Assembly: GCF_019636075.1 (NCBI RefSeq)
Contig: NZ_JAHBYG010000003.1
Coordinates: 62,001-126,000, forward strand
DNA length: 64,000 bases
Direction: 5' to 3'
DNA from: Ferrovibrio sp.
Lineage (GTDB): Bacteria; Pseudomonadota; Alphaproteobacteria; Ferrovibrionales; Ferrovibrionaceae
Shown here piece after piece: positions 1-64,000 of this stretch. The notes beneath the pieces were generated by a model that did not search any database, was not told where the DNA came from, and worked only from the letters and a program-made list of their open reading frames with translations. Positions within the stretch are counted from its first letter, which is position 1. Each line of letters opens with the position of its first letter. The translations under genes were made by a program, and so were the position numbers.

Positions 1-1680
1 GATTACGCAGACGACGAGGATCTCGAAGACGAGATGACGCCGCTGCCTGCCGCACGCAAGCTGGACGAGGGCAGCCGCGTAGAGCGCCCGAATACCCGCC
101 CGCGCACCGGCAAGCGCGCGGCCGCCGAAGCGCAGGTTTCGATGAAGCTGGGCGAGCCGACGGATTTCGAATTGCCCGAGCTTGGTCTGCTCAAGCCGCC
201 GCCGGCCGATTCCGGCCGCGAGAAGATCAACGAGGATGCGCTGGAGCAGAATGCGCGGATGCTGGAATCCGTGCTCAGCGAATTCGGCGTGCAGGGCGAG
301 ATCGTGAAAGTGCGTCCCGGCCCGGTGGTGACGCTGTATGAATTGGAGCCCGCGCCGGGCACCAAATCCAGCCGCGTGATCGGCCTGGCCGACGATATCG
401 CCCGCTCGATGAGCGCGCTCTCTGCCCGCGTGGCGGTGATCCCTGGCCGCAATGCCATCGGCATCGAATTGCCCAATGCCAAGCGCGAAACGGTTTACCT
501 GCGCGAATTGCTGGCCTCGGCGGAATTCGAGGCATCGTCCAACAAGCTGGCGCTGGCGCTCGGCAAGGATATCGGCGGCGGTGCCATCATCGCCGATCTG
601 GCGCGCATGCCGCATTTGCTGGTGGCCGGCACCACCGGCTCGGGCAAATCGGTGGCGATCAACACCATGATCCTGTCGCTGCTCTATCGCCTGACGCCGG
701 ATCAATGCCGCTTCATCATGGTCGATCCCAAGATGCTGGAATTGTCGGTCTATGACGGCATTCCGCATCTGCTGGCCCCGGTGGTGACCGAACCCGGCAA
801 GGCCGTGGTGGCGCTGAAATGGACCGTGCGCGAGATGGAGGACCGCTATCGCAAGATGTCGGAACTCGGCGTGCGCAATATCGCCTCCTACAACGAACGT
901 CTGGCCCAGGCGCGTGGCAAGGGCGAAACCTTGGGCCGCACGGTGCAGACCGGCTTCGATCCGGAAACCGGCAAGCCGATCTTCGAGGAACGGCCGTTGG
1001 ATCTGAATCCGCTGCCCTTCATCGTGGTGATCGTAGACGAGTTGGCCGATCTGATGCTGGTGGCCGGCAAGGATATCGAAGCCGCCATCCAGCGCCTGGC
1101 GCAGATGGCGCGTGCCGCCGGCATCCATCTGATCATGGCCACGCAGCGCCCGTCGGTGGACGTGATCACCGGCACCATCAAGGCCAACTTCCCCACCCGC
1201 ATCAGCTTCCAGGTGACATCGAAGATCGACAGCCGCACCATTCTGGGCGAACAGGGCGCCGAGCAGTTGCTGGGCATGGGCGATATGTTGTTCATGCCGG
1301 GCGCTGGCCGTATCCAGCGTGTGCATGGGCCGTTCGTGAGCGATGAGGAAGTCGAGCGCGTGGTGAAGGTGCTGAAGGATCAGGCCGAGCCGGTCTATGT
1401 CGAGGCGGTCACTGCCGATGCGGAAAGCAAGTTCGGCCTGCCGGGCATGGGCGGCGATGGCGAGGGCGGCGACGAGGCCGACCAGCTTTACGATCAGGCC
1501 GTGGCCCTGGTCTGCCGCGAACGCAAGGCTTCCACCAGTTTCATCCAGCGCCATCTGCAGATCGGCTATAACCGCGCCGCCCGCATCATGGAACGCATGG
1601 AAAAGGAAGGCGTGGTCGGCGCCGCCAACCATGTCGGCAAGCGCGAAGTGCTGGCCCGCGATATCGAGGCGGCGGAGTAA
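1..1680 (+). CDS. ftsK: DNA translocase FtsK, C-terminal part (5' end outside window)
   Basis: Motor part of the septal DNA pump that moves chromosome-dimer and terminus DNA to the daughter cells and activates XerCD at dif. The reading frame is open from base 1, so the N-terminal membrane domain and linker lie upstream of the window. Visible are the alpha/beta motor with Walker [10 protein letters not shown] (near base 630), a Walker B-like [10 protein letters not shown] (near 1030), and the [12 protein letters not shown] segment typical of FtsK/SpoIIIE. A C-terminal winged-helix gamma domain follows (about 1470-1650), which in the family reads KOPS sequences. The gene ends convergently with a TetR gene 33 bp away. 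Family assignment is secure. Confidence 0.96.
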
Positions 1681-1713
1681 TCTCCGCCGGCCTCACTCTT
1701 CTCTAAAAAACAA

Positions 1714-2298
1714 TCAGCCTTCCGCCAGCCTGAGTGCGGCCAGCTTCGCATTCTGCAAGGCGCGCTGGGATTCCGCCGCATCGTGTTTCAGCGCGCGGGC
1801 CAGGAGCAGGCCGCCCACCAGCACGGATAATACGGCCTGCGCGCGGTCTTCCTGCTGGCGGCGGCTGGCTGCCTGCACATGTTCGGTGAACAGCGCCAGC
1901 AGCTTTGCGATGCCGTCTTCATAGGCGGCCTGGATGACGCCGCCGGCGCGTTGCACTTCCATGCCGATGCTGGCCATCACGCAGCCATGTTGCGGCTGGT
2001 CGCGGTGTGCCTCGCTTAAGTAAGTATCGATCAGGGCTTCCAGGCCCTTGCCTGGCGGTGCCTTCGCGGTGATCGCCGCCAGGCGCGCCCGCATATGGGC
2101 GAAGCCGGCTTCCACGGCTGCCGCAGCCAGGTCTTCCTTGGATGCGAAATGCCGGTAAAAGCCGCCATGGGTGAGGCCGGCTTCGGCCATCACCTCGGCC
2201 ACACCGGTTTCGGCCAGGCCCTTGCCGCGGATCATCCGGCCGGCGGTTTTGACGATCTGGCGGCGGGTTTCCGCCTTTTCTTCCGATGAGCGACGCAT
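1714..2298 (-). CDS. TetR/AcrR family transcriptional regulator
   Basis: A 194-aa repressor-type protein. Residues about 12-58 form the TetR helix-turn-helix (RRQIVKTAGRMIRGKG, then GLTHGGFYRHFASKEDL), and the rest is a helical ligand-binding domain. It is transcribed divergently from a thiolase gene with 99 bp between the start codons, and that gap holds a perfect 24-bp palindrome. The inference is that it represses itself and the thiolase and responds to an acyl-CoA or a related ligand. The effector cannot be read from the sequence. ATG start with an AAAAGG-type ribosome site. Confidence 0.9.
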   Translation of the reverse strand: MRRSSEEKAETRRQIVKTAGRMIRGKGLAETGVAEVMAEAGLTHGGFYRHFASKEDLAAAAVEAGFAHMRARLAAITAKAPPGKGLEALIDTYLSEAHRDQPQHGCVMASIGMEVQRAGGVIQAAYEDGIAKLLALFTEHVQAASRRQQEDRAQAVLSVLVGGLLLARALKHDAAESQRALQNAKLAALRLAEG

Positions 2299-2324
2299 GG
2301 CAGCCTTTTAGCACGGAATAGAGC

Positions 2325-2356
2325 TTGACGTTTAGATGATATATATCATCTAAATT
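2325..2356 (+). promoter_or_regulatory. Candidate thiolase promoter with embedded TetR operator
   Basis: Bases 2331-2354 are a perfect 24-bp palindrome with half-site TTTAGATGATAT. TTGACG at 2325-2330 makes a good -35, and TCTAAA at 2349-2354 is an acceptable -10 with 18-bp spacing. The palindrome would therefore fill the promoter spacer of the rightward gene, a classical repressor position. It lies between divergent tetR and thiolase genes, and no other regulator gene is adjacent. The operator call is strong; the exact promoter boxes are inferred. Confidence 0.8.
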
Positions 2357-2397
2357 ACCAGAGACCTGCCACTGAGGCCTGTAGAAGGAACAAAGCC

Positions 2398-3600
2398 ATG
2401 TCCGAGATCGCTGTCGCAGCCCATGATCCTATCGTGATCGCCTCCGCCATCCGCACGCCGCTCGGCCGTTTCGGCGGCGCGCTGGCCAGCGTGCCGGGCA
2501 ACGAACTCGGCGCTGTCGTGATCAAGGAAGCCTTGGCGCGTGCCGGCGTGGCGGGCGCGCAGGTGGATGAAGTGCTGATGGGCTGCGTGTTGCCGGCCGG
2601 CCAGGGCCAGGCTCCGGCACGCCAGGCGGCGCGCAAGGCCGGGCTTCCCGATCATGTGGGCGCCGTGACGGTGAACAAGGTTTGCGGTTCCGGTATGCGC
2701 GCCACCATGCTGGCGCATGACATGCTGCGGGCCGGTTCGGCGCGCATCATGGTGGCGGGCGGCATGGAGAGCATGTCGGGTGCGCCGTATCTGCTGCCGC
2801 AGATGCGTTTCGGCCATAAGGCCGGCCATGCCAAGGTGCTGGATCATATGATGTTGGATGGCTTGGAAGATGCCTATGAACGCGACCGCGCCATGGGCAC
2901 ATTCGGCGAGCAATGCGCCGAGAAATACGGCTTCACCCGCGCCGAACAGGATGCCTATGCCATCGAAACCCTGATGCGTGCGCGCAAGGCGATTGAAAGC
3001 GGCTGGTTCGATGCCGAAACCATCGCCGTCGCGCCGCAGGCCAAGGGCGCCGAGCCGCTGGCCCGCGATGAGAATCCGCACAAGGTGAATCCGGACAAGA
3101 TTCCGACCCTGAAGGCCGCCTTCAAGCAGAATGGCACCATCACGCCGGCCAGTTCATCGGCCAATGCCGATGGCGCGGCGGCGCTCGTGTTGACCCGCCT
3201 TTCCACCGCGCAGGAAAACGGCCTGCCGGTGGTGGCAACCATTCTGGGCCATGCCGTGCATGCCCAGGCGCCGGATTGGTTCACCACGGCGCCGATCCCC
3301 GCCATCCGCAAGCTGCTGGATAAAGTGGGCTGGAGCATCAACGATGTGGATCTGTTCGAGATCAACGAGGCCTTTGCCGCCGTGCCGATGGCGGCGATGC
3401 GCGACCTCAATATCGGGCATGACCGCCTCAATATCTTCGGCGGCGCCTGCGCTCTGGGCCATCCGATCGGCGCCACCGGCGCGCGCATCATCGTCACCCT
3501 GCTGAATGCGCTCAAGCATAGCGGCGGCAAGCGCGGCATCGCCTCGCTGTGCATCGGCGGCGGCGAAGCCACCGCGATTGCCGTGGAGCGGGTGGATTAA
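2398..3600 (+). CDS. Acetyl-CoA C-acetyltransferase (thiolase)
   Basis: A 400-aa thiolase, the usual family length. It catalyses reversible Claisen condensation or thiolysis of acyl-CoA, so it could serve PHB synthesis, ketone-body use or beta-oxidation. The nucleophilic Cys is about residue 96 (NKVCGSGM). The NEAFA motif, His about 355 (ALGHPIG) and second catalytic Cys about 385 (LCIGGG) are all present. The start has a clear AGAAGGA ribosome site. No phaB or phaC neighbour is seen, so the pathway is open. The divergent TetR regulator and the palindrome suggest induction by a substrate. The stop codon overlaps the end of the convergent RNA methyltransferase by 4 bp. Confidence 0.92.
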   Translation: MSEIAVAAHDPIVIASAIRTPLGRFGGALASVPGNELGAVVIKEALARAGVAGAQVDEVLMGCVLPAGQGQAPARQAARKAGLPDHVGAVTVNKVCGSGMRATMLAHDMLRAGSARIMVAGGMESMSGAPYLLPQMRFGHKAGHAKVLDHMMLDGLEDAYERDRAMGTFGEQCAEKYGFTRAEQDAYAIETLMRARKAIESGWFDAETIAVAPQAKGAEPLARDENPHKVNPDKIPTLKAAFKQNGTITPASSSANADGAAALVLTRLSTAQENGLPVVATILGHAVHAQAPDWFTTAPIPAIRKLLDKVGWSINDVDLFEINEAFAAVPMAAMRDLNIGHDRLNIFGGACALGHPIGATGARIIVTLLNALKHSGGKRGIASLCIGGGEATAIAVERVD

Positions 3601-4124
3601 GACTTCACGACCCGCTTGGCAGCCCGGCCGCCGGTATCCACCAGCGGCTGCGCCTTGCCCAACGGCGAAAGCGGGCGCTCGGCGAATTTGCCGAGCGTGA
3701 TCAGCCGGTCATACATCACGATGGCGCCGGCCACGCCCACATTCACGCAGAAGCTGGTGGGGATTTTGATCACATGGTCGCAGCGCGCCACCAGTTCCGG
3801 GCTGAGCGAGCCTTGCTCGGGCCCCAGCACATAAGCGGCGTGCAGCGGATGGCGGAAGCTGGGCAGTTCCACTGCCGTGTCGATCAGTTCCACCCCCACC
3901 AGCTTGCAGCCCTGCGGCAGCGTGAGGCTGGCGGCGGAATCGAACACATACCAGGGCAGGGCTTCCGGCGTGCGGCTGGTATCGGAACGCGCGGCTGTCA
4001 CCGAATAGGTGGCGTCGATGGTGAAAACGAAGCTGGCGCCGAAGGCATGCGCGGTGCGGAAGAGGGTGCCGGCATTCATCGGCTTGCTCATCCGCTCGGT
4101 CCCGATTCCGAAAAAACCACGCAT
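3597..4124 (-). CDS. SpoU/TrmH-family RNA 2'-O-methyltransferase
   Basis: A 175-aa protein of the SPOUT class, which methylates ribose 2'-OH in tRNA or rRNA using S-adenosylmethionine. It keeps the family landmarks: an N-terminal N-x-G-x-x-R-like stretch (NAGTLFRTAHAFG), the glycine-rich LGPEQGSLS loop, and the C-terminal knot motif IPTSFCVNVGVAGAIVMYDR. The ATG at 4124 has an AGGCGGA ribosome site 6 nt upstream; a TTG at 4130 is the alternative. The substrate RNA cannot be assigned. It is convergent with the thiolase, and its start lies 56 bp from that of the divergent asparaginase. Confidence 0.87.
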   Translation of the reverse strand: MRGFFGIGTERMSKPMNAGTLFRTAHAFGASFVFTIDATYSVTAARSDTSRTPEALPWYVFDSAASLTLPQGCKLVGVELIDTAVELPSFRHPLHAAYVLGPEQGSLSPELVARCDHVIKIPTSFCVNVGVAGAIVMYDRLITLGKFAERPLSPLGKAQPLVDTGGRAAKRVVKS

Positions 4125-4180
4125 CGCCAATCCGCCTCGTTCTCGTGTATAAGGCTCCCGAACTGATGGGAGAGAAAGTC

Positions 4181-5215
4181 ATGTCCGGCCTGTTCGGTCC
4201 ATTACCGGTGCCCGGGTCTGCGCCCTTTATTGTCGAGGTTCGGCGCGGCGCGCAAGTGGAAAGCCGCCATGCCGTGGTGGCTATCGTGGTGGATGGCGAT
4301 GGCAAACGGGTGGCCGCCTGGGGCGATGCCGATGCCAGCTATTTCCCGCGCTCCTCCAACAAAGCCTTGCAAGCGTTACCATTGCTGGAAACCGGCGCCG
4401 CCGATGCGGCCGGGCTCAGCCAGGCTGAAATCGCTCTGGCCGGGGCTTCCCATGGCGGCGAGAGCGGCCATACCGAAGCGGTGGCGGCCTGGTTGAAGCG
4501 GATCGGCGTGGCGCCGGAGCAACTCGAATGCGGTGCGCATTGGCCTTATAACGAGGATAGCGCCCGCGCGCTGGCCCGTGCCGGCCAGCTTCCCAGCAAC
4601 CTGCATAACAATTGTTCCGGCAAACATGCCGGCATGGTCACCCTGGCGCGCCATCTGGGTGTGCCGTTGGAGGGGTATGTGAAGCCCGATCATCCGGTGC
4701 AGCGCGCCGTTACGGCCGCGATCGAGGATGTTTGCGGCCATCGCTTCGCGCCCGATGAAATCGGTGTGGATGGCTGTTCGATGCCCACCATGGCAATGCC
4801 GCTTTACAACCTGGCCCATGGCTTTGCCAAATGCATCACCGGCAATGGTCTGGCGCCGGAACGTGCCAAGGCTGCCAAACGGTTTGCCCAGGCGGTGATC
4901 GCCGAGCCGTTCTTCATTGCCGGCAATGGCCGTTTCTGCACGCTGGCCATGCAGGCAGGGCGCGGGCGGTTCATCGTAAAGACCGGAGCGGAGGGTGTGT
5001 ATACGGCCGCCAGTGCCGAGCTTGGCGTGGGTATCGCGCTGAAGGCGTTGGATGGCACCACGCGTGCGGCGCAAACCGCCATCGGTGCGGTGTTGGATCA
5101 TCTGGGGTTGTTGGATGATGCGGCGCGCGAAATGCTGCAGCCGATGGTGCAGCCGGTGATGAGCAATTGGCGCGGTATCCGCGTCGGCGATATCGGTCTG
5201 GCGCCGGTTGCTTAA
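4181..5215 (+). CDS. L-asparaginase II family protein (rhizobial type)
   Basis: A 344-aa protein matching the Asparaginase_II family (the rhizobial thermolabile type, unrelated to the E. coli enzymes), which hydrolyses asparagine to aspartate and ammonia. Family landmarks are FPRSSNKALQALP with the Ser and Lys, GASHGGE, NNCSGKHAGM, and the Cys-containing DGCSMPTMAMPL. The start was set at the ATG at 4181, because GGGAGAG (4168-4174) is correctly spaced for it; an in-frame ATG further upstream would include this ribosome site. It ends convergently with the kinase-like gene, sharing 4 bp. Confidence 0.85.
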   Translation: MSGLFGPLPVPGSAPFIVEVRRGAQVESRHAVVAIVVDGDGKRVAAWGDADASYFPRSSNKALQALPLLETGAADAAGLSQAEIALAGASHGGESGHTEAVAAWLKRIGVAPEQLECGAHWPYNEDSARALARAGQLPSNLHNNCSGKHAGMVTLARHLGVPLEGYVKPDHPVQRAVTAAIEDVCGHRFAPDEIGVDGCSMPTMAMPLYNLAHGFAKCITGNGLAPERAKAAKRFAQAVIAEPFFIAGNGRFCTLAMQAGRGRFIVKTGAEGVYTAASAELGVGIALKALDGTTRAAQTAIGAVLDHLGLLDDAAREMLQPMVQPVMSNWRGIRVGDIGLAPVA

Positions 5216-5997
5216 TTCAGCGCCGCGTTCAATGCGGCTTCGGCGGCCAGCGCCTGGCGGATATCGCGGCCGGCCTTGGCGGCGAAGGGTTTGGCCAGCC
5301 GGATAACCCAGCCGATGCGGCGATGCAGGCGCAGTAATTCTGCGCGGGTTTCGGCATTGGCAGCCTGCACCAATTGTCTGGCTAGTGGCACAAGCAGAGG
5401 TGAGGCCGCATTGCGGTCATAACGCGTGAGGGAATAGAGAAACAGCAGCAGGTCGCGGGCTTGCCGTTGTGCTTGCGTCATGCCGGGCAGGTCGTGATCC
5501 TCCAGGTCCAGCAGGCCCGGCTTGCCGTCGGTCCAACTGAAGTTGCGGATTTGCGCGCCGCCATGCCAATGTCCGCCGGCATGCAGGCGGCTCAGCAGAT
5601 CGGCACAGGCTTCGATCAAGCCGCGGCGCTGTGCCGGATCGTTTTCGCGGCCCAAAAGGCTCTCCACTGATTGGCCGGCATCGCCCAGCAGCAACCACGC
5701 ATCGGTCAGCGCCAGCACCGGCGGTACCGGCCAACCATCGGCGGCCAGCTTTTGCAGGGCTTCGGCCTCGGCACGTAAGCCGGCTTGGCCGGCACTTTGC
5801 CGCGCGGGTTTCAGCATGGCCAGGCCGGTGAGCAGGGCGAGGCCGCGTTGCATCAGCACCGACGAGCGCAGGCGCGGCAAACCAGGCCGTTTCACCCAAA
5901 GCCTGCGGCCGTCATGTTCCAGTGAAAACACCCGCTCGCGGGCTGTGGCGCCCAGGCTGCGGATGGCCGCCTGCAATGCGGCGGAAGGCTGGTTCAT
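5212..5997 (-). CDS. Kinase-like protein, possible pseudokinase
   Basis: A 261-aa protein with the layout of a small protein-kinase-fold enzyme such as the Kdo/WaaP or RIO-like families. It has LWVKRP (Lys about 36 as ATP-binding Lys), RAEAEAL as the possible alphaC glutamate, HWHGGAQIRN as catalytic loop (143-152), and LLDLED as metal-binding loop (Asp 164). The usual HGD or HRD aspartate is replaced: the loop reads HGG, although Asn 152 is kept. It could be an altered-mechanism kinase or a pseudokinase. It starts 7 bp after the cobW stop, so the two are probably co-transcribed. Substrate unknown. Confidence 0.6.
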   Translation of the reverse strand: MNQPSAALQAAIRSLGATARERVFSLEHDGRRLWVKRPGLPRLRSSVLMQRGLALLTGLAMLKPARQSAGQAGLRAEAEALQKLAADGWPVPPVLALTDAWLLLGDAGQSVESLLGRENDPAQRRGLIEACADLLSRLHAGGHWHGGAQIRNFSWTDGKPGLLDLEDHDLPGMTQAQRQARDLLLFLYSLTRYDRNAASPLLVPLARQLVQAANAETRAELLRLHRRIGWVIRLAKPFAAKAGRDIRQALAAEAALNAALN

Positions 5998-6004
5998 GGC
6001 GCGA

Positions 6005-7186
6005 TCAGGATGCCGCTTGCTGGGGCGCGGGGGTGGATTCCTTCAGCGCGACCAGGGTGTTTTCGATTATCGCACGATCCAGGTCGCGGGTGATGAACAC
6101 GATGCGGCTGCGGTGATCGGCATCCGGCCAGGCCGGAATGGTGGCCGGCGGATGAAACAGATGCTGCACGCCATGCACCACCACCGGGCGGTCCACGCCC
6201 TGCACATTCATCAGCCCTTTCACGCGCAACAGATTGTCGCCGCGATAAGCCGCCAGCATGTCCAGCCAGGTGGCCAGGATATTCCATTCGAAAGGTTCGT
6301 CGAAGGTGATGCAGAACGAACTGATGGAATTGTCGTGGCGGTTCACATCCAGCTTGCCATCCGGGGTGAGGGGATGGCCATGCGAGTCATGCCCGTGATG
6401 CTCATGCCCATGATCATGATGCCCGTGATCATGGTGATCGTGGTGATGATGATCGTGGTCATGGTCATGGTCATGGTGATGATGGTCATGGTCATGGCCG
6501 CCATAGGCCTCGGCGCGCAGCCAGTTCTGCGCATTGAAGCTTTTGGTGGTGGGGTCGTACAGGCCGGCATTGAACAGCGGCCCGGGCTCTATCTCGCCCA
6601 ATACAGCCGGCAGGATCGGCGCGGCGGGATTGAGATGGCGCAAGCGATGCTTCAATTCAGCCGTTACGGCCGGGGCGGCCAGATCGGTCTTGCTCAGCAC
6701 GATACGGTCGGCCATGGCAGCCTGCTTCACGGCTTCGGCATGATTGTCCAGCGTGCTGCTGCCATTCACCGCATCCACCAGGGTGATCACGCTTTCCAGC
6801 CGGAAACGTTCGGATACCACCGGGTCGGTCATCAATGTGTGCAGCACCGGGGCGGGATCGGCCAGGCCGGTGGTTTCGATCACCACGCGCTTGAACGGTT
6901 TCACCTCGCCGCGCTCGCGCTTGCCCATCAATTCACGCAGGGTGTTCACCAGGTCGCCGCGCACGGTGCAGCACAGGCAGCCCGAGGCGAGCAGAACGGT
7001 ATCTTCGCTGCTGGAAGCGATCAGCGCATGATCCAGGCCGATCTCTCCGAATTCGTTCACGATCACGGCGGTTTCGCCCATATCGGGATGCCGCAGCAGG
7101 CGGTTGAGCAAGGTGCTTTTGCCAGCGCCGAGAAAGCCGGTGATCACAGAGACCGGAACGCGCAGATCGACAACCTGATTGCTCAT
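6005..7186 (-). CDS. CobW/COG0523-family GTPase with His-rich insertion
   Basis: A 393-aa P-loop GTPase of the metal-chaperone family. Residues 17-25 are the Walker A GFLGAGKST, and Cys 71, 73 and 74 form the metal-binding GCLCC motif. Residues about 231-271 are an extreme His/Asp tract, followed by the CobW C-terminal domain. Members load zinc or other metals into client proteins, or act in cobalamin synthesis. No cobalamin genes are nearby, so a zinc-chaperone role is the better guess. AAAGGGG precedes the ATG. I found no obvious Zur-type palindrome in the 78 bp between this start and the upstream nuclease gene. Confidence 0.88.
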   Translation of the reverse strand: MSNQVVDLRVPVSVITGFLGAGKSTLLNRLLRHPDMGETAVIVNEFGEIGLDHALIASSSEDTVLLASGCLCCTVRGDLVNTLRELMGKRERGEVKPFKRVVIETTGLADPAPVLHTLMTDPVVSERFRLESVITLVDAVNGSSTLDNHAEAVKQAAMADRIVLSKTDLAAPAVTAELKHRLRHLNPAAPILPAVLGEIEPGPLFNAGLYDPTTKSFNAQNWLRAEAYGGHDHDHHHHDHDHDHDHHHHDHHDHGHHDHGHEHHGHDSHGHPLTPDGKLDVNRHDNSISSFCITFDEPFEWNILATWLDMLAAYRGDNLLRVKGLMNVQGVDRPVVVHGVQHLFHPPATIPAWPDADHRSRIVFITRDLDRAIIENTLVALKESTPAPQQAAS

Positions 7187-7264
7187 GGCGAAAACCCCTT
7201 TTGTTGAGGTCTTATTTCGGCAATGTGGGGCGGAAAGTCCAGCCCTCCCGGCAGCAGAAGGCGG

Positions 7265-7714
7265 TTACGGGCACCAGGGCCGCTTGGTGCCCCCGTCATA
7301 GCGCCGCGCCAGGCCTTGCGCGATCAGGGTTTCGCCCAGATCGGATCTGCCATCGGCGCTTTGCACCCGGCCCACCACGCGGCGGCCGTATTTGTCATGG
7401 CTCAGATCGCGCAGTACCACCGGCTTGTTGCGCTCCAGCCAGTCGCTGGCCAGCTTCGTTGCAGCCTCGGCCGCCTCGCGCTCGGCGGTGCATTTGCTGC
7501 GCTTTTCCGGGGTATCGATGCCTTCCAGCCGCACCCGGGTGGTCACCCGCTGGTCCAGCCAGATCAATGCCACCACTTCCATCGTATCGCCATCGATCAC
7601 GCGCGCTTGTTCCACGGCAACCGGGCCAGGCAACGGAGGTTCTGCGGCGGCTATCTGGCTGATCGGCAGCAAAGCCAAACCAAGAATAGACAATATGGAT
7701 GTGGAATTATTCAT
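7265..7714 (-). CDS. Secreted thermonuclease-like nuclease (SNase domain)
   Basis: A 149-aa protein with an N-terminal signal peptide (about residues 1-24, ending AAA) and a staphylococcal-nuclease fold. Core motifs are VIDGDT, VRLEGIDTPE and the late DKYGRRVVGRV, which carry the metal-binding acids and the arginines of the active site. The predicted role is hydrolysis of DNA or RNA in the periplasm or outside the cell. The ribosome site is weak, and the upstream region is distinctly AT-rich compared with its surroundings. Confidence 0.82.
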   Translation of the reverse strand: MNNSTSILSILGLALLPISQIAAAEPPLPGPVAVEQARVIDGDTMEVVALIWLDQRVTTRVRLEGIDTPEKRSKCTAEREAAEAATKLASDWLERNKPVVLRDLSHDKYGRRVVGRVQSADGRSDLGETLIAQGLARRYDGGTKRPWCP

Positions 7715-7861
7715 AGATATACTTATACGGGTTTTATACGAACAAATAAACTATATATGTTCTTATAATTCCCTAAGGTTGCGCAAAGCAAGATAAATCC
7801 CTTTTCATGGGGATATTTCCCTGAATTTTACAGACAACAAGCGAGGCCGGTGCGGCGGGGT
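7715..7861. other. AT-rich intergenic region between comM and nuclease
   Basis: About 147 bp, much richer in A and T than the flanking genes. It must hold the nuclease promoter, on the minus strand with several TATA-like runs. It may also hold a weak comM terminator: ATCCC and GGGAT (7797-7814) pair and are followed on the minus strand by a T-rich stretch. No conserved operator was recognised. Confidence 0.5.
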
Positions 7862-9394
7862 TCAGCCCTGGCGGAGCTGATTCGGCCGGCGATAGCTCAG
7901 CGCCTCGGCGATATGGGTGCGCTTCACGCCGGCGGCGGCTTCCAGGTCGGCCAGGGTGCGGGCCACACGCAAAACCCGGTGATAGCCGCGGGCGGTGAGG
8001 CGTAGATTGTCGGCGGCCTGGGTAAGCAAGGTTCGGCCCGGCGCATCGAGAGCAACCACGGCTTCCAGCAATTCGCCATCGGCTTCGGCATTGCTGCGCA
8101 CCGGGGCGCCGCCCAGGCTTTGCCCGGCATAGCGCTGGCGCTGGATTTCGCGGGCGGCGGCCACGCGGCTTGCCACGGCCGCGCTGCCTTCGCGCGGCGG
8201 CGGCAGGGCCAGGTCGGCTGCCTCCACGGCGGGTACCTCGATATGCAGATCCATGCGATCCAGCAGCGGCCCGGATAGTTTGGATTGATAATCGGCGCCG
8301 CATTTCGGGGCACGGCTGCAGGCCTGGGCGGGGTCCGCCAGATAGCCGCAGCGGCAGGGATTCATCGCCGCCACCAACTGCACCCGCGCGGGATAGCTGA
8401 CATGGGCATTGGCGCGCGCCACCACGGCGCGGCCGGTTTCCAGCGGCTGGCGCAGGGAATCCAGCACCTGGCGGGAAAATTCCGGCAGTTCATCCAAGAA
8501 CAGCACGCCCAGATGCGCCAAGCTTACCTCGCCGGGCTTGGCGCGCAGGCCGCCGCCGATCAACGCCGCCATCGAGGCGGAATGATGCGGATTGCGAAAC
8601 GGCCGCCGCCGGGTGAGCTTGCCATCGGGCAGTTGGCCTGCCAGCGATGCGATCATGCTGACCTCCAGAATCTCGGCCGGATCGAGCGGCGGCAGCAAGC
8701 CGGGCAGGCGCTGGGCCAGCATGGATTTGCCCGCGCCGGGCGGACCTACCATCAGCAGGTTATGTCCGCCGGCTGCTGCCACTTCCAGGGCGCGCTTGGC
8801 GGATTCCTGGCCCTTGATATCGCGCAGATCGGGCGCGGTCTCCTGGCTGTCTTCAGCCGCCAGCGGCTGCGGCGAAGGCAACACCTGGCTGCCCTTGAAA
8901 TGGTTTATCAGGGCCAGCAGGTCGGGGGCTGCCAGCACATTGCCGCCGCCCGCCCAGGCCGCTTCACCGCCAGCAACTGCTGGGCAAATCAGTCCCTTGT
9001 CCATGGCGTTGGCGGCAATCGCTGCCGGCAGCACACCTGCCACCATGCCAACCGCGCCATCCAGCGCCAATTCTCCAAGAGCCACGTAGTCGTCCATGGC
9101 GTCTGAGGGCAGCACGCCCATGGCAGCCAGCAGGCCCAGCGCGATCGGCAGGTCGTAGTGGCTGCCTTCCTTGGGCAGGTCGGCTGGGGCAAGATTCACC
9201 ACGATACGTTTGGGTGGCAGCGCCAGGCCGATAGCACCCAGCGCCGCCCGCACCCGCTCGCGGCTTTCCCCCACGGCTTTGTCAGGCAGGCCCACCAGGG
9301 TGAAGGCCGGCATGCCGGCAGCGATCTGTACCTGCACGTCCACGGGCAGCACATCGATGCCCTGGAAGGCCACGGTTTGAATCCGGGCAACCAT
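7862..9394 (-). CDS. comM: YifB/ComM-family Mg-chelatase-like AAA+ ATPase
   Basis: A 510-aa AAA+ protein of the ComM family, a hexameric helicase that drives branch migration during natural transformation. It has the N-terminal Lon-like domain (ALGAIGLALPPKRIVVNLAPADLPKEG), Walker A GPPGAGKSM, the LFLDELPEF Walker B segment, a zinc-binding CRCGY stretch and the C-terminal Mg_chelatase_C region (SYRR near the end). Length is standard. It is divergent from the riboswitch-controlled exporter gene and separated from it by 390 bp. Other competence genes are not visible in this window. Confidence 0.93.
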   Translation of the reverse strand: MVARIQTVAFQGIDVLPVDVQVQIAAGMPAFTLVGLPDKAVGESRERVRAALGAIGLALPPKRIVVNLAPADLPKEGSHYDLPIALGLLAAMGVLPSDAMDDYVALGELALDGAVGMVAGVLPAAIAANAMDKGLICPAVAGGEAAWAGGGNVLAAPDLLALINHFKGSQVLPSPQPLAAEDSQETAPDLRDIKGQESAKRALEVAAAGGHNLLMVGPPGAGKSMLAQRLPGLLPPLDPAEILEVSMIASLAGQLPDGKLTRRRPFRNPHHSASMAALIGGGLRAKPGEVSLAHLGVLFLDELPEFSRQVLDSLRQPLETGRAVVARANAHVSYPARVQLVAAMNPCRCGYLADPAQACSRAPKCGADYQSKLSGPLLDRMDLHIEVPAVEAADLALPPPREGSAAVASRVAAAREIQRQRYAGQSLGGAPVRSNAEADGELLEAVVALDAPGRTLLTQAADNLRLTARGYHRVLRVARTLADLEAAAGVKRTHIAEALSYRRPNQLRQG

Positions 9395-9474
9395 CTATCG
9401 GCTTAGGGGAAAAGTTTTGTTCATATACATGCATAAGATGGTATGCGGCTGCAGCCCGTTGCCGCAAGCACCAG

Positions 9475-9528
9475 ACTGGCATTTCTCAGCGGGTTGGCAT
9501 TTCTCACCGGGTTGGTATTTCTGAACTG
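9475..9528. repeat. Tandem repeat, 18 bp x 3
   Basis: Three consecutive 18-bp units with core TTGGCATTTCTCACCGG at 9475-9492, 9493-9510 and 9511-9528. Units 1 and 2 differ at a few bases and unit 3 is more diverged. The repeat sits in the comM-exporter intergenic region, upstream of the riboswitch. Confidence 0.75.
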
Positions 9529-9561
9529 GCTTTTCCGGTGCAAGCGGTGTATCAACCCGCA

Positions 9562-9710
9562 TCCCATTGGGGAGTAGCCGCCCGCAGCAAGCGGGGGGAG
9601 CGTCAACAGACTAGATCGGGCCAGCCAGCACTGGCAGATCTTGGCGCTTCCGGTCCGAAGCCCAGAATACAGCATTCTGCGCTTCGGAGATTGGCGAGAC
9701 CTTTGGCGAG
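9562..9710 (+). ncRNA. yybP-ykoY manganese riboswitch
   Basis: The leader carries the family's conserved blocks in order. GGGGAGUAG lies at 9569-9577 and GUCAACA at 9602-9608. The stem-loop at 9655-9687 has CCGAAGC/GCUUCGG outside and CAGAAU/AUUCUG inside. The 3' consensus GGCGAGACCUUU lies at 9693-9704. This riboswitch class binds Mn2+ and turns on Mn-export genes. The next gene is a UPF0016/GDT1 exporter, which is one of its known targets. About 75 nt separate the aptamer from the start codon, enough for an expression platform, but I did not resolve the switching helix. Confidence 0.85.
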
Positions 9711-9784
9711 CTGCCGTCATCCGGGGTCGGATCGCGGCAGAGCGCCATTGCGTCCGTCAGGTCCGGCCCCCGATTGCGTGCCCC

Positions 9785-10405
9785 ATGTTCGACTCCCTGC
9801 TACCCAATCACTTCATGACCGGCCATTTCATGAGTGGCGATGTGGCCAATTTCGCCACCGTCGCCGCTTTGGTGGCGGTTGCCGAGATCGGCGACAAGAC
9901 CCAGCTACTCAGCCTGTTGCTGGTGGCGAAATTCCGCCGGCCCTGGACCATCATGGCCGGCATTCTGGCTGCAACCTTGCTCAATCATGCGCTGGCCGCC
10001 TGGGCTGGCCTGTGGCTGGAGCATTTCGTGAAACCGGAATATCTGCGCTGGGCCTTGGGCGTTTCCTTCATCGCCATGGCAGCATGGACCTTGAAGCCCG
10101 ATACGCTGGATGAATCCGATGCGCCGGTGAAGGCCAGCCGCTTCGGCGCATTCACCGGCACGTTGGTGGCGTTCTTCCTGGCTGAGATCGGCGACAAGAC
10201 CCAGGTGGCCACCACCGCGCTGGCCGCGAAATACAGTTCGCTCTGGATGGTGGCCAGTGCGTCCACTCTGGGCCTGATGCTGGCCAACGTGCCGGTTCTG
10301 CTGATGGGCGATGCCATCATGCGCCGCGTGCCGCTGGATCTGGTGCGCAAGATTGCCGCGCTGGCCTTTGCGGTGATCGGTGTGATTACGCTGATCGGCT
10401 GGTGA
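9785..10405 (+). CDS. GDT1/TMEM165 (UPF0016) family manganese exporter
   Basis: A 206-aa integral membrane protein with two homologous halves, each carrying the family signature EIGDKT (residues 34-39 and 134-139), which forms the cation site. Bacterial members export Mn2+. The reading frame stays open upstream, but a start at or after 9785 keeps the riboswitch untranslated; 9815 and 9830 are alternative ATGs. No strong ribosome site is visible, as expected if the riboswitch controls initiation. It is convergent with the MFS gene, 3 bp between the stops. Confidence 0.9.
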   Translation: MFDSLLPNHFMTGHFMSGDVANFATVAALVAVAEIGDKTQLLSLLLVAKFRRPWTIMAGILAATLLNHALAAWAGLWLEHFVKPEYLRWALGVSFIAMAAWTLKPDTLDESDAPVKASRFGAFTGTLVAFFLAEIGDKTQVATTALAAKYSSLWMVASASTLGLMLANVPVLLMGDAIMRRVPLDLVRKIAALAFAVIGVITLIGW

Positions 10406-10408
10406 TGA

Positions 10409-11674
10409 TCAGGCGATGGCCGCCGCCAAACGCAGGCGGCGGCCACGCATCAGCAGCCAGGTCACGATACCCACATTCACCAGGTTCCAGGCGATGCCGT
10501 TGAGTAGAGCAACGCGATAGGAACCGGTGAGGTCGAAGATCGCGCCAGACATCCAGCCGCCGAAAGCCATGCCCACCAGGGTGGCCGATATCGCCAGGCT
10601 GACGCGGAAGCCTGCCTGCGCGGGTGGAAACATTTCGCGGATGATGAAGGCATAGCTGGGCACGATGCCGCCCTGCACCAGCCCGAAGATTGCCGAGATT
10701 ACATAGAGCGATACCAGGCCGTCGAATGGCAGATACAGCGCCAAGGCCATGCCTTGCAGCGCGGCCCCCAACAGCAAGGTGGACAGGCCGCCGATGCGAT
10801 CGAGAATCCAGCCCGAGGCGCTGCGGCTGATGATGCCGCAGGCCAGCATCAGGGCCAGCATTTCAGCGCCGCGCGCCGGGCCGTAACCCAGATCGACGCA
10901 ATAGGCCACGATATGCACCTGCGGCATCGACATCGCCACGCAACAGCCCAGCCCCGCCACTACCAGCAGAGTTTGCAGCATGCGTGGCGACAGGTTGAGG
11001 CTATGCCCGCCCACCGATCCGGCTGCGGTTTGCAGCATCGGTTGCGGCGGCGGTTTGCGGCGCAGCAGCAGAGCCAGCGGCAGGATGATGCACAGGCAGA
11101 TTGCGCCGATACCCAGATGGGTGGCGCGCCAGCCATACAGCGCGATGAAATGCTCGATCGCAGGCGGCCAGATCGCGCCGGCGAAATAATTGCCCGAGGC
11201 ACATAGCCCGATGGCCAGGCCGCGCCTTTTCTGGAACCAGAAGGAAATGTCGGTCATCAGCGGCGCGAAGAAGGCCGAAGTGCCGAGCATGCCGATGAAC
11301 AGGCCGAAAATCAGCATCAGCATGGTCATGCTGGTTGCCAATGCGGAAAGGAAATAGCCGGTTGCCAGCATCACGCAGCCCAGCATCAGCGGCACCACCA
11401 CGCCAAAGCGATCAGCCAGCTTGCCCATCAGCACGGTGCCCGGCGCAAGGCCCAGCATCAGCAGGGTGAAAGGCAGCGAGGCGCTGCCGCGGTCGCTGCC
11501 GAATTCGGCCTGGATCGCCGGCATTGCCACAACGATGGACCACATGCCCACGCCGCCCACGGTGCCGATGGCCACATTGATGGCCAGGCGCAGCCAGGCA
11601 TAGGATGAATCGATGGCGTCGGCTGCGGCGAAGCGATTCTGCGCAGCTTTGTCATTCGTGGCGCTGAGCGACAC
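10409..11674 (-). CDS. MFS transporter
   Basis: A 421-aa major facilitator with about 12 hydrophobic segments. The loop 2-3 motif GKLADRFG (family form GxLaDrxGxR) is present, and there is a long central loop after segment 6 (RRKPPPQP). The start is GTG with AAGGGA 7 nt upstream. It resembles monocarboxylate or organic-acid MFS proteins in general layout, but the substrate cannot be inferred. It is convergent with the manganese exporter and lies downstream of the OGT gene with an 84-bp gap, so it may be independently expressed. Confidence 0.85.
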   Translation of the reverse strand: MSLSATNDKAAQNRFAAADAIDSSYAWLRLAINVAIGTVGGVGMWSIVVAMPAIQAEFGSDRGSASLPFTLLMLGLAPGTVLMGKLADRFGVVVPLMLGCVMLATGYFLSALATSMTMLMLIFGLFIGMLGTSAFFAPLMTDISFWFQKRRGLAIGLCASGNYFAGAIWPPAIEHFIALYGWRATHLGIGAICLCIILPLALLLRRKPPPQPMLQTAAGSVGGHSLNLSPRMLQTLLVVAGLGCCVAMSMPQVHIVAYCVDLGYGPARGAEMLALMLACGIISRSASGWILDRIGGLSTLLLGAALQGMALALYLPFDGLVSLYVISAIFGLVQGGIVPSYAFIIREMFPPAQAGFRVSLAISATLVGMAFGGWMSGAIFDLTGSYRVALLNGIAWNLVNVGIVTWLLMRGRRLRLAAAIA

Positions 11675-11758
11675 GGCTTATCCCTTCAGGGTGTTTCCTC
11701 TGGTGGCAGACTATGCGGGGCGCGCGCGGCTGGCAATCGGCGGATTGTAGCGATGCAA

Positions 11759-13777
11759 TCAGGCCTGCAGGCCGAGGGATTCCAGGAAGAAGCGTTCGAA
11801 TTCGCGCACCACGCGCGGGTCTTCATACAGCAGATGGTTGGCGGCCAGGATACGGCTTCGCAGATCGGCGCGGAAATCCGCATCCTGTGCTACCCGCAGG
11901 GCGATTGCCACGTAATCGGCGGCATCCCGTGCCACCGGTTCCATGATGCCCATGCGGCGATACATACCCTGGGTGTGGCGGCCGCGCTGCTGGTCGCTGG
12001 GCAGGGTCACCACCACCGCGCCCTGCGACAGCGCCTCCAGCGATGTGTTCATGCCGTTGAAATGCACGGTATCCAGCACAACATCGGCTGCTGCCAGCAG
12101 GCTAAGGAAATCCGGCCCATCCTGCGGCGGCACCACCGATACGCGGTTCATCACCTCAGGTCCGGCCTTTGCCATGCGCCGCAGGGTGAGATCCGACCAG
12201 GTTTGCGGCCCCTGGGCAATCAGCACCAGCCGGCCTTCCGGATCGCGGCGCAGGATGTCGATGGCGATATCGTCGAAATCCGGATGGATTTTGAACAGAT
12301 GCTGCGGGCAGAGATAAATCCGGCCCTGCTGCGGCAGCGGCAACTCAGCGCGGCTCTTGCGCGGATTGGGATCGTCTGGCCGGTAGTAATAAGCCAGCGT
12401 GCCGAGATCGCGCAGCAGAAACAGCTTTTCGCTGTAATGCGCGGCGGCCTCGGGCAATTCGAACAGATCGTTGGAAATGAACCAATCCATGTTCGGTATG
12501 CCGGTGGTATCCGGATGGCCGAACGAAACGCATTGCACCGGCGCCAGCCGCGAAAAGGCCAGGAAATAGGTGTAGGGCTCCATGCCGATATCCTGGAAGA
12601 ACAGGATATCCAGTTCCAGCGCGGCCACAGCCTCGCGCGCAGCCTGCAATTTCTTCGGCAGCATGATGTGGTGGTCGGCGGATTCGCGGATGAAACGGGC
12701 GATATCGTCGTCGATGGCCGGCTGTACGAAAATCGCGGTGCTTTCGAAGCGGCTTTTATCCAACTGCGCCAGGATGCCGCGCGTGGTCTTGCCGATGGAA
12801 TGCCGGCGCAGGAATTGCGACAGGAAGCCGACCCGGATGCGTCGTGCGGGCGTGCCGAGACCAGGATGGCGCGGCCTGGCCACATGCGGCGCCTGCCAAC
12901 GCAGGGCAGGGCAGGCTTTTTCATACAGCCGCCCGATCCGCGCATGCACATCGCGGTTGTTGCGGCCATGATAGGCCATGAAGAAGTTGGCAGTGAACAC
13001 TTCATCTTCCGGCGCGCGCAACGGCGGCGTATCGGCCTCCAGCACGGCGATGGCGGCGAGCTGGCGCTGGCGTTCGGCCTCGATTTCGGCGCGGCCGGCC
13101 ACGATAGGATTGACGGTGAGCGCCCGCATGAAACGCAATCCGGGCTGCGGATCGATGGCAATCGCACGATCCCACATCACGCGGGCATCCTCGATACGGC
13201 CTTGCAGGCGCAGCAAATTGGCCAGGCTGCTCATCGCCTTCACATGGCGGGGATCCAGCGCTGCGGCCTGACGGAAGGCGGCAATCGCGCCGCCGGGATC
13301 GACATTCTGCAAGGCCAGGCCGAGATTGAACCAGCCATCGGCATCCGGCGCGATGCGCAGCGCTTGGCGATAGGCCGCTTCCGCCTCGTCGCGCATATTC
13401 TTCTCGCGATAGGCATTGCCGAGATTCTTGTGCGCGGCAACGAAATTAGGGTCGATCTTGATGGCGCGCTGTTGCGCCGCGATGGCTTCGTCCACCCGGC
13501 CCAGCCGCAGCAAGGCGATGCCGTAATTGGCCCAAGGGGCCGCCATACCGGGTGCGGCTGCATCGGATACGGCCTGCACCACCTTGCCGATCAATTCGGC
13601 GGCGGCGGCGTAATCATTGCGCTGCAGTGCCAGGATGCCCAGATGGTGCCAGGCCTGGCCATGATGCGGCCAATTCTGCAGCAATGCGCGATAGGCGGCT
13701 TCGGCCTCGGCCAGCTTACCCTGGCTATGCAGTTGCAAGGCATTGCGGAAAGCGGCGGTTTCGGCATCTTCTGCCAT
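11759..13777 (-). CDS. TPR + SPINDLY-type O-GlcNAc transferase-like glycosyltransferase (GT41)
   Basis: A 672-aa protein. Residues about 5-230 are tetratricopeptide repeats (e.g. WANYGIALLRLGRVDEAIAA). Residues about 314-672 are the GT-B catalytic region of the GT41 family: VGFLSQFLRRHSIG with the conserved His at 326, PVQCVSFGHPDTTG, then LDTVHFNGMNTSLEALSQG and a UDP-binding-like GRHTQGMYRRMG. Such enzymes add sugar to Ser/Thr of proteins, and in bacteria are often tied to flagellin or surface glycoproteins. It begins 4 bp after the stop of the 381-aa gene, as the last gene of a packed operon. The donor sugar and target are unknown. Confidence 0.85.
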   Translation of the reverse strand: MAEDAETAAFRNALQLHSQGKLAEAEAAYRALLQNWPHHGQAWHHLGILALQRNDYAAAAELIGKVVQAVSDAAAPGMAAPWANYGIALLRLGRVDEAIAAQQRAIKIDPNFVAAHKNLGNAYREKNMRDEAEAAYRQALRIAPDADGWFNLGLALQNVDPGGAIAAFRQAAALDPRHVKAMSSLANLLRLQGRIEDARVMWDRAIAIDPQPGLRFMRALTVNPIVAGRAEIEAERQRQLAAIAVLEADTPPLRAPEDEVFTANFFMAYHGRNNRDVHARIGRLYEKACPALRWQAPHVARPRHPGLGTPARRIRVGFLSQFLRRHSIGKTTRGILAQLDKSRFESTAIFVQPAIDDDIARFIRESADHHIMLPKKLQAAREAVAALELDILFFQDIGMEPYTYFLAFSRLAPVQCVSFGHPDTTGIPNMDWFISNDLFELPEAAAHYSEKLFLLRDLGTLAYYYRPDDPNPRKSRAELPLPQQGRIYLCPQHLFKIHPDFDDIAIDILRRDPEGRLVLIAQGPQTWSDLTLRRMAKAGPEVMNRVSVVPPQDGPDFLSLLAAADVVLDTVHFNGMNTSLEALSQGAVVVTLPSDQQRGRHTQGMYRRMGIMEPVARDAADYVAIALRVAQDADFRADLRSRILAANHLLYEDPRVVREFERFFLESLGLQA

Positions 13778-13781
13778 CGAC

Positions 13782-14927
13782 TTATTCCGCGTTGATGCGA
13801 TACAGGGTGTCGAGCAGATCCCACAAAGGCGTGGCAGGCAGGCGACGCAGCGTATACCGCTCGGTGGCGCGCTCCCACACCGCATGGGAATGGCTCAGTC
13901 GAGACAATGAATCGCCCAGCTCCCAGAACAGTTGCTTGGCATTGCGCAGGAAGTCCATGAACGGCCGGGCTTCCTTCTTGCGTAGGAAGAGTTCGTCGAA
14001 GCATTCGCGATAGCGTTCAAGCTTGTCGTTCACCTGGCGCCAATGGCCGGATAGATCGGCATAGGCCAGCTTGCGCAGCTCGGCCATGTCTTTCAGCAAT
14101 GCCGGATTGGCGCCATCGCGCGGCCGTGCCTCGCTGCCCAGCCAATCCAGCAGTTTCTGCCATTCGGCCCGCTGTTGGCTGAGTTCGCGGTCGTAGAAGA
14201 TGATGCCCTTCCAGGAATACACGATCTCCGGCGCGCGGGTGATGTCGATGCCGAAGGTCTGCGCAATCGGCTTCATCGCCGCGGCGTCCTTGGCATCCCA
14301 CAGAATCTGCGTCAGCCGCTCCACCGCGCTGGCTTCCACCTCGGCGCCTTCCGATGCGGCGAAGCGCGCCACCTTGGCCATCTTGTCGCGCACGAAAACC
14401 TTGATTGCATCCAGCTCGCCGGGCGGAAAGGCGAAATAGCCCTCATCCACTGCGATGCTTTCGATTTCCAGCTTGTCGCGCATCAGAAAGGGATCCAGCG
14501 AGGGCAGGCTGTCCAGCACATCCAGCACCGCGCGGTCGCGCCGGAAACCAGCCGGATCGCGCTTGCTCGACATGGCCAGTTGTTCGTCCAATGCCTGTTC
14601 CAGCTTGGCATCGGAAAGCAGGATGGTTTTGCCGCCTTCTTCCAGGTTGGCCTCGTTGAAGGGCAGATACAGCTTGGTCTGCACCGCGCGACTGTTTACC
14701 AGGCCATGCCGCTCATGAACCGGCGGCGCGTATTTCAGAATCACCAGCCGGTTGGCATTGCGGTTGGTGAAAAACGGTTGAAAGCCCTTCACCGGCCGGC
14801 TGGGGGCAGGGCGGCCCGGAAGATGCTCTTGATTGGCCAGCAATTCACGATGCTTGCGCTGCAGGTCGAACATGCGCGAAGAGCTTGCCCGCAGCAGGGC
14901 GCGCAAGGAATGATCGGAGATCGCCAT
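13782..14927 (-). CDS. Unrecognised 381-aa protein of the OGT/TylF operon
   Basis: I do not recognise this family. The protein looks soluble: no signal peptide, no membrane segment, and a probably mostly helical, charged C-terminal half (residues 290-360 rich in Lys, Arg, Glu). The N-terminal third has mixed strand-like stretches (NRLVILKYAPPV, TKLYLPF). There are no obvious catalytic motifs or cysteine clusters. Its ATG directly abuts the stop of the upstream methyltransferase (0-bp gap), and its stop lies 4 bp before the OGT start. Translational coupling, and a role in the same glycan-modifying process, are therefore likely. Reality of the gene is supported by this packing and normal codon use. 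Confidence 0.75.
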   Translation of the reverse strand: MAISDHSLRALLRASSSRMFDLQRKHRELLANQEHLPGRPAPSRPVKGFQPFFTNRNANRLVILKYAPPVHERHGLVNSRAVQTKLYLPFNEANLEEGGKTILLSDAKLEQALDEQLAMSSKRDPAGFRRDRAVLDVLDSLPSLDPFLMRDKLEIESIAVDEGYFAFPPGELDAIKVFVRDKMAKVARFAASEGAEVEASAVERLTQILWDAKDAAAMKPIAQTFGIDITRAPEIVYSWKGIIFYDRELSQQRAEWQKLLDWLGSEARPRDGANPALLKDMAELRKLAYADLSGHWRQVNDKLERYRECFDELFLRKKEARPFMDFLRNAKQLFWELGDSLSRLSHSHAVWERATERYTLRRLPATPLWDLLDTLYRINAE

Positions 14928-15674
14928 CTACTTGATCAGCAGGCCCTGCCCGGTGGGCAGTTCCAGCACTTGATAGCCGCGTGCGGCAAACCAGGCATCC
15001 TCGGCTCGCTGCTGCTGGTAATAGAAATTCCAGCCGTAATCATCGAGCACCAGGATGGCGCCGGGCGTCATGCGGTCGAACAGGATTTCCAGGGCGCCGA
15101 TTTCGGCCTCGGCGCTGTTCAGGTCGATATGCAGAAAGGCGATTTTTTCGGGCGCCACATCATGCAGCACGCCGGGCACGGCGCCGCGCGTGACGGTAAC
15201 GTTGCTGAAATCCTTGAAGCGGTTCAGCACCTTCTCATACAGATCGGCACCATGCTCTTCCATGGCATGGTGCGGCATGCTCTCGTCATGCTCGAACAGA
15301 TCGTAGAGATAATAGCGTTTGTCGGATTTATCGAAATCCAGGTATTCGCAGAGGATGCGCGCAGTGGTGCCCTTGTAGCAGGCGCATTCCACGAAATCGC
15401 CGTCGCGCTTCATGCCCTGCTGCGCAGCCCAGGCCAGCACCACCTGGCGCCACAGGATGGCGCGTTCGGTGGCTGTGCTGGCATGCTTGCGCACGGCATC
15501 CATCAGCTTCTGATTCTGCAGGAAACCGAGATTGCGGTTGAAGGTGAAGATGTTGTCGCCGGCATAGATGCCGCCATTGCGCACCTGTCGGATGGATTTG
15601 CGCATGCCATCGGCGAAGGCTTCTTCGTCCTTCAAACCGAAAAACACACCGACCATGTGGTTGGGCGATTCCAT
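14928..15674 (-). CDS. TylF/MycF-family class I methyltransferase (copy 1)
   Basis: A 248-aa protein related to macrocin O-methyltransferase, which uses S-adenosylmethionine to methylate sugar hydroxyls. Landmarks are GDFVECACYKGTTARIL (SAM-binding motif I), LYDLFEH, the metal-binding-like FLHIDLNSAEAE and AILVLDDYGW, and the C-terminal ELPTGQGLLIK. The ATG at 15674 gives the same N-terminus as the second copy 2.7 kb away. It follows the 514-aa gene by 50 bp and directly abuts the 381-aa gene. A sugar O-methyltransferase acting on the product of the neighbouring glycosyltransferase is the natural inference. Confidence 0.82.
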   Translation of the reverse strand: MESPNHMVGVFFGLKDEEAFADGMRKSIRQVRNGGIYAGDNIFTFNRNLGFLQNQKLMDAVRKHASTATERAILWRQVVLAWAAQQGMKRDGDFVECACYKGTTARILCEYLDFDKSDKRYYLYDLFEHDESMPHHAMEEHGADLYEKVLNRFKDFSNVTVTRGAVPGVLHDVAPEKIAFLHIDLNSAEAEIGALEILFDRMTPGAILVLDDYGWNFYYQQQRAEDAWFAARGYQVLELPTGQGLLIK

Positions 15675-15724
15675 GCCAACACTTTCCGCTGCCTGGACCT
15701 GGCTTGCAAGAGTCAGATTTGATT

Positions 15725-17269
15725 TTAGGCGCCGTCCATCCAGTTTCGGTGCAGCGAGCCACGCCAGGCGCCGAAGGCCAGCACCGGCTTGCGCCAACCC
15801 GGCGGCCGGTCACGGGCGGGCAATGCCACCGATAATATCCGCGCATTGCCCAACCAGCCGCCGCCGCCTTGCTGGTGATTGAAGGCCTCCAGTGCGGATC
15901 GGTCGGCGGCCAGCAGCAGATAGGCGATATCTAGGCCATCCAGCAGCGGCAGCAGGCGTTCGGTGGCGGCGGCTTCCTCGCCGGGCGGCAGGGTGATACA
16001 GGCTAGGTCGAAGGCGCGGCCGCGCAAGGCGTTCAGCAGATCGGGCCGCCAGGCGGCGGTTTTCACATCCTCGCGGCCGGCAAAGGCGGCCAAGCGTTCG
16101 GCGCTGGCGGCTGCGGCCGGATCGGAATACAGCAGCAGGGCCTGGTCCAGCAATTCCGGCGGCAATGCCAGCGGCAGGCAGGCATCGCGGGCTTCGGCGA
16201 TCAGGATACGGCGGATCGGCTTCACCGCGGCCTGCACGGCCAGCAGATCCAGCGCCAGTTTTTCCATCGCGGCCGCCGGGCGGGGATGGGTTTGCTGATC
16301 GGCCGGGCGGATCGAGACGCGGCTGTTGGCGGTTTTGTCGTCATCCTGCCGGGCGGCGGTATAGGCCACCACGCGGGCACGGCCTTCCGCAGCGGCGGCT
16401 TCCATCGCGGGCGTAAGCAGCCCGATGCGGCGCAGGCTGTCCAGCAAGGCTGGATCCAGCGGTGCCACGGCATTGATGTCGGTATTGTCGATCAACGACG
16501 CCGTGGTGGGCACGAAATCTATACCGCAGCTTTCGCATAGCGCACGCAGGCCGGCATTGAAGGCCACCACCAGGGCCTGGCGCTCTGGCAACTGCGCCGG
16601 CGCTGCGCCCAGGCAGGCCAGCCGGCCGCGTTGCAGCGGCTGGATATCACTGAACAGAATTTCATAGCGGCTGAGCCAGCGTCGCAGCAATTCCTGCCGC
16701 GCTTCGGCGTTCTGGCTGATGCGGCCGGTCATCTGATGCGGTTCGGCGGCCAGCGCCAGCAGCAGCGGCTTGGTATTGTCCAGCCGGCGCAGCGCGCGTT
16801 GCATGTTGCGGCGGGTTTCGCGGAATCCACGTTCAAGATGCAGCCAGGCCGGTGCTGCCTCGCCGATGAAGATCGGGAAGAAGCAGGATTTTTCGGCAAA
16901 GGCAAAAACCCGGCGGTTGCCGATCACGTTGATCCAGCCCGTTGCTTCGTCGCCATCGGTGGCATGATCCAGCAAGACGCTGCGCGGCAGGGCGGGGGCT
17001 GCCACCGGCAAGGTGACGCGCAGAAAATCGCCGAGTGCCAGTGCGGCTTCCGGCGACAGCGTGTTCGTGGAAATCGGCTCCGCCAAGGCATTCAGCGCTG
17101 TTTTGGCCGGCCATGAACTGAATAACCGCGTCAGTACGATTGCGGCTTCCGCATTTTCCCGCGCCACCAGATGCTGGCCGGCGCGCCGGGCTAGATCGGC
17201 GGCTAGATCGGCGGCCAGATCGGTTGCTTGATCGGCGGCATTGTGCGGTTTGCGTTTGGGCGCACTCAT
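15725..17269 (-). CDS. Unrecognised 514-aa protein of the OGT/TylF operon
   Basis: No family recognised with confidence. After an Ala/Asp-rich N-terminal repeat (residues about 11-28), the first half has strand-loop patterns reminiscent of SGNH-type esterase domains (WINVIGNRRVFAFAEKS, KPLLLALAAEPH, GIDFVPTTASLIDN). A catalytic Ser block is not evident. The second half (about 360-514) has the alternating strand/helix layout of a degenerate Rossmann or methyltransferase fold (RRILIAEARD, FDLACITLP, IAYLLLAADR). The start at 17269 overlaps the hydrolase stop by 4 bp (ATGA), which fixes the start and implies coupled translation. It could be a carbohydrate-modifying or scaffold protein. Confidence 0.72.
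   Translation of the reverse strand: MSAPKRKPHNAADQATDLAADLAADLARRAGQHLVARENAEAAIVLTRLFSSWPAKTALNALAEPISTNTLSPEAALALGDFLRVTLPVAAPALPRSVLLDHATDGDEATGWINVIGNRRVFAFAEKSCFFPIFIGEAAPAWLHLERGFRETRRNMQRALRRLDNTKPLLLALAAEPHQMTGRISQNAEARQELLRRWLSRYEILFSDIQPLQRGRLACLGAAPAQLPERQALVVAFNAGLRALCESCGIDFVPTTASLIDNTDINAVAPLDPALLDSLRRIGLLTPAMEAAAAEGRARVVAYTAARQDDDKTANSRVSIRPADQQTHPRPAAAMEKLALDLLAVQAAVKPIRRILIAEARDACLPLALPPELLDQALLLYSDPAAAASAERLAAFAGREDVKTAAWRPDLLNALRGRAFDLACITLPPGEEAAATERLLPLLDGLDIAYLLLAADRSALEAFNHQQGGGGWLGNARILSVALPARDRPPGWRKPVLAFGAWRGSLHRNWMDGA
17191..17238. repeat. In-frame 12-bp tandem repeat x 4
   Basis: Four 12-bp units (CTAGATCGGCGG and variants) in the 5' end of the 514-aa gene. They encode a repeated Ala-Ala-Asp-Leu-like tetrapeptide. 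The multiple of three keeps the frame, so copy-number change would only lengthen the protein. Confidence 0.8.
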
Positions 17270-18093
17270 GTCAGCTCCGCGATGAAGCTGCGGATCGCGT
17301 CGGCACAGGCTTCCGGCTTTTCCACCAGCAGGGTGTGGCCGCAATCCTCGATGCGGCGGATGCTCACACGATCCGGATAAAGCCGACGCAGCAGATAGAG
17401 ATCGAATTCATCCAGGCAGCAGGGCACGCGGATTTCGGCGGTGCGGGCAGGAAACAGCGGCTCGCTGCCGGTGAGCACCAGGCAGGGCATCTGCAATTCA
17501 TCCAGCAGGCGATAATAATGCCGTTCGCCGATCACTTCGCCGGTTTCGCTCATGCCGAACATAGGTTCCGACAGGTCGGCCATCGCACGTATCGAGCGGC
17601 CCTCGCGGGCCATCTGGCGCATGGTGGCGCGCAAGGCCCATTGTTTAGAGCAGGTGAGCGGCGGATCGGCCAGCACCAGGGCTGAGATGTTCAAGCGTTG
17701 ATCCAGCGCCGTGCGTAAGGCGATCAGCCCGCCCATCGATTCACCCACCAGCACCGCATCGCGGCCGCCGAAGCGGCGGCGCAGCAGGCTGGCGATTTCG
17801 CCGGCATATTCGGCCAGCGAATAATCCAGCGGGCGCTCCGAGCCGCCATGGCCCGGCAGGTCGCAGAAGGCGCGTTCGAAATCGGCATAGGCCGGCGCAA
17901 TCGGCAGCAACGAATCCTTGTTGCGCAGGGCGCCATGCAGAAACAGCAGCAATGGCCGCTGATCCGCATCGGATGCCTCGCCGGCAAAATTGCGAAGCGT
18001 GATGGTGGTTTGCCTGCAGATCACGCGTTCGTCCTGCGCGTCTGGAATCATATATTCTTCTGCCGCCGTTGCGCCGCCGCGTGTTGCCGTCAC
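17266..18093 (-). CDS. Alpha/beta-hydrolase fold protein
   Basis: A 275-aa hydrolase. The oxyanion motif is LHGALRN (HG), the nucleophile elbow is GESMGG with the catalytic Ser, and the likely catalytic His is in DCGHTLLVEKP near the C-terminus. The substrate is unknown; esterase or thioesterase activity is possible. The GTG start at 18093 has GGAGGGA upstream. An ATG at 18051 is the alternative. The stop overlaps the start of the 514-aa protein, so it is the first gene of the tightly coupled five-gene set. A sugar-deacylation role would fit the context but is inference. Confidence 0.8.
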   Translation of the reverse strand: MTATRGGATAAEEYMIPDAQDERVICRQTTITLRNFAGEASDADQRPLLLFLHGALRNKDSLLPIAPAYADFERAFCDLPGHGGSERPLDYSLAEYAGEIASLLRRRFGGRDAVLVGESMGGLIALRTALDQRLNISALVLADPPLTCSKQWALRATMRQMAREGRSIRAMADLSEPMFGMSETGEVIGERHYYRLLDELQMPCLVLTGSEPLFPARTAEIRVPCCLDEFDLYLLRRLYPDRVSIRRIEDCGHTLLVEKPEACADAIRSFIAELT

Positions 18094-18330
18094 CGGCTCG
18101 TCCCTCCGTTTTCCCGATCCGGCGCCAATGCGATGAATCGTGCCGATGCTGTGAAGCGCATCTGCACATGGCTGATGGGATCGTCACGCCGAAAAACCGG
18201 CGAATGGGTAAGAATTTTCGTTCGCTGCATTAACGCAGCAAAATCATCCGCTCGCATAGTAGCGGCGAGGGGATGAGCGCGCAACCGCGAATGGTGCGCG
18301 CAATGCTTGCAGATTTTTAATCGGCGGGCG

Positions 18331-19083
18331 TTATTTTATCAGCAGACCTTGGCCGGTGGGCAATTCCAGCACGTGATAGCCGCGTTTCGCAAACCAGGCA
18401 TCTTCCGCCAGCTTTTGTGCGCGATAATTCAGCCAGCCGTAATCATCCAGCACCAGCATGGCGCCCGGCAGCATGCGGTCGAACAACAGCTCCAGCGCGC
18501 CGATTTCGGCATCGGCATTGTTGAGGTCGAGATGCATGAAGGCGATTTTCTCGGGCGCTGCTTCATGCAGCACGGCGGGCACAGCGCCGCGCGTGATGCG
18601 TACATTGGGGGTGTCGGCGAAACGTGCCTTCACCTGTTCATACAAGCCATCGCCATGTTCGGGCATGGCATGATGCGCCATGCTCTCGTCATGTTCGAAC
18701 AGATCGTAGAGCCAGTAGGTCTTGTCGCGTTTGCCGAAATCCAGCGTATCGCAAAGGATGCGCGCGCTGGTGCCCTTGTAGCAGGCGCATTCCACGAAAT
18801 CGCCATCCAGCCGCAGGCCCTGGCGCGCCGCCCAGGCCAGCACGGCATGGCGCCAGATCAGCGCCTTCTCCACGCGGGTTTCCGAATGCCGCCGCACCGC
18901 TTCGAAAAACGGCGTGTCGTCCAGGAAGCTCAGATTGCGGCCGAAGGTGAAGAGATTGTCGCCATAGAACACCCCGCCCATTTTGGCGGCTTCGGCGGCT
19001 TGCTGCAGGCCGGCGCCGAATTGGTCCTTCTCGGCGGGGTCGATGCCGAAGAAAATGCCGATTGTGTAGTTGGGCGCTGCCAT
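18331..19083 (-). CDS. TylF/MycF-family class I methyltransferase (copy 2)
   Basis: A 250-aa paralogue of the copy at 14928-15674. The motifs GDFVECACYKGTSARIL, LYDLFEHDES, AFMHLDLNNADAE and AMLVLDDYGW match closely, as does the identical ELPTGQGLLIK C-terminus. It probably methylates a sugar hydroxyl. It is separated from the hydrolase gene by 237 bp, so it may be its own transcription unit or the first gene of the locus. Its upstream region holds 20-bp tandem repeats and then a tRNA-Val. The two copies could act at different positions of one glycan. Confidence 0.82.
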   Translation of the reverse strand: MAAPNYTIGIFFGIDPAEKDQFGAGLQQAAEAAKMGGVFYGDNLFTFGRNLSFLDDTPFFEAVRRHSETRVEKALIWRHAVLAWAARQGLRLDGDFVECACYKGTSARILCDTLDFGKRDKTYWLYDLFEHDESMAHHAMPEHGDGLYEQVKARFADTPNVRITRGAVPAVLHEAAPEKIAFMHLDLNNADAEIGALELLFDRMLPGAMLVLDDYGWLNYRAQKLAEDAWFAKRGYHVLELPTGQGLLIK

Positions 19084-19100
19084 GCCCGCAGTTTCCCCGC

Positions 19101-19180
19101 CTGGGCGATTCGGCGCAAGCCCAGCTTCTCCGGCGGAAGCCCAGGCACTCCGGCGGAAGCCCAGGCACTCCGGCGTAAAG
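19101..19180. repeat. Tandem repeat, 20 bp x 4
   Basis: Four 20-bp units between the second TylF-like gene and tRNA-Val: 19101-19120 (diverged), 19121-19140, 19141-19160 and 19161-19180. The core is CCAGGCACTCCGGCGGAAGC. The middle two are the most alike. They lie in the presumed leader of the methyltransferase gene. Confidence 0.8.
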
Positions 19181-19205
19181 CTGTGGTCGGAGGGAAAACG
19201 GCGCG

Positions 19206-19280
19206 TGGTGGGCGGTACAAGGATCGAACTTGTGACCCCTACCATGTCAAGGTAGTGCTCTACCGCTGAGCTAACCGCCC
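19206..19280 (-). tRNA. tRNA-Val (anticodon GAC), CCA encoded
   Basis: The minus strand folds as a full cloverleaf. The acceptor GGGCGGT pairs with ACCGCCC. The D-arm is GCTC...GAGC. The anticodon stem is CTACC/GGTAG with loop TTGACAT (anticodon GAC). The T-arm is ACAAG TTCGATC CTTGT. Discriminator A and an encoded CCA follow. Confidence 0.96.
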
Positions 19281-19320
19281 GTGACGCGCCGGCACCCCGT
19301 GTCAGGCGCTGTAAACGCCC

Positions 19321-19374
19321 GGGCGGATGTGCCCAAGTAATGTGCCTGGGCGAATGTGCCCAAGTAATGTGGCG
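19321..19374. repeat. Direct repeat, 27 bp x 2
   Basis: Two adjacent 27-bp copies with core GATGTGCCCAAGTAATGTG at 19321-19347 and 19348-19374, differing at a few positions. They lie between tRNA-Val and the N-formylglutamate amidohydrolase gene. Confidence 0.8.
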
Positions 19375-19459
19375 GTGCTTTTATCGGCTGCGGCGGCGGT
19401 TGGCAAGCGTCTTGCCCTCGGGCCATACTCGATCCGCCCCGGACCCTAGAAGGCGAGCC

Positions 19460-20368
19460 ATGTCTGCCGCACCGCAAAACACCAATTCCGCGCGTTATAT
19501 CTCCCCGATCGAGCCGCCGATCCGGCTCAGCCTGCCCGAGGGGCCGCGTGGCGGTTTAGTGCTGTCTTCGCCCCATAGCGGCAATATCTATCCCGAGGAA
19601 TTCCAGCGTCAGAGCAGGCTCGATCCGCTTACCCTGCGGCGTTCGGAGGGTGCCTTCGTCAACGAATTGTTGGGGGTGGGGCCCCAGCATGGCGCGCCTT
19701 TGCTGGAGGCGCTGTTTCCGCGTTCGTATTGCGACCCCAACCGGGAGGCTTACGAACTCGATCCGGGGATGTTTTCCGATCCGTTGCCGGCCCATGTGGT
19801 GACCCAGAGCGGCAAGCTGCGCTCCGGCCTGGGTACGATTGCCAAGGTTGTGGCGGGTGGCATGGAGATCTATGCCGGCAAGCTCACCTTCGCCGAGGCC
19901 GAGCGCCGGGTGGAAACCCTGTGGCGTCCCTATCACGATGCGCTGGCCGGCCTGATTGCCGAAGCCAGGCAGGCTGCCGGTGTGGCGTTGCTGCTGGATT
20001 GCCATTCCATGCCATCGGTGGGCGGTGCCAACATGCCCGATCAGGGCCAGCGCCGCGCCGATATGGTGCTGGGCGATTTCCATGGCACATCCTGCCCGCC
20101 GCAGCTTGTCGACCGCGTGGGAAGCTATCTGGAAAGCCGCGGCTTTTCAGTATTGCGCAACAAGCCTTATGCCGGCGGCTATATCACGCAGCATTACACC
20201 GATCGGGCCAATGGCGTGCACACATTGCAGATCGAGATCAACCGCGATCTTTATATGGACGAGCGCATCATCGCCCATTCCGCCGGCTTCGAGCGGGTGC
20301 GCGCGGCGATGAGCGGGATGATCGAATTGCTGGCCGGTTCGGCAACGCCGGAATTCCTGAAAGCCTAA
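19460..20368 (+). CDS. N-formylglutamate amidohydrolase family protein
   Basis: A 302-aa zinc-hydrolase-type protein of the FGase family, which in histidine degradation splits N-formylglutamate into glutamate and formate. Landmarks are SSPHSGNIYP near the N-terminus, PNREAYELDPGMF, LLDCHSMPS and the late LQIEINRDLYMDE. AAGGCGAG before the ATG at 19460 decides the start over upstream in-frame codons. No hut genes are in the window, so the in vivo substrate is uncertain. The stop overlaps the convergent Lrp gene by 4 bp. Confidence 0.88.
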   Translation: MSAAPQNTNSARYISPIEPPIRLSLPEGPRGGLVLSSPHSGNIYPEEFQRQSRLDPLTLRRSEGAFVNELLGVGPQHGAPLLEALFPRSYCDPNREAYELDPGMFSDPLPAHVVTQSGKLRSGLGTIAKVVAGGMEIYAGKLTFAEAERRVETLWRPYHDALAGLIAEARQAAGVALLLDCHSMPSVGGANMPDQGQRRADMVLGDFHGTSCPPQLVDRVGSYLESRGFSVLRNKPYAGGYITQHYTDRANGVHTLQIEINRDLYMDERIIAHSAGFERVRAAMSGMIELLAGSATPEFLKA

Positions 20369-20832
20369 CCCGGCAGCGGCAATTCCGTTGTCTGCTTGAT
20401 CCGGTGCAGCACGATGCTTGAACGCAGGCTGCGCATGCCAGGCAGCCGCAGCAGGGTGTGGCTCACGAAATCGGCAAAGGCAGCCAGATCGGCAGCCACG
20501 ATGCGCAGGATGAAATCCGCTTCCCCGGTCACGGCATAACAATCCAGAATCTCTGGCCGTCGCGCTACCAGGGCCTCGAATTCCTGCACCACCGCCTCGG
20601 CATGGCGCTCCAGCGAGACCGCCGATATCGCCATCACGCTCAATCCCACCGCTTCCGGCCGCAGCAGCGTGGCATAGCCGGCAATCACCCCGGCCTCTTC
20701 CAGCTTGGCCAGCCGGCGACTGACCTGGCTGGGGCTGGCCGCCACCGCCTCGGCCAGAGTCAGGTTGCTGGCCCGGCCATTGCGCTGCAGGGCAGCCAGC
20801 AGGCGCCAATCGGCGCTATCCAGAGCTAACAT
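20365..20832 (-). CDS. Lrp/AsnC-family transcriptional regulator
   Basis: A 155-aa protein with an N-terminal winged helix (DWRLLAALQRNGRASNLTLAEAVAASPSQVSRRLAKLEEAGVI region) and a C-terminal RAM ligand-binding domain. It is divergent from phenylalanine 4-monooxygenase with a 127-bp AT-rich gap containing palindromes. Related regulators commonly control aromatic amino-acid catabolism in response to phenylalanine or tyrosine, and phhA is the obvious target here. Confidence 0.9.
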   Translation of the reverse strand: MLALDSADWRLLAALQRNGRASNLTLAEAVAASPSQVSRRLAKLEEAGVIAGYATLLRPEAVGLSVMAISAVSLERHAEAVVQEFEALVARRPEILDCYAVTGEADFILRIVAADLAAFADFVSHTLLRLPGMRSLRSSIVLHRIKQTTELPLPG

Positions 20833-20862
20833 GCAACTTTCTCCGCATAATTTCGATTATAA

Positions 20863-20877
20863 TGCAATATAATTGCA
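20863..20877. promoter_or_regulatory. Candidate Lrp operator in lrp-phhA intergenic region
   Basis: TGCAAT-ATA-ATTGCA is a perfect 6-3-6 palindrome in an AT-rich gap between the divergent genes. GCATAAT at 20845 and 20885, and an inverted relative at 20857-20866, flank it, giving an array of related half-sites. Repeated AT-rich half-sites fit the multi-site binding of Lrp-family octamers. Confidence 0.6.
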
Positions 20878-20959
20878 CAATTTAGCATAATCCTGCCTAA
20901 ATCGACAGATAAATGCAGCCACATCGGCATATCCTGGCGAAAATATTCAGGAGGCTGCC

Positions 20960-21826
20960 ATGTGCGCCCTGGTGCTCGATACCCCACAACCCGCCATCAC
21001 GTTCCCCCAGCCGGTTCAGCGCTATGACGCCGAGGATCATGCGGTCTGGCGGCATCTGTTCCAGCGCCAGGCGCGCCTGGTGGCGGATCGGGCCTGTCCG
21101 GATTTTCTGCGTGGCTTGAAGCTGCTGGGGTTGAACGACAGCGGCATCCCGGATTTCGAGCGGCTGTCGGATCGTTTGGAAGCCGCCACCGGCTGGCGCC
21201 TGGCCTGCGTGGAGGGCTTTCTGCCGGATTCGGATTTTTTCCATCTGCTGGCTGCCCGGCGGTTTCCGGTCACCTGGTGGATCCGGCCCTGGGCCAAGCT
21301 GGACTACCTGCAGGAACCCGATGTGTTCCACGATCTGTTCGGCCATGTGCCGTTGCTGGCGCAGCCGGTTTTTGCCGATTATATGCAGGCTTTCGGCCAG
21401 GGCGGGCTGAAGGCCGAGCGGCTGGGCGCGCTGCATCGTCTGGCGCGGCTTTACTGGTACAGCGTGGAATTCGGCTTGATCCAGACCCCCGATGGCCCGC
21501 GCATCCATGGCGCCGGCATTCTGTCGTCGAAGGGTGAATCGGTATTCTGCCTGGATTCCCCTGCACCCAACCGGGTGGGGTTCGACCTGCGGCGCATCAT
21601 GCGCACCCGCTATCGCATCGATACTTTCCAGAAGACCTATTTCGTAATCCGGGATTTCGAACAGCTTTTCGAGGCCACGCGGCCGGATTTCGCGCCGATC
21701 TACGCCGATCTGGAAGGCTTGCCGGATCTGGCGGCCAGCGATCTGCTGCCAGAGGATGTGGTGATCACACGCGGCAGCATGGATCGGGTGGCCGGCGGTT
21801 GGCTGGATGAGACGCCCGACACCTGA
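20960..21826 (+). CDS. phhA: Phenylalanine 4-monooxygenase
   Basis: A 288-aa monodomain, pterin-dependent non-heme iron enzyme converting phenylalanine to tyrosine. The iron-binding motif VFHDLFGHVP (His-x4-His) and the downstream Glu (YSVEFGLI) are present, with FVIRDFEQLFEATRPDF close to the C-terminus as in bacterial PhhA. It lacks the N-terminal ACT domain of animal enzymes, as expected. AGGAGG 4 nt before the ATG is a strong ribosome site. Expression is probably controlled by the divergent Lrp-type regulator. Confidence 0.95.
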   Translation: MCALVLDTPQPAITFPQPVQRYDAEDHAVWRHLFQRQARLVADRACPDFLRGLKLLGLNDSGIPDFERLSDRLEAATGWRLACVEGFLPDSDFFHLLAARRFPVTWWIRPWAKLDYLQEPDVFHDLFGHVPLLAQPVFADYMQAFGQGGLKAERLGALHRLARLYWYSVEFGLIQTPDGPRIHGAGILSSKGESVFCLDSPAPNRVGFDLRRIMRTRYRIDTFQKTYFVIRDFEQLFEATRPDFAPIYADLEGLPDLAASDLLPEDVVITRGSMDRVAGGWLDETPDT

Positions 21827-21908
21827 TTTTCGCCGATCGGCATTTCCCGGCGGATTTTGGCGGCCTGAATCTTTTGCCTCACCCGGTGGTTAGGTAAACT
21901 GCGCCGCC

Positions 21909-22577
21909 ATGCGCAAGCTGTATCATTTCTGGTTGTCGCCCTATTGCCGCAAGGTCCGCATTCTGCTCCGCGAGAAGGGGTTGGATTGCGAATTGGTGCT
22001 GGAAAAGGTCTGGGAGAGGCGGGAGGAATTCCTTGCCCTCAATCCGGCCGGGCTGGTGCCTGTGCTGGTGGAGCATGATGGCCGCCCGATCGTCGAAAGC
22101 CTGGCGATCTGCGAATATCTCGATGAGGTATATCCCAACAAGATGCTGATCGGCTTCGATCCGCCCGGCCGCGCCGAAACGCGGCGGCTGGTCAGCTGGT
22201 TCGATCTCAAATTCAGCCGTGAAGTCTCGGATGCGCTGATCTTTGAAAAAGTGCTGCGCCGTTTCATGGGCGGCGGCACCCCCGATAGCCGCAATATCCG
22301 CCTGGCGCATCAGAATCTGAAGCATCACCTGAACTACATCGGCTATCTGGCCGAGCGGCGCAAATGGCTGGCCGGCGATGATTTCAGCCTGGCCGATATC
22401 ACCGCCGCCGCCCATGTAAGCTGCCTGGATTATCTGGGCGATGTGCCATGGGACGACCATCCGCCGGCCAAGGATTGGTATGCGCGGGTGAAGTCGCGCC
22501 CCAGCTTCCGGCCCTTGTTGGCCGATCATATTCCCGGCCTGCCGCCGCCGCGGCATTATGCCGACCTGGATTTCTGA
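21909..22577 (+). CDS. fzlA: Glutathione S-transferase-like protein, probable FtsZ-binding FzlA
   Basis: A 222-aa GST-fold protein: thioredoxin-like N-terminal domain (LYHFWLSPYCRKVRILLREKG) and helical C-terminal domain (LAGDDFSLADI). The conserved end ARVKSRPSFRPLLADHIPG...HYADLDF, and the position just upstream of queG, match what I know of the alphaproteobacterial division protein FzlA. FzlA binds and curves FtsZ filaments rather than detoxifying. If not FzlA, it is an ordinary GST. The ATG lies 82 bp after phhA; ridA follows 24 bp later. Confidence 0.72.
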   Translation: MRKLYHFWLSPYCRKVRILLREKGLDCELVLEKVWERREEFLALNPAGLVPVLVEHDGRPIVESLAICEYLDEVYPNKMLIGFDPPGRAETRRLVSWFDLKFSREVSDALIFEKVLRRFMGGGTPDSRNIRLAHQNLKHHLNYIGYLAERRKWLAGDDFSLADITAAAHVSCLDYLGDVPWDDHPPAKDWYARVKSRPSFRPLLADHIPGLPPPRHYADLDF

Positions 22578-22601
22578 ACCGCCTTTCATCAGCAGGAGAG
22601 A

Positions 22602-22958
22602 ATGATGAGCATCCGCCGCATCGAAGTGGGCCCCCGCATGTCGCAGGCCGTTGTGCATGGCAACGCCGTTTATCTGGCCGGCCAGGTGGCCGCAGATACC
22701 AGCGGCGACACCAACGCGCAGACCAAGCAGATCCTGGGGCAGATCGATGCTCTGCTGGCGGCTGCCGGCACCGACAAGACGCGCATTCTCTCGGCCACCA
22801 TCTATCTGCCCGATATTGGCGACTTCGCCGCCATGAATGCGGCCTGGGATGCCTGGGTGCCCAAAGGCAATACGCCCGCGCGCGCCACTGTAGAAGCCCG
22901 GCTGGCGGCTCCGGCCTACAAGGTTGAGATTGCCGTCATCGCCGCTCTGTCCGACTGA
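22602..22958 (+). CDS. RidA family protein
   Basis: A 118-aa YjgF/YER057c/UK114-type protein. Canonical members hydrolyse reactive enamine/imine intermediates released by PLP enzymes. It has VYLAGQVA, the A-x-x-D-K-T/R-I-L segment and the C-terminal arginine region PARATVEARLA, which holds the substrate-binding Arg, followed by VEIAVIAAL. AGGAGAG precedes the tandem ATG-ATG start. It sits between fzlA-like and queG, with a 6-bp gap to queG, so the three probably form one transcript. Confidence 0.92.
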   Translation: MMSIRRIEVGPRMSQAVVHGNAVYLAGQVAADTSGDTNAQTKQILGQIDALLAAAGTDKTRILSATIYLPDIGDFAAMNAAWDAWVPKGNTPARATVEARLAAPAYKVEIAVIAALSD

Positions 22959-22964
22959 CCGGAC

Positions 22965-24077
22965 TTGACTCTCGAGGCGCGCATCCGCGACCGCGCCCGG
23001 GCCGAAGGCTTTGATGCCATCGGCTTTGCCTCGGTTGCGGCCATCGGGCCCGAACTGGCCGAACGCCTCGATCGCTTCGTGGCGCTCGGCCACCACGGCA
23101 GCATGCATTGGCTGGCCGAGGGCGAACGCGCGCCGCGCCGTCGGCATCCCCATGCGCTTTGGCCCGCGGCCAAAAGCATTATCGCGCTGGGGCTGAATTA
23201 CGGCCCCGATGAGAATCCGCTGCAGCGGCTGGGGCAACGCGATAACGCGGCGATCTCGGTTTACGCCCAGGGCCGCGATTATCACCTGGTGGTGAAAAAG
23301 AAGCTGAAGGCTTTGGGCGGCTGGCTGCAGCGCGAAAGCGGCGCCGAGCTGAAGGTATTCGTGGATACCGCACCGCTGATGGAAAAGCCGCTGGCTCAGG
23401 CGGCTGGTCTCGGCTGGCAGGGCAAGCATACCAACCTTGTGTCGCGCGATTTCGGCTCCTGGCTGTTTCTCGGCATCATCCTAACCACGGCGGATTTGCA
23501 GCCCGATGCGCCGGCAGCCGATCATTGCGGCCAATGCCGGGCCTGCCTGGATGCCTGCCCCACACAGGCCTTTCCAGCGCCCTACAGCCTGGATGCGCGG
23601 CGTTGCATTTCCTATCTCACCATCGAGCATGACGGCATCATCGCGCCGGAATTCCGCCAGGCGATCGGCAACCGCATCTATGGCTGTGATGATTGCTTGG
23701 CGGTCTGCCCCTGGAACAAATTCGCTAGCCTGGCCCATGAGGCCGAACTGCATGCACGCGAGGCGTTGCGGGCGCCGGCATTGAGCGAACTGGCACGGCT
23801 GGATGATGCAGCCTTCCGGGCCTTGTTCAGCGCCAGTCCGATCAAGCGGATCGGACGCGACCGTTTCATCCGCAATGTCTGTATCGGGCTTGGCAATAGC
23901 GGACAGATGGACGCCGTGCCGGGTTTACGCAGCCTGGCCGTGGATGAAGCGCCGCAGGTGCGTGCCATGGCGGCCTGGGCCTTGCGGCAATTGCTCGATG
24001 CGCAGGATTTCGCCGCCTTCGCCGCCGCGCGCCTGGCGGTGGAGGGCGATGTGGGGGTGCGCGCGGAGTTGCAGTAG
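22965..24077 (+). CDS. queG: Epoxyqueuosine reductase QueG
   Basis: A 370-aa cobalamin-dependent iron-sulfur enzyme for the last step of queuosine synthesis in tRNA. It has the N-terminal QueG domain (ALGLNYGPDENP, FVDTAPLMEKPLAQAAGLGWQGKHTN) and two 4Fe-4S clusters in GQCRACLDACP and YGCDDCLAVCPWNKFA. A HEAT-like C-terminus (APQVRAMAAWALRQLL) follows. The start is TTG at 22965, 6 bp after ridA. It ends convergently with the DUF983 gene. Confidence 0.94.
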   Translation: MTLEARIRDRARAEGFDAIGFASVAAIGPELAERLDRFVALGHHGSMHWLAEGERAPRRRHPHALWPAAKSIIALGLNYGPDENPLQRLGQRDNAAISVYAQGRDYHLVVKKKLKALGGWLQRESGAELKVFVDTAPLMEKPLAQAAGLGWQGKHTNLVSRDFGSWLFLGIILTTADLQPDAPAADHCGQCRACLDACPTQAFPAPYSLDARRCISYLTIEHDGIIAPEFRQAIGNRIYGCDDCLAVCPWNKFASLAHEAELHAREALRAPALSELARLDDAAFRALFSASPIKRIGRDRFIRNVCIGLGNSGQMDAVPGLRSLAVDEAPQVRAMAAWALRQLLDAQDFAAFAAARLAVEGDVGVRAELQ

Positions 24078-24089
24078 GGATTGAAGCTG

Positions 24090-24503
24090 CTAATGCGGTT
24101 CGCTGCCGAAGCCATGCATGCGGCGGGCGAATTGCAGGCCGATCAACGCGCCCTTCACCCGTGGCAACAGCCACAGCGACAGGATCACCGTAAGCGGTAG
24201 CCACAGCACCATATGCAGCCATTCCGGCGGCTGATAATGCTGCTCCAGCAGCAGCATCAGCGGTACGATGATATGGGCCACGATGAAGATGGTGAAATAA
24301 GGCGGCGCATCATCGGCGCGGTGGCCATCCAATGCCAAGCCGCATTGCGTACAATGCGGCTGCACCTTCAGGTAACGGCCATAGATGGCGCCCTGGCCGC
24401 AACGCGGGCAGCGGCAGAACCAGCCGCGCCGCATGGCCAGCAGCATGTCGCGCTCCAGCCCGGTATCGTCGTAGGGATCGCTGATCTGCCGGGGCCGACT
24501 CAC
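24090..24503 (-). CDS. DUF983 family membrane protein
   Basis: A 137-aa protein with a zinc-ribbon-like N-terminus (CRCPRCGQG...CTQCG) followed by the DDAPPYFTI motif and two hydrophobic segments. That is the standard layout of DUF983, a family of unknown function common in alphaproteobacteria. The GTG start at 24503 overlaps the corA stop by 4 bp (GTGA), which decides it over upstream in-frame codons lying inside corA. Coupling with corA is likely. Confidence 0.85.
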   Translation of the reverse strand: MSRPRQISDPYDDTGLERDMLLAMRRGWFCRCPRCGQGAIYGRYLKVQPHCTQCGLALDGHRADDAPPYFTIFIVAHIIVPLMLLLEQHYQPPEWLHMVLWLPLTVILSLWLLPRVKGALIGLQFARRMHGFGSEPH

Positions 24504-25486
24504 AGCCAGCCTTTCCGCTTGAACCACCAATAGGGCAGCACGGCCGACATGATCATCATCAGGATCGCCATCGGATAGCCGAAGGTCCAATCCAGTTCCG
24601 GCATGGAATGGAAATTCATGCCATAGATGCTGGCGATCAAGGTCGGCGGCAGGAACACGGTGGCGGCCACCGAGAAGATCTTGATGATCTTGGTCTGCTG
24701 GATGTTGATCAAGCCGAGCGTGGCATCCAGCAGGAAATTGCCCTTATGGGCCATGAAGGCCGATTGCTCCGACAGCGACTGCACGTCGCGCGACAGCGTT
24801 TTCAGCCATTGCCGGCTTTCCTTGGTGCCGCGCTGTTCGGCCAGATTGAGGCTGAGAAAGGCGACCAGGCGATTCAGCGTGACAAGGCTGTCGCGGATAC
24901 GGGAGTTAAGGTCTTCGATGCGTCCCAGCCGGCGTACCGTGGCTTCCAGATCGGTGTCGGATTGTTCGGCGGTCTGGCCGTCGCGGCGATGACCGAACAC
25001 CGTGCGCGAGGTTTCATCCAGGTCGCGGCCGGTCATTTCCAGCACGTCGGCGGCGCGATCGATGATGGCGTCCAGCAGGCCGCACAGGGTTGCATCGGGC
25101 GAGGCGCAGAGGCTCGGCGTGCGCTGGGCGCGGCTGACAAATGAGCGGAAGGCCTGCGGATCGGCATAGCGCAGGGTTACCAGCGCACGATGCGAGCGGA
25201 TGAACGTGATCGGCGTGGTTTGCGGCAGCGGGGTTTCCGAATGGAACAGCACGCTAGCGGTCATGTAGCTGACATCGCCTTCGCGGTAGAGCCGGCTGGA
25301 GATTTCGATCTCCTGCATTTCCTCGCGGGTCGGCATATCCAGGCCCAGCAGGCCTTCCACCGCCTTTTCCTCGGCCGGGGTGGGCTCCATCAGGTCGAGC
25401 CACACCGCGCCCTCTGGCAACGCATCGCCGGGCGTGAGGTCCACTTTCTGCAAGAGGCTGCCCTGGGGCAGATAAGCCGTGATCAT
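24500..25486 (-). CDS. corA: CorA-family divalent cation (Mg/Co) transporter
   Basis: A 328-aa protein with a large soluble N-terminal domain, a long stalk helix and two C-terminal membrane helices. The selectivity motif GMN is at residues 289-291 (YGMNFHSMPEL), just before the last helix, and the tail is rich in Lys and Arg. It imports or exports Mg2+ and similar ions across the inner membrane. It is followed by the overlapping DUF983 gene. Confidence 0.93.
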   Translation of the reverse strand: MITAYLPQGSLLQKVDLTPGDALPEGAVWLDLMEPTPAEEKAVEGLLGLDMPTREEMQEIEISSRLYREGDVSYMTASVLFHSETPLPQTTPITFIRSHRALVTLRYADPQAFRSFVSRAQRTPSLCASPDATLCGLLDAIIDRAADVLEMTGRDLDETSRTVFGHRRDGQTAEQSDTDLEATVRRLGRIEDLNSRIRDSLVTLNRLVAFLSLNLAEQRGTKESRQWLKTLSRDVQSLSEQSAFMAHKGNFLLDATLGLINIQQTKIIKIFSVAATVFLPPTLIASIYGMNFHSMPELDWTFGYPMAILMMIMSAVLPYWWFKRKGWL

Positions 25487-25571
25487 GGCGCGCCTTTTAG
25501 ACCCGTTGCGGCGGGATGGGAACCCCGGAAATGCCGGGCGCGACGATTTTGCTCAAAGCCGGCCGGAATGG

Positions 25572-26621
25572 TCAGCGCAGAGCAACCGGACGTGGCGGCG
25601 GCAGGGGCATGCTCTTGGACCGTAGCACATTGCGCAACCGATCCGGGTAGTCGGTGATGATTCCATCCACGCCCATGTCGATCAGGCGGGCCATATCGGC
25701 GGGTTCGTTTACCGTCCAGGGGATTACTTGCAGGCCCAGTGTCTTGGCTTCGGCCAGGGCCTCTGACGAGACATTACGCCAGAACGGCGACCAGACCTTG
25801 CCGCCGGCGGCTTTCACCAGGCGGGGGGCCGAGCCGCCGTGGTCGTCTATATCCAGGCCGCCCAGCCAGGGGCTGGCACCGGGTTTGCCGCGCTCCAATG
25901 TATCGAAATTCGGGGTTTCCACGGTGAGCATCACCAAGGCGATCTCGGGCGCGATCCGCGCGGCGATGCGCAGCGTGCGCCAATCGAAACTCTGGATGGT
26001 GGTATATGCCGCCTGGCCCTGCTTGCGGATTTCCGCCACCAGGGCAGTGGCAAGCTGCTCCGGGCTGGCGGTGTCGTTGGGCTTCAGCGGCGAGAGCTTG
26101 GTTTCGATATTGAAGCGGATCGGCGGCAGATTCGGATGCGCCTGTGCGGCGCGGGCAGCCAGCGCGAATACCGCCGCCAGTTCCGGCATGCGCGTGCCGT
26201 CCACCGGCTGCTGTTCGGAAAAGCCCTTGCCGTAGCGATGGTCGGGATTGAGCCGGCCAACATCGTAGCGTTGCAGATCGGCCAGGCTGAGGCTGCGGAT
26301 AGCCGGCCCCGGTTCGGCGAGAAAGCTGCCATCGGGTTTGCGCGTAACCGTGGGCAGCAGCACCGGATCATGGCCCACAACCAGTTTGTCGTCTGCGGTG
26401 AGGTTGATATCCAGTTCCAGCGTGGTGACGCCCAGGCCAAGCGCCGTGGCGAAGGCAGGCAGGGTGTTTTCCGGCGCTAGCCCGCGGGCGCCGCGATGGC
26501 CTTGTAGGTCGAAGGTCGCCTGGGTGGGGACTGCCTGGGCAGAGGCAGATTGTGCAGAGGCAGGCTGGGCAGAACTCACGGCAAAGCCGGCGCATATGGC
26601 GAGGACGGATAAAACACGCAT
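25572..26621 (-). CDS. Periplasmic glycerophosphodiester phosphodiesterase
   Basis: A 349-aa protein with a signal peptide (about 1-23) and a Ser/Ala/Gln-rich linker, then a GDPD TIM barrel. It hydrolyses glycerophosphodiesters to glycerol-3-phosphate and an alcohol. Catalytic motifs are GHRGARGLAPENT (His 42, Arg 43, Glu 51), LELDINLTADDKLVVGHDP, and the late EPADMARLIDMGVDGIITDYPDRL. It resembles the GlpQ type. An 84-bp gap separates it from the next gene. Confidence 0.92.
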   Translation of the reverse strand: MRVLSVLAICAGFAVSSAQPASAQSASAQAVPTQATFDLQGHRGARGLAPENTLPAFATALGLGVTTLELDINLTADDKLVVGHDPVLLPTVTRKPDGSFLAEPGPAIRSLSLADLQRYDVGRLNPDHRYGKGFSEQQPVDGTRMPELAAVFALAARAAQAHPNLPPIRFNIETKLSPLKPNDTASPEQLATALVAEIRKQGQAAYTTIQSFDWRTLRIAARIAPEIALVMLTVETPNFDTLERGKPGASPWLGGLDIDDHGGSAPRLVKAAGGKVWSPFWRNVSSEALAEAKTLGLQVIPWTVNEPADMARLIDMGVDGIITDYPDRLRNVLRSKSMPLPPPRPVALR

Positions 26622-26642
26622 GGCAGGCTCCAGATAAATTCA

Positions 26643-26667
26643 CGCCCCCGGAGGATATCCGGGGGCG
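26643..26667 (-). terminator. Hairpin terminator downstream of the first substrate-binding protein gene
   Basis: A perfect 10-bp stem (CGCCCCCGGA / TCCGGGGGCG) with a 5-nt loop, 38 bp after the stop of the gene at 26705. On the minus strand it is followed by TGAATTTATC, only moderately U-rich, so termination may be partial or Rho-assisted. Confidence 0.65.
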
Positions 26668-26704
26668 CCACCCTAACAGGGATTTGTGACGATAGCGGGT
26701 CGGT

Positions 26705-27889
26705 TCAACTGCCCAAATGGATTGGGCCGTCGATCAGGATGAACTTGGCCTTCTGCACCTGGAACAGGAAGGAGGAATTCGAACCCTGGCGTTTCTGAGG
26801 CCCGAAATCCACCACCGGCCCACCGAAGATATCGCGATAGCCTTTGATCGATTCCATGCCGGCTATGAACTTGTCGGTTGTCAGATCCTTGCCGGCGCGT
26901 TCGATGCCGATGGCGATCATGTCGGCAAGGGCATAGCCATAGACCGAGCCGATATTGATTTCGGCGTTATACTTGGCCTTGTACTTGTCCATCCACGCGA
27001 CAAGATGCGCAGGCGCGGTGTCGCGATAGGGCAGGATGGTGCCGGCCATGGTGTAGAAGCCTTCCGTTACACCGCCGGGCGCGCTGGCCACGATCTGGTC
27101 GTAGGAAGCCGACTGGCCGATGAAATCCACATCCATCCAGCCCATCTTGCGCGCCGTGGCATAAGGCACGATGGCATCGCGTACGATCGAGCCCGAGGCG
27201 ATCAGGTCGCATCCGGCAGAGCGCAGCTTGGCGATTTGCGCGGTGAAGTCGGTATCGGCCGGTTTGTTGGTGGCGGTTTCCACCAGGGCGATTTTCATCG
27301 CCTGGGTCTGGTCGCGTGCCGCCTGGAAGATTTCCTGGCCGAAATCGGTGTCCTGATACAGCGAGCAGATTTTCTGCTTGCCCTTCTTTTCCACCATCCA
27401 TTTGATGCCGATGCGCATCTGTTCGTAATAGGTGGAGCCGGAGGCGAATTTCAGCCGATGCATCGGCTCGTGCATCTGGCGCGCAGCAGTGAGCGGAAAC
27501 ATGTTGGGCACATTGGCCTTCAACTGGTCGGCCATCACCGCATTGTTCATCGGTGTGCCAAGCGAGCCAGCCATCAGGAATACATTGTCGCGGTTGATCA
27601 GCTTGTTCACCGCCTGCACCGCGCGCGGCACCTGGTATTGACTGTCTTCCACGATCAGTCGCAATTTGCGGCCATGGATGCCGCCGGCCTCGTTGATCTC
27701 GTCGAACCGCATGCGGATGGCGTTGGATGAGGTGACGCCATAGCTGGCGGCAGGGCCAGACAGATCGGTATGCATGCCGATCAGCACTTCGGTTTTGCTT
27801 ACTCCGCGCACCTTCTGCGCCTGAGCTTGGGTCATCGGCAGCGCAACCAATGCCGCCGCACTCAACAGAATGATCCTGGACATTGTCAT
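26705..27889 (-). CDS. Branched-chain-amino-acid-type ABC transporter substrate-binding protein (copy A)
   Basis: A 394-aa periplasmic binding protein of the LivK/Peripla_BP_6 class with a signal peptide (about 1-25, AQAQ). The start of the mature protein, VLIGMHTDLSGPAASYG, and the NRDNVFLMAGSLGTPMNN segment are typical. It is closely similar to the next gene upstream (28060-29241). GGGAGG precedes the ATG. A terminator hairpin stands between the two copies, so this one probably has its own promoter. The ligand is unknown; the acyl-CoA ligase in the same cluster hints at an organic or aromatic acid. Confidence 0.9.
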   Translation of the reverse strand: MTMSRIILLSAAALVALPMTQAQAQKVRGVSKTEVLIGMHTDLSGPAASYGVTSSNAIRMRFDEINEAGGIHGRKLRLIVEDSQYQVPRAVQAVNKLINRDNVFLMAGSLGTPMNNAVMADQLKANVPNMFPLTAARQMHEPMHRLKFASGSTYYEQMRIGIKWMVEKKGKQKICSLYQDTDFGQEIFQAARDQTQAMKIALVETATNKPADTDFTAQIAKLRSAGCDLIASGSIVRDAIVPYATARKMGWMDVDFIGQSASYDQIVASAPGGVTEGFYTMAGTILPYRDTAPAHLVAWMDKYKAKYNAEINIGSVYGYALADMIAIGIERAGKDLTTDKFIAGMESIKGYRDIFGGPVVDFGPQKRQGSNSSFLFQVQKAKFILIDGPIHLGS

Positions 27890-28006
27890 GATACCCCGGC
27901 CTCCCGTTTTGTGTTGTTGCCACTTTTCCTGGTGTGGTGGGGAAATACTATCCTGCTTCCGGCCAGGCGGCAGCAGGATTCTCCATCTCGCATCTGCGAA
28001 ATAGAA

Positions 28007-28034
28007 AAGGCCCGCAGCGTCCGCCGCGGGCCTT
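28007..28034 (-). terminator. Rho-independent terminator between the two substrate-binding protein genes
   Basis: A 9-bp stem (AAGGCCCGC / GCGGGCCTT) with a 10-nt loop, 26 bp after the stop of copy B. On the minus strand it is followed by the U-rich TTTTCTATTTC. This is the best intrinsic terminator in the window. Confidence 0.8.
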
Positions 28035-28059
28035 CGCTTATGCAGGATAATGCGGCGGA

Positions 28060-29241
28060 TCAGTAGTAGAGCGGGCCCTCAACCAGCTGGAAGCGGCCGG
28101 ACTTGATCTGCGACAGGAAGGTGGCCGTCGAACCCTGGTGCTGGGTCTTGGAGAAAGTCAGCACCGGGCCGCCGAAGATATCGCGATAGCCCTGGATGCT
28201 TTCCAGCGCCGCCACGAACTTCTCGGTGGTGAGATCCTTACCGGCGCGATCCAGCGCGGTGACGATGATGTCGGCGGAAACCTGGCCATAGATGGCGCCG
28301 ATATTGGGATCGGCGTTGTACTTGGCCTTGTAGGAATCCCACCAGGCAGCCACGGTGGGGTTGGCGGTGTCGCGGTAGGGCATGATGGTGCCCGCGCCGA
28401 CATAGAGGCCTTCCGTTACGCCGCCGGGCGCGCTTGCCACGATCTGGTCGAAGCTGGCGGCCTGAGCCACGAAGTCCACATCGTTCCAGCCCATCTTGCG
28501 CGCGGTGGCGTAAGGCAGGATGGCATCGCGCACGATGGCGCCGAGCGCGATCAGATCACAACCGGCCGAACGCAGCTTGGCTACCTGAGCGGTGAAATCC
28601 GTGTCGGTCGGCTTGTTGGTGGCGGTCTCGACCACGGTCATATTCATGGCCTTGGCCTGATCCTGCACGCCGTCCAGGATCTCCTTGCCGAAATCGGTGT
28701 CCTGATACAGCGAGCAGAGCTTCTTCTTGCCCTTCTTTTCGACCAGGTATTTCACGCCGGTGCGGATATGGTCGTAATAGGTGGAGTAGGACTGGAATTT
28801 CAGCGGATGATGCGGCGCGCTCATCGAACGCGCGGCGGTGAGCGGGAACAGATTGGGGATGTTGGCCTTGAATTGATCGGCGAACACCGCGTTGTTATGC
28901 GGGGTGCCCAAGGCGCCGGCCATGATGAAGATGCGGTCGCGGTTGATCAGCTTGTTCACCGCCTGCACGGCGCGCGGCACCTGATACTGGCTGTCTTCCA
29001 CCACCAGCTTCAGCTTGCGGCCATGGATGCCGCCGGCTGCGTTCACTTCATCGAAGCGCAGGCGCAGCGCGTTGGACGAGGTGACGCCATAGCTGGCGGC
29101 CACGCTCGACAGATCGGTGTGCATGCCGATCACGATCTCATTCTTGCTGACGCCTTGCAGCTTCTGTGCATCCGCCTGGCCTGCAATGGCAAGGCCGGCA
29201 GCCACCGCTACGGCACCAATCAGTTTGTTTCCCTTATGCAT
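28060..29241 (-). CDS. Branched-chain-amino-acid-type ABC transporter substrate-binding protein (copy B)
   Basis: A 393-aa LivK-class binding protein with a signal peptide (about 1-25, ADAQ). Its sequence runs in parallel with copy A throughout (GMHTDLSSVAASYGVTSSNALRLRFDE against GMHTDLSGPAASYG...). Differences are spread over the ligand-binding lobes, so the two may bind different but related compounds. GGGAGG stands just before the ATG. It follows the acyl-CoA ligase by 72 bp and ends in a good terminator. Confidence 0.9.
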   Translation of the reverse strand: MHKGNKLIGAVAVAAGLAIAGQADAQKLQGVSKNEIVIGMHTDLSSVAASYGVTSSNALRLRFDEVNAAGGIHGRKLKLVVEDSQYQVPRAVQAVNKLINRDRIFIMAGALGTPHNNAVFADQFKANIPNLFPLTAARSMSAPHHPLKFQSYSTYYDHIRTGVKYLVEKKGKKKLCSLYQDTDFGKEILDGVQDQAKAMNMTVVETATNKPTDTDFTAQVAKLRSAGCDLIALGAIVRDAILPYATARKMGWNDVDFVAQAASFDQIVASAPGGVTEGLYVGAGTIMPYRDTANPTVAAWWDSYKAKYNADPNIGAIYGQVSADIIVTALDRAGKDLTTEKFVAALESIQGYRDIFGGPVLTFSKTQHQGSTATFLSQIKSGRFQLVEGPLYY

Positions 29242-29313
29242 AAGCTTTTCCTCCCGGGGTTAGCTTTTTCAGGTTCAGTGTTGCAACAAAAAACACCACA
29301 TGCCCGCGCCGGC

Positions 29314-31215
29314 CTATTCGCCGCCGCGATACATCTCGTCGATCATATCCTTGTATTTTTCGTTCACGAATTTGCGCTTCAGCTTCATCGTGGGGGTGAG
29401 TTCGTCATCCTCGGCGGTCAATTGCTGTTCGATCAGGCGGAATTTCTTGATGGTTTCCACCCGCGCGAAATTCTTGTTCACTTTCTCGATTTCCACCCAG
29501 ATCAGCTCCTGCACCTCCTTGGTGCGGCAGAGCGATGTGAAGTTGGTGAACGGTACGTTCAGGTCCTGGGCGTATTTCACCACATTGTCGTGGTCGATCA
29601 TCACCAGGCAACTGAGGAATTTTCGGCGGTCGCCGATCACCACGGCATCCGAGATATAGGGGCTGAACTTCAACTGGTTCTCGATCTCGGACGGCGTGAT
29701 GTTCTTGCCGCCGGCAGTGATGATGATGTCTTTCATCCGGTCGGTGATGCGCACCCAGCCTTCATTGTCGATATTGCCCACATCGCCGGTATGCAGCCAG
29801 CCATCGATCACGGTTTCGGCGGTCTTGCTCGGATTGTTGAGATAGCCGAGGAAGACATGCGGCCCGCGCAGCAGGATTTCGCCTTCAGGGCTGATCTTCA
29901 CATCCGTGTTGGGCACGGCCTTGCCCACACTGCCAAGCTTCAGGCGGTCATCCTGCGGTGCTGTGGCCAGGCCCACATTTTCGGTCTGGCCATACACTTC
30001 GCGCATGTCCATGCCGATGGCGAGATACCATTTGATCAGGTCGGGCGAGATCGGTGCGGCGCCTGTAGCCAGCCAGCGGCACCGATGAATGCCGATGATG
30101 GACTTGATGTTGCGCAGCACCAGCTTGTCGGCCAGCCAGAAGGCGGCCTTCAGCCAGGTCGGCTGCGGCTGGCCATCCAGGATGCATTCGGCGCGCTTAT
30201 AGCCGATACCGAGTGCGATCTTGTAGGCCCATTTGCCGAAGCCGGTCGCGTCCTTCATGCGGATGGCGATGGCGGAGAAGAATTTCTCCCACAAGCGCGG
30301 CACCGCGAAAAACAGCGTGGGCTGCACTTCCTGCAAATTCTGCGGCACGGTATCCGGGCTTTCGGCGAAATTCACCGTGGAGCCGGATTTCAGCGGCCAC
30401 AGCACGGTGAAGCCGCGTTCGGCGATATGGCAGAGCGGCAGGAAGGAAAGCTGTTCGTCGTCGGGATACTGCTCCATCATCTTGTAGCTGTTTTCCAGCT
30501 GGAACAGCAGATTGGCATGGCTGATCATGGCGCCTTTGGGCGCGCCGGTGGTGCCGGACGTGTAGATCAGGATGGCCAGATCGGAGGGGCTGCCCTTGGC
30601 GAGTTCGGCTTCCCAGTAATCGGGATGCTGGGCCTCGAATTTGCGACCCTCCTCCAGCAATTGCTCGAAGCTGATGACCATCGGGTCGTGGAAGTCCTTC
30701 AGGCCTTCCATGTCGATCACCACGATCTTGCGCAAGGATGGGCAGCGTTCGCGCACATCCAGCGCCTTGTCGAGCTGTTCGTCATTTTCGGCGATATAAA
30801 CCACCGAACGGCTGTCGTTGATGATGTATTCGATCTGCTTGGCAGAATCGGTGGTGTAGATACCGTTATTCACCGCGCCGATGCCCTGCACGCCCATATC
30901 GGTGTAGAGCCATTCCGGCTTGCCTTCCGACGTGATCGACACCACATCGCCGCGCCGCACGCCCAAGGCGGCCAGCCCGAGGCCGCAATGCTTGGCATTC
31001 TCGCCGTATTCGCGCCAGGTGATGGATTTCCAAATGCCGAATTTCTTTTCGCGCAACGCCACCTTTTCGCCGCGCTCTTTGCAGCGGCGCCAGAAATAGC
31101 GCGGCACGGTATCGCGCTGGATAACCGCCAGGATGTCCTGGTCCCGCATCGTGTCGATGCCGGCGATTTGCCCGCTCGTCGCAGCCGTTCCGGCTGTCAT
31201 AGTGGCGACCGTCAT
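29314..31215 (-). CDS. AMP-dependent acyl-CoA synthetase (long-chain fatty-acid-CoA-ligase type)
   Basis: A 633-aa ANL-superfamily enzyme forming acyl-CoA from a carboxylic acid, ATP and CoA. The P-loop motif ILIYTSGTTGAPKGA is present (near residue 215), with EVYGQTENVG, the DGWLHTGDVG hinge and IITAGGKNITPSEIEN near the C-terminus. It belongs to the large FadD15-like type often found beside liv-type transporters. GGGAGG precedes the ATG. It lies between livF (39-bp gap) and a substrate-binding protein gene, suggesting that the imported acid is activated at once. Confidence 0.9.
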   Translation of the reverse strand: MTVATMTAGTAATSGQIAGIDTMRDQDILAVIQRDTVPRYFWRRCKERGEKVALREKKFGIWKSITWREYGENAKHCGLGLAALGVRRGDVVSITSEGKPEWLYTDMGVQGIGAVNNGIYTTDSAKQIEYIINDSRSVVYIAENDEQLDKALDVRERCPSLRKIVVIDMEGLKDFHDPMVISFEQLLEEGRKFEAQHPDYWEAELAKGSPSDLAILIYTSGTTGAPKGAMISHANLLFQLENSYKMMEQYPDDEQLSFLPLCHIAERGFTVLWPLKSGSTVNFAESPDTVPQNLQEVQPTLFFAVPRLWEKFFSAIAIRMKDATGFGKWAYKIALGIGYKRAECILDGQPQPTWLKAAFWLADKLVLRNIKSIIGIHRCRWLATGAAPISPDLIKWYLAIGMDMREVYGQTENVGLATAPQDDRLKLGSVGKAVPNTDVKISPEGEILLRGPHVFLGYLNNPSKTAETVIDGWLHTGDVGNIDNEGWVRITDRMKDIIITAGGKNITPSEIENQLKFSPYISDAVVIGDRRKFLSCLVMIDHDNVVKYAQDLNVPFTNFTSLCRTKEVQELIWVEIEKVNKNFARVETIKKFRLIEQQLTAEDDELTPTMKLKRKFVNEKYKDMIDEMYRGGE

Positions 31216-31254
31216 GTCCCGCCTCCCTGATAACGCGTGTCTGAACCGGCGCGG

Positions 31255-32028
31255 TCAGCGCCAGGTCTTGCGCTTCTTCCAGCGCCGCTTGCCGCGTGCG
31301 CTTTCTTCCTTCTGGCCCAGATAGAATTCCTTGATGTCTTCTTTTTCCAGCAGCTTTTCGCAGGTATCGGCCATCACGATGCGGCCGACTTCCAGCACAT
31401 AGCCGTAATGCGCGGCATTCAGCGCCACATTGGCATTCTGCTCCACCAGCAGAATAGTGGTGCCCTGTTCGGCATTGATGCGCACGATGATCTCGAAGAT
31501 TTCTTTCACCAGCTTGGGCGACAGGCCCAGCGAAGGCTCATCCAGCAACAGCAGCTTCGGCCGCCCCATCAACGCACGACCGATGGCCAGCATCTGCTGT
31601 TCGCCGCCCGACATCGAACCGGCGGGTTGGTTCTCGCGCTCCTTCAAACGCGGAAAATAGCCATAGACCATGTCGATATCGCGCTGGATGCCATCGCGGT
31701 CGGAACGCGTATAGGCACCCATCTGCAGGTTTTCCAGCACGGTGAGGAAGGGGAAGGTTTCGCGTCCCTCCGGCACATGACCGATGCCTAGGCGCATCAC
31801 CTTGTCTGGATCCATCTTCTGGATTTCGCGACCCTGGAACACCACGCTGCCTTTTTGCGGGTCCATCACGCCGGAAATGGTTTTCAGGATCGTGGTCTTG
31901 CCCGCGCCATTGGCGCCCAGCACGGTAACGATGGAGCCTTCCGGCACTTCCAGGCTCACGCCGCGGATGGCCATGATCGGACCGTAGAAGGTCTCGATAT
32001 TGCTCAGGCGCAGGATCGGTTCAGCCAC
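31255..32028 (-). CDS. livF: ABC transporter ATP-binding protein LivF-type
   Basis: A 257-aa ATPase: Walker A GANGAGKTT, signature MSGGEQQML, Walker B LLLLDEPSLGL, H-loop region TTILLVEQNA. It is the LivF paralogue of the HAAT-family importer. The C-terminus has an Arg/Lys-rich tail (KRRWKKRKTWR) longer than the usual LivF end. It starts 3 bp after the livG stop, so the two are coupled. It functions at the inner membrane with LivG, LivH and LivM. Confidence 0.93.
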   Translation of the reverse strand: MAEPILRLSNIETFYGPIMAIRGVSLEVPEGSIVTVLGANGAGKTTILKTISGVMDPQKGSVVFQGREIQKMDPDKVMRLGIGHVPEGRETFPFLTVLENLQMGAYTRSDRDGIQRDIDMVYGYFPRLKERENQPAGSMSGGEQQMLAIGRALMGRPKLLLLDEPSLGLSPKLVKEIFEIIVRINAEQGTTILLVEQNANVALNAAHYGYVLEVGRIVMADTCEKLLEKEDIKEFYLGQKEESARGKRRWKKRKTWR

Positions 32029-32031
32029 GTC

Positions 32032-32790
32032 TCAGCCCCCCAGATACGCCTTGACCACCTCGGGGTGGCTTTGCACTTCGCGCGACGTGCCGGTGGCCAG
32101 CACGCGACCGTAATTCAGGGCCAGCACGCGGTCGGAAACTTCGCTCACCAGCTTCATGTCGTGTTCCACCATCAGCACGGTGATGCCAAGGTCGTTCTTG
32201 ATGTCCTGTATCCACCAGGCCATGTCTTCGGTCTCTTCGGTATTGAGGCCGGAAGACGGTTCGTCCAGCAGCAGCAGCTTGGGCTCGGTACACAGCGCCC
32301 GGCCCAGTTCCACCACTTTGCGGGCGCCATAAGGCAGGTTCACGATCATGGTGTCGCGGTATTGCTGCAGATCCAGGAAGTCGATCACTTCCTCCGCCTT
32401 CTCGCGATGCGCCACTTCCATCTTGCGCACGCTGGGCAGAAACAGCAATTCGCTCAGAAGATTGGATTTGCGATGGGCATGGCGGCCGAGCAGCAGGTTC
32501 TGCAGCACGGTGGCATGTTCGAACAATTCGATATTCTGGAAGGTGCGGGCGATGCCCATGCCGGCGATGGCATGCGGCGGCTCGCGGGTGATGTCGCGAT
32601 CCTGATAGACCAGCCGGCCCTCGGTGGGATTGTAGATGCGGCTGATCAGGTTGAACACCGTGGTCTTGCCCGCGCCATTCGGGCCGATGATCGTGAACAC
32701 CGTGCCGGGCTCGATCTCGAAATCCACGCCGTCCACGGCGCGGATGCCGCCGAAGTTGATGGCGATATTTTCGGCCTTGAAGAAGGTCAC
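32032..32790 (-). CDS. livG: ABC transporter ATP-binding protein LivG-type
   Basis: A 252-aa ATPase: Walker A GPNGAGKTT, Walker B LLLLDEPSSGLN, H-loop VLMVEHDM, and the LivG-type C-terminal GRVLATGTSREVQSHPEVVKAYLG. The Q-signature region reads LPYGARKVVELGRAL, the variant usual for LivG. The GTG start overlaps the livM stop by 4 bp. It pairs with LivF. Confidence 0.94.
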   Translation of the reverse strand: MTFFKAENIAINFGGIRAVDGVDFEIEPGTVFTIIGPNGAGKTTVFNLISRIYNPTEGRLVYQDRDITREPPHAIAGMGIARTFQNIELFEHATVLQNLLLGRHAHRKSNLLSELLFLPSVRKMEVAHREKAEEVIDFLDLQQYRDTMIVNLPYGARKVVELGRALCTEPKLLLLDEPSSGLNTEETEDMAWWIQDIKNDLGITVLMVEHDMKLVSEVSDRVLALNYGRVLATGTSREVQSHPEVVKAYLGG

Positions 32791-33863
32791 CGGTTGCGCT
32801 CCGACTTGGTGTAGGATTTCTGCTTCTTGAACGTTGCCTTCTTGTAGAGCGGGAACAGCGAGAAATAGAGCTTCACCTTCAGCCAGCGGCCATAGATGCC
32901 ATAAGGCTCGAACAGGATGAAGAAGACCAGGATCAGGCCGAACAGGCCGGGTTCCAGGCCTGGCTGACGGGCGATGGTTTCAGGCAGATAGTCGCGCCCG
33001 ATGGCAATCGCCTGCGGCAGTGCGCCAACGAACATCGCGCCGAAGATGGCGCCGTGGATCGAGCCCAGGCCGCCCACCACCACCATCAGAAGCAATTGGA
33101 TCGACAGCAGGATGTTGAAGGCATCGGGTGCCAGATAACCGATCTTGTGGGCGAACAACGCACCGCCAAAACCGGTGAAACCGGCCGAGACCGCAAAAGC
33201 CGTGGTCTTGTAACGGGCCAGGTTCACGCCCATGGATTGCGCGGCGATCTCGCTGTCGCGGATGGCGATGAAGGCCCGTCCGGTCGGCGAACGCAGCAGG
33301 TTCAAGGCCGCCAGCACCGCCAGCACCAGGCAGAACAGGCTGAGATAGTAGAACGGGATATCGTCGGTGATGGTGATGCCGAAATATTCCGGCCGCTCCA
33401 CCGGAAAGCCCTTGAAGCCGCCGGTAACGCTTTCCCACTTGATCAACACATGCTCGATGATGAAGGCGAAGGCCAGGGTGGCGATGGCGAGATAGATGCC
33501 GGTCAGCCGCAGCGCCGGAAAGCCGATGGCTACGCCCACGGCCGCCGACAGCAGCGCGGCCGCCGCCATCGACACCGGGAAAGGTGCGCCGTGGCTCAGC
33601 AGCACGGCATGGGTATAGGCGCCGATCCCTAGGAAGGCGGCATGGCCCAGCGATACCTGACCGGTGAAACCGGTGAGCAGCATCAGGCCGATGCCGATGA
33701 TCGACAGCACGAAGACGTAGGAGATTTCGCCGAGGTAGAAATCTTCCAGCACGCTGGGCGCCACCAGCAAGGCCAGGATCAGCAGGCCATACCAGAAGCG
33801 GTCTACGCCGTCGCGGAAAAGGTTGATGTCCTGGTTGTAATCGGTCTTGAAGAAAAAGCGCAT
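32787..33863 (-). CDS. livM: ABC transporter permease LivM-type
   Basis: A 358-aa integral membrane protein with about ten hydrophobic segments and the LivM-family core (LLTGFTGQVSLGHAAFLGIGAYTHA, ITGIYLAIATLAFAFIIEHVL-like stretch, DSEIAAQSMGVN). It has a charged extra C-terminus (about residues 330-358, many Lys). It begins 4 bp after the livH stop. It forms the channel with LivH. Confidence 0.93.
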   Translation of the reverse strand: MRFFFKTDYNQDINLFRDGVDRFWYGLLILALLVAPSVLEDFYLGEISYVFVLSIIGIGLMLLTGFTGQVSLGHAAFLGIGAYTHAVLLSHGAPFPVSMAAAALLSAAVGVAIGFPALRLTGIYLAIATLAFAFIIEHVLIKWESVTGGFKGFPVERPEYFGITITDDIPFYYLSLFCLVLAVLAALNLLRSPTGRAFIAIRDSEIAAQSMGVNLARYKTTAFAVSAGFTGFGGALFAHKIGYLAPDAFNILLSIQLLLMVVVGGLGSIHGAIFGAMFVGALPQAIAIGRDYLPETIARQPGLEPGLFGLILVFFILFEPYGIYGRWLKVKLYFSLFPLYKKATFKKQKSYTKSERNR

Positions 33864-33867
33864 GGCG

Positions 33868-34740
33868 TCACACCCGCTTTCGGCCGATATTGCCGAACAA
33901 GCCCTGCGGACGCAGGAACAGCACGGCCAGGATCACGATATAGGCGGCCACATCCTTCAGGTCGGATTCCAGATAACGGCCGGAGAATTGTTCGATAACG
34001 CCGATCACGATGCCGCCGATCACCGCGCCCGGGATCGAGCCGAAGCCGCCCAGCACGGCGGCGGCAAAGGCCTTCAGGCCGAGCAGACCCATGGTCACGT
34101 CGATCAGCGCCACCGGCGCCAGCAGCACGCCGGCCACGGCGGCCACGGCGGCCGAGATCGCCCAGATCAGCGAGAAGATGCGTTTCACCGGGATGCCCAT
34201 GTAATAGGCGGCCAGCTGGTTTTGCGATGCGGCCTGCATCGCCACGCCCACGCGGGTATAGCGGAAGAAGGCAAACAAGGCGGCGCAGAGGATGGCTGTG
34301 CCGGCGATGATGGAAACGCTTACATGATTGAAGACCAGCCCGCCGAACTGGCTTACGCCTGCGGTGAAGGGGGTTTCGAAGGCGCGCGTCTCGGTGCCCC
34401 AGATGATCGAGGCGGCCGAGCGGAAGGTGAAGCCGAGCCCGATGGTGAGCATTACGATGGCGAATTGCGGCTGGCCGATCACCTGGCGCAGGATGGTGGC
34501 ATCCAGCACATAGCCGAAGGCGGCCATGAACAGCACCGCCACCAAAAAGGCCAGCCAGTAGTTCAGCCCCAGTGAATCGATGGCCGCGAATGCCACGAAG
34601 GCACCCAGCATCATCAGGTCGCCCTGGGCGAAATTGACCATTTCGGTCGCCTTGTAGATCAGCACGAAGCCGAGCGCGACCAAGCCATAAATGCACCCCG
34701 AAGCCATGCCATTAAGCAATGACTGCACGATCTCAGACAG
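33868..34740 (-). CDS. livH: ABC transporter permease LivH-type
   Basis: A 286- to 290-aa integral membrane protein, family-typical (GLVALGFVLIYKATEMVNFAQGDLMMLGAF, AVLGGFGSIPGAVIGG). The start is odd. The first conventional codon is GTG at 34728, but it lies 17 nt from the nearest ribosome site. An in-frame CTG at 34740 has AGGAGG (34746-34751) at ideal 5-nt spacing and would give an N-terminus reading (M)SEIVQSLLNGM. I chose the CTG position as more probable; 34728 is the alternative. It is the first gene of the liv-ligase operon. Confidence 0.88.
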   Translation of the reverse strand: MSEIVQSLLNGMASGCIYGLVALGFVLIYKATEMVNFAQGDLMMLGAFVAFAAIDSLGLNYWLAFLVAVLFMAAFGYVLDATILRQVIGQPQFAIVMLTIGLGFTFRSAASIIWGTETRAFETPFTAGVSQFGGLVFNHVSVSIIAGTAILCAALFAFFRYTRVGVAMQAASQNQLAAYYMGIPVKRIFSLIWAISAAVAAVAGVLLAPVALIDVTMGLLGLKAFAAAVLGGFGSIPGAVIGGIVIGVIEQFSGRYLESDLKDVAAYIVILAVLFLRPQGLFGNIGRKRV

Positions 34741-34905
34741 CTTAGCCTCCTCCCCTGCCGGCGCTGTTTCGCGCCAGGCGATTCTGTGCTTGTAGTTATG
34801 CCGTCTAAGGCGAAGATTATGTTAAGCGCGCTCGTCCGGTCAATCCGTTCACTGTCGAATGCGTTTTTAGCGACCTGACGTAGGGTCAATTTCAGGAGCA
34901 GTGGA

Positions 34906-35817
34906 ATGAGTCCGCCCTTCATCAAGACATTGGATTTCAGTTATGGCGCGGCGGCCCGGCTCAGCCCCCTGGTGCGCCGCGTGGTGGCGCAGAATCCGTC
35001 AGCTTTCACGTTCCATGGCACCGGCACCTATATCATCGGCCGGCCCGGCGGCGGCCAGGCGGTGATCGATCCCGGCCCGGAGGACGAGGCGCATCTGCAG
35101 GCCTTGCTGGCGGCGCTGGAAGGCCAGACTATCAGCCATATCCTGATCACCCATACCCATCGCGATCATTCGCCGCTGGCGGCGGAATTGCAGCGCCGCA
35201 CCGGCGCGCCCAGCTATGCCTTCGGTCCGCATCCGCAGCCGCGTGGCGTGGCGGTGGAAGAGGGCGGCGACCATGAATTCCAGCCCGATCACCTGCTGGC
35301 GGATGGCGAATGGATTCAAGGCGATGGCTGGAAAGTGCAGGCGCTGCACACGCCCGGGCATATCTCCAATCACCTGTGTTTTTCCCTGGCCGAGGAGAAT
35401 GCCCTGTTTTCGGGCGATCACGTGATGGGTTGGTCCACTACGATCATCTCTCCGCCCGATGGCAGCATGACCGAATACTACAGCAGCCTGGAAAAACTGC
35501 TGCCGCGAAATGAGGCAGTGTATTACCCCACCCATGGCGCGCCGATCAGCGAGGCCACCACCGGGGGCTCGCCGCAGGCTTTTGTGCGAGCCCTGGTTGC
35601 CCATCGCCAGGGCCGCGAGGCGCAGATCATGACGGCGCTGGAAGCCGGGCCGCAAAGCATACCGGCGCTGGTGGCGCGCATGTATGTGGATGTGCCCAAG
35701 CATCTGCATGGCGCCGCCGCACGCTCGGTGCTGGCGCACCTGATTCACATGGCTGGCGATGGCCGGGTAGAGGCCGATCCGCAGCCCGATGAACGGGCGA
35801 TCTACCGCAGGGCCTGA
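34906..35817 (+). CDS. MBL-fold metallo-hydrolase (LACTB2-like)
   Basis: A 303-aa metallo-beta-lactamase-fold protein. The zinc motif HTHRDHS (HxHxDH) is about residue 83, with LHTPGHISNHLCF and FSGDHVMGWSTT downstream. A winged-helix-like C-terminus (VARMYVDVPKHLHGAAARSVLAHLIHM) is typical of LACTB2-type hydrolases, some of which cut RNA. The substrate is not known. CAGGAG precedes the ATG. The stop is 1 bp from the start of the lipoprotein gene. Confidence 0.9.
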   Translation: MSPPFIKTLDFSYGAAARLSPLVRRVVAQNPSAFTFHGTGTYIIGRPGGGQAVIDPGPEDEAHLQALLAALEGQTISHILITHTHRDHSPLAAELQRRTGAPSYAFGPHPQPRGVAVEEGGDHEFQPDHLLADGEWIQGDGWKVQALHTPGHISNHLCFSLAEENALFSGDHVMGWSTTIISPPDGSMTEYYSSLEKLLPRNEAVYYPTHGAPISEATTGGSPQAFVRALVAHRQGREAQIMTALEAGPQSIPALVARMYVDVPKHLHGAAARSVLAHLIHMAGDGRVEADPQPDERAIYRRA

Positions 35818-35818
35818 C

Positions 35819-36916
35819 ATGCGCAGGATATTGCTGCTTTGTCTGCTGGCATTGAGCGGCTGCGAAACCGGGATATCGGGGCCAGCCCTGCCGGGTAGCA
35901 GCCTGGCTGGCGGCTTGGGCCTGTTGCCCGATGATGGCACGGCCACGCAATTCCGCTGCGGTTCGTCGCGGGTGGAATTCCGTGCCCAGGCAGGCGGCGG
36001 CGACAAGGCGCAATTGCTGGTGGATGGCCGCGCCTTCGCGTTGCGCCAGGTGGCGGCGGCCTCGGGCGCGCGGTATGGCGGCGGCGCCGGGCCGGACCGG
36101 GTGCAGTTCTGGAACAAGGGCAGCGAGGCCAGCCTGAGCGTGGGCGACCGGGTTTATCCCACCTGTCTGGTCCAGGCTTCAGCTCAGAGTACGGCCCAGG
36201 ATGCGACCCAGAATGCGGCCCAGGCGGCCGCCAGCGATCCCGGCTACCGCGCCGCCGGCAACGAACCGGCCTGGGCGCTGCGGCTCACCCCGGGCACTTT
36301 GGCGCTGCAACTGGATTATGGCGCCACCCGGCTGGAAACCGCTCTGCCGGCGCGGCAGGAGATACCCGGCGGCTACCGTTATGAAAGCCGCGATGGCAGC
36401 CGATCCTTGCGGGTGGATGTGGTGCGTCAGGCCTGCCGCGACAGCATGAGCGGCATGAGTTTCCCCGATACCGTTACCCTGCAGCTGGATAGCCGCATGC
36501 TGCGTGGCTGTGGCGGCGAACCGGCGGATCTGCTGCTGGGCGCGGAATGGCGGGTGGAAAGCATCGGCGGCCAGGCCGTCGGTGTGAATCCGGCCGTGGG
36601 CGTGGCGGAGCGCGGCCCCAGCCTGCTATTTGCCGCCGAGCCGGAGAAGGCGCGCGGGCGGGTTTCGGGCAGCAGCGGCTGTAACCGCTATACCGGTGTC
36701 TACCGTCTCACCGGGGAAACCCTGCAACTCGGCCCGCTGGCCGGCACCCGGATGGCTTGCCTGTCGCAGGATATGGCCGATCTGGAACGGCGGTTCCTGG
36801 TCGCCATGGAGGCGGTGCGTGGATTCGAGGTCGCGGCCGATGGCGCTTTGCGGCTGACCGGCCCGGAAGGCGGGCCGATTGTGGCGCGTCGGGTTGCGGC
36901 GCGGCGGGCGGATTGA
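35819..36916 (+). CDS. Lipoprotein with MliC, COG3650 and META domains
   Basis: A 365-aa lipoprotein with signal peptide and lipobox LSGC (Cys 15). Residues about 38-117 resemble the MliC lysozyme-inhibitor domain (FRCGSSRVEFRAQ..., FWNKGSEASLSV...C). About 138-237 resemble COG3650 (GNEPAWALRL, VRQACRDSMSGMSFPDTV, LRGCGGE). About 240-365 are a META/HslJ domain (WRVESIGGQ, GSSGCNRYTGVYRL, GTRMACLSQDM). The three-part architecture suggests an envelope-stress or lysozyme-defence protein. The ATG at 35819 starts 1 bp after the hydrolase stop. Domain calls are by eye. Confidence 0.82.
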   Translation: MRRILLLCLLALSGCETGISGPALPGSSLAGGLGLLPDDGTATQFRCGSSRVEFRAQAGGGDKAQLLVDGRAFALRQVAAASGARYGGGAGPDRVQFWNKGSEASLSVGDRVYPTCLVQASAQSTAQDATQNAAQAAASDPGYRAAGNEPAWALRLTPGTLALQLDYGATRLETALPARQEIPGGYRYESRDGSRSLRVDVVRQACRDSMSGMSFPDTVTLQLDSRMLRGCGGEPADLLLGAEWRVESIGGQAVGVNPAVGVAERGPSLLFAAEPEKARGRVSGSSGCNRYTGVYRLTGETLQLGPLAGTRMACLSQDMADLERRFLVAMEAVRGFEVAADGALRLTGPEGGPIVARRVAARRAD

Positions 36917-36935
36917 TGGAGTTTTCGGCGGGAAA

Positions 36936-37010
36936 TGGTGCCGGCGGAGGGAATTGAACCCCCGACCTCGACTTTACGAAAGTCTTGCTCTACCGCTGAG
37001 CTACGCCGGC
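36936..37010 (-). tRNA. tRNA-Thr (anticodon CGT), CCA encoded
   Basis: The minus strand folds as a cloverleaf. The acceptor GCCGGCG pairs with CGCCGGC. The D-arm is GCTC...GAGC. The anticodon loop TTCGTAA gives anticodon CGT. The T-arm loop is TTCAATT. Discriminator A and CCA follow. The first anticodon-stem pair is a mismatch. Confidence 0.95.
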
Positions 37011-37132
37011 ATGCCCCGATCCGTCACACGGGCCGGGTTGACCCCGCCCTCGGGCGCGCGGAAAATACGTCCCATGGGCCGACTTGGCAAGCATTCCGGT
37101 GCGGCCTGCTTAAGGGGGAGTATCGCAGCGCC

Positions 37133-37765
37133 ATGGCCGATCAGTTCACGCTTTACGGTAGCTTTTTGTCCGGGCCCACCTACAAGGTGGGATTGATGCT
37201 GGCGCTGACCGGGCAACCCTATGCCTATCGCCATGTCGATCTCTCCAAGGCCGAGCAGAAGAGCCCCGAATTCCTCAAGCTGAACCGCTTCGGCCAGGTG
37301 CCGGTATTGGTGCATGAGAGGGCGACGCAGGGCAGCCTGCCACTGGTGCAATCCTGCGCCATCATCGAATACCTGGCCGATCTCAGCGGCCGTTTCGGCG
37401 GCAAGGATGCTGCCGAGCGCCAGCAGGCCCGCGAATGGCTGCATTGGGATGTGGACCGCCTGATGCCGTGGATGAACCGCGCGCGCTTCTATGCCCGTTT
37501 CGTGAAGCCCGATCCCGCCGTTGTGGAGCATGCCCGCAAGGCTGCCGCAACTGGCCTCGACATGCTGGAAAGCTTGCTCGAAGGTCGTACATTCCTGTTG
37601 GAATCCGGCCCCAGCATTGCCGATATCGGCCTGTTCAGCAGCGTGGTGCATGCCGCCGAGGCCGAATTCGATCTCGACGAATACCCCAACATCCAAGCTT
37701 GGTGGAAACGCATCGCCGCATTGCCGGGGTTCAAGCTGCCTTACGACTTGCTGCCTAAAAGCTGA
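37133..37765 (+). CDS. Glutathione S-transferase family protein
   Basis: A 210-aa GST-fold protein: N-terminal thioredoxin-like domain (FTLYGSFLSGPTYKVGLMLALTG; LNRFGQVPVLVHE; Ser in VQSCAIIEYL) and C-terminal helical domain (ESGPSIADIGLFS). It would conjugate or reduce substrates with glutathione in the cytoplasm. AAGGGGGAG upstream supports the ATG at 37133. It stands between tRNA-Thr and the convergent trmO. Confidence 0.88.
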   Translation: MADQFTLYGSFLSGPTYKVGLMLALTGQPYAYRHVDLSKAEQKSPEFLKLNRFGQVPVLVHERATQGSLPLVQSCAIIEYLADLSGRFGGKDAAERQQAREWLHWDVDRLMPWMNRARFYARFVKPDPAVVEHARKAAATGLDMLESLLEGRTFLLESGPSIADIGLFSSVVHAAEAEFDLDEYPNIQAWWKRIAALPGFKLPYDLLPKS

Positions 37766-37776
37766 CCGGACGGGCG

Positions 37777-38268
37777 TCAGCCGGTCTCGAAATCGCCGGG
37801 CTGCGGCGGCGCGATCGGCGTGAATTGGCAGCGGTCCGGTTTGATATCCAGCAGCGGCGTGCCGTTCAGACAATCCAGCCCGCGTACCATCAGCCAGTTA
37901 TCCTTGCGCTCCACGAACACCACCATCGACGTGCCGATGGGATTGGGCCGCACCGGCGTGCGCAACGAAAAGGCGCCGTGGGTTTCGCCGTTATTGGCTG
38001 GGCTTTGCTTCACGATGTCGCGGCGCGATTGATCCAGCCAATACAGCACTTCCAACTGCTGGAAGCGTTCCACGCCATCCAGCGCCGGCACCCAGGGCGC
38101 GAAGATTTCGATCCGGCAGATCGGGCCATCATGGCGGCCCTGGCGCGGGCAGAGCAGGCGATTGTTCCAGGGCGTGTGGATGCGGCCGATGAAAACCAGC
38201 CCGGCATCCGAGGCATCCGGCGGGGTTACGGCGATTTCGTTGGCGCGGATTTCGTTCTCACGGACCAT
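37777..38268 (-). CDS. trmO: tRNA (N6-threonylcarbamoyladenosine-37)-N6-methyltransferase TrmO
   Basis: A 163-aa TsaA/YaeB-family beta-barrel methyltransferase that adds a methyl to t6A37 of certain ANN-decoding tRNAs such as tRNA-Thr. Signature HGAFSLRTPVRPNPIG, with IGRIHTPW and DIKPD, is present. Its t6A substrate is made by the TsaD pathway, whose gene lies 4 kb away. A perfect 8-12-8 inverted repeat lies 13 bp upstream of the start. Confidence 0.9.
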   Translation of the reverse strand: MVRENEIRANEIAVTPPDASDAGLVFIGRIHTPWNNRLLCPRQGRHDGPICRIEIFAPWVPALDGVERFQQLEVLYWLDQSRRDIVKQSPANNGETHGAFSLRTPVRPNPIGTSMVVFVERKDNWLMVRGLDCLNGTPLLDIKPDRCQFTPIAPPQPGDFETG

Positions 38269-38323
38269 GGCGGCTTCCGGTTCGTTATGTTCAAAAAACT
38301 ATAACGAAAATTGCCTGCAGACA

Positions 38324-39667
38324 CTACAGTTTCGGCCCGCTCAGCAGCAATGGCGTTGCCGGCAGGGTGCCTTGCGCGCTGTCCTGCGTCGCCTCGCGCC
38401 GGGGCGCGATGCTGTCGAAGCCATCGCAGGCCTGGCAGCGCATCGCCCATTCGGCATGGCCGGCGCCGCATTGGCGGCACAGCCAAGGTTCGCTGGCGCG
38501 ATTGGCGCGGGCCTGCCAGCGCTCGGCGATGGTTTCCTCGCCATCGCCATCGCGGGCCAGTCCGGCCCGGATGGCGGCCGACCAGGCGCCGCTGCCTTGC
38601 AGGCTTTCCGCCTGTTCCAGTTCGGCGCGGGCGAGGCCGAAATCCCGTGCATGGAGGGCAGCTTCCGCCAGCAGCAGATGGCTTTCCGCTGCATCGGGTG
38701 CGCTTTCCGCCAGCATGCGGGCGCGTTGCATGCGGATATCGGGCGCGCGGGCCTGGCTGTCTTCCAGCCGTTGCCACAGCCGCGCCAATGCCTGGCTGGG
38801 GGCCGTGGGCCATAGCCGTCGGATGCAATCCTGCGCTTCGTGGCGGCTTTGGGTATCGCTGGCGGCGCGGGTAAGGATGGCGGCGCGGCCCACGTGATCG
38901 GGTAGCAGCTTGCCGGTGCGGCGCACCAGTTTGGCGGCTTCCAGGCCATGACCGGCCTCGGCGGCTTCCATCGCTTGGGCCAGGTCCAGCAGGGCGGCCA
39001 GCCGGTCGGCATCGGCCTTGCCGGCGGCCTTGCGCTTGCGGGCCGCTTCCAGCCGCTCGCGCGCCGCGGCCCAATCGCCGGCTTCCAGCAGCAGGCGCAA
39101 TTCGGCTTCCGCCGCATAGGGCGAAGCGGGCCGCAAAGCCGAGGCCTTGCGGGCCAGCGGCAGGGCGGCATCGCGGTCGCCACGCTGGCGGGCATCGCCG
39201 ATCAGGCCGCGCAGGCCGAGAAATGCCGTGGCCGGATCGGCGGCCAGGGCCGTGAAGGCGCGGCGCGCGGCTTCCTGATCGCCGGTCAATTGTGCGGTAT
39301 GGGCGGCCAGCAGACGGGCCAGGGTGGGATCGTCGAGATCTTGCGCGGCCTTGGCGGCCAGCTTGGCGGCCCGGCCCGGTTCGCCGGCTGCCACCGCCAC
39401 CATGCCGGCGGCGAAAGCCGCCTGGCCACGCGCCTGGCGCTTCAGCTTGCGGCGCTGGGGCAGGGCGGCGGCCCAGGCAAATATCCAGGCCAGCACCACC
39501 AGGCCCAAAGCCAGCAAGGCCAGCAGCAGCACGATCAGCGGCGCCGGTGCGGCAATCTCATAACCCAGCCAGGTGAACCGCGCGGTGCCGGGCTGATCCA
39601 CGATCCAGGCGGCCAGCCCCGCCAGGGCCATCAAAACGATCAGCGCAATGCCGTAACGGGCCAGCAT
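38324..39667 (-). CDS. hemY: HemY N-terminal-domain protein with C-terminal zinc ribbon
   Basis: A 447-aa inner-membrane protein: two N-terminal membrane helices (about 5-20 and 40-65), the HemY_N region, then TPR-like helices. It ends in CRQCGAGHAEWAMRCQACDGFDSI, a zinc-ribbon layout like that of LapB. HemY proteins of this family are linked to heme synthesis by their operon position, but their role is not settled; this is not protoporphyrinogen oxidase. It lies 8 bp after the Mic60-like gene and is the last gene of hemC-hemD-mic60-hemY. Confidence 0.88.
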   Translation of the reverse strand: MLARYGIALIVLMALAGLAAWIVDQPGTARFTWLGYEIAAPAPLIVLLLALLALGLVVLAWIFAWAAALPQRRKLKRQARGQAAFAAGMVAVAAGEPGRAAKLAAKAAQDLDDPTLARLLAAHTAQLTGDQEAARRAFTALAADPATAFLGLRGLIGDARQRGDRDAALPLARKASALRPASPYAAEAELRLLLEAGDWAAARERLEAARKRKAAGKADADRLAALLDLAQAMEAAEAGHGLEAAKLVRRTGKLLPDHVGRAAILTRAASDTQSRHEAQDCIRRLWPTAPSQALARLWQRLEDSQARAPDIRMQRARMLAESAPDAAESHLLLAEAALHARDFGLARAELEQAESLQGSGAWSAAIRAGLARDGDGEETIAERWQARANRASEPWLCRQCGAGHAEWAMRCQACDGFDSIAPRREATQDSAQGTLPATPLLLSGPKL

Positions 39668-39675
39668 GATGACGC

Positions 39676-40809
39676 TCAGCCTTCCACGGCAAAATGATCG
39701 CGCAACGCGGCCGTGAAGCGTTCCAGCGCCGCCTGCAACTTCAACCGCGCCTCGGCATCGGCCTTCCAGCCGGCCAGGTCGCCATGGGCATCCAGGCCAT
39801 CGAGGGCGCGCAAGGCGGCGGCCAGGTCGCCCTTGGCAAGGGCGGCTTCGGCAGCGGCCAGTTTGCCATCGGGGCTGGTGCTGTCGGCGGTGTTGCCGCC
39901 CACGCGGCGGATGGTGATGAGATGCGACAGCTTGTCGATGGCGCGCTGCCACCAGGTGGGCTGCGGCGCATCGGCGGCCGGTGCCGGATCGCGCATCTGC
40001 GCTTCGGCGGCCAGCGGAAAGGCAGCGATCAGCGCGGTTTGGGTTTTGGCCGGCGCGGAGGAGAATGCGGCCAGCGCGGCAAGAGTGTCGCTCAGCGCCT
40101 TGGCCTTCTCGCGCTCCACCAACGGGGAAAGCTTGGCAAGTTCGGCTTCAAAACTCTGGCCCAGCAATGCATGCTCGCGCAGCGCCTGCCAGGCCAGCAG
40201 CAAGGCCACCGGCTGGCGCAGACCGGCCTGGCGCTGATTGGCCAGTTCGGTCAGCTTCACATCCAGGTCAACGGCCTTCTCGGTCGCCTTGGCCAATTCG
40301 CGCAGGGTGCTTTCATGGCGCTGGCGGGCTTCGGCGGCCTGGGTTGCGAGTTTCACTTCCAGATCGGCGATGCGGCTTTCCAGCGCCGAGATATCCACTG
40401 CCGGCGCGGCATTGGTATTGGCCGAGACCGTGTTAAGCCGCTCCAGCGCCGATGACAGCGCGGCGATGCGGCGTTCCAAATCCTGCACCTTGGTTTGCGT
40501 GGCGGTATCCATAGCGGCGATTGGGGCGGATGCCGGCGCCGTCGGTACGAAGGTGACGGGCGCGCCCGATGTGGAGCCAGCCGCCGTGGAAGAAGCCGCC
40601 GTGGAAGAAGCCGGTGAGGGTGGCATCGTGTTGATGTAATAAGCGGCGGCTACGCCTACGCAGACCACCACGGCAAGCACGCCCAAGAGCAGCGTGCGCA
40701 GAACGCCGCGTTTAGCCGGTTGCTTGATCGGCTCGGCCTCCGCATCGATGATGCGATCGGCGCCGCCGGACTTGCCGGCCTTGGTGTCTGATTTCGGCGT
40801 CTCGCTCAT
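39676..40809 (-). CDS. Mitofilin/Mic60-like inner-membrane protein (COG4223)
   Basis: A 377-aa protein: a charged N-terminus, one membrane helix (about residues 35-60), a Ser/Ala/Thr-rich linker, a coiled coil (about 100-185), and a C-terminal mitofilin-signature-like region with TPR character (LAAAEAALAKGDLAAALRALD). Alphaproteobacterial Mic60 homologues are known to sit in the heme operon between hemD and hemY, exactly as here, and shape intracytoplasmic or cristae-like membranes. The start overlaps the hemD stop by 4 bp (ATGA). Confidence 0.85.
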   Translation of the reverse strand: MSETPKSDTKAGKSGGADRIIDAEAEPIKQPAKRGVLRTLLLGVLAVVVCVGVAAAYYINTMPPSPASSTAASSTAAGSTSGAPVTFVPTAPASAPIAAMDTATQTKVQDLERRIAALSSALERLNTVSANTNAAPAVDISALESRIADLEVKLATQAAEARQRHESTLRELAKATEKAVDLDVKLTELANQRQAGLRQPVALLLAWQALREHALLGQSFEAELAKLSPLVEREKAKALSDTLAALAAFSSAPAKTQTALIAAFPLAAEAQMRDPAPAADAPQPTWWQRAIDKLSHLITIRRVGGNTADSTSPDGKLAAAEAALAKGDLAAALRALDGLDAHGDLAGWKADAEARLKLQAALERFTAALRDHFAVEG

Positions 40810-41522
40810 GCCAACTCCCGATCCATTGCGGCCAGCAAGGCCGCCTCGCTGGGTTCCGCTGCAACGCAGATGCCGCGCCAGGGCAGGGCGGCTATCCGCT
40901 CGGCAACATTCGCACTCAGGCAAAACGCCTGTGTGCCGGCAACTGCATCTCCAGCGCCCGATTCGGCAACCAACCTAACAAAAGTGGTCGCCGTGCGGGG
41001 GGAGAAAAACAACACCCCCCGATATTCGCCTGCGCGCAGGCTGGCCGCAACCGCTGGCGGCAGGCTGCTGGCGGTTTCAGCTTTATACAGCGCAATGCCG
41101 TGCGCATCGAAACCGGCATTGCACAACAGGCCGACAAGATCGCCGGCCAGCGTTTCTCCTGCTGCGTGCAAGAGTGGGCCATCCGATGGTTTGCGCAAGC
41201 GCGTTACCAGATCGGCCAGGCTGTGCAGGTCGCCGCCGGCAGCATGCACATCCGTGAAACCTTCGGCGCGTGCCGCGCGCGCGCTGGCTTCGCCCACGGC
41301 ATAAACGGTCAGGTCGCGGTGTGCGGTCTTTGCGGCAAAGGCACGCAGGCCATTGGCCGAGGTGATCAGCAGCGCTGTTGTGCCATTCAGATTCGGCAGG
41401 GCGGCATCGAGGACGTGAATCCGCAACAGCGGCGCGATATCGGCGCTGTGGCCGCGTGCACGCAATTTTTCTGCCAGCGCCGCTGCGTCGGCTTCCGGCC
41501 GGGTCAGCAGCAAGCGCGCCAT
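40806..41522 (-). CDS. hemD: Uroporphyrinogen-III synthase
   Basis: A 238-aa HemD-family protein that cyclises hydroxymethylbilane to uroporphyrinogen III. The family is poorly conserved; visible landmarks are LLLTRPEADAAALAEKL at the N-terminus, ITSANGLRAFA, VYAVGEASARAA and FFSPRTATTFVRL. Position directly after hemC (1-bp gap) makes the call secure. It is followed by the overlapping Mic60-like gene. Confidence 0.92.
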   Translation of the reverse strand: MARLLLTRPEADAAALAEKLRARGHSADIAPLLRIHVLDAALPNLNGTTALLITSANGLRAFAAKTAHRDLTVYAVGEASARAARAEGFTDVHAAGGDLHSLADLVTRLRKPSDGPLLHAAGETLAGDLVGLLCNAGFDAHGIALYKAETASSLPPAVAASLRAGEYRGVLFFSPRTATTFVRLVAESGAGDAVAGTQAFCLSANVAERIAALPWRGICVAAEPSEAALLAAMDRELA

Positions 41523-41523
41523 G

Positions 41524-42471
41524 TCAGAAGAAATCCGCGCCGCCGCGTGCGCGCAACTCAGCGCCGGCATCCGCGCCCATGGCAACGCCATCATCGCCCT
41601 GGCGTTCGGTTTCCAGCAGCACGCTGCCATCGGGCTTGGCAATCGCGGCACGCAGCCGCAGCGATCCTGTTGCATCGATTTCCGCCAAAGCCGCAATCGG
41701 CGTGCGGCAGGATCCATCCAGCACCGCCAGCAGGCTGCGTTCGGCTTCCACGCGCCGTCGCGTGGGCGCATCATCCAGTTTGGCCAGATGGCGCAGCAGG
41801 CTGGTATCCGAAGCACGGCATTCGATGCCGATGGCGCCCTGCGCCACGGCGGGAAGCATTTCCTCAGGGCTCAGGATGTGCAGGCCGGATGGCGTGATGC
41901 CAAGGCGATTCAGGCCGGCGCGGGCCAGGAAGGTGGCGGCGGCAACGCCTTCCTGCAATTTGCGCAGGCGGGTTTCTACGTTGCCGCGGAATTCGATCAC
42001 CTGCAGGTCTGGCCGCCGCGCCAGCAGCAAGGCCTTGCGCCGCAGCGAGGATGTACCCACCACAGCGCCCTGCGGCAGAGTCTGTAAAGTCCAGGGCCGG
42101 GCCCCCAGCAGCACATCGCGCGGATCCTCGCGTGGCAGATAGGCGGCCATGATCAGGCCATCGGGCAATCGCGTGGGCATGTCTTTCATGGAATGCACGG
42201 CCAGGTCGATTTCGCCGGCCAGCAGCGCGTCTTCGATCTCTTTCGTGAACAGGCCTTTACCGCCGGAATCCGCCAAGGATCGGTCCTGAATGCGGTCGCC
42301 GGTGGTTTTATAGGTCTGGATTGCCACATCGTTATCGGCCAGGGTGGAAATGGTCGCCAGCAGCCGGGAACGGGTCTCCCGCGCCTGGGCCAGCGCCAGC
42401 GGCGAACCACGGGTGCCGATGACGATAGACGCCCGCTCTTGTGCGGCCTTGCCTTGATACTGCTCGGTCAT
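41524..42471 (-). CDS. hemC: Porphobilinogen deaminase (hydroxymethylbilane synthase)
   Basis: A 315-aa enzyme joining four porphobilinogens into hydroxymethylbilane. It has IGTRGSPLALAQ, VHSMKDMPT, GTSSLRRKA, the EFRGNVETRL segment, and the cofactor-binding Cys in DGSCRTPIAAL. It is the first gene of the operon and is divergent from tsaD with only 53 bp between the starts, so the two promoters must overlap. Confidence 0.96.
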   Translation of the reverse strand: MTEQYQGKAAQERASIVIGTRGSPLALAQARETRSRLLATISTLADNDVAIQTYKTTGDRIQDRSLADSGGKGLFTKEIEDALLAGEIDLAVHSMKDMPTRLPDGLIMAAYLPREDPRDVLLGARPWTLQTLPQGAVVGTSSLRRKALLLARRPDLQVIEFRGNVETRLRKLQEGVAAATFLARAGLNRLGITPSGLHILSPEEMLPAVAQGAIGIECRASDTSLLRHLAKLDDAPTRRRVEAERSLLAVLDGSCRTPIAALAEIDATGSLRLRAAIAKPDGSVLLETERQGDDGVAMGADAGAELRARGGADFF

Positions 42472-42524
42472 AATGTTAAGCGAAGCCTCATCAAATCCAC
42501 ATCACACAGGAAATACGCGGGCGC

Positions 42525-43595
42525 ATGCTCGTTCTTGGCATAGAAACCAGTTGCGACGAAACCGCCTGTGCCCTGGTCTGCGATGCCGCCGATCCGGCGC
42601 AGCGCATCGTCAGTCATAGCCTGTTCTCGCAGTTGAGGGAACACGCGCCCTATGGCGGCGTGGTGCCGGAAATCGCCAGCCGCGCCCATATCGCCCATCT
42701 GGACAGCCTGATCGGCGAAACCGTCCGCAAGGCCGGGCTGCCGCTTACTGCTGCCGATGCCATCGCGGTGACGGCCGGGCCGGGATTGATCGGCGGTGTG
42801 ATGGTGGGGTTGATGACCGCCAAGGCGCTGGCCTATGCCCTCGGCAAGCCGCTGATCGCCGTCAATCATCTGGAAGGCCATGCCCTGTCGGCGCGGCTGG
42901 CGGCGGATACGCCGTTTCCTTATCTGCTGCTGCTGGTTTCGGGCGGCCATTGCCAGTTTTTGGCGGTGGAGGATGTCGGCGTTTACCATCGGCTTGGCAC
43001 TACGATAGACGATGCCGTGGGCGAGGCCTTCGACAAGACCGCCAAACTGCTCGGTCTGGGCTATCCCGGTGGTCCGGCGGTGGAGCGCCTGGCACGCCAG
43101 GGCGACGCCACGCGATTTGCGCTGCCGCGTCCGTTGAAGGGCAAGCCGGGCTGCGATTTCAGCTTCTCTGGGCTCAAGACCGCCGTGCGCCTGGCATTAG
43201 AGCATCTCGGCGCGGGCGCGACAGAAGCCGACAAGGCCGATCTTGCCGCCAGCTTCCAGGCGGCCGTGCTGGATACCATCATGGATCGCGCGCGCCATGC
43301 CATTGCGATGTTTTCCGAACGCTTCGGCCGCCAAGGCAGGCATCTGGTGATCGCCGGCGGCGTTGCGGCCAACGCGGCGCTGCGCTCAAGTCTGACAGAA
43401 CTGGCCGCGCGCAACGACATGCAACTCAGCGCTCCGCCGCCCAGCCTGTGCACCGATAACGGCGCGATGATCGCCTGGGCCGGACTGGAGCGTTTCAAGC
43501 GCGGCTCGGTGGATAGCCTGGATGCTCCGGCCCGCGCCCGCTGGCCGCTGGATCCGCAGGCGGAAGCCAAGCCATTCGCCGGGGCCAAGGCATGA
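42525..43595 (+). CDS. tsaD: tRNA threonylcarbamoyladenosine transferase TsaD
   Basis: A 356-aa ASKHA-fold protein that transfers the threonylcarbamoyl group to A37 of ANN-decoding tRNAs, with TsaB and TsaE as partners (not seen in this window). Landmarks are [22 protein letters not shown], the metal site [23 protein letters not shown], and the late [13 protein letters not shown] and [13 protein letters not shown]. The gene order tsaD-gpsA-EVE, with hemC divergent, is a common alphaproteobacterial arrangement. Confidence 0.96.
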
Positions 43596-44584
43596 GCGTT
43601 TTTAACCGCATCGGCGTGATCGGCGGCGGCGCCTGGGGCACTGCATTGGCAGCACTTGCCGCCGAGGGTGGCGATGCCATGCTATGGGCGCGCAATGCCG
43701 ATGTGGTGGCCGATGTGAATGGCCGCCATTGCAACAGCCTGTATCTGCCCGATATCGCTTTGCCGACCAATCTGCGTGCCACGACCGATCTGGCCGATCT
43801 GGCTGCGTGCGATGCGCTGCTGCTGGCCATGCCGGCGCAAACCCTGCGCGCCTTTGCCAGGCAGATTGGCGAGCGGATCGGCGCCAATAAGCCGCTGGTG
43901 CTGACCGCCAAGGGGATCGAGATCGCAAGCGGCGCGCTGCTGGGCCAGGTGCTGGTCGAGGAATTGCCCGAGGCGCCGGCATTGATCCTGAGCGGCCCGA
44001 CCTTTGCCGCCGAAGTGGCGCGCGGCCTGCCCACGGCGGCCACGCTCGCGGGCGGCGATGCCGGGCTGGTGGCGGCTTTGGCCGCGCGGCTGTCGCGCCC
44101 GACTTTCCGGCCCTATGCCAGCGACGATCCGGTGGGGGCGCAGATCGGCGGCGCGGTGAAGAATGTGCTGGCGATTGCCTGCGGCATCGTGTTGGGCCGC
44201 CGGTTGGGCGATAATGCACGGGCTGCGCTGATCACGCGCGGGCTTGCCGAGATGACGCGGCTGGGTCTGCGGCTGGGCGGCCGGAGCGAAACCTTGATGG
44301 GCCTGTCTGGTCTGGGCGACCTGGTGCTCACCTGTTCGGGCGCGCAATCGCGCAATCTGTCGCTCGGCCGGGCGCTGGGTGAGGGTGTTGATCTCGCGGC
44401 CTACCGGGCCGGTCGCCGCACCGTGGCGGAAGGCGAATTCACCGCCACCGCCCTGCATGGGCTTTGCGCGCGGTTGCAGCTGGAGATGCCGATTTGCGCC
44501 GCAGTGCATGCCATCCTGCATCAGGGCGCCGATATCGACGCCACCATTGCCGCGTTGCTGTCGCGGCCCTTGAAGAATGAATGA
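43592..44584 (+). CDS. gpsA: NAD(P)H-dependent glycerol-3-phosphate dehydrogenase
   Basis: A 330-aa enzyme that makes sn-glycerol-3-phosphate for phospholipids. It has the Rossmann motif [31 protein letters not shown], the catalytic lysine in [14 protein letters not shown], and [12 protein letters not shown]. The start overlaps the tsaD stop by 4 bp. It is cytoplasmic. Confidence 0.95.
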
Positions 44585-44603
44585 GCCGAAACGGAGGCCT
44601 GCA

Positions 44604-45017
44604 ATGAATTACTGGCTGATGAAATCCGAACCGAGCGCCTGGGGCTGGGACGATCAGGTGAAGAAGGGCGTGGAAAGCTGGAACGGCGTGCGCAACTATC
44701 AGGCCGCCAACAACATGAAGGCGATGAAGCTGAATGATCGCTGCTTCTTCTATCACTCGGTGGAAGAGAAGCGCATCGTCGGCATCGTCGAGGTGGCGAA
44801 GGAATATTACCCGGATCCCACCGACGCGAGCGGTCGCTTCGGTATGGTGGATGTGCGCACGCTGATGCCGGTGAAAAATCCGGTCACGCTGGAGCAGATC
44901 AAGGCTACGCCGGAACTGGCGCATCTGCCGCTGATCAAGCAATCGCGGTTGTCGGTGATGCCGATCGATGCGAAAAGCTGGAAGCTGCTGTGCAAGATGG
45001 CCGGCGTGAAGGCCTGA
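44604..45017 (+). CDS. EVE domain protein
   Basis: A 137-aa protein made of one EVE (PUA-like) domain: NYWLMKSEPSAWGWDD, WNGVRNYQAANNM, YHSVEEKRIVGIVEV, VTLEQIKATPEL, RLSVMPI. EVE domains read modified bases in DNA or RNA; in this tsaD-gpsA context tRNA biology is a fair guess. ACGGAGG before the ATG at 44604 decides the start over an earlier in-frame ATG at 44577. Confidence 0.9.
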   Translation: MNYWLMKSEPSAWGWDDQVKKGVESWNGVRNYQAANNMKAMKLNDRCFFYHSVEEKRIVGIVEVAKEYYPDPTDASGRFGMVDVRTLMPVKNPVTLEQIKATPELAHLPLIKQSRLSVMPIDAKSWKLLCKMAGVKA

Positions 45018-45018
45018 T

Positions 45019-45363
45019 GTGAAGCCTGCCCGAGGCACGCGTTTGGTGGAATTCGCGGCGCTGGACGATCCCGGTGCCAAGGGATTCAGCTTCGGCAGCG
45101 GGCGGGATCGGTATGAATGTTTCGTGGTGCGCTGGCGCGGTGTGGCCCTGGCTTACGACAATGTCTGCCCGCATGCGCGCACATCGCTGGATTGGCAGCC
45201 GGATGCTTTTTTCACCCTGGATAAATCGGCGTTGCAATGCGCCACCCATGGTGCGCAATTCGATATCGCCAGCGGGCATTGCTTTCTCGGGCCCTGCAAG
45301 GGCCGCTCGCTCACCCGCCTGCCTGTAGACGTAGATGCCGAAGGCTGGGTGGTGGTGGTTTAA
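45019..45363 (+). CDS. Rieske 2Fe-2S ferredoxin-like protein
   Basis: A 114-aa single-domain Rieske protein. The cluster ligands are CPH (about residue 52) and CATHG (about 74), followed by FDIASGHCFLGPCKGRSL. The GTG start is 1 bp after the EVE stop, so the two are coupled. It could be an electron carrier or a small regulatory subunit; no partner oxygenase is present. It is convergent with hmuV. Confidence 0.85.
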   Translation: MKPARGTRLVEFAALDDPGAKGFSFGSGRDRYECFVVRWRGVALAYDNVCPHARTSLDWQPDAFFTLDKSALQCATHGAQFDIASGHCFLGPCKGRSLTRLPVDVDAEGWVVVV

Positions 45364-46170
45364 TCACGCTGCCAGCGGGCCCTTCACCACCAGATGGCCT
45401 TCGATCAACGCGGCTTCGATGCCGAAGGCCTGGGCCAGGATGGCGGGCGTGAGCGCTTCAGCCGGGCTTGCAAGTGCCAGCGCGCGGCCTTCAGCCAGCA
45501 CCAGCACGCGATCGGCATAGCGATAGGCCAGGCCAAGATCGTGCAGCACGGCGGCTACGGCCACGCCCTGCGCATTCCCATTGGGCCGGGCCAGGTTGCG
45601 TGCGACCAGCAGCGCGCCATGGGCTTGTGCAAGATCCAGGCTGGCGGTGGGTTCGTCCAGCAACAGGATCGGCGCGGCTGCGGTATGCGTATCGGCTTGC
45701 GGCAGATTCAGTTGCGCGATGGCGCGGGCCAGTTGCACGCGCTGCTGCTCGCCGCCAGACAGGCTGGCATAGTCGCGCGCGGCCAGGGCGGTTACGTTGG
45801 CTGCGTCCAATGCCTTTGCCACCGCGCGCGCATTATGCAGCTTGCCATGCATGGTCTCGAAGGGCAGCCGGCCCAGCGCCACAACGTCATGGGCAGGCAG
45901 CGAAAAACCCAGCCGCGCAGCCTGGGGCATCACCGCGCGGCGGCGGGCCAGTTCTGCCGGTTGCCAACGGCCCATCGGCCGGCCATCCAGCCGCACCTCG
46001 CCGCTTGTGGGGGCGAGGTCGCCGGCCATGATCTGCAGCAAGGTGGATTTGCCCGCGCCGTTGGGGCCGACAATGGCCAGCACCTCGCCAGGCACAAGCG
46101 TGAATGTCAGCCCATCCAGGATGGTACGGTTGCGGCGCGCAAAGCGGATGGCATCGATCTGCAGATTCAT
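45364..46170 (-). CDS. hmuV: Heme ABC transporter ATP-binding protein HmuV
   Basis: A 268-aa ATPase of the FecCD/BtuCD class: Walker A GPNGAGKST, signature LSGGEQQRV, Walker B ILLLDEPTASLD, H-loop VLHDLGLAYRYAD. It powers heme import across the inner membrane with HmuU and HmuT. The start lies 2 bp after the hmuU stop. It is the last gene of the operon. Confidence 0.94.
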   Translation of the reverse strand: MNLQIDAIRFARRNRTILDGLTFTLVPGEVLAIVGPNGAGKSTLLQIMAGDLAPTSGEVRLDGRPMGRWQPAELARRRAVMPQAARLGFSLPAHDVVALGRLPFETMHGKLHNARAVAKALDAANVTALAARDYASLSGGEQQRVQLARAIAQLNLPQADTHTAAAPILLLDEPTASLDLAQAHGALLVARNLARPNGNAQGVAVAAVLHDLGLAYRYADRVLVLAEGRALALASPAEALTPAILAQAFGIEAALIEGHLVVKGPLAA

Positions 46171-46172
46171 GA

Positions 46173-47246
46173 TCAAAGCCCGATTTCGCGCCGCAGCCGC
46201 AGCAGCAAGGCCAGGAAAAACGGCGCACCGATCAGGCTGGTGATCAGGCCGACCGGCAATTCGGCAGGCGCCGCAATGCTGCGCGCCACCGTATCGGCGG
46301 CCAGCATCAGCACGGCACCCACAAGGCCAGAGAGTGGCAGCAGCTTGCGATGCACCGGGCCGAAGATCAGCCGCACCAGATGCGGCACCACCAGGCCGAC
46401 AAAGCCGATGATGCCGGAAAACGCCACCGCGCCGCCCACTGCCAGGGCCACTGCCAGGCAGGCCATGCGCTTCACGCGCTCTACCGCGATGCCGAGATGG
46501 GCGGCTTCGCGTTCGCCGAGATTGAGAGCATCCAGCGCGCGTGCCAGCCAGGGCGACAGCAGCAGCGGCAGCAGTGCAAAAGGCAGCAACAGCGCAATCT
46601 TGGGCCAGGAAGCCCCGGCCACGCTGCCCAGCAGCCAGAAGGTGATGTCGCGCAATTGCCGATCGTCGCTCAGGTAACTCATCATGCCGATGCCGGCCAT
46701 TGCGATGGCATTCAGCGCAATGCCGGCCAGCAGCAGCAGCAGGATTGCCGTGCGGCCCTGCACCAGCGCCAGGCGCTGCACCAGCAGTGTGATCGCAAGT
46801 CCACCGCCGAACGCCGCCACCGGCAGCATGTAATTCTGCCAGGCCATGGGATAGAGCGTGCCGGCGGTGAGGATGGCAATCGCCGCGCTCAAGCCGGCGC
46901 CGCCGGTCACGCCCACCAGGCCGGGATCGGCCATTGGGTTGCGGAACAGGCCCTGCATCAGCGCACCGGCCACGCCCAGCGCGGCGCCGATCAATCCGGC
47001 CATCAACGCGCGCGGCAAGCGTAATTGCCACACGATTGCATCGATGCGGGCGGTTTCGGCCTGGCCGATTAGCGCTTGGATGATATCCCAAGGCGAAAGC
47101 CGCACCGGGCCGATGCCGAGTGCCATGATCAATGCCAGCGGCAGCAGCGCGATCAACAGCATGACACCGGCGCGTTGCGACAGCGCGCGACGCAGCCATG
47201 CGGCGTGGATTGCCGGCGGCGAGGCTTGCAAGGATGTCTCGCTCAT
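46173..47246 (-). CDS. hmuU: Heme ABC transporter permease HmuU
   Basis: A 357-aa FecCD-family permease with about ten membrane helices. Landmarks are IVWQLRLPRALMAGLIGAALGVAGALMQGLFRNPMADPGLVG, AFSGIIGFVGLVVPHLVRL and AELPVGLITSLIGAPFFLALL. The start overlaps the hmuT stop by 4 bp. It forms the heme channel with HmuV. Confidence 0.94.
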   Translation of the reverse strand: MSETSLQASPPAIHAAWLRRALSQRAGVMLLIALLPLALIMALGIGPVRLSPWDIIQALIGQAETARIDAIVWQLRLPRALMAGLIGAALGVAGALMQGLFRNPMADPGLVGVTGGAGLSAAIAILTAGTLYPMAWQNYMLPVAAFGGGLAITLLVQRLALVQGRTAILLLLLAGIALNAIAMAGIGMMSYLSDDRQLRDITFWLLGSVAGASWPKIALLLPFALLPLLLSPWLARALDALNLGEREAAHLGIAVERVKRMACLAVALAVGGAVAFSGIIGFVGLVVPHLVRLIFGPVHRKLLPLSGLVGAVLMLAADTVARSIAAPAELPVGLITSLIGAPFFLALLLRLRREIGL

Positions 47247-48124
47247 ACCGGTATGGCAGCGCCGTGCAGGGCGCGCGCTAGTTCACGGCCGGCGGCTGCG
47301 ATGCGCGGGCCCATGCCCAGCAGATAGAGCATGTCGAGCGCTGCCACTTTGCCCTCGCGCGCGGCGTTCAATGCCCGCAATTGCGGCAATTCGGCCAAGC
47401 CTTTCGTGCCGCCCAGCGTTTCCAGCCCTTGGCTGGAAAGCAGCAGCATATCGGGGTTGGCGGCCAACGCGGCTTCCGCCGAAACCGGTTTGTAGCCGCC
47501 ATATTCCTCAATGGCATTGCGGCCACCGGCCAGCCGGATCATCGTGTCGGCTGCCGTTGTGTGGCCGGCAGCCAGCAGGCGCCCATCGGTGACACTGAGC
47601 AGGAACAGCACACGCGGCTTGCGCTTGATATTGGCCACAGCGGCTTCCAGCCGGGCCAGATCGGCGCTCAAGCCATCGGCCAACCTGTCGGCCTGAGCCG
47701 AGCAATCCAGCGCACGGCCGATGATGCGGAATTTTTCCGGCACTTCAGCGGCCACCATGGATTCCGGCACCAGCACCACGGGCAGCTTCACCGCGCGCAG
47801 CTTGTCCATCGTGCTGGCAGGGCCGGCCTGTTCGCTGGCCAGCAGCAAAGATGGATTGAGCGAGAGAATGCCTTCGGCGCTGAGCGAACGGAAATAGCCG
47901 ACCTGCGGCAGTTTGCCGGCCGCAGCAGGATACATGCTGGTGGTGTCTACGCCCACCAGGCGCTTTTCCTCGCCCAGGGCATAGACGATCTCGGTGATCG
48001 CGCCACCGGCCACCACGATGCGATCGGCCGATGCTGCGGCCTGAACGCCGCGGGGCAACAGACTGCAAGCCAAGCTGGCGGCGGAAGCCGCCAGCAGGCC
48101 GCGGCGATGCAGAAGCATGCTCAT
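47243..48124 (-). CDS. hmuT: Periplasmic heme-binding protein HmuT
   Basis: A 293-aa TroA/BtuF-fold binding protein. The N-terminus HRRGLLAASAASLACSLLPRGVQA is a signal peptide with a twin-arginine-like RR, so Tat export is possible. VVAGGAITEIVYALGEEKRLVGVDTTSMYP and VGYFRSLSAEGILSLNPSLLLAS match HmuT, including the family Tyr used for heme ligation. It shuttles heme from the outer-membrane receptor to HmuUV. Confidence 0.93.
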   Translation of the reverse strand: MSMLLHRRGLLAASAASLACSLLPRGVQAAASADRIVVAGGAITEIVYALGEEKRLVGVDTTSMYPAAAGKLPQVGYFRSLSAEGILSLNPSLLLASEQAGPASTMDKLRAVKLPVVLVPESMVAAEVPEKFRIIGRALDCSAQADRLADGLSADLARLEAAVANIKRKPRVLFLLSVTDGRLLAAGHTTAADTMIRLAGGRNAIEEYGGYKPVSAEAALAANPDMLLLSSQGLETLGGTKGLAELPQLRALNAAREGKVAALDMLYLLGMGPRIAAAGRELARALHGAAIPV

Positions 48125-48132
48125 CGGCCAAC

Positions 48133-49182
48133 TCAGGCTGCGGCTTTGGGCACCAGGGCTTCCGCCAGTGCGCGCCAGGTTTCCAACTCCGGCACACCCG
48201 GCTTGCGTTTGCCGAAGAAGGAGACGATCAGTTCGCCGGTCTTGTCGAACAATTCCACCGACGTGATGGTGCCATCCACGCTGGGTTTGCGTACCAGCCA
48301 GGCCGAGGCCACCGCATCCTCGCGCAGATGCAGATTGAAATTCGGATCCATCACATTGAACCATGGGCCGGCGGTCAGCAGCTTTTTCACCGGGCCGGTA
48401 TGGATCTGGATCATGCCGTGATTGCCCACGAACACCATGATCGGCACGTCGCTTTCGGCCGCAGCGGTCAGCAGCCGGCGCGCGGCATCGTTGGGCAGGC
48501 GTTCGGCAAAGGCATTGCCGGCCAGCCGGAAGGCCTGCTCGCGCGCCACCTTGAACTTGCGCAGCATGCCGAAGAAATCATGGGTATCCTGCAATGCCGA
48601 CCAATCGCGGCGCAGGCCGCCTATGTCGATCTCGCTATCGGGGCGCGGGGCATCCGCCGGCTTGGCCGGCTTGGCTTCGAAAGCCGGGCTCTGGTCGGCA
48701 TTGCGGAAGCGGTCGATCAAAGCCAGGAAAGCCGCTTTGTCGGTGGCTTCGGTGGCATAGATCTTATGCACGGCTTCGCCCTGGGCATCGAAGAATTGCA
48801 GCGACAGGCGCTGGCCGGCTTTGGTTTCCTCGCTGACCGCAAAACCATGGCTCCAGGGGCCGAAGAAGATGCGCAGGTCGATATCCTCGCCCACGATCAG
48901 GCCGACATGGCCGGTGACCGAGAGTTCGCCATACACGCCATGGCGCTCATGCACCACGGCATCGTTGCGGGTCAGTGCCATGGTTTCGCCGCAGCCGCCG
49001 ATGGCGGCGATGATATCCGGCCAGGGGCCGGTGAGGCGTTCCACGCCGCCTTCGGCAACCGGCTTGCCGAGCCGCGTGGCGATCAGCGCGGCTTCCGATG
49101 CATCAAGCCGCCTGCCGGCATCGCGGATGCGGAGATTGGGTTCTGCTTGCCGCAGTTCGGCCCAGCGTTGTGCGAGAGTCAT
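48133..49182 (-). CDS. hmuS: Hemin-degrading/heme-trafficking factor HmuS
   Basis: A 349-aa HemS/ChuX-family protein with two homologous halves (about 20-165 and 195-345). Family motifs are MALTRNDAVVHERHGVYG (conserved heme-ligand His region), FVGNHGMIQIHTGPV and NVMDPNFNLHLRED. It takes incoming heme in the cytoplasm and stores, passes on or degrades it. GGAGA precedes the ATG at 49182. No separate heme oxygenase gene is visible, so this may be the main sink for imported heme. Confidence 0.93.
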   Translation of the reverse strand: MTLAQRWAELRQAEPNLRIRDAGRRLDASEAALIATRLGKPVAEGGVERLTGPWPDIIAAIGGCGETMALTRNDAVVHERHGVYGELSVTGHVGLIVGEDIDLRIFFGPWSHGFAVSEETKAGQRLSLQFFDAQGEAVHKIYATEATDKAAFLALIDRFRNADQSPAFEAKPAKPADAPRPDSEIDIGGLRRDWSALQDTHDFFGMLRKFKVAREQAFRLAGNAFAERLPNDAARRLLTAAAESDVPIMVFVGNHGMIQIHTGPVKKLLTAGPWFNVMDPNFNLHLREDAVASAWLVRKPSVDGTITSVELFDKTGELIVSFFGKRKPGVPELETWRALAEALVPKAAA

Positions 49183-49210
49183 TTGGATTTCTCCATGCTT
49201 GGTTGGGGCT

Positions 49211-50188
49211 TCAACGAATTTCAAAACGCACCGGTATTTCCACCCATGCCAGCACCGGCCGGTCGCCGATGCGGGCTGCCTCGAAAGCCCAGCCGCGCAC
49301 GGCGGCAATCGCCGCGCGATCCAGGGCCTCATGGCCCGATGAACGCCACAGCCGCACTTCGCGGGAGGCGCCGTCGATATCGATCAGGGCCCGCACCACG
49401 GAAACGCCCTGCTGTTCCAGGCTGAGCGAACGCGGCGGATATTGCGGCGGCTTGGGCGGCCTGCGGAAGCGGGCTTCGCGCAGCACCGGCGGTTCCTTGC
49501 TATCTGCATCGCCGTTTTCCTGCGTCGCGATCTCTTGCGGCGCGGCGGGCAGGGCCGCCTGCTTGTGCGTATTTTGCGGTGCAGGTTCCGGATTGGGGTT
49601 GATCTGATTGTTTGACGCCGCGTTGGCGATTTCTGGCGCGGGTTTAGGCGGCTCTGGCTGCTGTGTGGCTTGCGGCGTCGGTTTTGCCACCGGTTTTGCC
49701 GGCTGTGGCGGTAGCGGCTTGGTCTTTGGTCGCGGCGCGATGGCTAGCTCCGGCTCGGCTTCCGGGGCCTTGGTTTCCACTGGTTTGATGTCGGCTGGTT
49801 TGGTTTCTGCTGGTTTGGTTTCTGGCAGTTTGGCGGGTTGTTCGATCTGCCGGGGTGTCGGCGGCGCGGCCTGAATGGCAGGCTGCGGTGCCTGGGCGAT
49901 ATCCGCCGCGTTCACAAGCGTGATGGTTTGCGCCGGCATCGGCTGTGGCATCGGCTGTTGCAGCAGCGGCAGCGCAACGATACCTGCGGCCAGGCCGCCA
50001 TGCAGCAGTAGCGAAAAGGCCAGGGAGGAATAGGGCGAGGAAGGGTGGTTGGTGGCTGGTTTCATCGTTGGGGCGATGGTTGGGTGGGAAGGCAGCGCGC
50101 CCGGAGGCGCCAAGGCGCTTCCGGGCGGCACCGAGGACGGCCGCTCGGGTGGGAAAAGTCGCGGCGCGATCCCCATGCTGGGAGTCAT
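49211..50188 (-). CDS. tonB: TonB-family energy transducer
   Basis: A 325-aa TonB protein. A Pro-rich N-terminal segment is followed by one membrane anchor (SSLAFSLLLHGGLAAGIVALPLL), a long Pro/Lys/Glu-rich periplasmic spacer with KPAE/TKPA repeats (about residues 110-215), and the C-terminal TonB domain (YPPRSLSLEQQGVSVVRALID, VRGWAFEAARIGDRPV). It carries proton-motive energy to the HmuR receptor. The start at 50188 is 6 bp after the hmuR stop; an ATG at 50065 nearer to the anchor is a real alternative and would give a more usual short cytoplasmic tail. Confidence 0.87.
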   Translation of the reverse strand: MTPSMGIAPRLFPPERPSSVPPGSALAPPGALPSHPTIAPTMKPATNHPSSPYSSLAFSLLLHGGLAAGIVALPLLQQPMPQPMPAQTITLVNAADIAQAPQPAIQAAPPTPRQIEQPAKLPETKPAETKPADIKPVETKAPEAEPELAIAPRPKTKPLPPQPAKPVAKPTPQATQQPEPPKPAPEIANAASNNQINPNPEPAPQNTHKQAALPAAPQEIATQENGDADSKEPPVLREARFRRPPKPPQYPPRSLSLEQQGVSVVRALIDIDGASREVRLWRSSGHEALDRAAIAAVRGWAFEAARIGDRPVLAWVEIPVRFEIR

Positions 50189-50194
50189 TTCCGT

Positions 50195-52255
50195 TTAGAA
50201 GCCTTTCGTGTAGCTGACGGCCACGCGGTAATCGCGGCCTTCTTCGTAGAGAGCCTGCAGATGGCGGCGGTAGCTCTTGTCGAAGATGTTTTCCACGCCG
50301 GCATCCACGCGGAAGCCTTCAAATCCCTGGAATTGCGGGATCCAGGTGGCAAACACGCCGTGCACCACATAACCCGAAGTGGGCACCACCGCGGCTTCCA
50401 CGCCGGCCGAAAGATTGGTGTTGGATACGCGGTTCTGTTCGGCGGCAATCTCGGTGCGCCAGCCGAAGCGCAGGCCGTAATCGGGCAGCTTGCCGCCCAA
50501 TGTCACCACGGCGCGGTCGGCGGGGATCGAATCGATCGGCCGGCTGGTCTGTTCGTTCTCGCCGCGGATGCGCGAATATCCCAGGCTGCCGAAGGCGTAT
50601 TGCATGTCGTAGCGCGATTCGATTTCCACGCCCTGGATGGTTGCTTCGGTGAGGTTGCGGTTGGTGGTGGTGGTATTGCCGACGATGAATTCGATGAAAT
50701 CCTCGGCCTTGGTGTGGAAGTAGGTGCTGTTGAAGCTCAACCGGTCCTTCTCGGTCAGCACATTCTTGAAATCCAGCTTGAAGCCGGTCTCGGCGGTGCG
50801 GGTCTTTTCCGGCTTCAGTGCGGTGTTGGTGACGAAATTGTTGCCGAAGAAATGCTGACCGGTGACGAAAATTTCGGTCAGGTTGGGCGCACGGAAAGCG
50901 TCGCCATAGGAGGCATAAAGCGACAGCCATTGCATCGGCCGCCAATTCGCCGCCAGCTTGGGTGAAAGCTTGCTTTCCTCAACAGTGCTGCCGTTGTCGG
51001 AATGGTTCTGGTAATCGTCGAAACGCAGGGTCGGGGTCAGCGTGAGGCCGCGCAGCAATTCGATTTCGTCCTGCACGTAAACGCCCACCACGCGACCGCT
51101 GGCTGAGGGGAATGTGGAGCGCGGCGCGTTGTTGCGGATGCCGGTCTGGTCGTCCTTGAAATACTCGGTGCCGAAGGTCACGGTGTTGGCCAGGCTGCCG
51201 GTATTGAAACGCATGGTGTTGTAGGCGTCGTAGCCCCAGGTGGTGAGCAGCGAATCGTCCAGTCGGGCGGTCAGCGGCGGTTGCCGGGCTTCGTTCACTT
51301 CAAGCTGGTTGCGATAGACCGAAAGGGTCGGCGCCAGCAGCGGCATGTCGGGATTGTTGTAGACGTATTTCGCCGAAGCCGTGGTCATTTCAGTCTGGCG
51401 GTAGACCAGCGGATTCGATGTGGCATTGGGCGCCGCATCGGGATTGGTGGGTATGATGCCGTCTTCCTTGAAGCGGATCAGGCTGAAGGTCATGGTCTGG
51501 TTTTCGGTGGGGCGCAGATTGGTTTTCAGCAGGATGTCGCTGGCATCCTCCGCCGAATTGTCCAACTCGATGCCGCCGCCCTGGCGCAGTGTGCCGCTAT
51601 CGCGCTTCGATACATTGGCTAGCAGGTCGATGCGCTCATCGGGCCGGCCGAATATGCCGGCGCTGTAATAGTTTTCACGCTGTACGCCGGAATAGCCGTA
51701 TTTGCCGCGGAAGCCGACCTTCTCGCCGGGATTGAGCAGATCGGAGGCATTCTTGGTTTCCATCGACACCACGCCGCCGATGGCGCCCGAGCCATGCAGG
51801 GCTGAATTGCTGCCGCGCACAACTTCCACCTGGCGCAGCAATTCCGGATCAAGGAAGAAGCGGCCCTTATGGCCGGCGGTGAAATTCTGCCGTGCGCCAT
51901 CCAGCGTGGTCACCACGCGCTGACCGCCGAAACCGCGGATATTGATATCCTGGCCCACCCGGCGCGGGCCGCCCTGGATATCCACGCTCGGCAGATCGCG
52001 CAGCAGATCGTCCAGCTTGGAGGGCGCGCGCTCCTCGATATCCTCGTTGGTGATCACCGAAACATTGGCCGGCACTTCGTTGAGCGTGTGCGGCGTCTTG
52101 GTGGCGGTTACGGTTACCGCGTCCAGCGCGGTGGCGTTCTGTTGCTGCGCCCATGCCGGCAGGGCTGCCAAAGACAATGCCATCAGCGAGGCAGACAGCA
52201 GATACGGGGAAAACGACAGATGGGACGAAAACGGGCGTGAATAGACAGCCGACAC
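50195..52255 (-). CDS. hmuR: TonB-dependent heme/hemoglobin outer-membrane receptor
   Basis: A 686-aa outer-membrane barrel: signal peptide ending PAWAQ, TonB box DAVTVTATK, plug domain (LDDLLRDLPSVDIQGGPRRVGQDINIRGFGG), and barrel ending in the terminal Phe (YTKGF). It is of the hemoglobin/transferrin/lactoferrin receptor type. The GTG at 52255 has GGAGG at 6-nt spacing and was preferred; an ATG at 52276 would include that ribosome site. It follows hemP by about 100 bp. Confidence 0.92.
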   Translation of the reverse strand: MSAVYSRPFSSHLSFSPYLLSASLMALSLAALPAWAQQQNATALDAVTVTATKTPHTLNEVPANVSVITNEDIEERAPSKLDDLLRDLPSVDIQGGPRRVGQDINIRGFGGQRVVTTLDGARQNFTAGHKGRFFLDPELLRQVEVVRGSNSALHGSGAIGGVVSMETKNASDLLNPGEKVGFRGKYGYSGVQRENYYSAGIFGRPDERIDLLANVSKRDSGTLRQGGGIELDNSAEDASDILLKTNLRPTENQTMTFSLIRFKEDGIIPTNPDAAPNATSNPLVYRQTEMTTASAKYVYNNPDMPLLAPTLSVYRNQLEVNEARQPPLTARLDDSLLTTWGYDAYNTMRFNTGSLANTVTFGTEYFKDDQTGIRNNAPRSTFPSASGRVVGVYVQDEIELLRGLTLTPTLRFDDYQNHSDNGSTVEESKLSPKLAANWRPMQWLSLYASYGDAFRAPNLTEIFVTGQHFFGNNFVTNTALKPEKTRTAETGFKLDFKNVLTEKDRLSFNSTYFHTKAEDFIEFIVGNTTTTNRNLTEATIQGVEIESRYDMQYAFGSLGYSRIRGENEQTSRPIDSIPADRAVVTLGGKLPDYGLRFGWRTEIAAEQNRVSNTNLSAGVEAAVVPTSGYVVHGVFATWIPQFQGFEGFRVDAGVENIFDKSYRRHLQALYEEGRDYRVAVSYTKGF

Positions 52256-52363
52256 GGCATACCTCCGAACAGCCATCTCGCGGATGGCCAGACAAGTAGC
52301 TGGCTGGCTACCTGGGATCGCCGTGCGACCCTGGGGGGCTTGCCGGTTGCAAGAACCGCTGAG

Positions 52364-52576
52364 TTATTTGGTGAGGATCAGTTTGCCGTTTGAGGTGAGG
52401 CGCAAACGGTAATCGGCGCCTTCATGCTCGATAATCACTTCACGGCCGGTCTCAAACAATTGGCGGCTGTTCAATCTGGGAGGCACCACTTTTGCGGTGG
52501 CTTCCCCGGGGGATAATTCATCCTCCGAACCTGCGCCTAATTGCTTGATTCCTCTAGCTGATTGCATCCTTACCAT
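52364..52576 (-). CDS. hemP: Hemin uptake protein HemP
   Basis: A 70-aa protein with the HemP core RLNSRQLFETGREVIIEHEG and the C-terminal YRLRLTSNGKLILTK. HemP proteins are small, iron-regulated, and in some bacteria activate the heme-uptake genes that follow. The frame is open to 52699, but a start at 52576 (or 52567) keeps the Fur box outside the coding part and gives the usual family length. It is the first gene of the heme-uptake operon. Confidence 0.87.
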   Translation of the reverse strand: MVRMQSARGIKQLGAGSEDELSPGEATAKVVPPRLNSRQLFETGREVIIEHEGADYRLRLTSNGKLILTK

Positions 52577-52644
52577 AATACCCCAGCCGGCCCCTTGGCG
52601 GGGCCTGATGCCGGGCAACATATACCTGGCTCCATGCTCATGCA

Positions 52645-52663
52645 AGTAAGAATAACTCTCATT
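52645..52663 (-). promoter_or_regulatory. Fur box upstream of hemP
   Basis: Read on the minus strand, AATGAGAGTTATTCTTACT matches the palindromic Fur consensus AATGAGAATnATTCTCATT at all but three defined positions. It is 69 bp upstream of the hemP start, in the only sizeable gap before the operon. It predicts iron repression of the whole hem/hmu set. Confidence 0.75.
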
Positions 52664-52848
52664 AACGATAGAAGGCGGCACCTGTTGCCGGCGCGCCACG
52701 CTATCGCTGCGGAATGCGGCCTGGGTGAGGGGCGAAGAGAAAAATCGGGCCGCACGGCACGCATGCCAGTTTCGGCCATGCTATAAGCCGGGCCCTTGTT
52801 AAAAACGCCTGGCAAATGCCGCCCGGCATTGCCTTTGGAATCCATGCG

Positions 52849-53766
52849 ATGTCTGTCTCCCCGCAAAACCAATCGCCCCTGAACCAGACCGCTCTGGGTA
52901 TCGGCCTGATGGTGCTGGCTGCGGCGGTGTTCGGCATGATGGATGCTCTGGTGAAATGGCTGACTGCCGGCTACAGCACCGTGCAGATCATGTTTTTCCG
53001 CAGCGTGTTTGCCTTTCCGCCGATTCTGATGCTGCTCTGGCGCAATCACGGTATGGCCGGATTGCGCACGCAGAATTTCATCGGTCACGGATTGCGTTCG
53101 ATCTATGGCTGCCTGGCAATGCTGTGTTTTTTCAGCGCCTATGCGACGATGCCGCTGGCGGATGTGACCGCGATTGCCTTCGCCGCGCCGGTCTTTATCG
53201 CTTGTTTGTCGGTCTGGCTGCTGGGTGAGCGGGTGGGCCTGCATCGCTGGTCGGCCATCGTGGTGGGATTTTTGGGCATGCTGGTGATCTTGCGGCCGGC
53301 CGCGCTGCTCAGCGGCCATGCCTCGCCGGGCTTGTTGCTGGCTGCCGCCGGTACGCTGCTTTATTCGCTGGCGATGATCCAGATCCGCAAGCTCACGCGG
53401 CATGAGGCCAGCCCGACGATCGCCTTCTATTTCACGGCTTTCTGCACGCTCTATACCGGCCTGGCGCTGCCCTGGTTCTGGACCACGCCAGACCTGGCCG
53501 ATCTTGGCCTGCTGATCGCCGTTGGCCTGCTGGGCGGCATGGCGCAATTACTGATGACCCGCGCTTTCTCGCTGGCGGCGGTCTCCGTCGTGGCGCCGTT
53601 CGATTATACCCACCTGTTATGGTCGGTGTTGCTGGGCTGGTATCTGTTCGGCGATTTCCCCGACCTACAGACCTGGATCGGCTCGGCCATCGTGGTGGCC
53701 AGCGGATTATACATCCTGTATCGCGAAACCGTGCGCCGGCGGGAACCGGTGCAGGGGCAAGACTGA
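52849..53766 (+). CDS. DMT superfamily (EamA) transporter
   Basis: A 305-aa protein with about ten membrane helices in two EamA repeats. Typical segments are FGMMDALVKWLTAGYSTVQIMFFRS, ADVTAIAFAAPVFIACLSVWLLGERVG, and the second repeat AQLLMTRAFSLAAVSVVAPFDYTHLLWSVLLGWYLFGDFP. It is a metabolite exporter or importer of unknown substrate. The ATG at 52849 was chosen; 52816 is the alternative. It is divergent from hemP. Confidence 0.88.
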   Translation: MSVSPQNQSPLNQTALGIGLMVLAAAVFGMMDALVKWLTAGYSTVQIMFFRSVFAFPPILMLLWRNHGMAGLRTQNFIGHGLRSIYGCLAMLCFFSAYATMPLADVTAIAFAAPVFIACLSVWLLGERVGLHRWSAIVVGFLGMLVILRPAALLSGHASPGLLLAAAGTLLYSLAMIQIRKLTRHEASPTIAFYFTAFCTLYTGLALPWFWTTPDLADLGLLIAVGLLGGMAQLLMTRAFSLAAVSVVAPFDYTHLLWSVLLGWYLFGDFPDLQTWIGSAIVVASGLYILYRETVRRREPVQGQD

Positions 53767-53792
53767 ATTTTCCAGGAAAATTTCAACCGCGA

Positions 53793-53869
53793 TGGTCGGA
53801 GTGAGAAGATTCGAACTTCCGGCCCCTAGCTCCCGAAGCTAGTGCTCTACCAGGCTGAGCTACACTCCG
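53793..53869 (-). tRNA. tRNA-Pro (anticodon CGG), CCA encoded
   Basis: The minus strand folds as a cloverleaf. The acceptor CGGAGTG pairs with CACTCCG. The D-arm is GCTC...GAGC. The anticodon stem CTAGC/GCTAG has loop TTCGGGA (anticodon CGG). The T-loop is TTCGAAT. Discriminator A and CCA follow. Confidence 0.96.
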
Positions 53870-54008
53870 TCAGCGGTTGCGGGCGCCCTTATAGCGCCAA
53901 GGGGGGCGGGGTTCAAGCGGCCCGGCCTGATCCTTGTTAAGAGATTGGTGCTTATCAAAAGATTGGGTGCCAGCCCCTCAAACCGCCCACCTTCAAACTA
54001 CCGGCCCC

Positions 54009-55058
54009 TTAAACCGCCCGGGCAATGGCGAAATCCACCGCCTCGGCCAGGGCATCGCGGGTCGGACCGGGGGTGAAGCGGCCCAAAGCATCCTTGGCGG
54101 CCTGGCCATAGCGCCGGGCGCGATCCAGGGTAGCGGCCAGGCTGCCATGGCGCCGCATCAGGCGCAGGGCCTCGGCGAAATCGGCCTCCTGTTGCTGGTC
54201 GGGGGTCTCGATCACCCGTTTCCAGAAGGCGCGTTCGGTCTCGTCGCCGCGCTCATGGGCTAGCAACACCGGCAGGGTCACTTTGCCTTCGCGGAAATCG
54301 TCGCCGGTATTCTTGCCCAGCGAGGCGCCGTCGGCGGCGTAATCCAGGGCGTCATCCACCAGCTGAAAGGCGATGCCGAGATCGCGGCCATAGGCATCCA
54401 GCGCTTCCGCATCGGCCTGGTCGCGACCGGCAATCACCGCGCCCACCCGGCAGGCGGCGGCAAACAACGCGGCGGTTTTGGATTCGATCACTTTCAGATA
54501 CGAGGCTTCGCCGCTGGCCAGATCGTTGGCCGTCATCAACTGCAGCACTTCGCCCTCGGCGATCACGGCAGACGCGCCGGCCAGGATGCGCAGCACTTCC
54601 AGCGAGCCGGATTGCACCATCAACTGAAAGGCGCGGCTGAACAGGAAATCGCCCACCAGCACGCTGGCCTGGTTGCCCCACACCACATTGGCGGTTTCGG
54701 CGCCGCGCCGGCGTTCGCTTTCATCCACTACGTCGTCATGCAGCAAAGTCGCGGTGTGGATGAATTCCACGCAGGCAGCCAGCAGGATATGCTTGTCTCC
54801 GCCATAGCCGCAAAGCTTGGCCGCGCCAAGCGTGAGCATCGGCCGGATGCGTTTGCCGCCGCTGGCGATCAGGTGGCTGGCCAGTTCGGGGATCAGCCGC
54901 ACATCGCTTTCCATGCGGCGCATGATCTCTTCATTCACCGCGCCCATGTCGGCGGCGACAAGCAGGCGCAGCGGCTCTATGCTGGGGCCCTGGACCGGTG
55001 TTGGTCCAGGCCCGGAAAGGGGCGCTTGCGAAGACAAAGAGGTGGCCGGTTGCGACAC
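54009..55058 (-). CDS. ispB: Polyprenyl diphosphate synthase (quinone side chain)
   Basis: A 349-aa all-trans prenyltransferase that makes the C40-C50 tail of ubiquinone. The first Asp-rich motif is LLHDDVVDESERRRG and the second is QLVDDALDYAAD, with GGKRIRPML at the N-terminus and NTGDDFREGKVTLP. The GTG at 55058 (reading SQPATSLSS...) was chosen over an open frame reaching 55148; evidence for the start is weak. It is divergent from the NPPY methyltransferase gene. Confidence 0.9.
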   Translation of the reverse strand: MSQPATSLSSQAPLSGPGPTPVQGPSIEPLRLLVAADMGAVNEEIMRRMESDVRLIPELASHLIASGGKRIRPMLTLGAAKLCGYGGDKHILLAACVEFIHTATLLHDDVVDESERRRGAETANVVWGNQASVLVGDFLFSRAFQLMVQSGSLEVLRILAGASAVIAEGEVLQLMTANDLASGEASYLKVIESKTAALFAAACRVGAVIAGRDQADAEALDAYGRDLGIAFQLVDDALDYAADGASLGKNTGDDFREGKVTLPVLLAHERGDETERAFWKRVIETPDQQQEADFAEALRLMRRHGSLAATLDRARRYGQAAKDALGRFTPGPTRDALAEAVDFAIARAV

Positions 55059-55198
55059 GATTGCTTTCTGGTCCGGTATGGGCCGCCAATTGCGGCAGCC
55101 GCTATTAAAGAGGTGACCGGAGCATAGTTGCGCAGGCTCGTGGGTCAAGCTTTGGTGCCAGTAACAACGCGATAGCCAAGATCACGATTGATGATTTC

Positions 55199-55960
55199 AT
55201 GAGCGAAACCACCACAGACAAGCTGCTGGACGGCCGCGTGCTGCTGACCCAGCCGCGCCAGGGCCAGCGCGCTTCGGCGGATGCGGTGATGCTGGCCGCC
55301 GCCGTAGCGGCCAAACGCGGCCAGAATGTGCTCGATCTGGGCTGCGGCACAGGGGTTGCCATGCTCTGTCTGGCGGCCCGGTTGCCCGGTTTGCAGGCCG
55401 ATGGTCTGGAGATACAGCCAAAGCTTGTGGAATTGGCCCGGCACAATCTGCAAGCCAATGCCATGGCCGGGCATTTGCGGGTATTCGAGGGCGATCTGCG
55501 TCAGCGCATTGCCGGGTTGCAGCCCAACGCTTACGACCACGTGCTGGCCAATCCGCCCTATTTCGATCCCGCCCGCCATCGCCCGGCCAAGGATGCCGGC
55601 CGTGCCCTGGCGCGCCAGGGGGTGGATGGCGAGGGCGCGGCCGGTGCCGATGAGGCGGCCTGGGTCTCCGCCATGCTGCGCTATGCCAGACCCAGCGGTC
55701 GGCTTTGGCTGATTCAGCGGGTGGAGCAATTGCCCGCCACCCTGGCCGCATTTGGCCAGCGGGCTGGCGGCATCATAATCCTGCCTCTGCAATCCAAGCC
55801 CGGGCAGCCACCCAAACGGCTGATAATTCAGGCAGTAAAAGGCGGTAAATCGCCATTAAAACTGTTGCCGCCGCTGTTGCTGCACGAGGCCGATGGCAGC
55901 TATCGCCCGGCCATCGAGGCGGTGTTGCGCGAGGGCGCGGCCTTGCCGGAGCAGGCCTGA
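55199..55960 (+). CDS. NPPY-type methyltransferase (TrmN6/tRNA1(Val)-like)
   Basis: A 253-aa class I methyltransferase. SAM motif I is VLDLGCGTGVAML and the amino-methyltransferase motif is ANPPYFDP, as in enzymes methylating exocyclic N6 of adenine, for example A37 of tRNA-Val. It keeps the QPRQGQRASADAVMLAAAV start of this family. The position next to polyprenyl synthase and upstream of glyQ is common in alphaproteobacteria. Substrate by analogy only. Confidence 0.85.
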   Translation: MSETTTDKLLDGRVLLTQPRQGQRASADAVMLAAAVAAKRGQNVLDLGCGTGVAMLCLAARLPGLQADGLEIQPKLVELARHNLQANAMAGHLRVFEGDLRQRIAGLQPNAYDHVLANPPYFDPARHRPAKDAGRALARQGVDGEGAAGADEAAWVSAMLRYARPSGRLWLIQRVEQLPATLAAFGQRAGGIIILPLQSKPGQPPKRLIIQAVKGGKSPLKLLPPLLLHEADGSYRPAIEAVLREGAALPEQA

Positions 55961-56012
55961 CTTCCCATACTATATGCGTCATGATGGACAGGTCTGGAAC
56001 GGATCGGCCCCG

Positions 56013-56288
56013 ATGTTTAAATTTCTGCTGTTGATTGCCGTGATTGCCGGTGCCTATTACGGCTACCGCTATCTGAATCGCCGCGAGGCCGAGAAAGCGG
56101 CGGAAAAACTGCGCCGCGAGAGCCAGCAAGCCTCAGGCCAGGACATGGCGAGCCGCGCTCCGGTTGCGCAAAAGCCGGCCCAGCCGGCCTCGGAGGACAT
56201 GGTGGCCTGCCCGGCCTGCGGCACTTACCGCCCGGCTTCCGCACCAGCCTGCGACACGCCTGGTTGCTCGGCCAACAAGGCGGCCTGA
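56013..56288 (+). CDS. Small membrane protein with C-terminal zinc ribbon (PP0621-like)
   Basis: A 91-aa protein. Residues 1-20 are a hydrophobic helix (FKFLLLIAVIAGAYYGYRYL), followed by a charged helix and an Ala/Pro/Gln-rich linker. The C-terminus reads MVACPACGTYRPASAPACDTPGC, four Cys with spacing suited to one zinc. It resembles the PP0621 family of unknown function. A membrane-anchored zinc ribbon is all that can be inferred. A terminator follows. Confidence 0.7.
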   Translation: MFKFLLLIAVIAGAYYGYRYLNRREAEKAAEKLRRESQQASGQDMASRAPVAQKPAQPASEDMVACPACGTYRPASAPACDTPGCSANKAA

Positions 56289-56293
56289 CAACC

Positions 56294-56337
56294 AGCCTGT
56301 GAAGCCGTCCGGAACATATAGCGGGACAGGCTTTTTT
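56294..56337 (+). terminator. Terminator after the small zinc-ribbon gene
   Basis: AGCCTGT (56294-56300) pairs with ACAGGCT (56326-56332), enclosing a smaller GTCC/GGAC hairpin, and is directly followed by six T (56332-56337). This is a standard intrinsic terminator, 6 bp after the stop codon. Confidence 0.75.
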
Positions 56338-56541
56338 CCGCTTGGCAAGTGCTGATTGGGCGCCGCTTCCGGTGGCTTGACCGGGGGCTGCCGCAGCTTT
56401 AAGGTCCGCGCGATTTTCCGCCACCCATCGTTCGATTCCGCTGCGTTCCTGAAACCGGGAGGCGGGGCCGACGAAAGCCTAGAGAATGGCAGGCCGTTAC
56501 GGCCCAACCCGCATAAGGCCATACGTTAAGGACGATCAAGA

Positions 56542-57453
56542 ATGGCGCCCGCCGGCCAGCCCGCCTCGAACTCCTTTCAGGATTTGATTCTTGCTTTGCA
56601 AGGTTTCTGGGCGCGTCAGGGCTGCACGATCCTGCAGCCTTACGACATGGAAGTCGGTGCGGGCACGTTTCACCCAGCCACCACGTTGCGTGCGCTCGGC
56701 CCCGAGCCGTGGAATGCCGCTTATGTGCAGCCCTCGCGCCGCCCGAAGGATGGCCGCTATGGCGAAAATCCCAACCGCCTGCAGCATTACTACCAGTTCC
56801 AGGTGATCCTGAAACCGAGCCCGGCCAATGTGCTGGATCTGTATCTCGACTCGCTGGCGGTGCTCGGCATCGATCACAAACGCCACGATATCCGCTTCGT
56901 GGAAGACGATTGGGAAAGCCCCACTTTGGGCGCCTGGGGTCTGGGCTGGGAAGTCTGGTGCGACGGCATGGAGGTGACGCAGTTCACCTATTTCCAGCAG
57001 GTCGGCGGCTATGATTGCGATCCGGTCGCGGCCGAAATCACCTACGGGCTCGAGCGTCTGGCGATGTATATCCAGGGCAAGGACCGGGTGTACGACCTGG
57101 ATTACAATGGCCGTGGCGTCAGCTATGGCGATGTGTTCCTGCAGGCGGAGCGCGAATTCTCCGCTTATAACTTCGAACATTCGGATTCCGAGCAGTTGTT
57201 CCGCCGCTTCAACGATGTGGAGCGCGAATGCAACAGCCTGATTGCCGCCGGCCTGGCCCTGCCGGCCTATGATCAATGCCTGAAGGCCAGCCATACCTTC
57301 AATCTGCTGGATGCGCGCGGCGTGATCAGCGTGACCGAACGCGCCGCCTATATCGGTCGGGTGCGCGCGCTGGCCAAGGCTTGCTGCACGCAATGGCTCC
57401 GCTCGCGCGGTCATCTGCCGCAGGAAGCGCAATCCCCGGGCGGAGCGGCGTGA
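56542..57453 (+). CDS. glyQ: Glycyl-tRNA synthetase alpha subunit
   Basis: A 303-aa catalytic subunit of the alpha2beta2 bacterial enzyme, which charges tRNA-Gly. It has [68 protein letters not shown] and the motif 3 region [19 protein letters not shown] precedes the ATG. The stop overlaps the glyS start (TGATG). Confidence 0.96.
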
Positions 57454-59522
57454 TGATCGGCGAATTGCTGTTGGAATTGCATTCCGAGGAAATTCCCGCC
57501 CGCATGCAGCAGCGTGCGGCGGAAGACCTGCGCCGGCTGGTTTGCGAGGCCTTGGCCAAGGCCGGGCTCAATCCTGGCGAGACCGAAAGTTATGTCACCC
57601 CGCGCCGCCTGGCTTTGGCGGTGAAGGGTTTGCCGCGCGCTCAGGCCGATCTGCGCGAAGAAAAGAAGGGCCCGCGCGTGGGCTCGCCCGATGCGGCCGT
57701 GCAAGGCTTTCTGCGCGGTGCGGGGCTGCAAAGCCTGGAGCAATGCGAGAAGCGCGATACCGGTAAGGGCGAATTCTGGTTCGCGGTGATCGACCGGCCG
57801 GGCCGCCCCACCGTGGATGTGCTGCAGACCTTGCTGCCCGAGGCGTTGGCGCAGCTGCCCTGGCCGAAATCCATGCGCTGGGCGGACCATCCGCTGCGCT
57901 GGGTGCGGCCGCTGCATTCCATCCTCTGCCTGTTCGAAGGCCAGCCGGTGCCGTTCACATTCGGCCATCTCACGGCCGGCGACAGCACCGCTGGCCATCG
58001 CTTCATGGCGCCGAAGCGTTTTGCTGTGCGCGATACCAGCGACTGGCTGCGCTCGCTGCGTGGCGCCTATGTGGAACCGGATTTCGCCACCCGCCGCGCC
58101 ACTATCCTGAAGGATGCGGCTTTTGCCGCTGAAAACGAGGGGCTGACGCTGGTGGACGATCCTGGCCTGGCCGATGAAGTGGCCGGCCTGGTGGAACAGC
58201 CTGTGGTGCTGTTGGGTTCGATCCCCACCGAATTCATGGCGGTGCCGCGCGAAGTGCTCACCACCGCGATGCGCACGCATCAGAAGTATTTCGCCCTGAA
58301 CGATGCCGAAGGCCGGCTGGCTTCGCGCTTCGTGATCGTGGCCAACACGCTCACCAACGATGGCGGCAAGCAGGTGGTGGCGGGCAACGAGCGCGTGCTG
58401 GCCGCGCGGCTTTCCGATGCCAAATTCTTCTGGGATCAGGATCGCCGCCAGCGCCTGGATAGCCGCCTTCCGCTGCTGAAGGATATCGTGTTCCATGCCA
58501 AGCTGGGCACCCTGGCGGAAAAGGTTTCGCGGGTGGAGCGCTTGGCTTTCGAGCTGGCGCAACAGATCGGCGCCGATACCAAGCAGACTCGTCGTGCCGC
58601 TGCCCTGGCCAAGGCCGATCTCGTTACCGGCATGGTGGGCGAATTTCCTGAATTGCAGGGCATCATGGGGCGCTATTACGCCCTGGAAGATGGCGAACCG
58701 CAGGCCGTGGCCGAGGCGATTGCTCAGCATTACGCGCCGCAGGGCCCCAATGACGGATGCCCCACCGATGCGGTGGCGATCTGCGTGGCGCTGGCAGACA
58801 AGATCGACACGCTGGCTGGCTTTTTCGCCATCGATGAAAAGCCCACCGGCTCGAAGGATCCCTTCGCGTTGCGCCGCGCCGCTCTGGGCGTGATCCGCAT
58901 TCTGCTGGAAAACAACATCGCGCTGCCGCTGCGTCCGCTATTCACCTCGGCCCTTTCGATGCAGAGCGCGGTATCCGAAGCCGGCCGCGATGTGGCGGAA
59001 GAATTGCTGCGTTTCTTCGTGGATCGCTTGAAGGTGCATCTGCGCGAGAAGGGTGTGCGCCACGATGTGATCACCGCCGTGTTCGCCAAGAGCGCCGACG
59101 ACGATTTGCTGCGCGTGGTTACCAAGGCCGAGGCATTGAGTGGTTTCCTGGCCGGCCAGGATGGCGCCAACCTGCTGACCGCCTATCGCCGCGCCAACAA
59201 CATCGTGCGTGCCGAGATGAAGAAAACGCCCGATCTGCCTCTGGGCGAGATTGCCAACAGTTTTCTGGCTGAACTGGAAGAGAAGGCGCTGGCCGCCTGC
59301 CTTACCGAGATAGGCCATGCCCGCAGCGGCGCCGACGATGCGGCGGGCTTTGCCAAGTATCTTGCCGCGCTGGCGTTGATGCGCCAGCCGGTGGATGCGT
59401 TTTTCGAGCGCGTCACCGTCAATAGCGACGATGCCGCGCTGCGTCGTAACCGTTTGAGCCTGCTTGCCGCCGTTGCGGGAAGCATGGATCGCATTGCCGA
59501 TTTTTCGCAGATTGAAGGGTGA
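57453..59522 (+). CDS. glyS: Glycyl-tRNA synthetase beta subunit
   Basis: A 689-aa partner of GlyQ that binds tRNA-Gly. It has ELLLELHSEEIPARMQ at the N-terminus, SYVTPRRLAL, PKSMRWADHPLRWVRPLHSI, RTHQKYFAL, the HD-like region SDAKFFWDQDRRQ, and FFERVTVNSDD near the C-terminus as in anticodon-binding domains. The ATG overlaps the glyQ stop by one base. Confidence 0.96.
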   Translation: MIGELLLELHSEEIPARMQQRAAEDLRRLVCEALAKAGLNPGETESYVTPRRLALAVKGLPRAQADLREEKKGPRVGSPDAAVQGFLRGAGLQSLEQCEKRDTGKGEFWFAVIDRPGRPTVDVLQTLLPEALAQLPWPKSMRWADHPLRWVRPLHSILCLFEGQPVPFTFGHLTAGDSTAGHRFMAPKRFAVRDTSDWLRSLRGAYVEPDFATRRATILKDAAFAAENEGLTLVDDPGLADEVAGLVEQPVVLLGSIPTEFMAVPREVLTTAMRTHQKYFALNDAEGRLASRFVIVANTLTNDGGKQVVAGNERVLAARLSDAKFFWDQDRRQRLDSRLPLLKDIVFHAKLGTLAEKVSRVERLAFELAQQIGADTKQTRRAAALAKADLVTGMVGEFPELQGIMGRYYALEDGEPQAVAEAIAQHYAPQGPNDGCPTDAVAICVALADKIDTLAGFFAIDEKPTGSKDPFALRRAALGVIRILLENNIALPLRPLFTSALSMQSAVSEAGRDVAEELLRFFVDRLKVHLREKGVRHDVITAVFAKSADDDLLRVVTKAEALSGFLAGQDGANLLTAYRRANNIVRAEMKKTPDLPLGEIANSFLAELEEKALAACLTEIGHARSGADDAAGFAKYLAALALMRQPVDAFFERVTVNSDDAALRRNRLSLLAAVAGSMDRIADFSQIEG

Positions 59523-59528
59523 ATGATC

Positions 59529-62348
59529 ATGGCCAAGCCGAAGTCTCGCCAAATCACCAAGAAGAAGGTTGCCGCCAAGAAGGCCCCGGCCAAGAAGGTC
59601 GCTGCCAAGAAGGTCGCTGTCAAAAAGGGTGCTGCCAAGAAGGCGCCGGCGAAGAAGCAGATCGCGGTCCGCAAGGACAAGCTGGTTTATTCCTTCGGTG
59701 CTGGCCGCGCCGAGGGCCGCGCCGAGATGCGCGAATTGCTGGGCGGCAAGGGTGCCAATCTGGCGGAGATGAGCAATCTCGGCTTGCCGGTGCCGCCGGG
59801 CTTTACCATCACCACCGAAGTTTGCACGGCCTATTACGACAATGGCCGCAAATACCCCGCCTCGCTGAAGGGTCAGGTGGAAACCGCGCTGGCGCAGATT
59901 GAAAAGTTGGTGGGCGCCAAGTTCGGCGACAGCACCATGCCGTTGCTGGTTTCCGTGCGCTCGGGCGCCCGCGCCTCGATGCCGGGCATGATGGATACCG
60001 TGCTGAATCTCGGCCTGAACGACACCACCGTGCAGGCGCTATCGCGCCAGAGCGGCAACGAGCGTTTCGCCTGGGACAGCTATCGCCGTTTCATCCAGAT
60101 GTATTCCGATGTGGTGCTCGGCGTCGGGCATGAGCATTTCGAGGAAATCCTCGAGATGCACAAGGAAGACAAGGGGCTCACGCTCGATACCGAGTTGACC
60201 GCCGAGGATTGGAAGCACCTGGTGGGCGCTTACAAGGCCAAGGTTAAGGAAGAGCTGGGCAAGCCCTTCCCGCAGGATGTGCGCGACCAGCTTTGGGGCG
60301 CTATCGGTGCTGTGTTCTCAAGCTGGATGAACCAGCGCGCCATCACCTATCGCGCCCTGAACCACATCCCCGCCAGCTGGGGCACGGCGGTGAATGTGCA
60401 GGCCATGGTGTTCGGCAATATGGGCGATACGTCCTGCACCGGCGTTGCCTTCACCCGCGACCCCTCCACTGGCGCCAATGCCTATTACGGCGAATACCTG
60501 ATCAACGCCCAGGGCGAAGACGTGGTGGCCGGCATCCGTACCCCGCAGTATCTCACCAAGGCCGCGCGCAAGGCGGCTGGGGCCGAGGCGCTGTCGATGG
60601 AAGAATCCATGCCCGCCACCTACAAGCAGCTGGTGGATGTGTTCAAGAAGCTGGAAAAGCATTACCGCGACATGCAGGACATCGAATTCACCGTCCAGCA
60701 GGGCAAACTGTGGATGCTGCAAACCCGTTCGGGCAAGCGCACCGCCAAGGCCGCCATCAAGATCGCCGTGGATATGGTGAAGGAAAAGCTGATCGGTCAG
60801 GCCGAGGCGGTAAGCCGCATCGATCCGGCCTCGCTGGACCAGTTGCTGCATCCCACGCCGGATCCGAAGGCGCCGCGCACCGTGATTGCCAAGGGCCTGG
60901 CGGCTTCGCCGGGTGCTGCCTGCGGCAAGGCGGTGTTTACCGCCGATGAAGCCGAGGTCATGGCCGGCAAGGGCGAAGCCGTGATCCTGGTGCGTATCGA
61001 AACCTCGCCGGAAGACATTCACGGCATGCATGCCGCCAAGGGCATTCTCACCGCACGCGGCGGCACCACCAGCCACGCCGCCGTGGTGGCGCGCGGCATG
61101 GGCCGGCCCTGCGTGTCGGGCGCCGGCTCGCTGCGCATCGATTATGCCGCGCAGAAGATGACCGTCGGCAGCACCGTGGTGAGCAAGGGCGACGTGATCA
61201 CCATCGATGGCTCCAGCGGCGAAGTGATCCTGGGCGAAGTGCCCACCATCGAGCCGGCGCTGTCGGGCGATTTCGCCACGCTGATGAGCTGGGCCGACAA
61301 GCTGCGCCGCCTGAAGGTGCGCACCAATGCGGAAACCCCGCTGGATGCCGCCGCCGCCGTGAAATTCGGCTGCGAGGGCATCGGCCTGTGCCGCACAGAG
61401 CATATGTTCTTCGATGCCGACCGTATCACCGCAGTGCGCGAGATGATCCTGTCTGCCGATATCGAAGGCCGCAAGAAGGCCCTGGCCAAACTGCTGCCGG
61501 TGCAGCGCGGCGATTTCGTGCAGCTGTTCAAGATCATGGCCGGCCGCCCGGTCACCATCCGCCTGCTCGATCCGCCGCTGCATGAATTCCTGCCGCATAC
61601 CGATGCCGATTTTGCCGCCGTGGCCAAGGCCACCGGGCTTTCGGCCGAGGCGCTGAAGGAACGCAAGAAGGCGCTCACCGAAACCAACCCGATGTTGGGC
61701 CATCGCGGCTGCCGCCTCGGCATCTCCTTCCCCGAGATTTACGAGATGCAGGCGCGTGCCATCTTCGAGGCGGCAGTCGAAGCCTCCAAGGGCGGTAAGG
61801 CGGTGGAGCCAGAGGTGATGATCCCGCTGGTTGCCACCAAGGCCGAGATCGACATCCTCAAGCGCCGCGTGGATGCCGTGGCTGCTGCCGTGGCCAAGGA
61901 AACCGGCAAGAAGCTGAAATACCTGGTCGGCACCATGATCGAATTGCCGCGCGCGGCGCTGCGTGCGGCCGAGATCGCCGAACATGCCGAGTTTTTCTCC
62001 TTCGGCACCAACGACCTGACCCAGACCACGCTAGGTATCAGCCGCGACGATTCCTCGCTGTTCATGGAGGATTATCTCAAGGCCGGCATCTTCGACCGCG
62101 ATCCTTTCGTGAGCATTGATCAGAGCGGCGTGGGCGAATTGGTGCGGACTGCGGTGGAACGCGGTCGCAAGACGCGCGGCAATATCAAGCTGGGCATCTG
62201 CGGCGAGCATGGCGGCGACCCGTCTTCGGTGCGCTTCTTCCACAAGGCCGGCCTGGATTATGTATCCTGTTCGCCTTATCGCGTGCCGATCGCCCGCCTG
62301 GCCGCCGCCCAAGCTGCCGTTTCGGAAGAGAAGGCCAGCGAAGCCTGA
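59529..62348 (+). CDS. ppdK: Pyruvate phosphate dikinase with Lys-rich N-terminal tail
   Basis: A 939-aa enzyme interconverting pyruvate + ATP + Pi and phosphoenolpyruvate + AMP + PPi. The nucleotide-binding domain (GGKGANLAEMSNLGLPVPPGFTI), phospho-His loop (GGTTSHAAVVARGMGRPCVSG) and C-terminal PEP domain (GTNDLTQ, CGEHGGDPSSVRF) are complete. It is longer than the usual ~880-900 aa because residues 1-44 form a tail in which KK recurs exactly every five residues. AAGGG (59515-59519) suits the ATG at 59529; another ATG at 59523 is too close. It begins 6 bp after glyS. Confidence 0.94.
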   Translation: MAKPKSRQITKKKVAAKKAPAKKVAAKKVAVKKGAAKKAPAKKQIAVRKDKLVYSFGAGRAEGRAEMRELLGGKGANLAEMSNLGLPVPPGFTITTEVCTAYYDNGRKYPASLKGQVETALAQIEKLVGAKFGDSTMPLLVSVRSGARASMPGMMDTVLNLGLNDTTVQALSRQSGNERFAWDSYRRFIQMYSDVVLGVGHEHFEEILEMHKEDKGLTLDTELTAEDWKHLVGAYKAKVKEELGKPFPQDVRDQLWGAIGAVFSSWMNQRAITYRALNHIPASWGTAVNVQAMVFGNMGDTSCTGVAFTRDPSTGANAYYGEYLINAQGEDVVAGIRTPQYLTKAARKAAGAEALSMEESMPATYKQLVDVFKKLEKHYRDMQDIEFTVQQGKLWMLQTRSGKRTAKAAIKIAVDMVKEKLIGQAEAVSRIDPASLDQLLHPTPDPKAPRTVIAKGLAASPGAACGKAVFTADEAEVMAGKGEAVILVRIETSPEDIHGMHAAKGILTARGGTTSHAAVVARGMGRPCVSGAGSLRIDYAAQKMTVGSTVVSKGDVITIDGSSGEVILGEVPTIEPALSGDFATLMSWADKLRRLKVRTNAETPLDAAAAVKFGCEGIGLCRTEHMFFDADRITAVREMILSADIEGRKKALAKLLPVQRGDFVQLFKIMAGRPVTIRLLDPPLHEFLPHTDADFAAVAKATGLSAEALKERKKALTETNPMLGHRGCRLGISFPEIYEMQARAIFEAAVEASKGGKAVEPEVMIPLVATKAEIDILKRRVDAVAAAVAKETGKKLKYLVGTMIELPRAALRAAEIAEHAEFFSFGTNDLTQTTLGISRDDSSLFMEDYLKAGIFDRDPFVSIDQSGVGELVRTAVERGRKTRGNIKLGICGEHGGDPSSVRFFHKAGLDYVSCSPYRVPIARLAAAQAAVSEEKASEA
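59559..59657. repeat. 15-bp periodic repeat encoding (xxxKK)n
   Basis: Codons for the PPDK tail repeat with a 15-bp period (e.g. GCCAAGAAG blocks), encoding VAAKK, APAKK, VAAKK, VAVKK, GAAKK, APAKK. The pattern is imperfect in DNA but exact in lysine placement. Confidence 0.8.
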
Positions 62349-62369
62349 TCGCGCCGGATCGAAGCGCCG

Positions 62370-62397
62370 GCTTTCGGGATCAATCGATCCCGAAAGC
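62370..62397. terminator. Convergent hairpin between ppdK and glycosyltransferase genes
   Basis: A perfect 12-bp stem (GCTTTCGGGATC / GATCCCGAAAGC) with a 4-nt loop lies where the two genes converge. It overlaps the last codons of the minus-strand gene. No long T-run follows on either side, so it may act as a bidirectional or Rho-assisted terminator, or protect the mRNA ends. Confidence 0.55.
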
Positions 62398-64000
62398 GTT
62401 GCGTAGCACGCCGCGCAGCGCCGTGACGATATTCGCCCGGCGCGCCACGCTGTCATAGGGGCCGGTGTAAAGCTTGGTCACGATGCTGGCATGCTGCTCC
62501 GGCGCATCGAAGCGCAGATGCACATGCCGCCCGCCGGCATCGGTTACCTGCGCCTGGATCGGCGGGCAGCCGCTGGTTTCCAGGATCACGGCCCGATCAC
62601 GCAATTGCATTGCTTGCTCGGGCGCCATGTTCAGCCGCGCGCCGGATACCGACATATCCGCCATATGCGTGGTGATGGATTGCCCATCCCAGCTCAGGCG
62701 TACATCCTCATTGATCAGGAAGCGCTCTTCGCGGCGCATACGCGGCCGCTCGATGGCCAGCAGCAGAAGCAGTGCCAGGATCAGCAGGTTCCAGCAACTC
62801 CAGAATACATAAAGCGTCGGATCGCCGCCATCGGGCAGATAGCCGTCCACCAGATGGGTGTGGAAGCCCACCACCGCCACGGCGGTGAACACAAACAACG
62901 TGGCCGCCTCGGTGAAAACCGGCCAGTTCACTTCCACGCTGGTGCTGAGCAATCCCTTGCCGGTGACGCGGAAGGGCTGCACCTTGCGAAACAGCAATGC
63001 CGACCAAACTGCGGGCGCCACCCGCGAGGCGCAGATGAATTCCGTCAGATCCGTCAGGATCGGCACGATCCGGCCCGAGGATACCCATACGAACAAGGCC
63101 GTGGAGGCGAAGAAGGCCGGAATGAAATGATAGCTGTAGGCCGCCAGTTCGGCATGCAGGATGGCGATCCCGCCATACCAGTAAAGCAACGGTGCGATCA
63201 GCGAGAACAGGCAGAATGTGGGCAGGCTCAGCCAGTAATTGGCGGTCTCCAGAAACAACAGACGCTGCACCGGTTTCAGGTTGTTGCGGCCGAACGGGCC
63301 GACCTGCACGAACAGAGACTGGATCGCACCAATGCCCCAGCGGCTGCGCTGCTTGATATATTCGTTGATGGTTTCCGGCGCCAATCCGGTGGAAAGCTTT
63401 TCGTTCAGATAGCGCGAGATATAGCCGGCATCGATCAGCTTGAAGCTGAGCAGGATATCCTCGGTGATGGTTTCGGTGGGATAGCCGCCCACGGCCTCGA
63501 TGGCTGCGCGGCGGGCAATGAATGATGTGCCGCAGCAATAAGAAACATCCCAGCCATCTTTCGCCGGTTGCAATGTGTCGAAGAAAAAGCGCTGCTCATC
63601 CACCCAGCTTTCCGACAGCATGAAATTATGCTGCAGCATGTTCGGGTTGAAGAAGAATTGCGGCGTCTGTACCAGCGCCACGCGCTGATCGGTGAAAAAG
63701 CCCACGGTGCGGCGTAGGAAATTGCGCTTGGGCACGAAATCGGCATCCAGCACCATGATGAAGGGCGCGCCGGTTTCTTGCTTGGAAATGTTCAGCGCGT
63801 GGTTCAGGTTGCCGGCCTTGGCACCCTTGTTGTCGGGTCGGCTCAGATAGCGCACGCCGATTTCGGCGCATTTTTCGCGCAGCCAATCGCGCCGGGTATC
63901 GTCCAGCACCCAGACCTTGAAGTGCGGATAATCCAGCGCCTTGGCGCCTAGTATGCTGCGTTCCAGCACTTCCCAGGATTCGTTATAGGTGGGTATGAAC
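62380..64000 (-). CDS. Cellulose-synthase-type glycosyltransferase with PilZ domain (N-terminus outside window)
   Basis: At least 540 aa of a BcsA-like GT2 enzyme; the frame is open to the window edge, starting FIPTYNESWEVLERS. It has the metal-binding VLDADF, TITEDILLSF (TED) and the processive-synthase motif IKQRSRWGIGA (QxxRW). Several membrane helices follow, then a PilZ domain with RREER and DMSVSGARL, the c-di-GMP-binding residues. It would polymerise a beta-glucan or related polysaccharide and export it when c-di-GMP is high. No bcsB is visible, so the product is uncertain. Confidence 0.88.
   Translation of the reverse strand, partial: FIPTYNESWEVLERSILGAKALDYPHFKVWVLDDTRRDWLREKCAEIGVRYLSRPDNKGAKAGNLNHALNISKQETGAPFIMVLDADFVPKRNFLRRTVGFFTDQRVALVQTPQFFFNPNMLQHNFMLSESWVDEQRFFFDTLQPAKDGWDVSYCCGTSFIARRAAIEAVGGYPTETITEDILLSFKLIDAGYISRYLNEKLSTGLAPETINEYIKQRSRWGIGAIQSLFVQVGPFGRNNLKPVQRLLFLETANYWLSLPTFCLFSLIAPLLYWYGGIAILHAELAAYSYHFIPAFFASTALFVWVSSGRIVPILTDLTEFICASRVAPAVWSALLFRKVQPFRVTGKGLLSTSVEVNWPVFTEAATLFVFTAVAVVGFHTHLVDGYLPDGGDPTLYVFWSCWNLLILALLLLLAIERPRMRREERFLINEDVRLSWDGQSITTHMADMSVSGARLNMAPEQAMQLRDRAVILETSGCPPIQAQVTDAGGRHVHLRFDAPEQHASIVTKLYTGPYDSVARRANIVTALRGVLRNAFGID

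Follow-up and report, generated by a model that had tools for sequence, protein, structure and literature searches.

A TPR-GT41 glycosyltransferase beside paired TylF-type methyltransferases at a tRNA-Val site of Ferrovibrio: a candidate cassette for protein O-glycosylation with a methylated sugar

TylF, MycF and NovP are sugar O-methyltransferases of antibiotic biosynthesis, and enzymes of the GT41 family include human OGT, Xanthomonas XcOGT and the HMW1C/NGT N-glucosyltransferases. The TPR-glycosyltransferase protein FlmG of Caulobacter crescentus glycosylates flagellins with pseudaminic acid (PMC7591256), while in Pseudomonas syringae deletion of the methyltransferase VioM, encoded in the viosamine island, leaves flagellin glycopeptides 14 Da lighter (PMC3927599).

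The locus described here, which lies in a window of 64,000 nucleotides of Ferrovibrio sp. DNA, is best read as a variant of the known cytoplasmic TPR/GT41-type glycosylation. Its OGT-like glycosyltransferase (OGT below) resembles FlmG: both are soluble alphaproteobacterial proteins with a TPR region at the N-terminus (target-binding in FlmG) and a GT-B glycosyltransferase domain at the C-terminus; unlike FlmG, it is accompanied by TylF methyltransferases, has no flagellin neighbour and has a CDP-glucose pathway as the likely source of its sugar. With human OGT, XcOGT and HMW1C/NGT it shares the GT41 fold, as judged by profile, together with the positions of the catalytic-site His and Lys, and with OGT also the TPR repeats, but it falls far below the cut-off of the NCBIfam NGT equivalog for HMW1C/NGT N-glucosyltransferases (59.9 bits against 1000). 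The two methyltransferases of the locus agree with TylF/MycF/NovP in family profile and in metal-site Asp residues, yet their neighbours are protein glycosylation genes rather than macrolide or aminocoumarin genes. The viosamine island (VioM, VioT) likewise clusters a glycosyltransferase with a methyltransferase dedicated to a protein-glycan sugar; there, however, the pathway is that of dTDP-viosamine and the target is flagellin (PMC3927599). The most useful outcomes, on this best reading, are the general pairing of GT41 with TylF, fusions included, and the protein family represented by U381.

In the genome from which the window was taken (G000; 4.0 Mb in 85 contigs, 98.7% complete) the cassette is found on contig 23, downstream of a tRNA-Val (GAC) gene that was called by ARAGORN on the minus strand (19206-19280) and marks the conserved left edge of the site at which the cassette lies. 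Six minus-strand genes follow, whose open reading frames and junctions were all confirmed: TylF1 (18331-19083, 250 aa), an alpha/beta hydrolase (17266-18051, 261 aa), U514 (15725-17269, 514 aa), TylF2 (14928-15674, 248 aa), U381 (13782-14927, 381 aa) and OGT (11759-13777, 672 aa). The tight packing claimed by the initial annotation was recovered at every junction it had named, namely an ATGA overlap between hydrolase and U514, 0 bp between TylF2 and U381, whose ATG directly follows the TylF2 stop codon, and 4 bp between U381 and OGT; the gaps from TylF1 to the hydrolase ATG and from U514 to TylF2 measure 279 bp and 50 bp, respectively. The hydrolase, ending at 17266, may start at the ATG at 18051 or at a GTG at 18093 (275 aa), and for OGT the ATG at 13777 is the most likely start, an upstream ATG yielding a 708-aa open reading frame that overlaps U381. 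Codon use is coding-like in all six genes, and promoter-like and terminator-like sites across the region show no excess over chance. The leader between tRNA-Val and TylF1 carries a 20-bp tandem repeat (window 19111-19175, 3.2 copies, 91% matches) for which inspection by eye of the leaders at related loci gave no counterpart.

The families assigned from the letters alone were upheld by Pfam, which places TylF1 and TylF2 above the PF05711 cut-off of 23 bits (34.2 and 31.2 bits), the hydrolase in PF12697 (68.9 bits) and OGT in PF13844, Glyco_transf_41 (76.1 bits against a curated cut-off of 25), with several TPR families above cut-off at about residues 40-250 of OGT; two proteins had been said to lack a recognised family, and U381 and U514 do remain below every cut-off in Pfam, NCBIfam and PHROGs. 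In the cassette OGT, His326 aligns with the OGT His and Lys496 is likewise placed at the UDP-binding Lys, the Lys having been assigned by eye; both residues are invariant in the three cassette OGTs and correspond to His498 and Lys842 of human OGT. TylF1 and TylF2 are 65% identical to each other, and their residues D184, D211 and D212 (Asp ... Asp-Asp), invariant in eight sequences, align with Asp residues of 4cdz/5i10 and presumably bind the metal. The Ferrovibrio TylF copies form one clade (support 84/88), and the pattern of the pair looks as it would after a duplication within the Ferrovibrio lineage.

All seven genomes of the genus that were looked at have the tRNA-Val (GAC) gene at this site, with or without the cassette. 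In G003, G004 and G007 the site holds TylF-TylF-U381-OGT without the hydrolase and without U514, the OGT orthologues of related Ferrovibrio genomes being 65-66% identical and the U381 orthologues at the same site in these three 62-64% identical; in two of them, G004 and G007, U381 and OGT are separated by a chemoreceptor gene (the G004 contig stops inside this gene, with the OGT of G004 on another contig), and in the cassette-free G001, G002 and G006 chemoreceptor genes are found at the site. Because the hydrolase and U514 are absent from the three syntenic loci, the core cassette is, on comparative grounds, TylF1, TylF2, U381 and OGT, with hydrolase-U514 a local insertion. The initial annotation had proposed a unit of all six genes and had named a lack of co-occurrence across related genomes, beforehand, as the observation that could refute it: co-occurrence is found for four of the six genes, those of the core, and not for the hydrolase and U514, so that the six-gene unit did not survive. 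U514 is an orphan: searches of 60 relatives, 384 further genomes of the class and 72,556 plasmids gave no convincing homologue (two weak partial matches, at about 20 bits, were put down to chance), PDB sequences gave no match, and its single-sequence AlphaFold model (pLDDT 38) is unusable.

Comparison of five to six flanking genes puts the four carriers at 76-97% identity to one another and at 69% to two non-carriers, and the co-occurrence inside Ferrovibrio may therefore reflect one inherited event. What is informative within the genus is that the order TylF-TylF-U381-OGT has been kept in G003, G004 and G007 although protein identity has dropped to about 60-70% and the surroundings have changed. 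In G004, tRNA-Val is separated from the cassette by two small neighbouring genes that may encode a toxin and its antitoxin (L032, 14492-15153), which points to the tRNA-Val site as a hot spot for insertion; a search for an island boundary through duplication of the tRNA 3' end gave no repeat longer than 11 bp.

Beyond Ferrovibrio, the association of the two enzyme types was followed in a scan of a genome collection through the best 80 TylF relatives, 78 of which are outside the genus. Of these 78 loci, 34 hold a GT41 gene, against a single one of the 58 control loci (Fisher 4e-9). Ten hold flagellin and 16 hold rfbF together with rfbG, of the CDP-glucose sugar pathway, neither of which turned up in the controls (0 of 58 in each case). 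The p values are indicative, as the controls are about 13 kb long and from Alphaproteobacteria only, the TylF loci span 3-21 kb and kin species are not independent. Single open reading frames that encode GT41 and then TylF were found seven times, in Oxalobacteraceae, Geobacteraceae, Desulfobulbaceae and a deltaproteobacterial MAG; the one fusion scanned with Pfam contains TPR, Glyco_transf_41 and TylF, and its gene is just ahead of a flagellin gene. In Achromobacter and Acidovorax the TylF relatives occur together with GT41, CDP-sugar genes and flagellin, Chromatium has a single operon rfbF-rfbG-rfbC-epimerase-CmcI methyltransferase-TylF-GT41-GT41, and a Sphingomonadaceae contig has an RTX protein followed by GT41-GT41-TylF in a row. 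Two observations weigh against reading the cassette in this light: 44 of the 78 relatives have no GT41 in the retrieved DNA, in part because contigs are short, and the cassette OGT is distant from the TylF-linked GT41s found elsewhere (27-164 bits). On the sequence evidence OGT and TylF are linked strongly and generally, across several phyla, which connects TylF-type methyltransferases, familiar from the sugars of antibiotics, with protein glycosylation of the TPR-GT41 type, and the natural fusion enzymes make the pathway testable in vitro. We found no description of the pairing in the open literature on GT41 with flagellin methylation or TylF, although one may exist elsewhere. At a Methylococcaceae locus (L285, 7772-14297) a GT41 protein with a C-terminal DUF4160 is followed by TylF, with a chemoreceptor three genes further.

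A candidate source of the sugar is encoded at another locus of the same genome. The operon on contig 19 comprises rfbF (cytidylyltransferase type), rfbG (4,6-dehydratase type), an rfbC-type epimerase, a hexapeptide acyltransferase, a methyltransferase-like protein, an epimerase/reductase and an RMNT_CmcI (rhamnosyl-O-methyltransferase/CmcI-type) O-methyltransferase. It is syntenic in G003, and the same operon type occurs in G004 and G009 (RfbG 73-74% identical to that of G000), whereas the cassette-free G001, G002, G005, G006 and G008 have another version (RfbG 43% identical). Neither type was found in G007 (87% complete), which weighs against our preferred reading below, and the assembly of G009 (72% complete) contains the operon and yielded no cassette.

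The fusion proteins, the linkage across phyla and the matching CDP-sugar operon in the same genome are the reasons why a single protein-glycan pathway very probably unites OGT with the TylF methyltransferases; the common sugar-modification pathway proposed by the initial annotation thus finds support for OGT and both TylFs and none for the hydrolase and U514. In our preferred reading, to which we give a probability of about 0.65, the core cassette would form the enzymatic half of a cytoplasmic system for protein O-glycosylation that uses an O-methylated deoxysugar, with the sugar supplied from elsewhere in the genome. A CDP-glucose-derived deoxysugar would be made by the contig 19 operon; the TPR domain of OGT would bind the target and its GT41 domain would join the sugar to an amino-acid side chain, probably that of Ser/Thr; the two TylFs would O-methylate the sugar before or after transfer, a step at which the CmcI-type enzyme may also act; and the modified protein would then be exported. 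The joint action of these loci, the donor sugar, the order of the steps and the target are what we infer from the domains, the conserved cassette, the linkage and fusions, and the operon.

U381, perhaps an accessory or substrate protein of the cassette, represents, as far as sequence comparison goes, an undescribed and widespread alphaproteobacterial family for which the libraries searched contain no curated model. Of 385 genomes of the class, 52 have matches, with up to eight copies in a single genome; some of these matches are weak and belong to a sister family (L200-L209; about 350 aa, alphaproteobacterial, uncharacterised) that profile comparison places as a distant relative (98.3%, E 2e-14). 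A widespread protein family, comprising U381 and its sister family, is newly brought out here. The predicted structure of U381 is confident (pLDDT 91); its model had no Foldseek match under E 0.4 against PDB and viral models, its profile had none among PDB sequences, and a likeness to a designed helical repeat, the best found with VIA-align (Z 8.4), was set aside as within the chance range for helical bundles.

The genomic company of U381 raises another reading, in which OGT and TylF would place the methylated sugar on U381 or on a neighbouring chemoreceptor and cytoplasmic O-glycosylation would thereby tune chemotaxis, making U381 a new class of chemosensory accessory protein. It draws on the chemoreceptor between U381 and OGT in G004 and G007, on a U381 relative within a complete cheZ-cheA-cheW-cheB-cheR cluster (L116), on a sister-family gene that heads a cheW-cheY-cheR cluster (L200) and on further U381 relatives beside chemoreceptors and an Hpt-like protein. 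Outside the cassette U381 is either solitary or close to chemotaxis genes, and it matches no curated family of chemotaxis proteins. Against the reading stand family-wide neighbour tallies that do not put signalling and chemotaxis genes convincingly above controls, chemoreceptors that occupy the tRNA-Val site also without the cassette, and the finding of no U381 near TylF outside the genus among the loci of the best 80 TylF relatives; we regard it as a very improbable account. That the TylFs and OGT have separate functions and came together accidentally, at a hot spot of insertion beside tRNA-Val, is somewhat less far-fetched and still unlikely: the site is indeed variable (cassette, hydrolase-U514 insertion, the small extra genes of G004, chemoreceptors in other genomes), and a single insertion could explain the pattern in the genus, given that the carriers are related, but such an origin sits poorly with the fusion and linkage of GT41 and TylF across numerous unrelated bacteria and with a cassette order that outlasted changes around it.

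A more serious competitor, which we regard as possible and hold only tentatively, accepts the chemistry of O-glycosylation with a methylated sugar and assigns it to flagellin, the cassette then being an extra glycosyltransferase/methyltransferase set beside the flagellin-adjacent TPR proteins. Close TylF relatives in Achromobacter, Acidovorax and others are found with GT41 near flagellin genes, and the genome of the window encodes two flagellins; these, however, are on contig 85, away from the cassette, and a flagellin gene there is already flanked by four TPR proteins comparable to FlmG in size (483-563 aa; L187, 5489-13623), in which Pfam recognises only TPR and no GT41. Similar TPR genes adjoin flagellin in G009 (72% complete), where no cassette was found. 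Neither a flagellin nor an adhesin gene adjoins the cassette, an absence that also weighs against our preferred reading of a protein O-glycosylation cassette. For that reading we rank flagellin second among the candidate targets, and a giant secreted protein encoded on contig 18 (3189 aa as called; L047, 1275-20000, also L189 and L198) is the leading candidate, because its tandem-GT41 partner occurs in exactly the same genomes as the cassette. The giant protein is encoded together with a type I secretion pair and this tandem-GT41 protein, which comprises several GT41 units in an open frame of 1775 residues and whose orthologues, 77-78% identical over 1000 residues, were found only in G003, G004 and G007, making up with G000 the same four genomes that carry the cassette.
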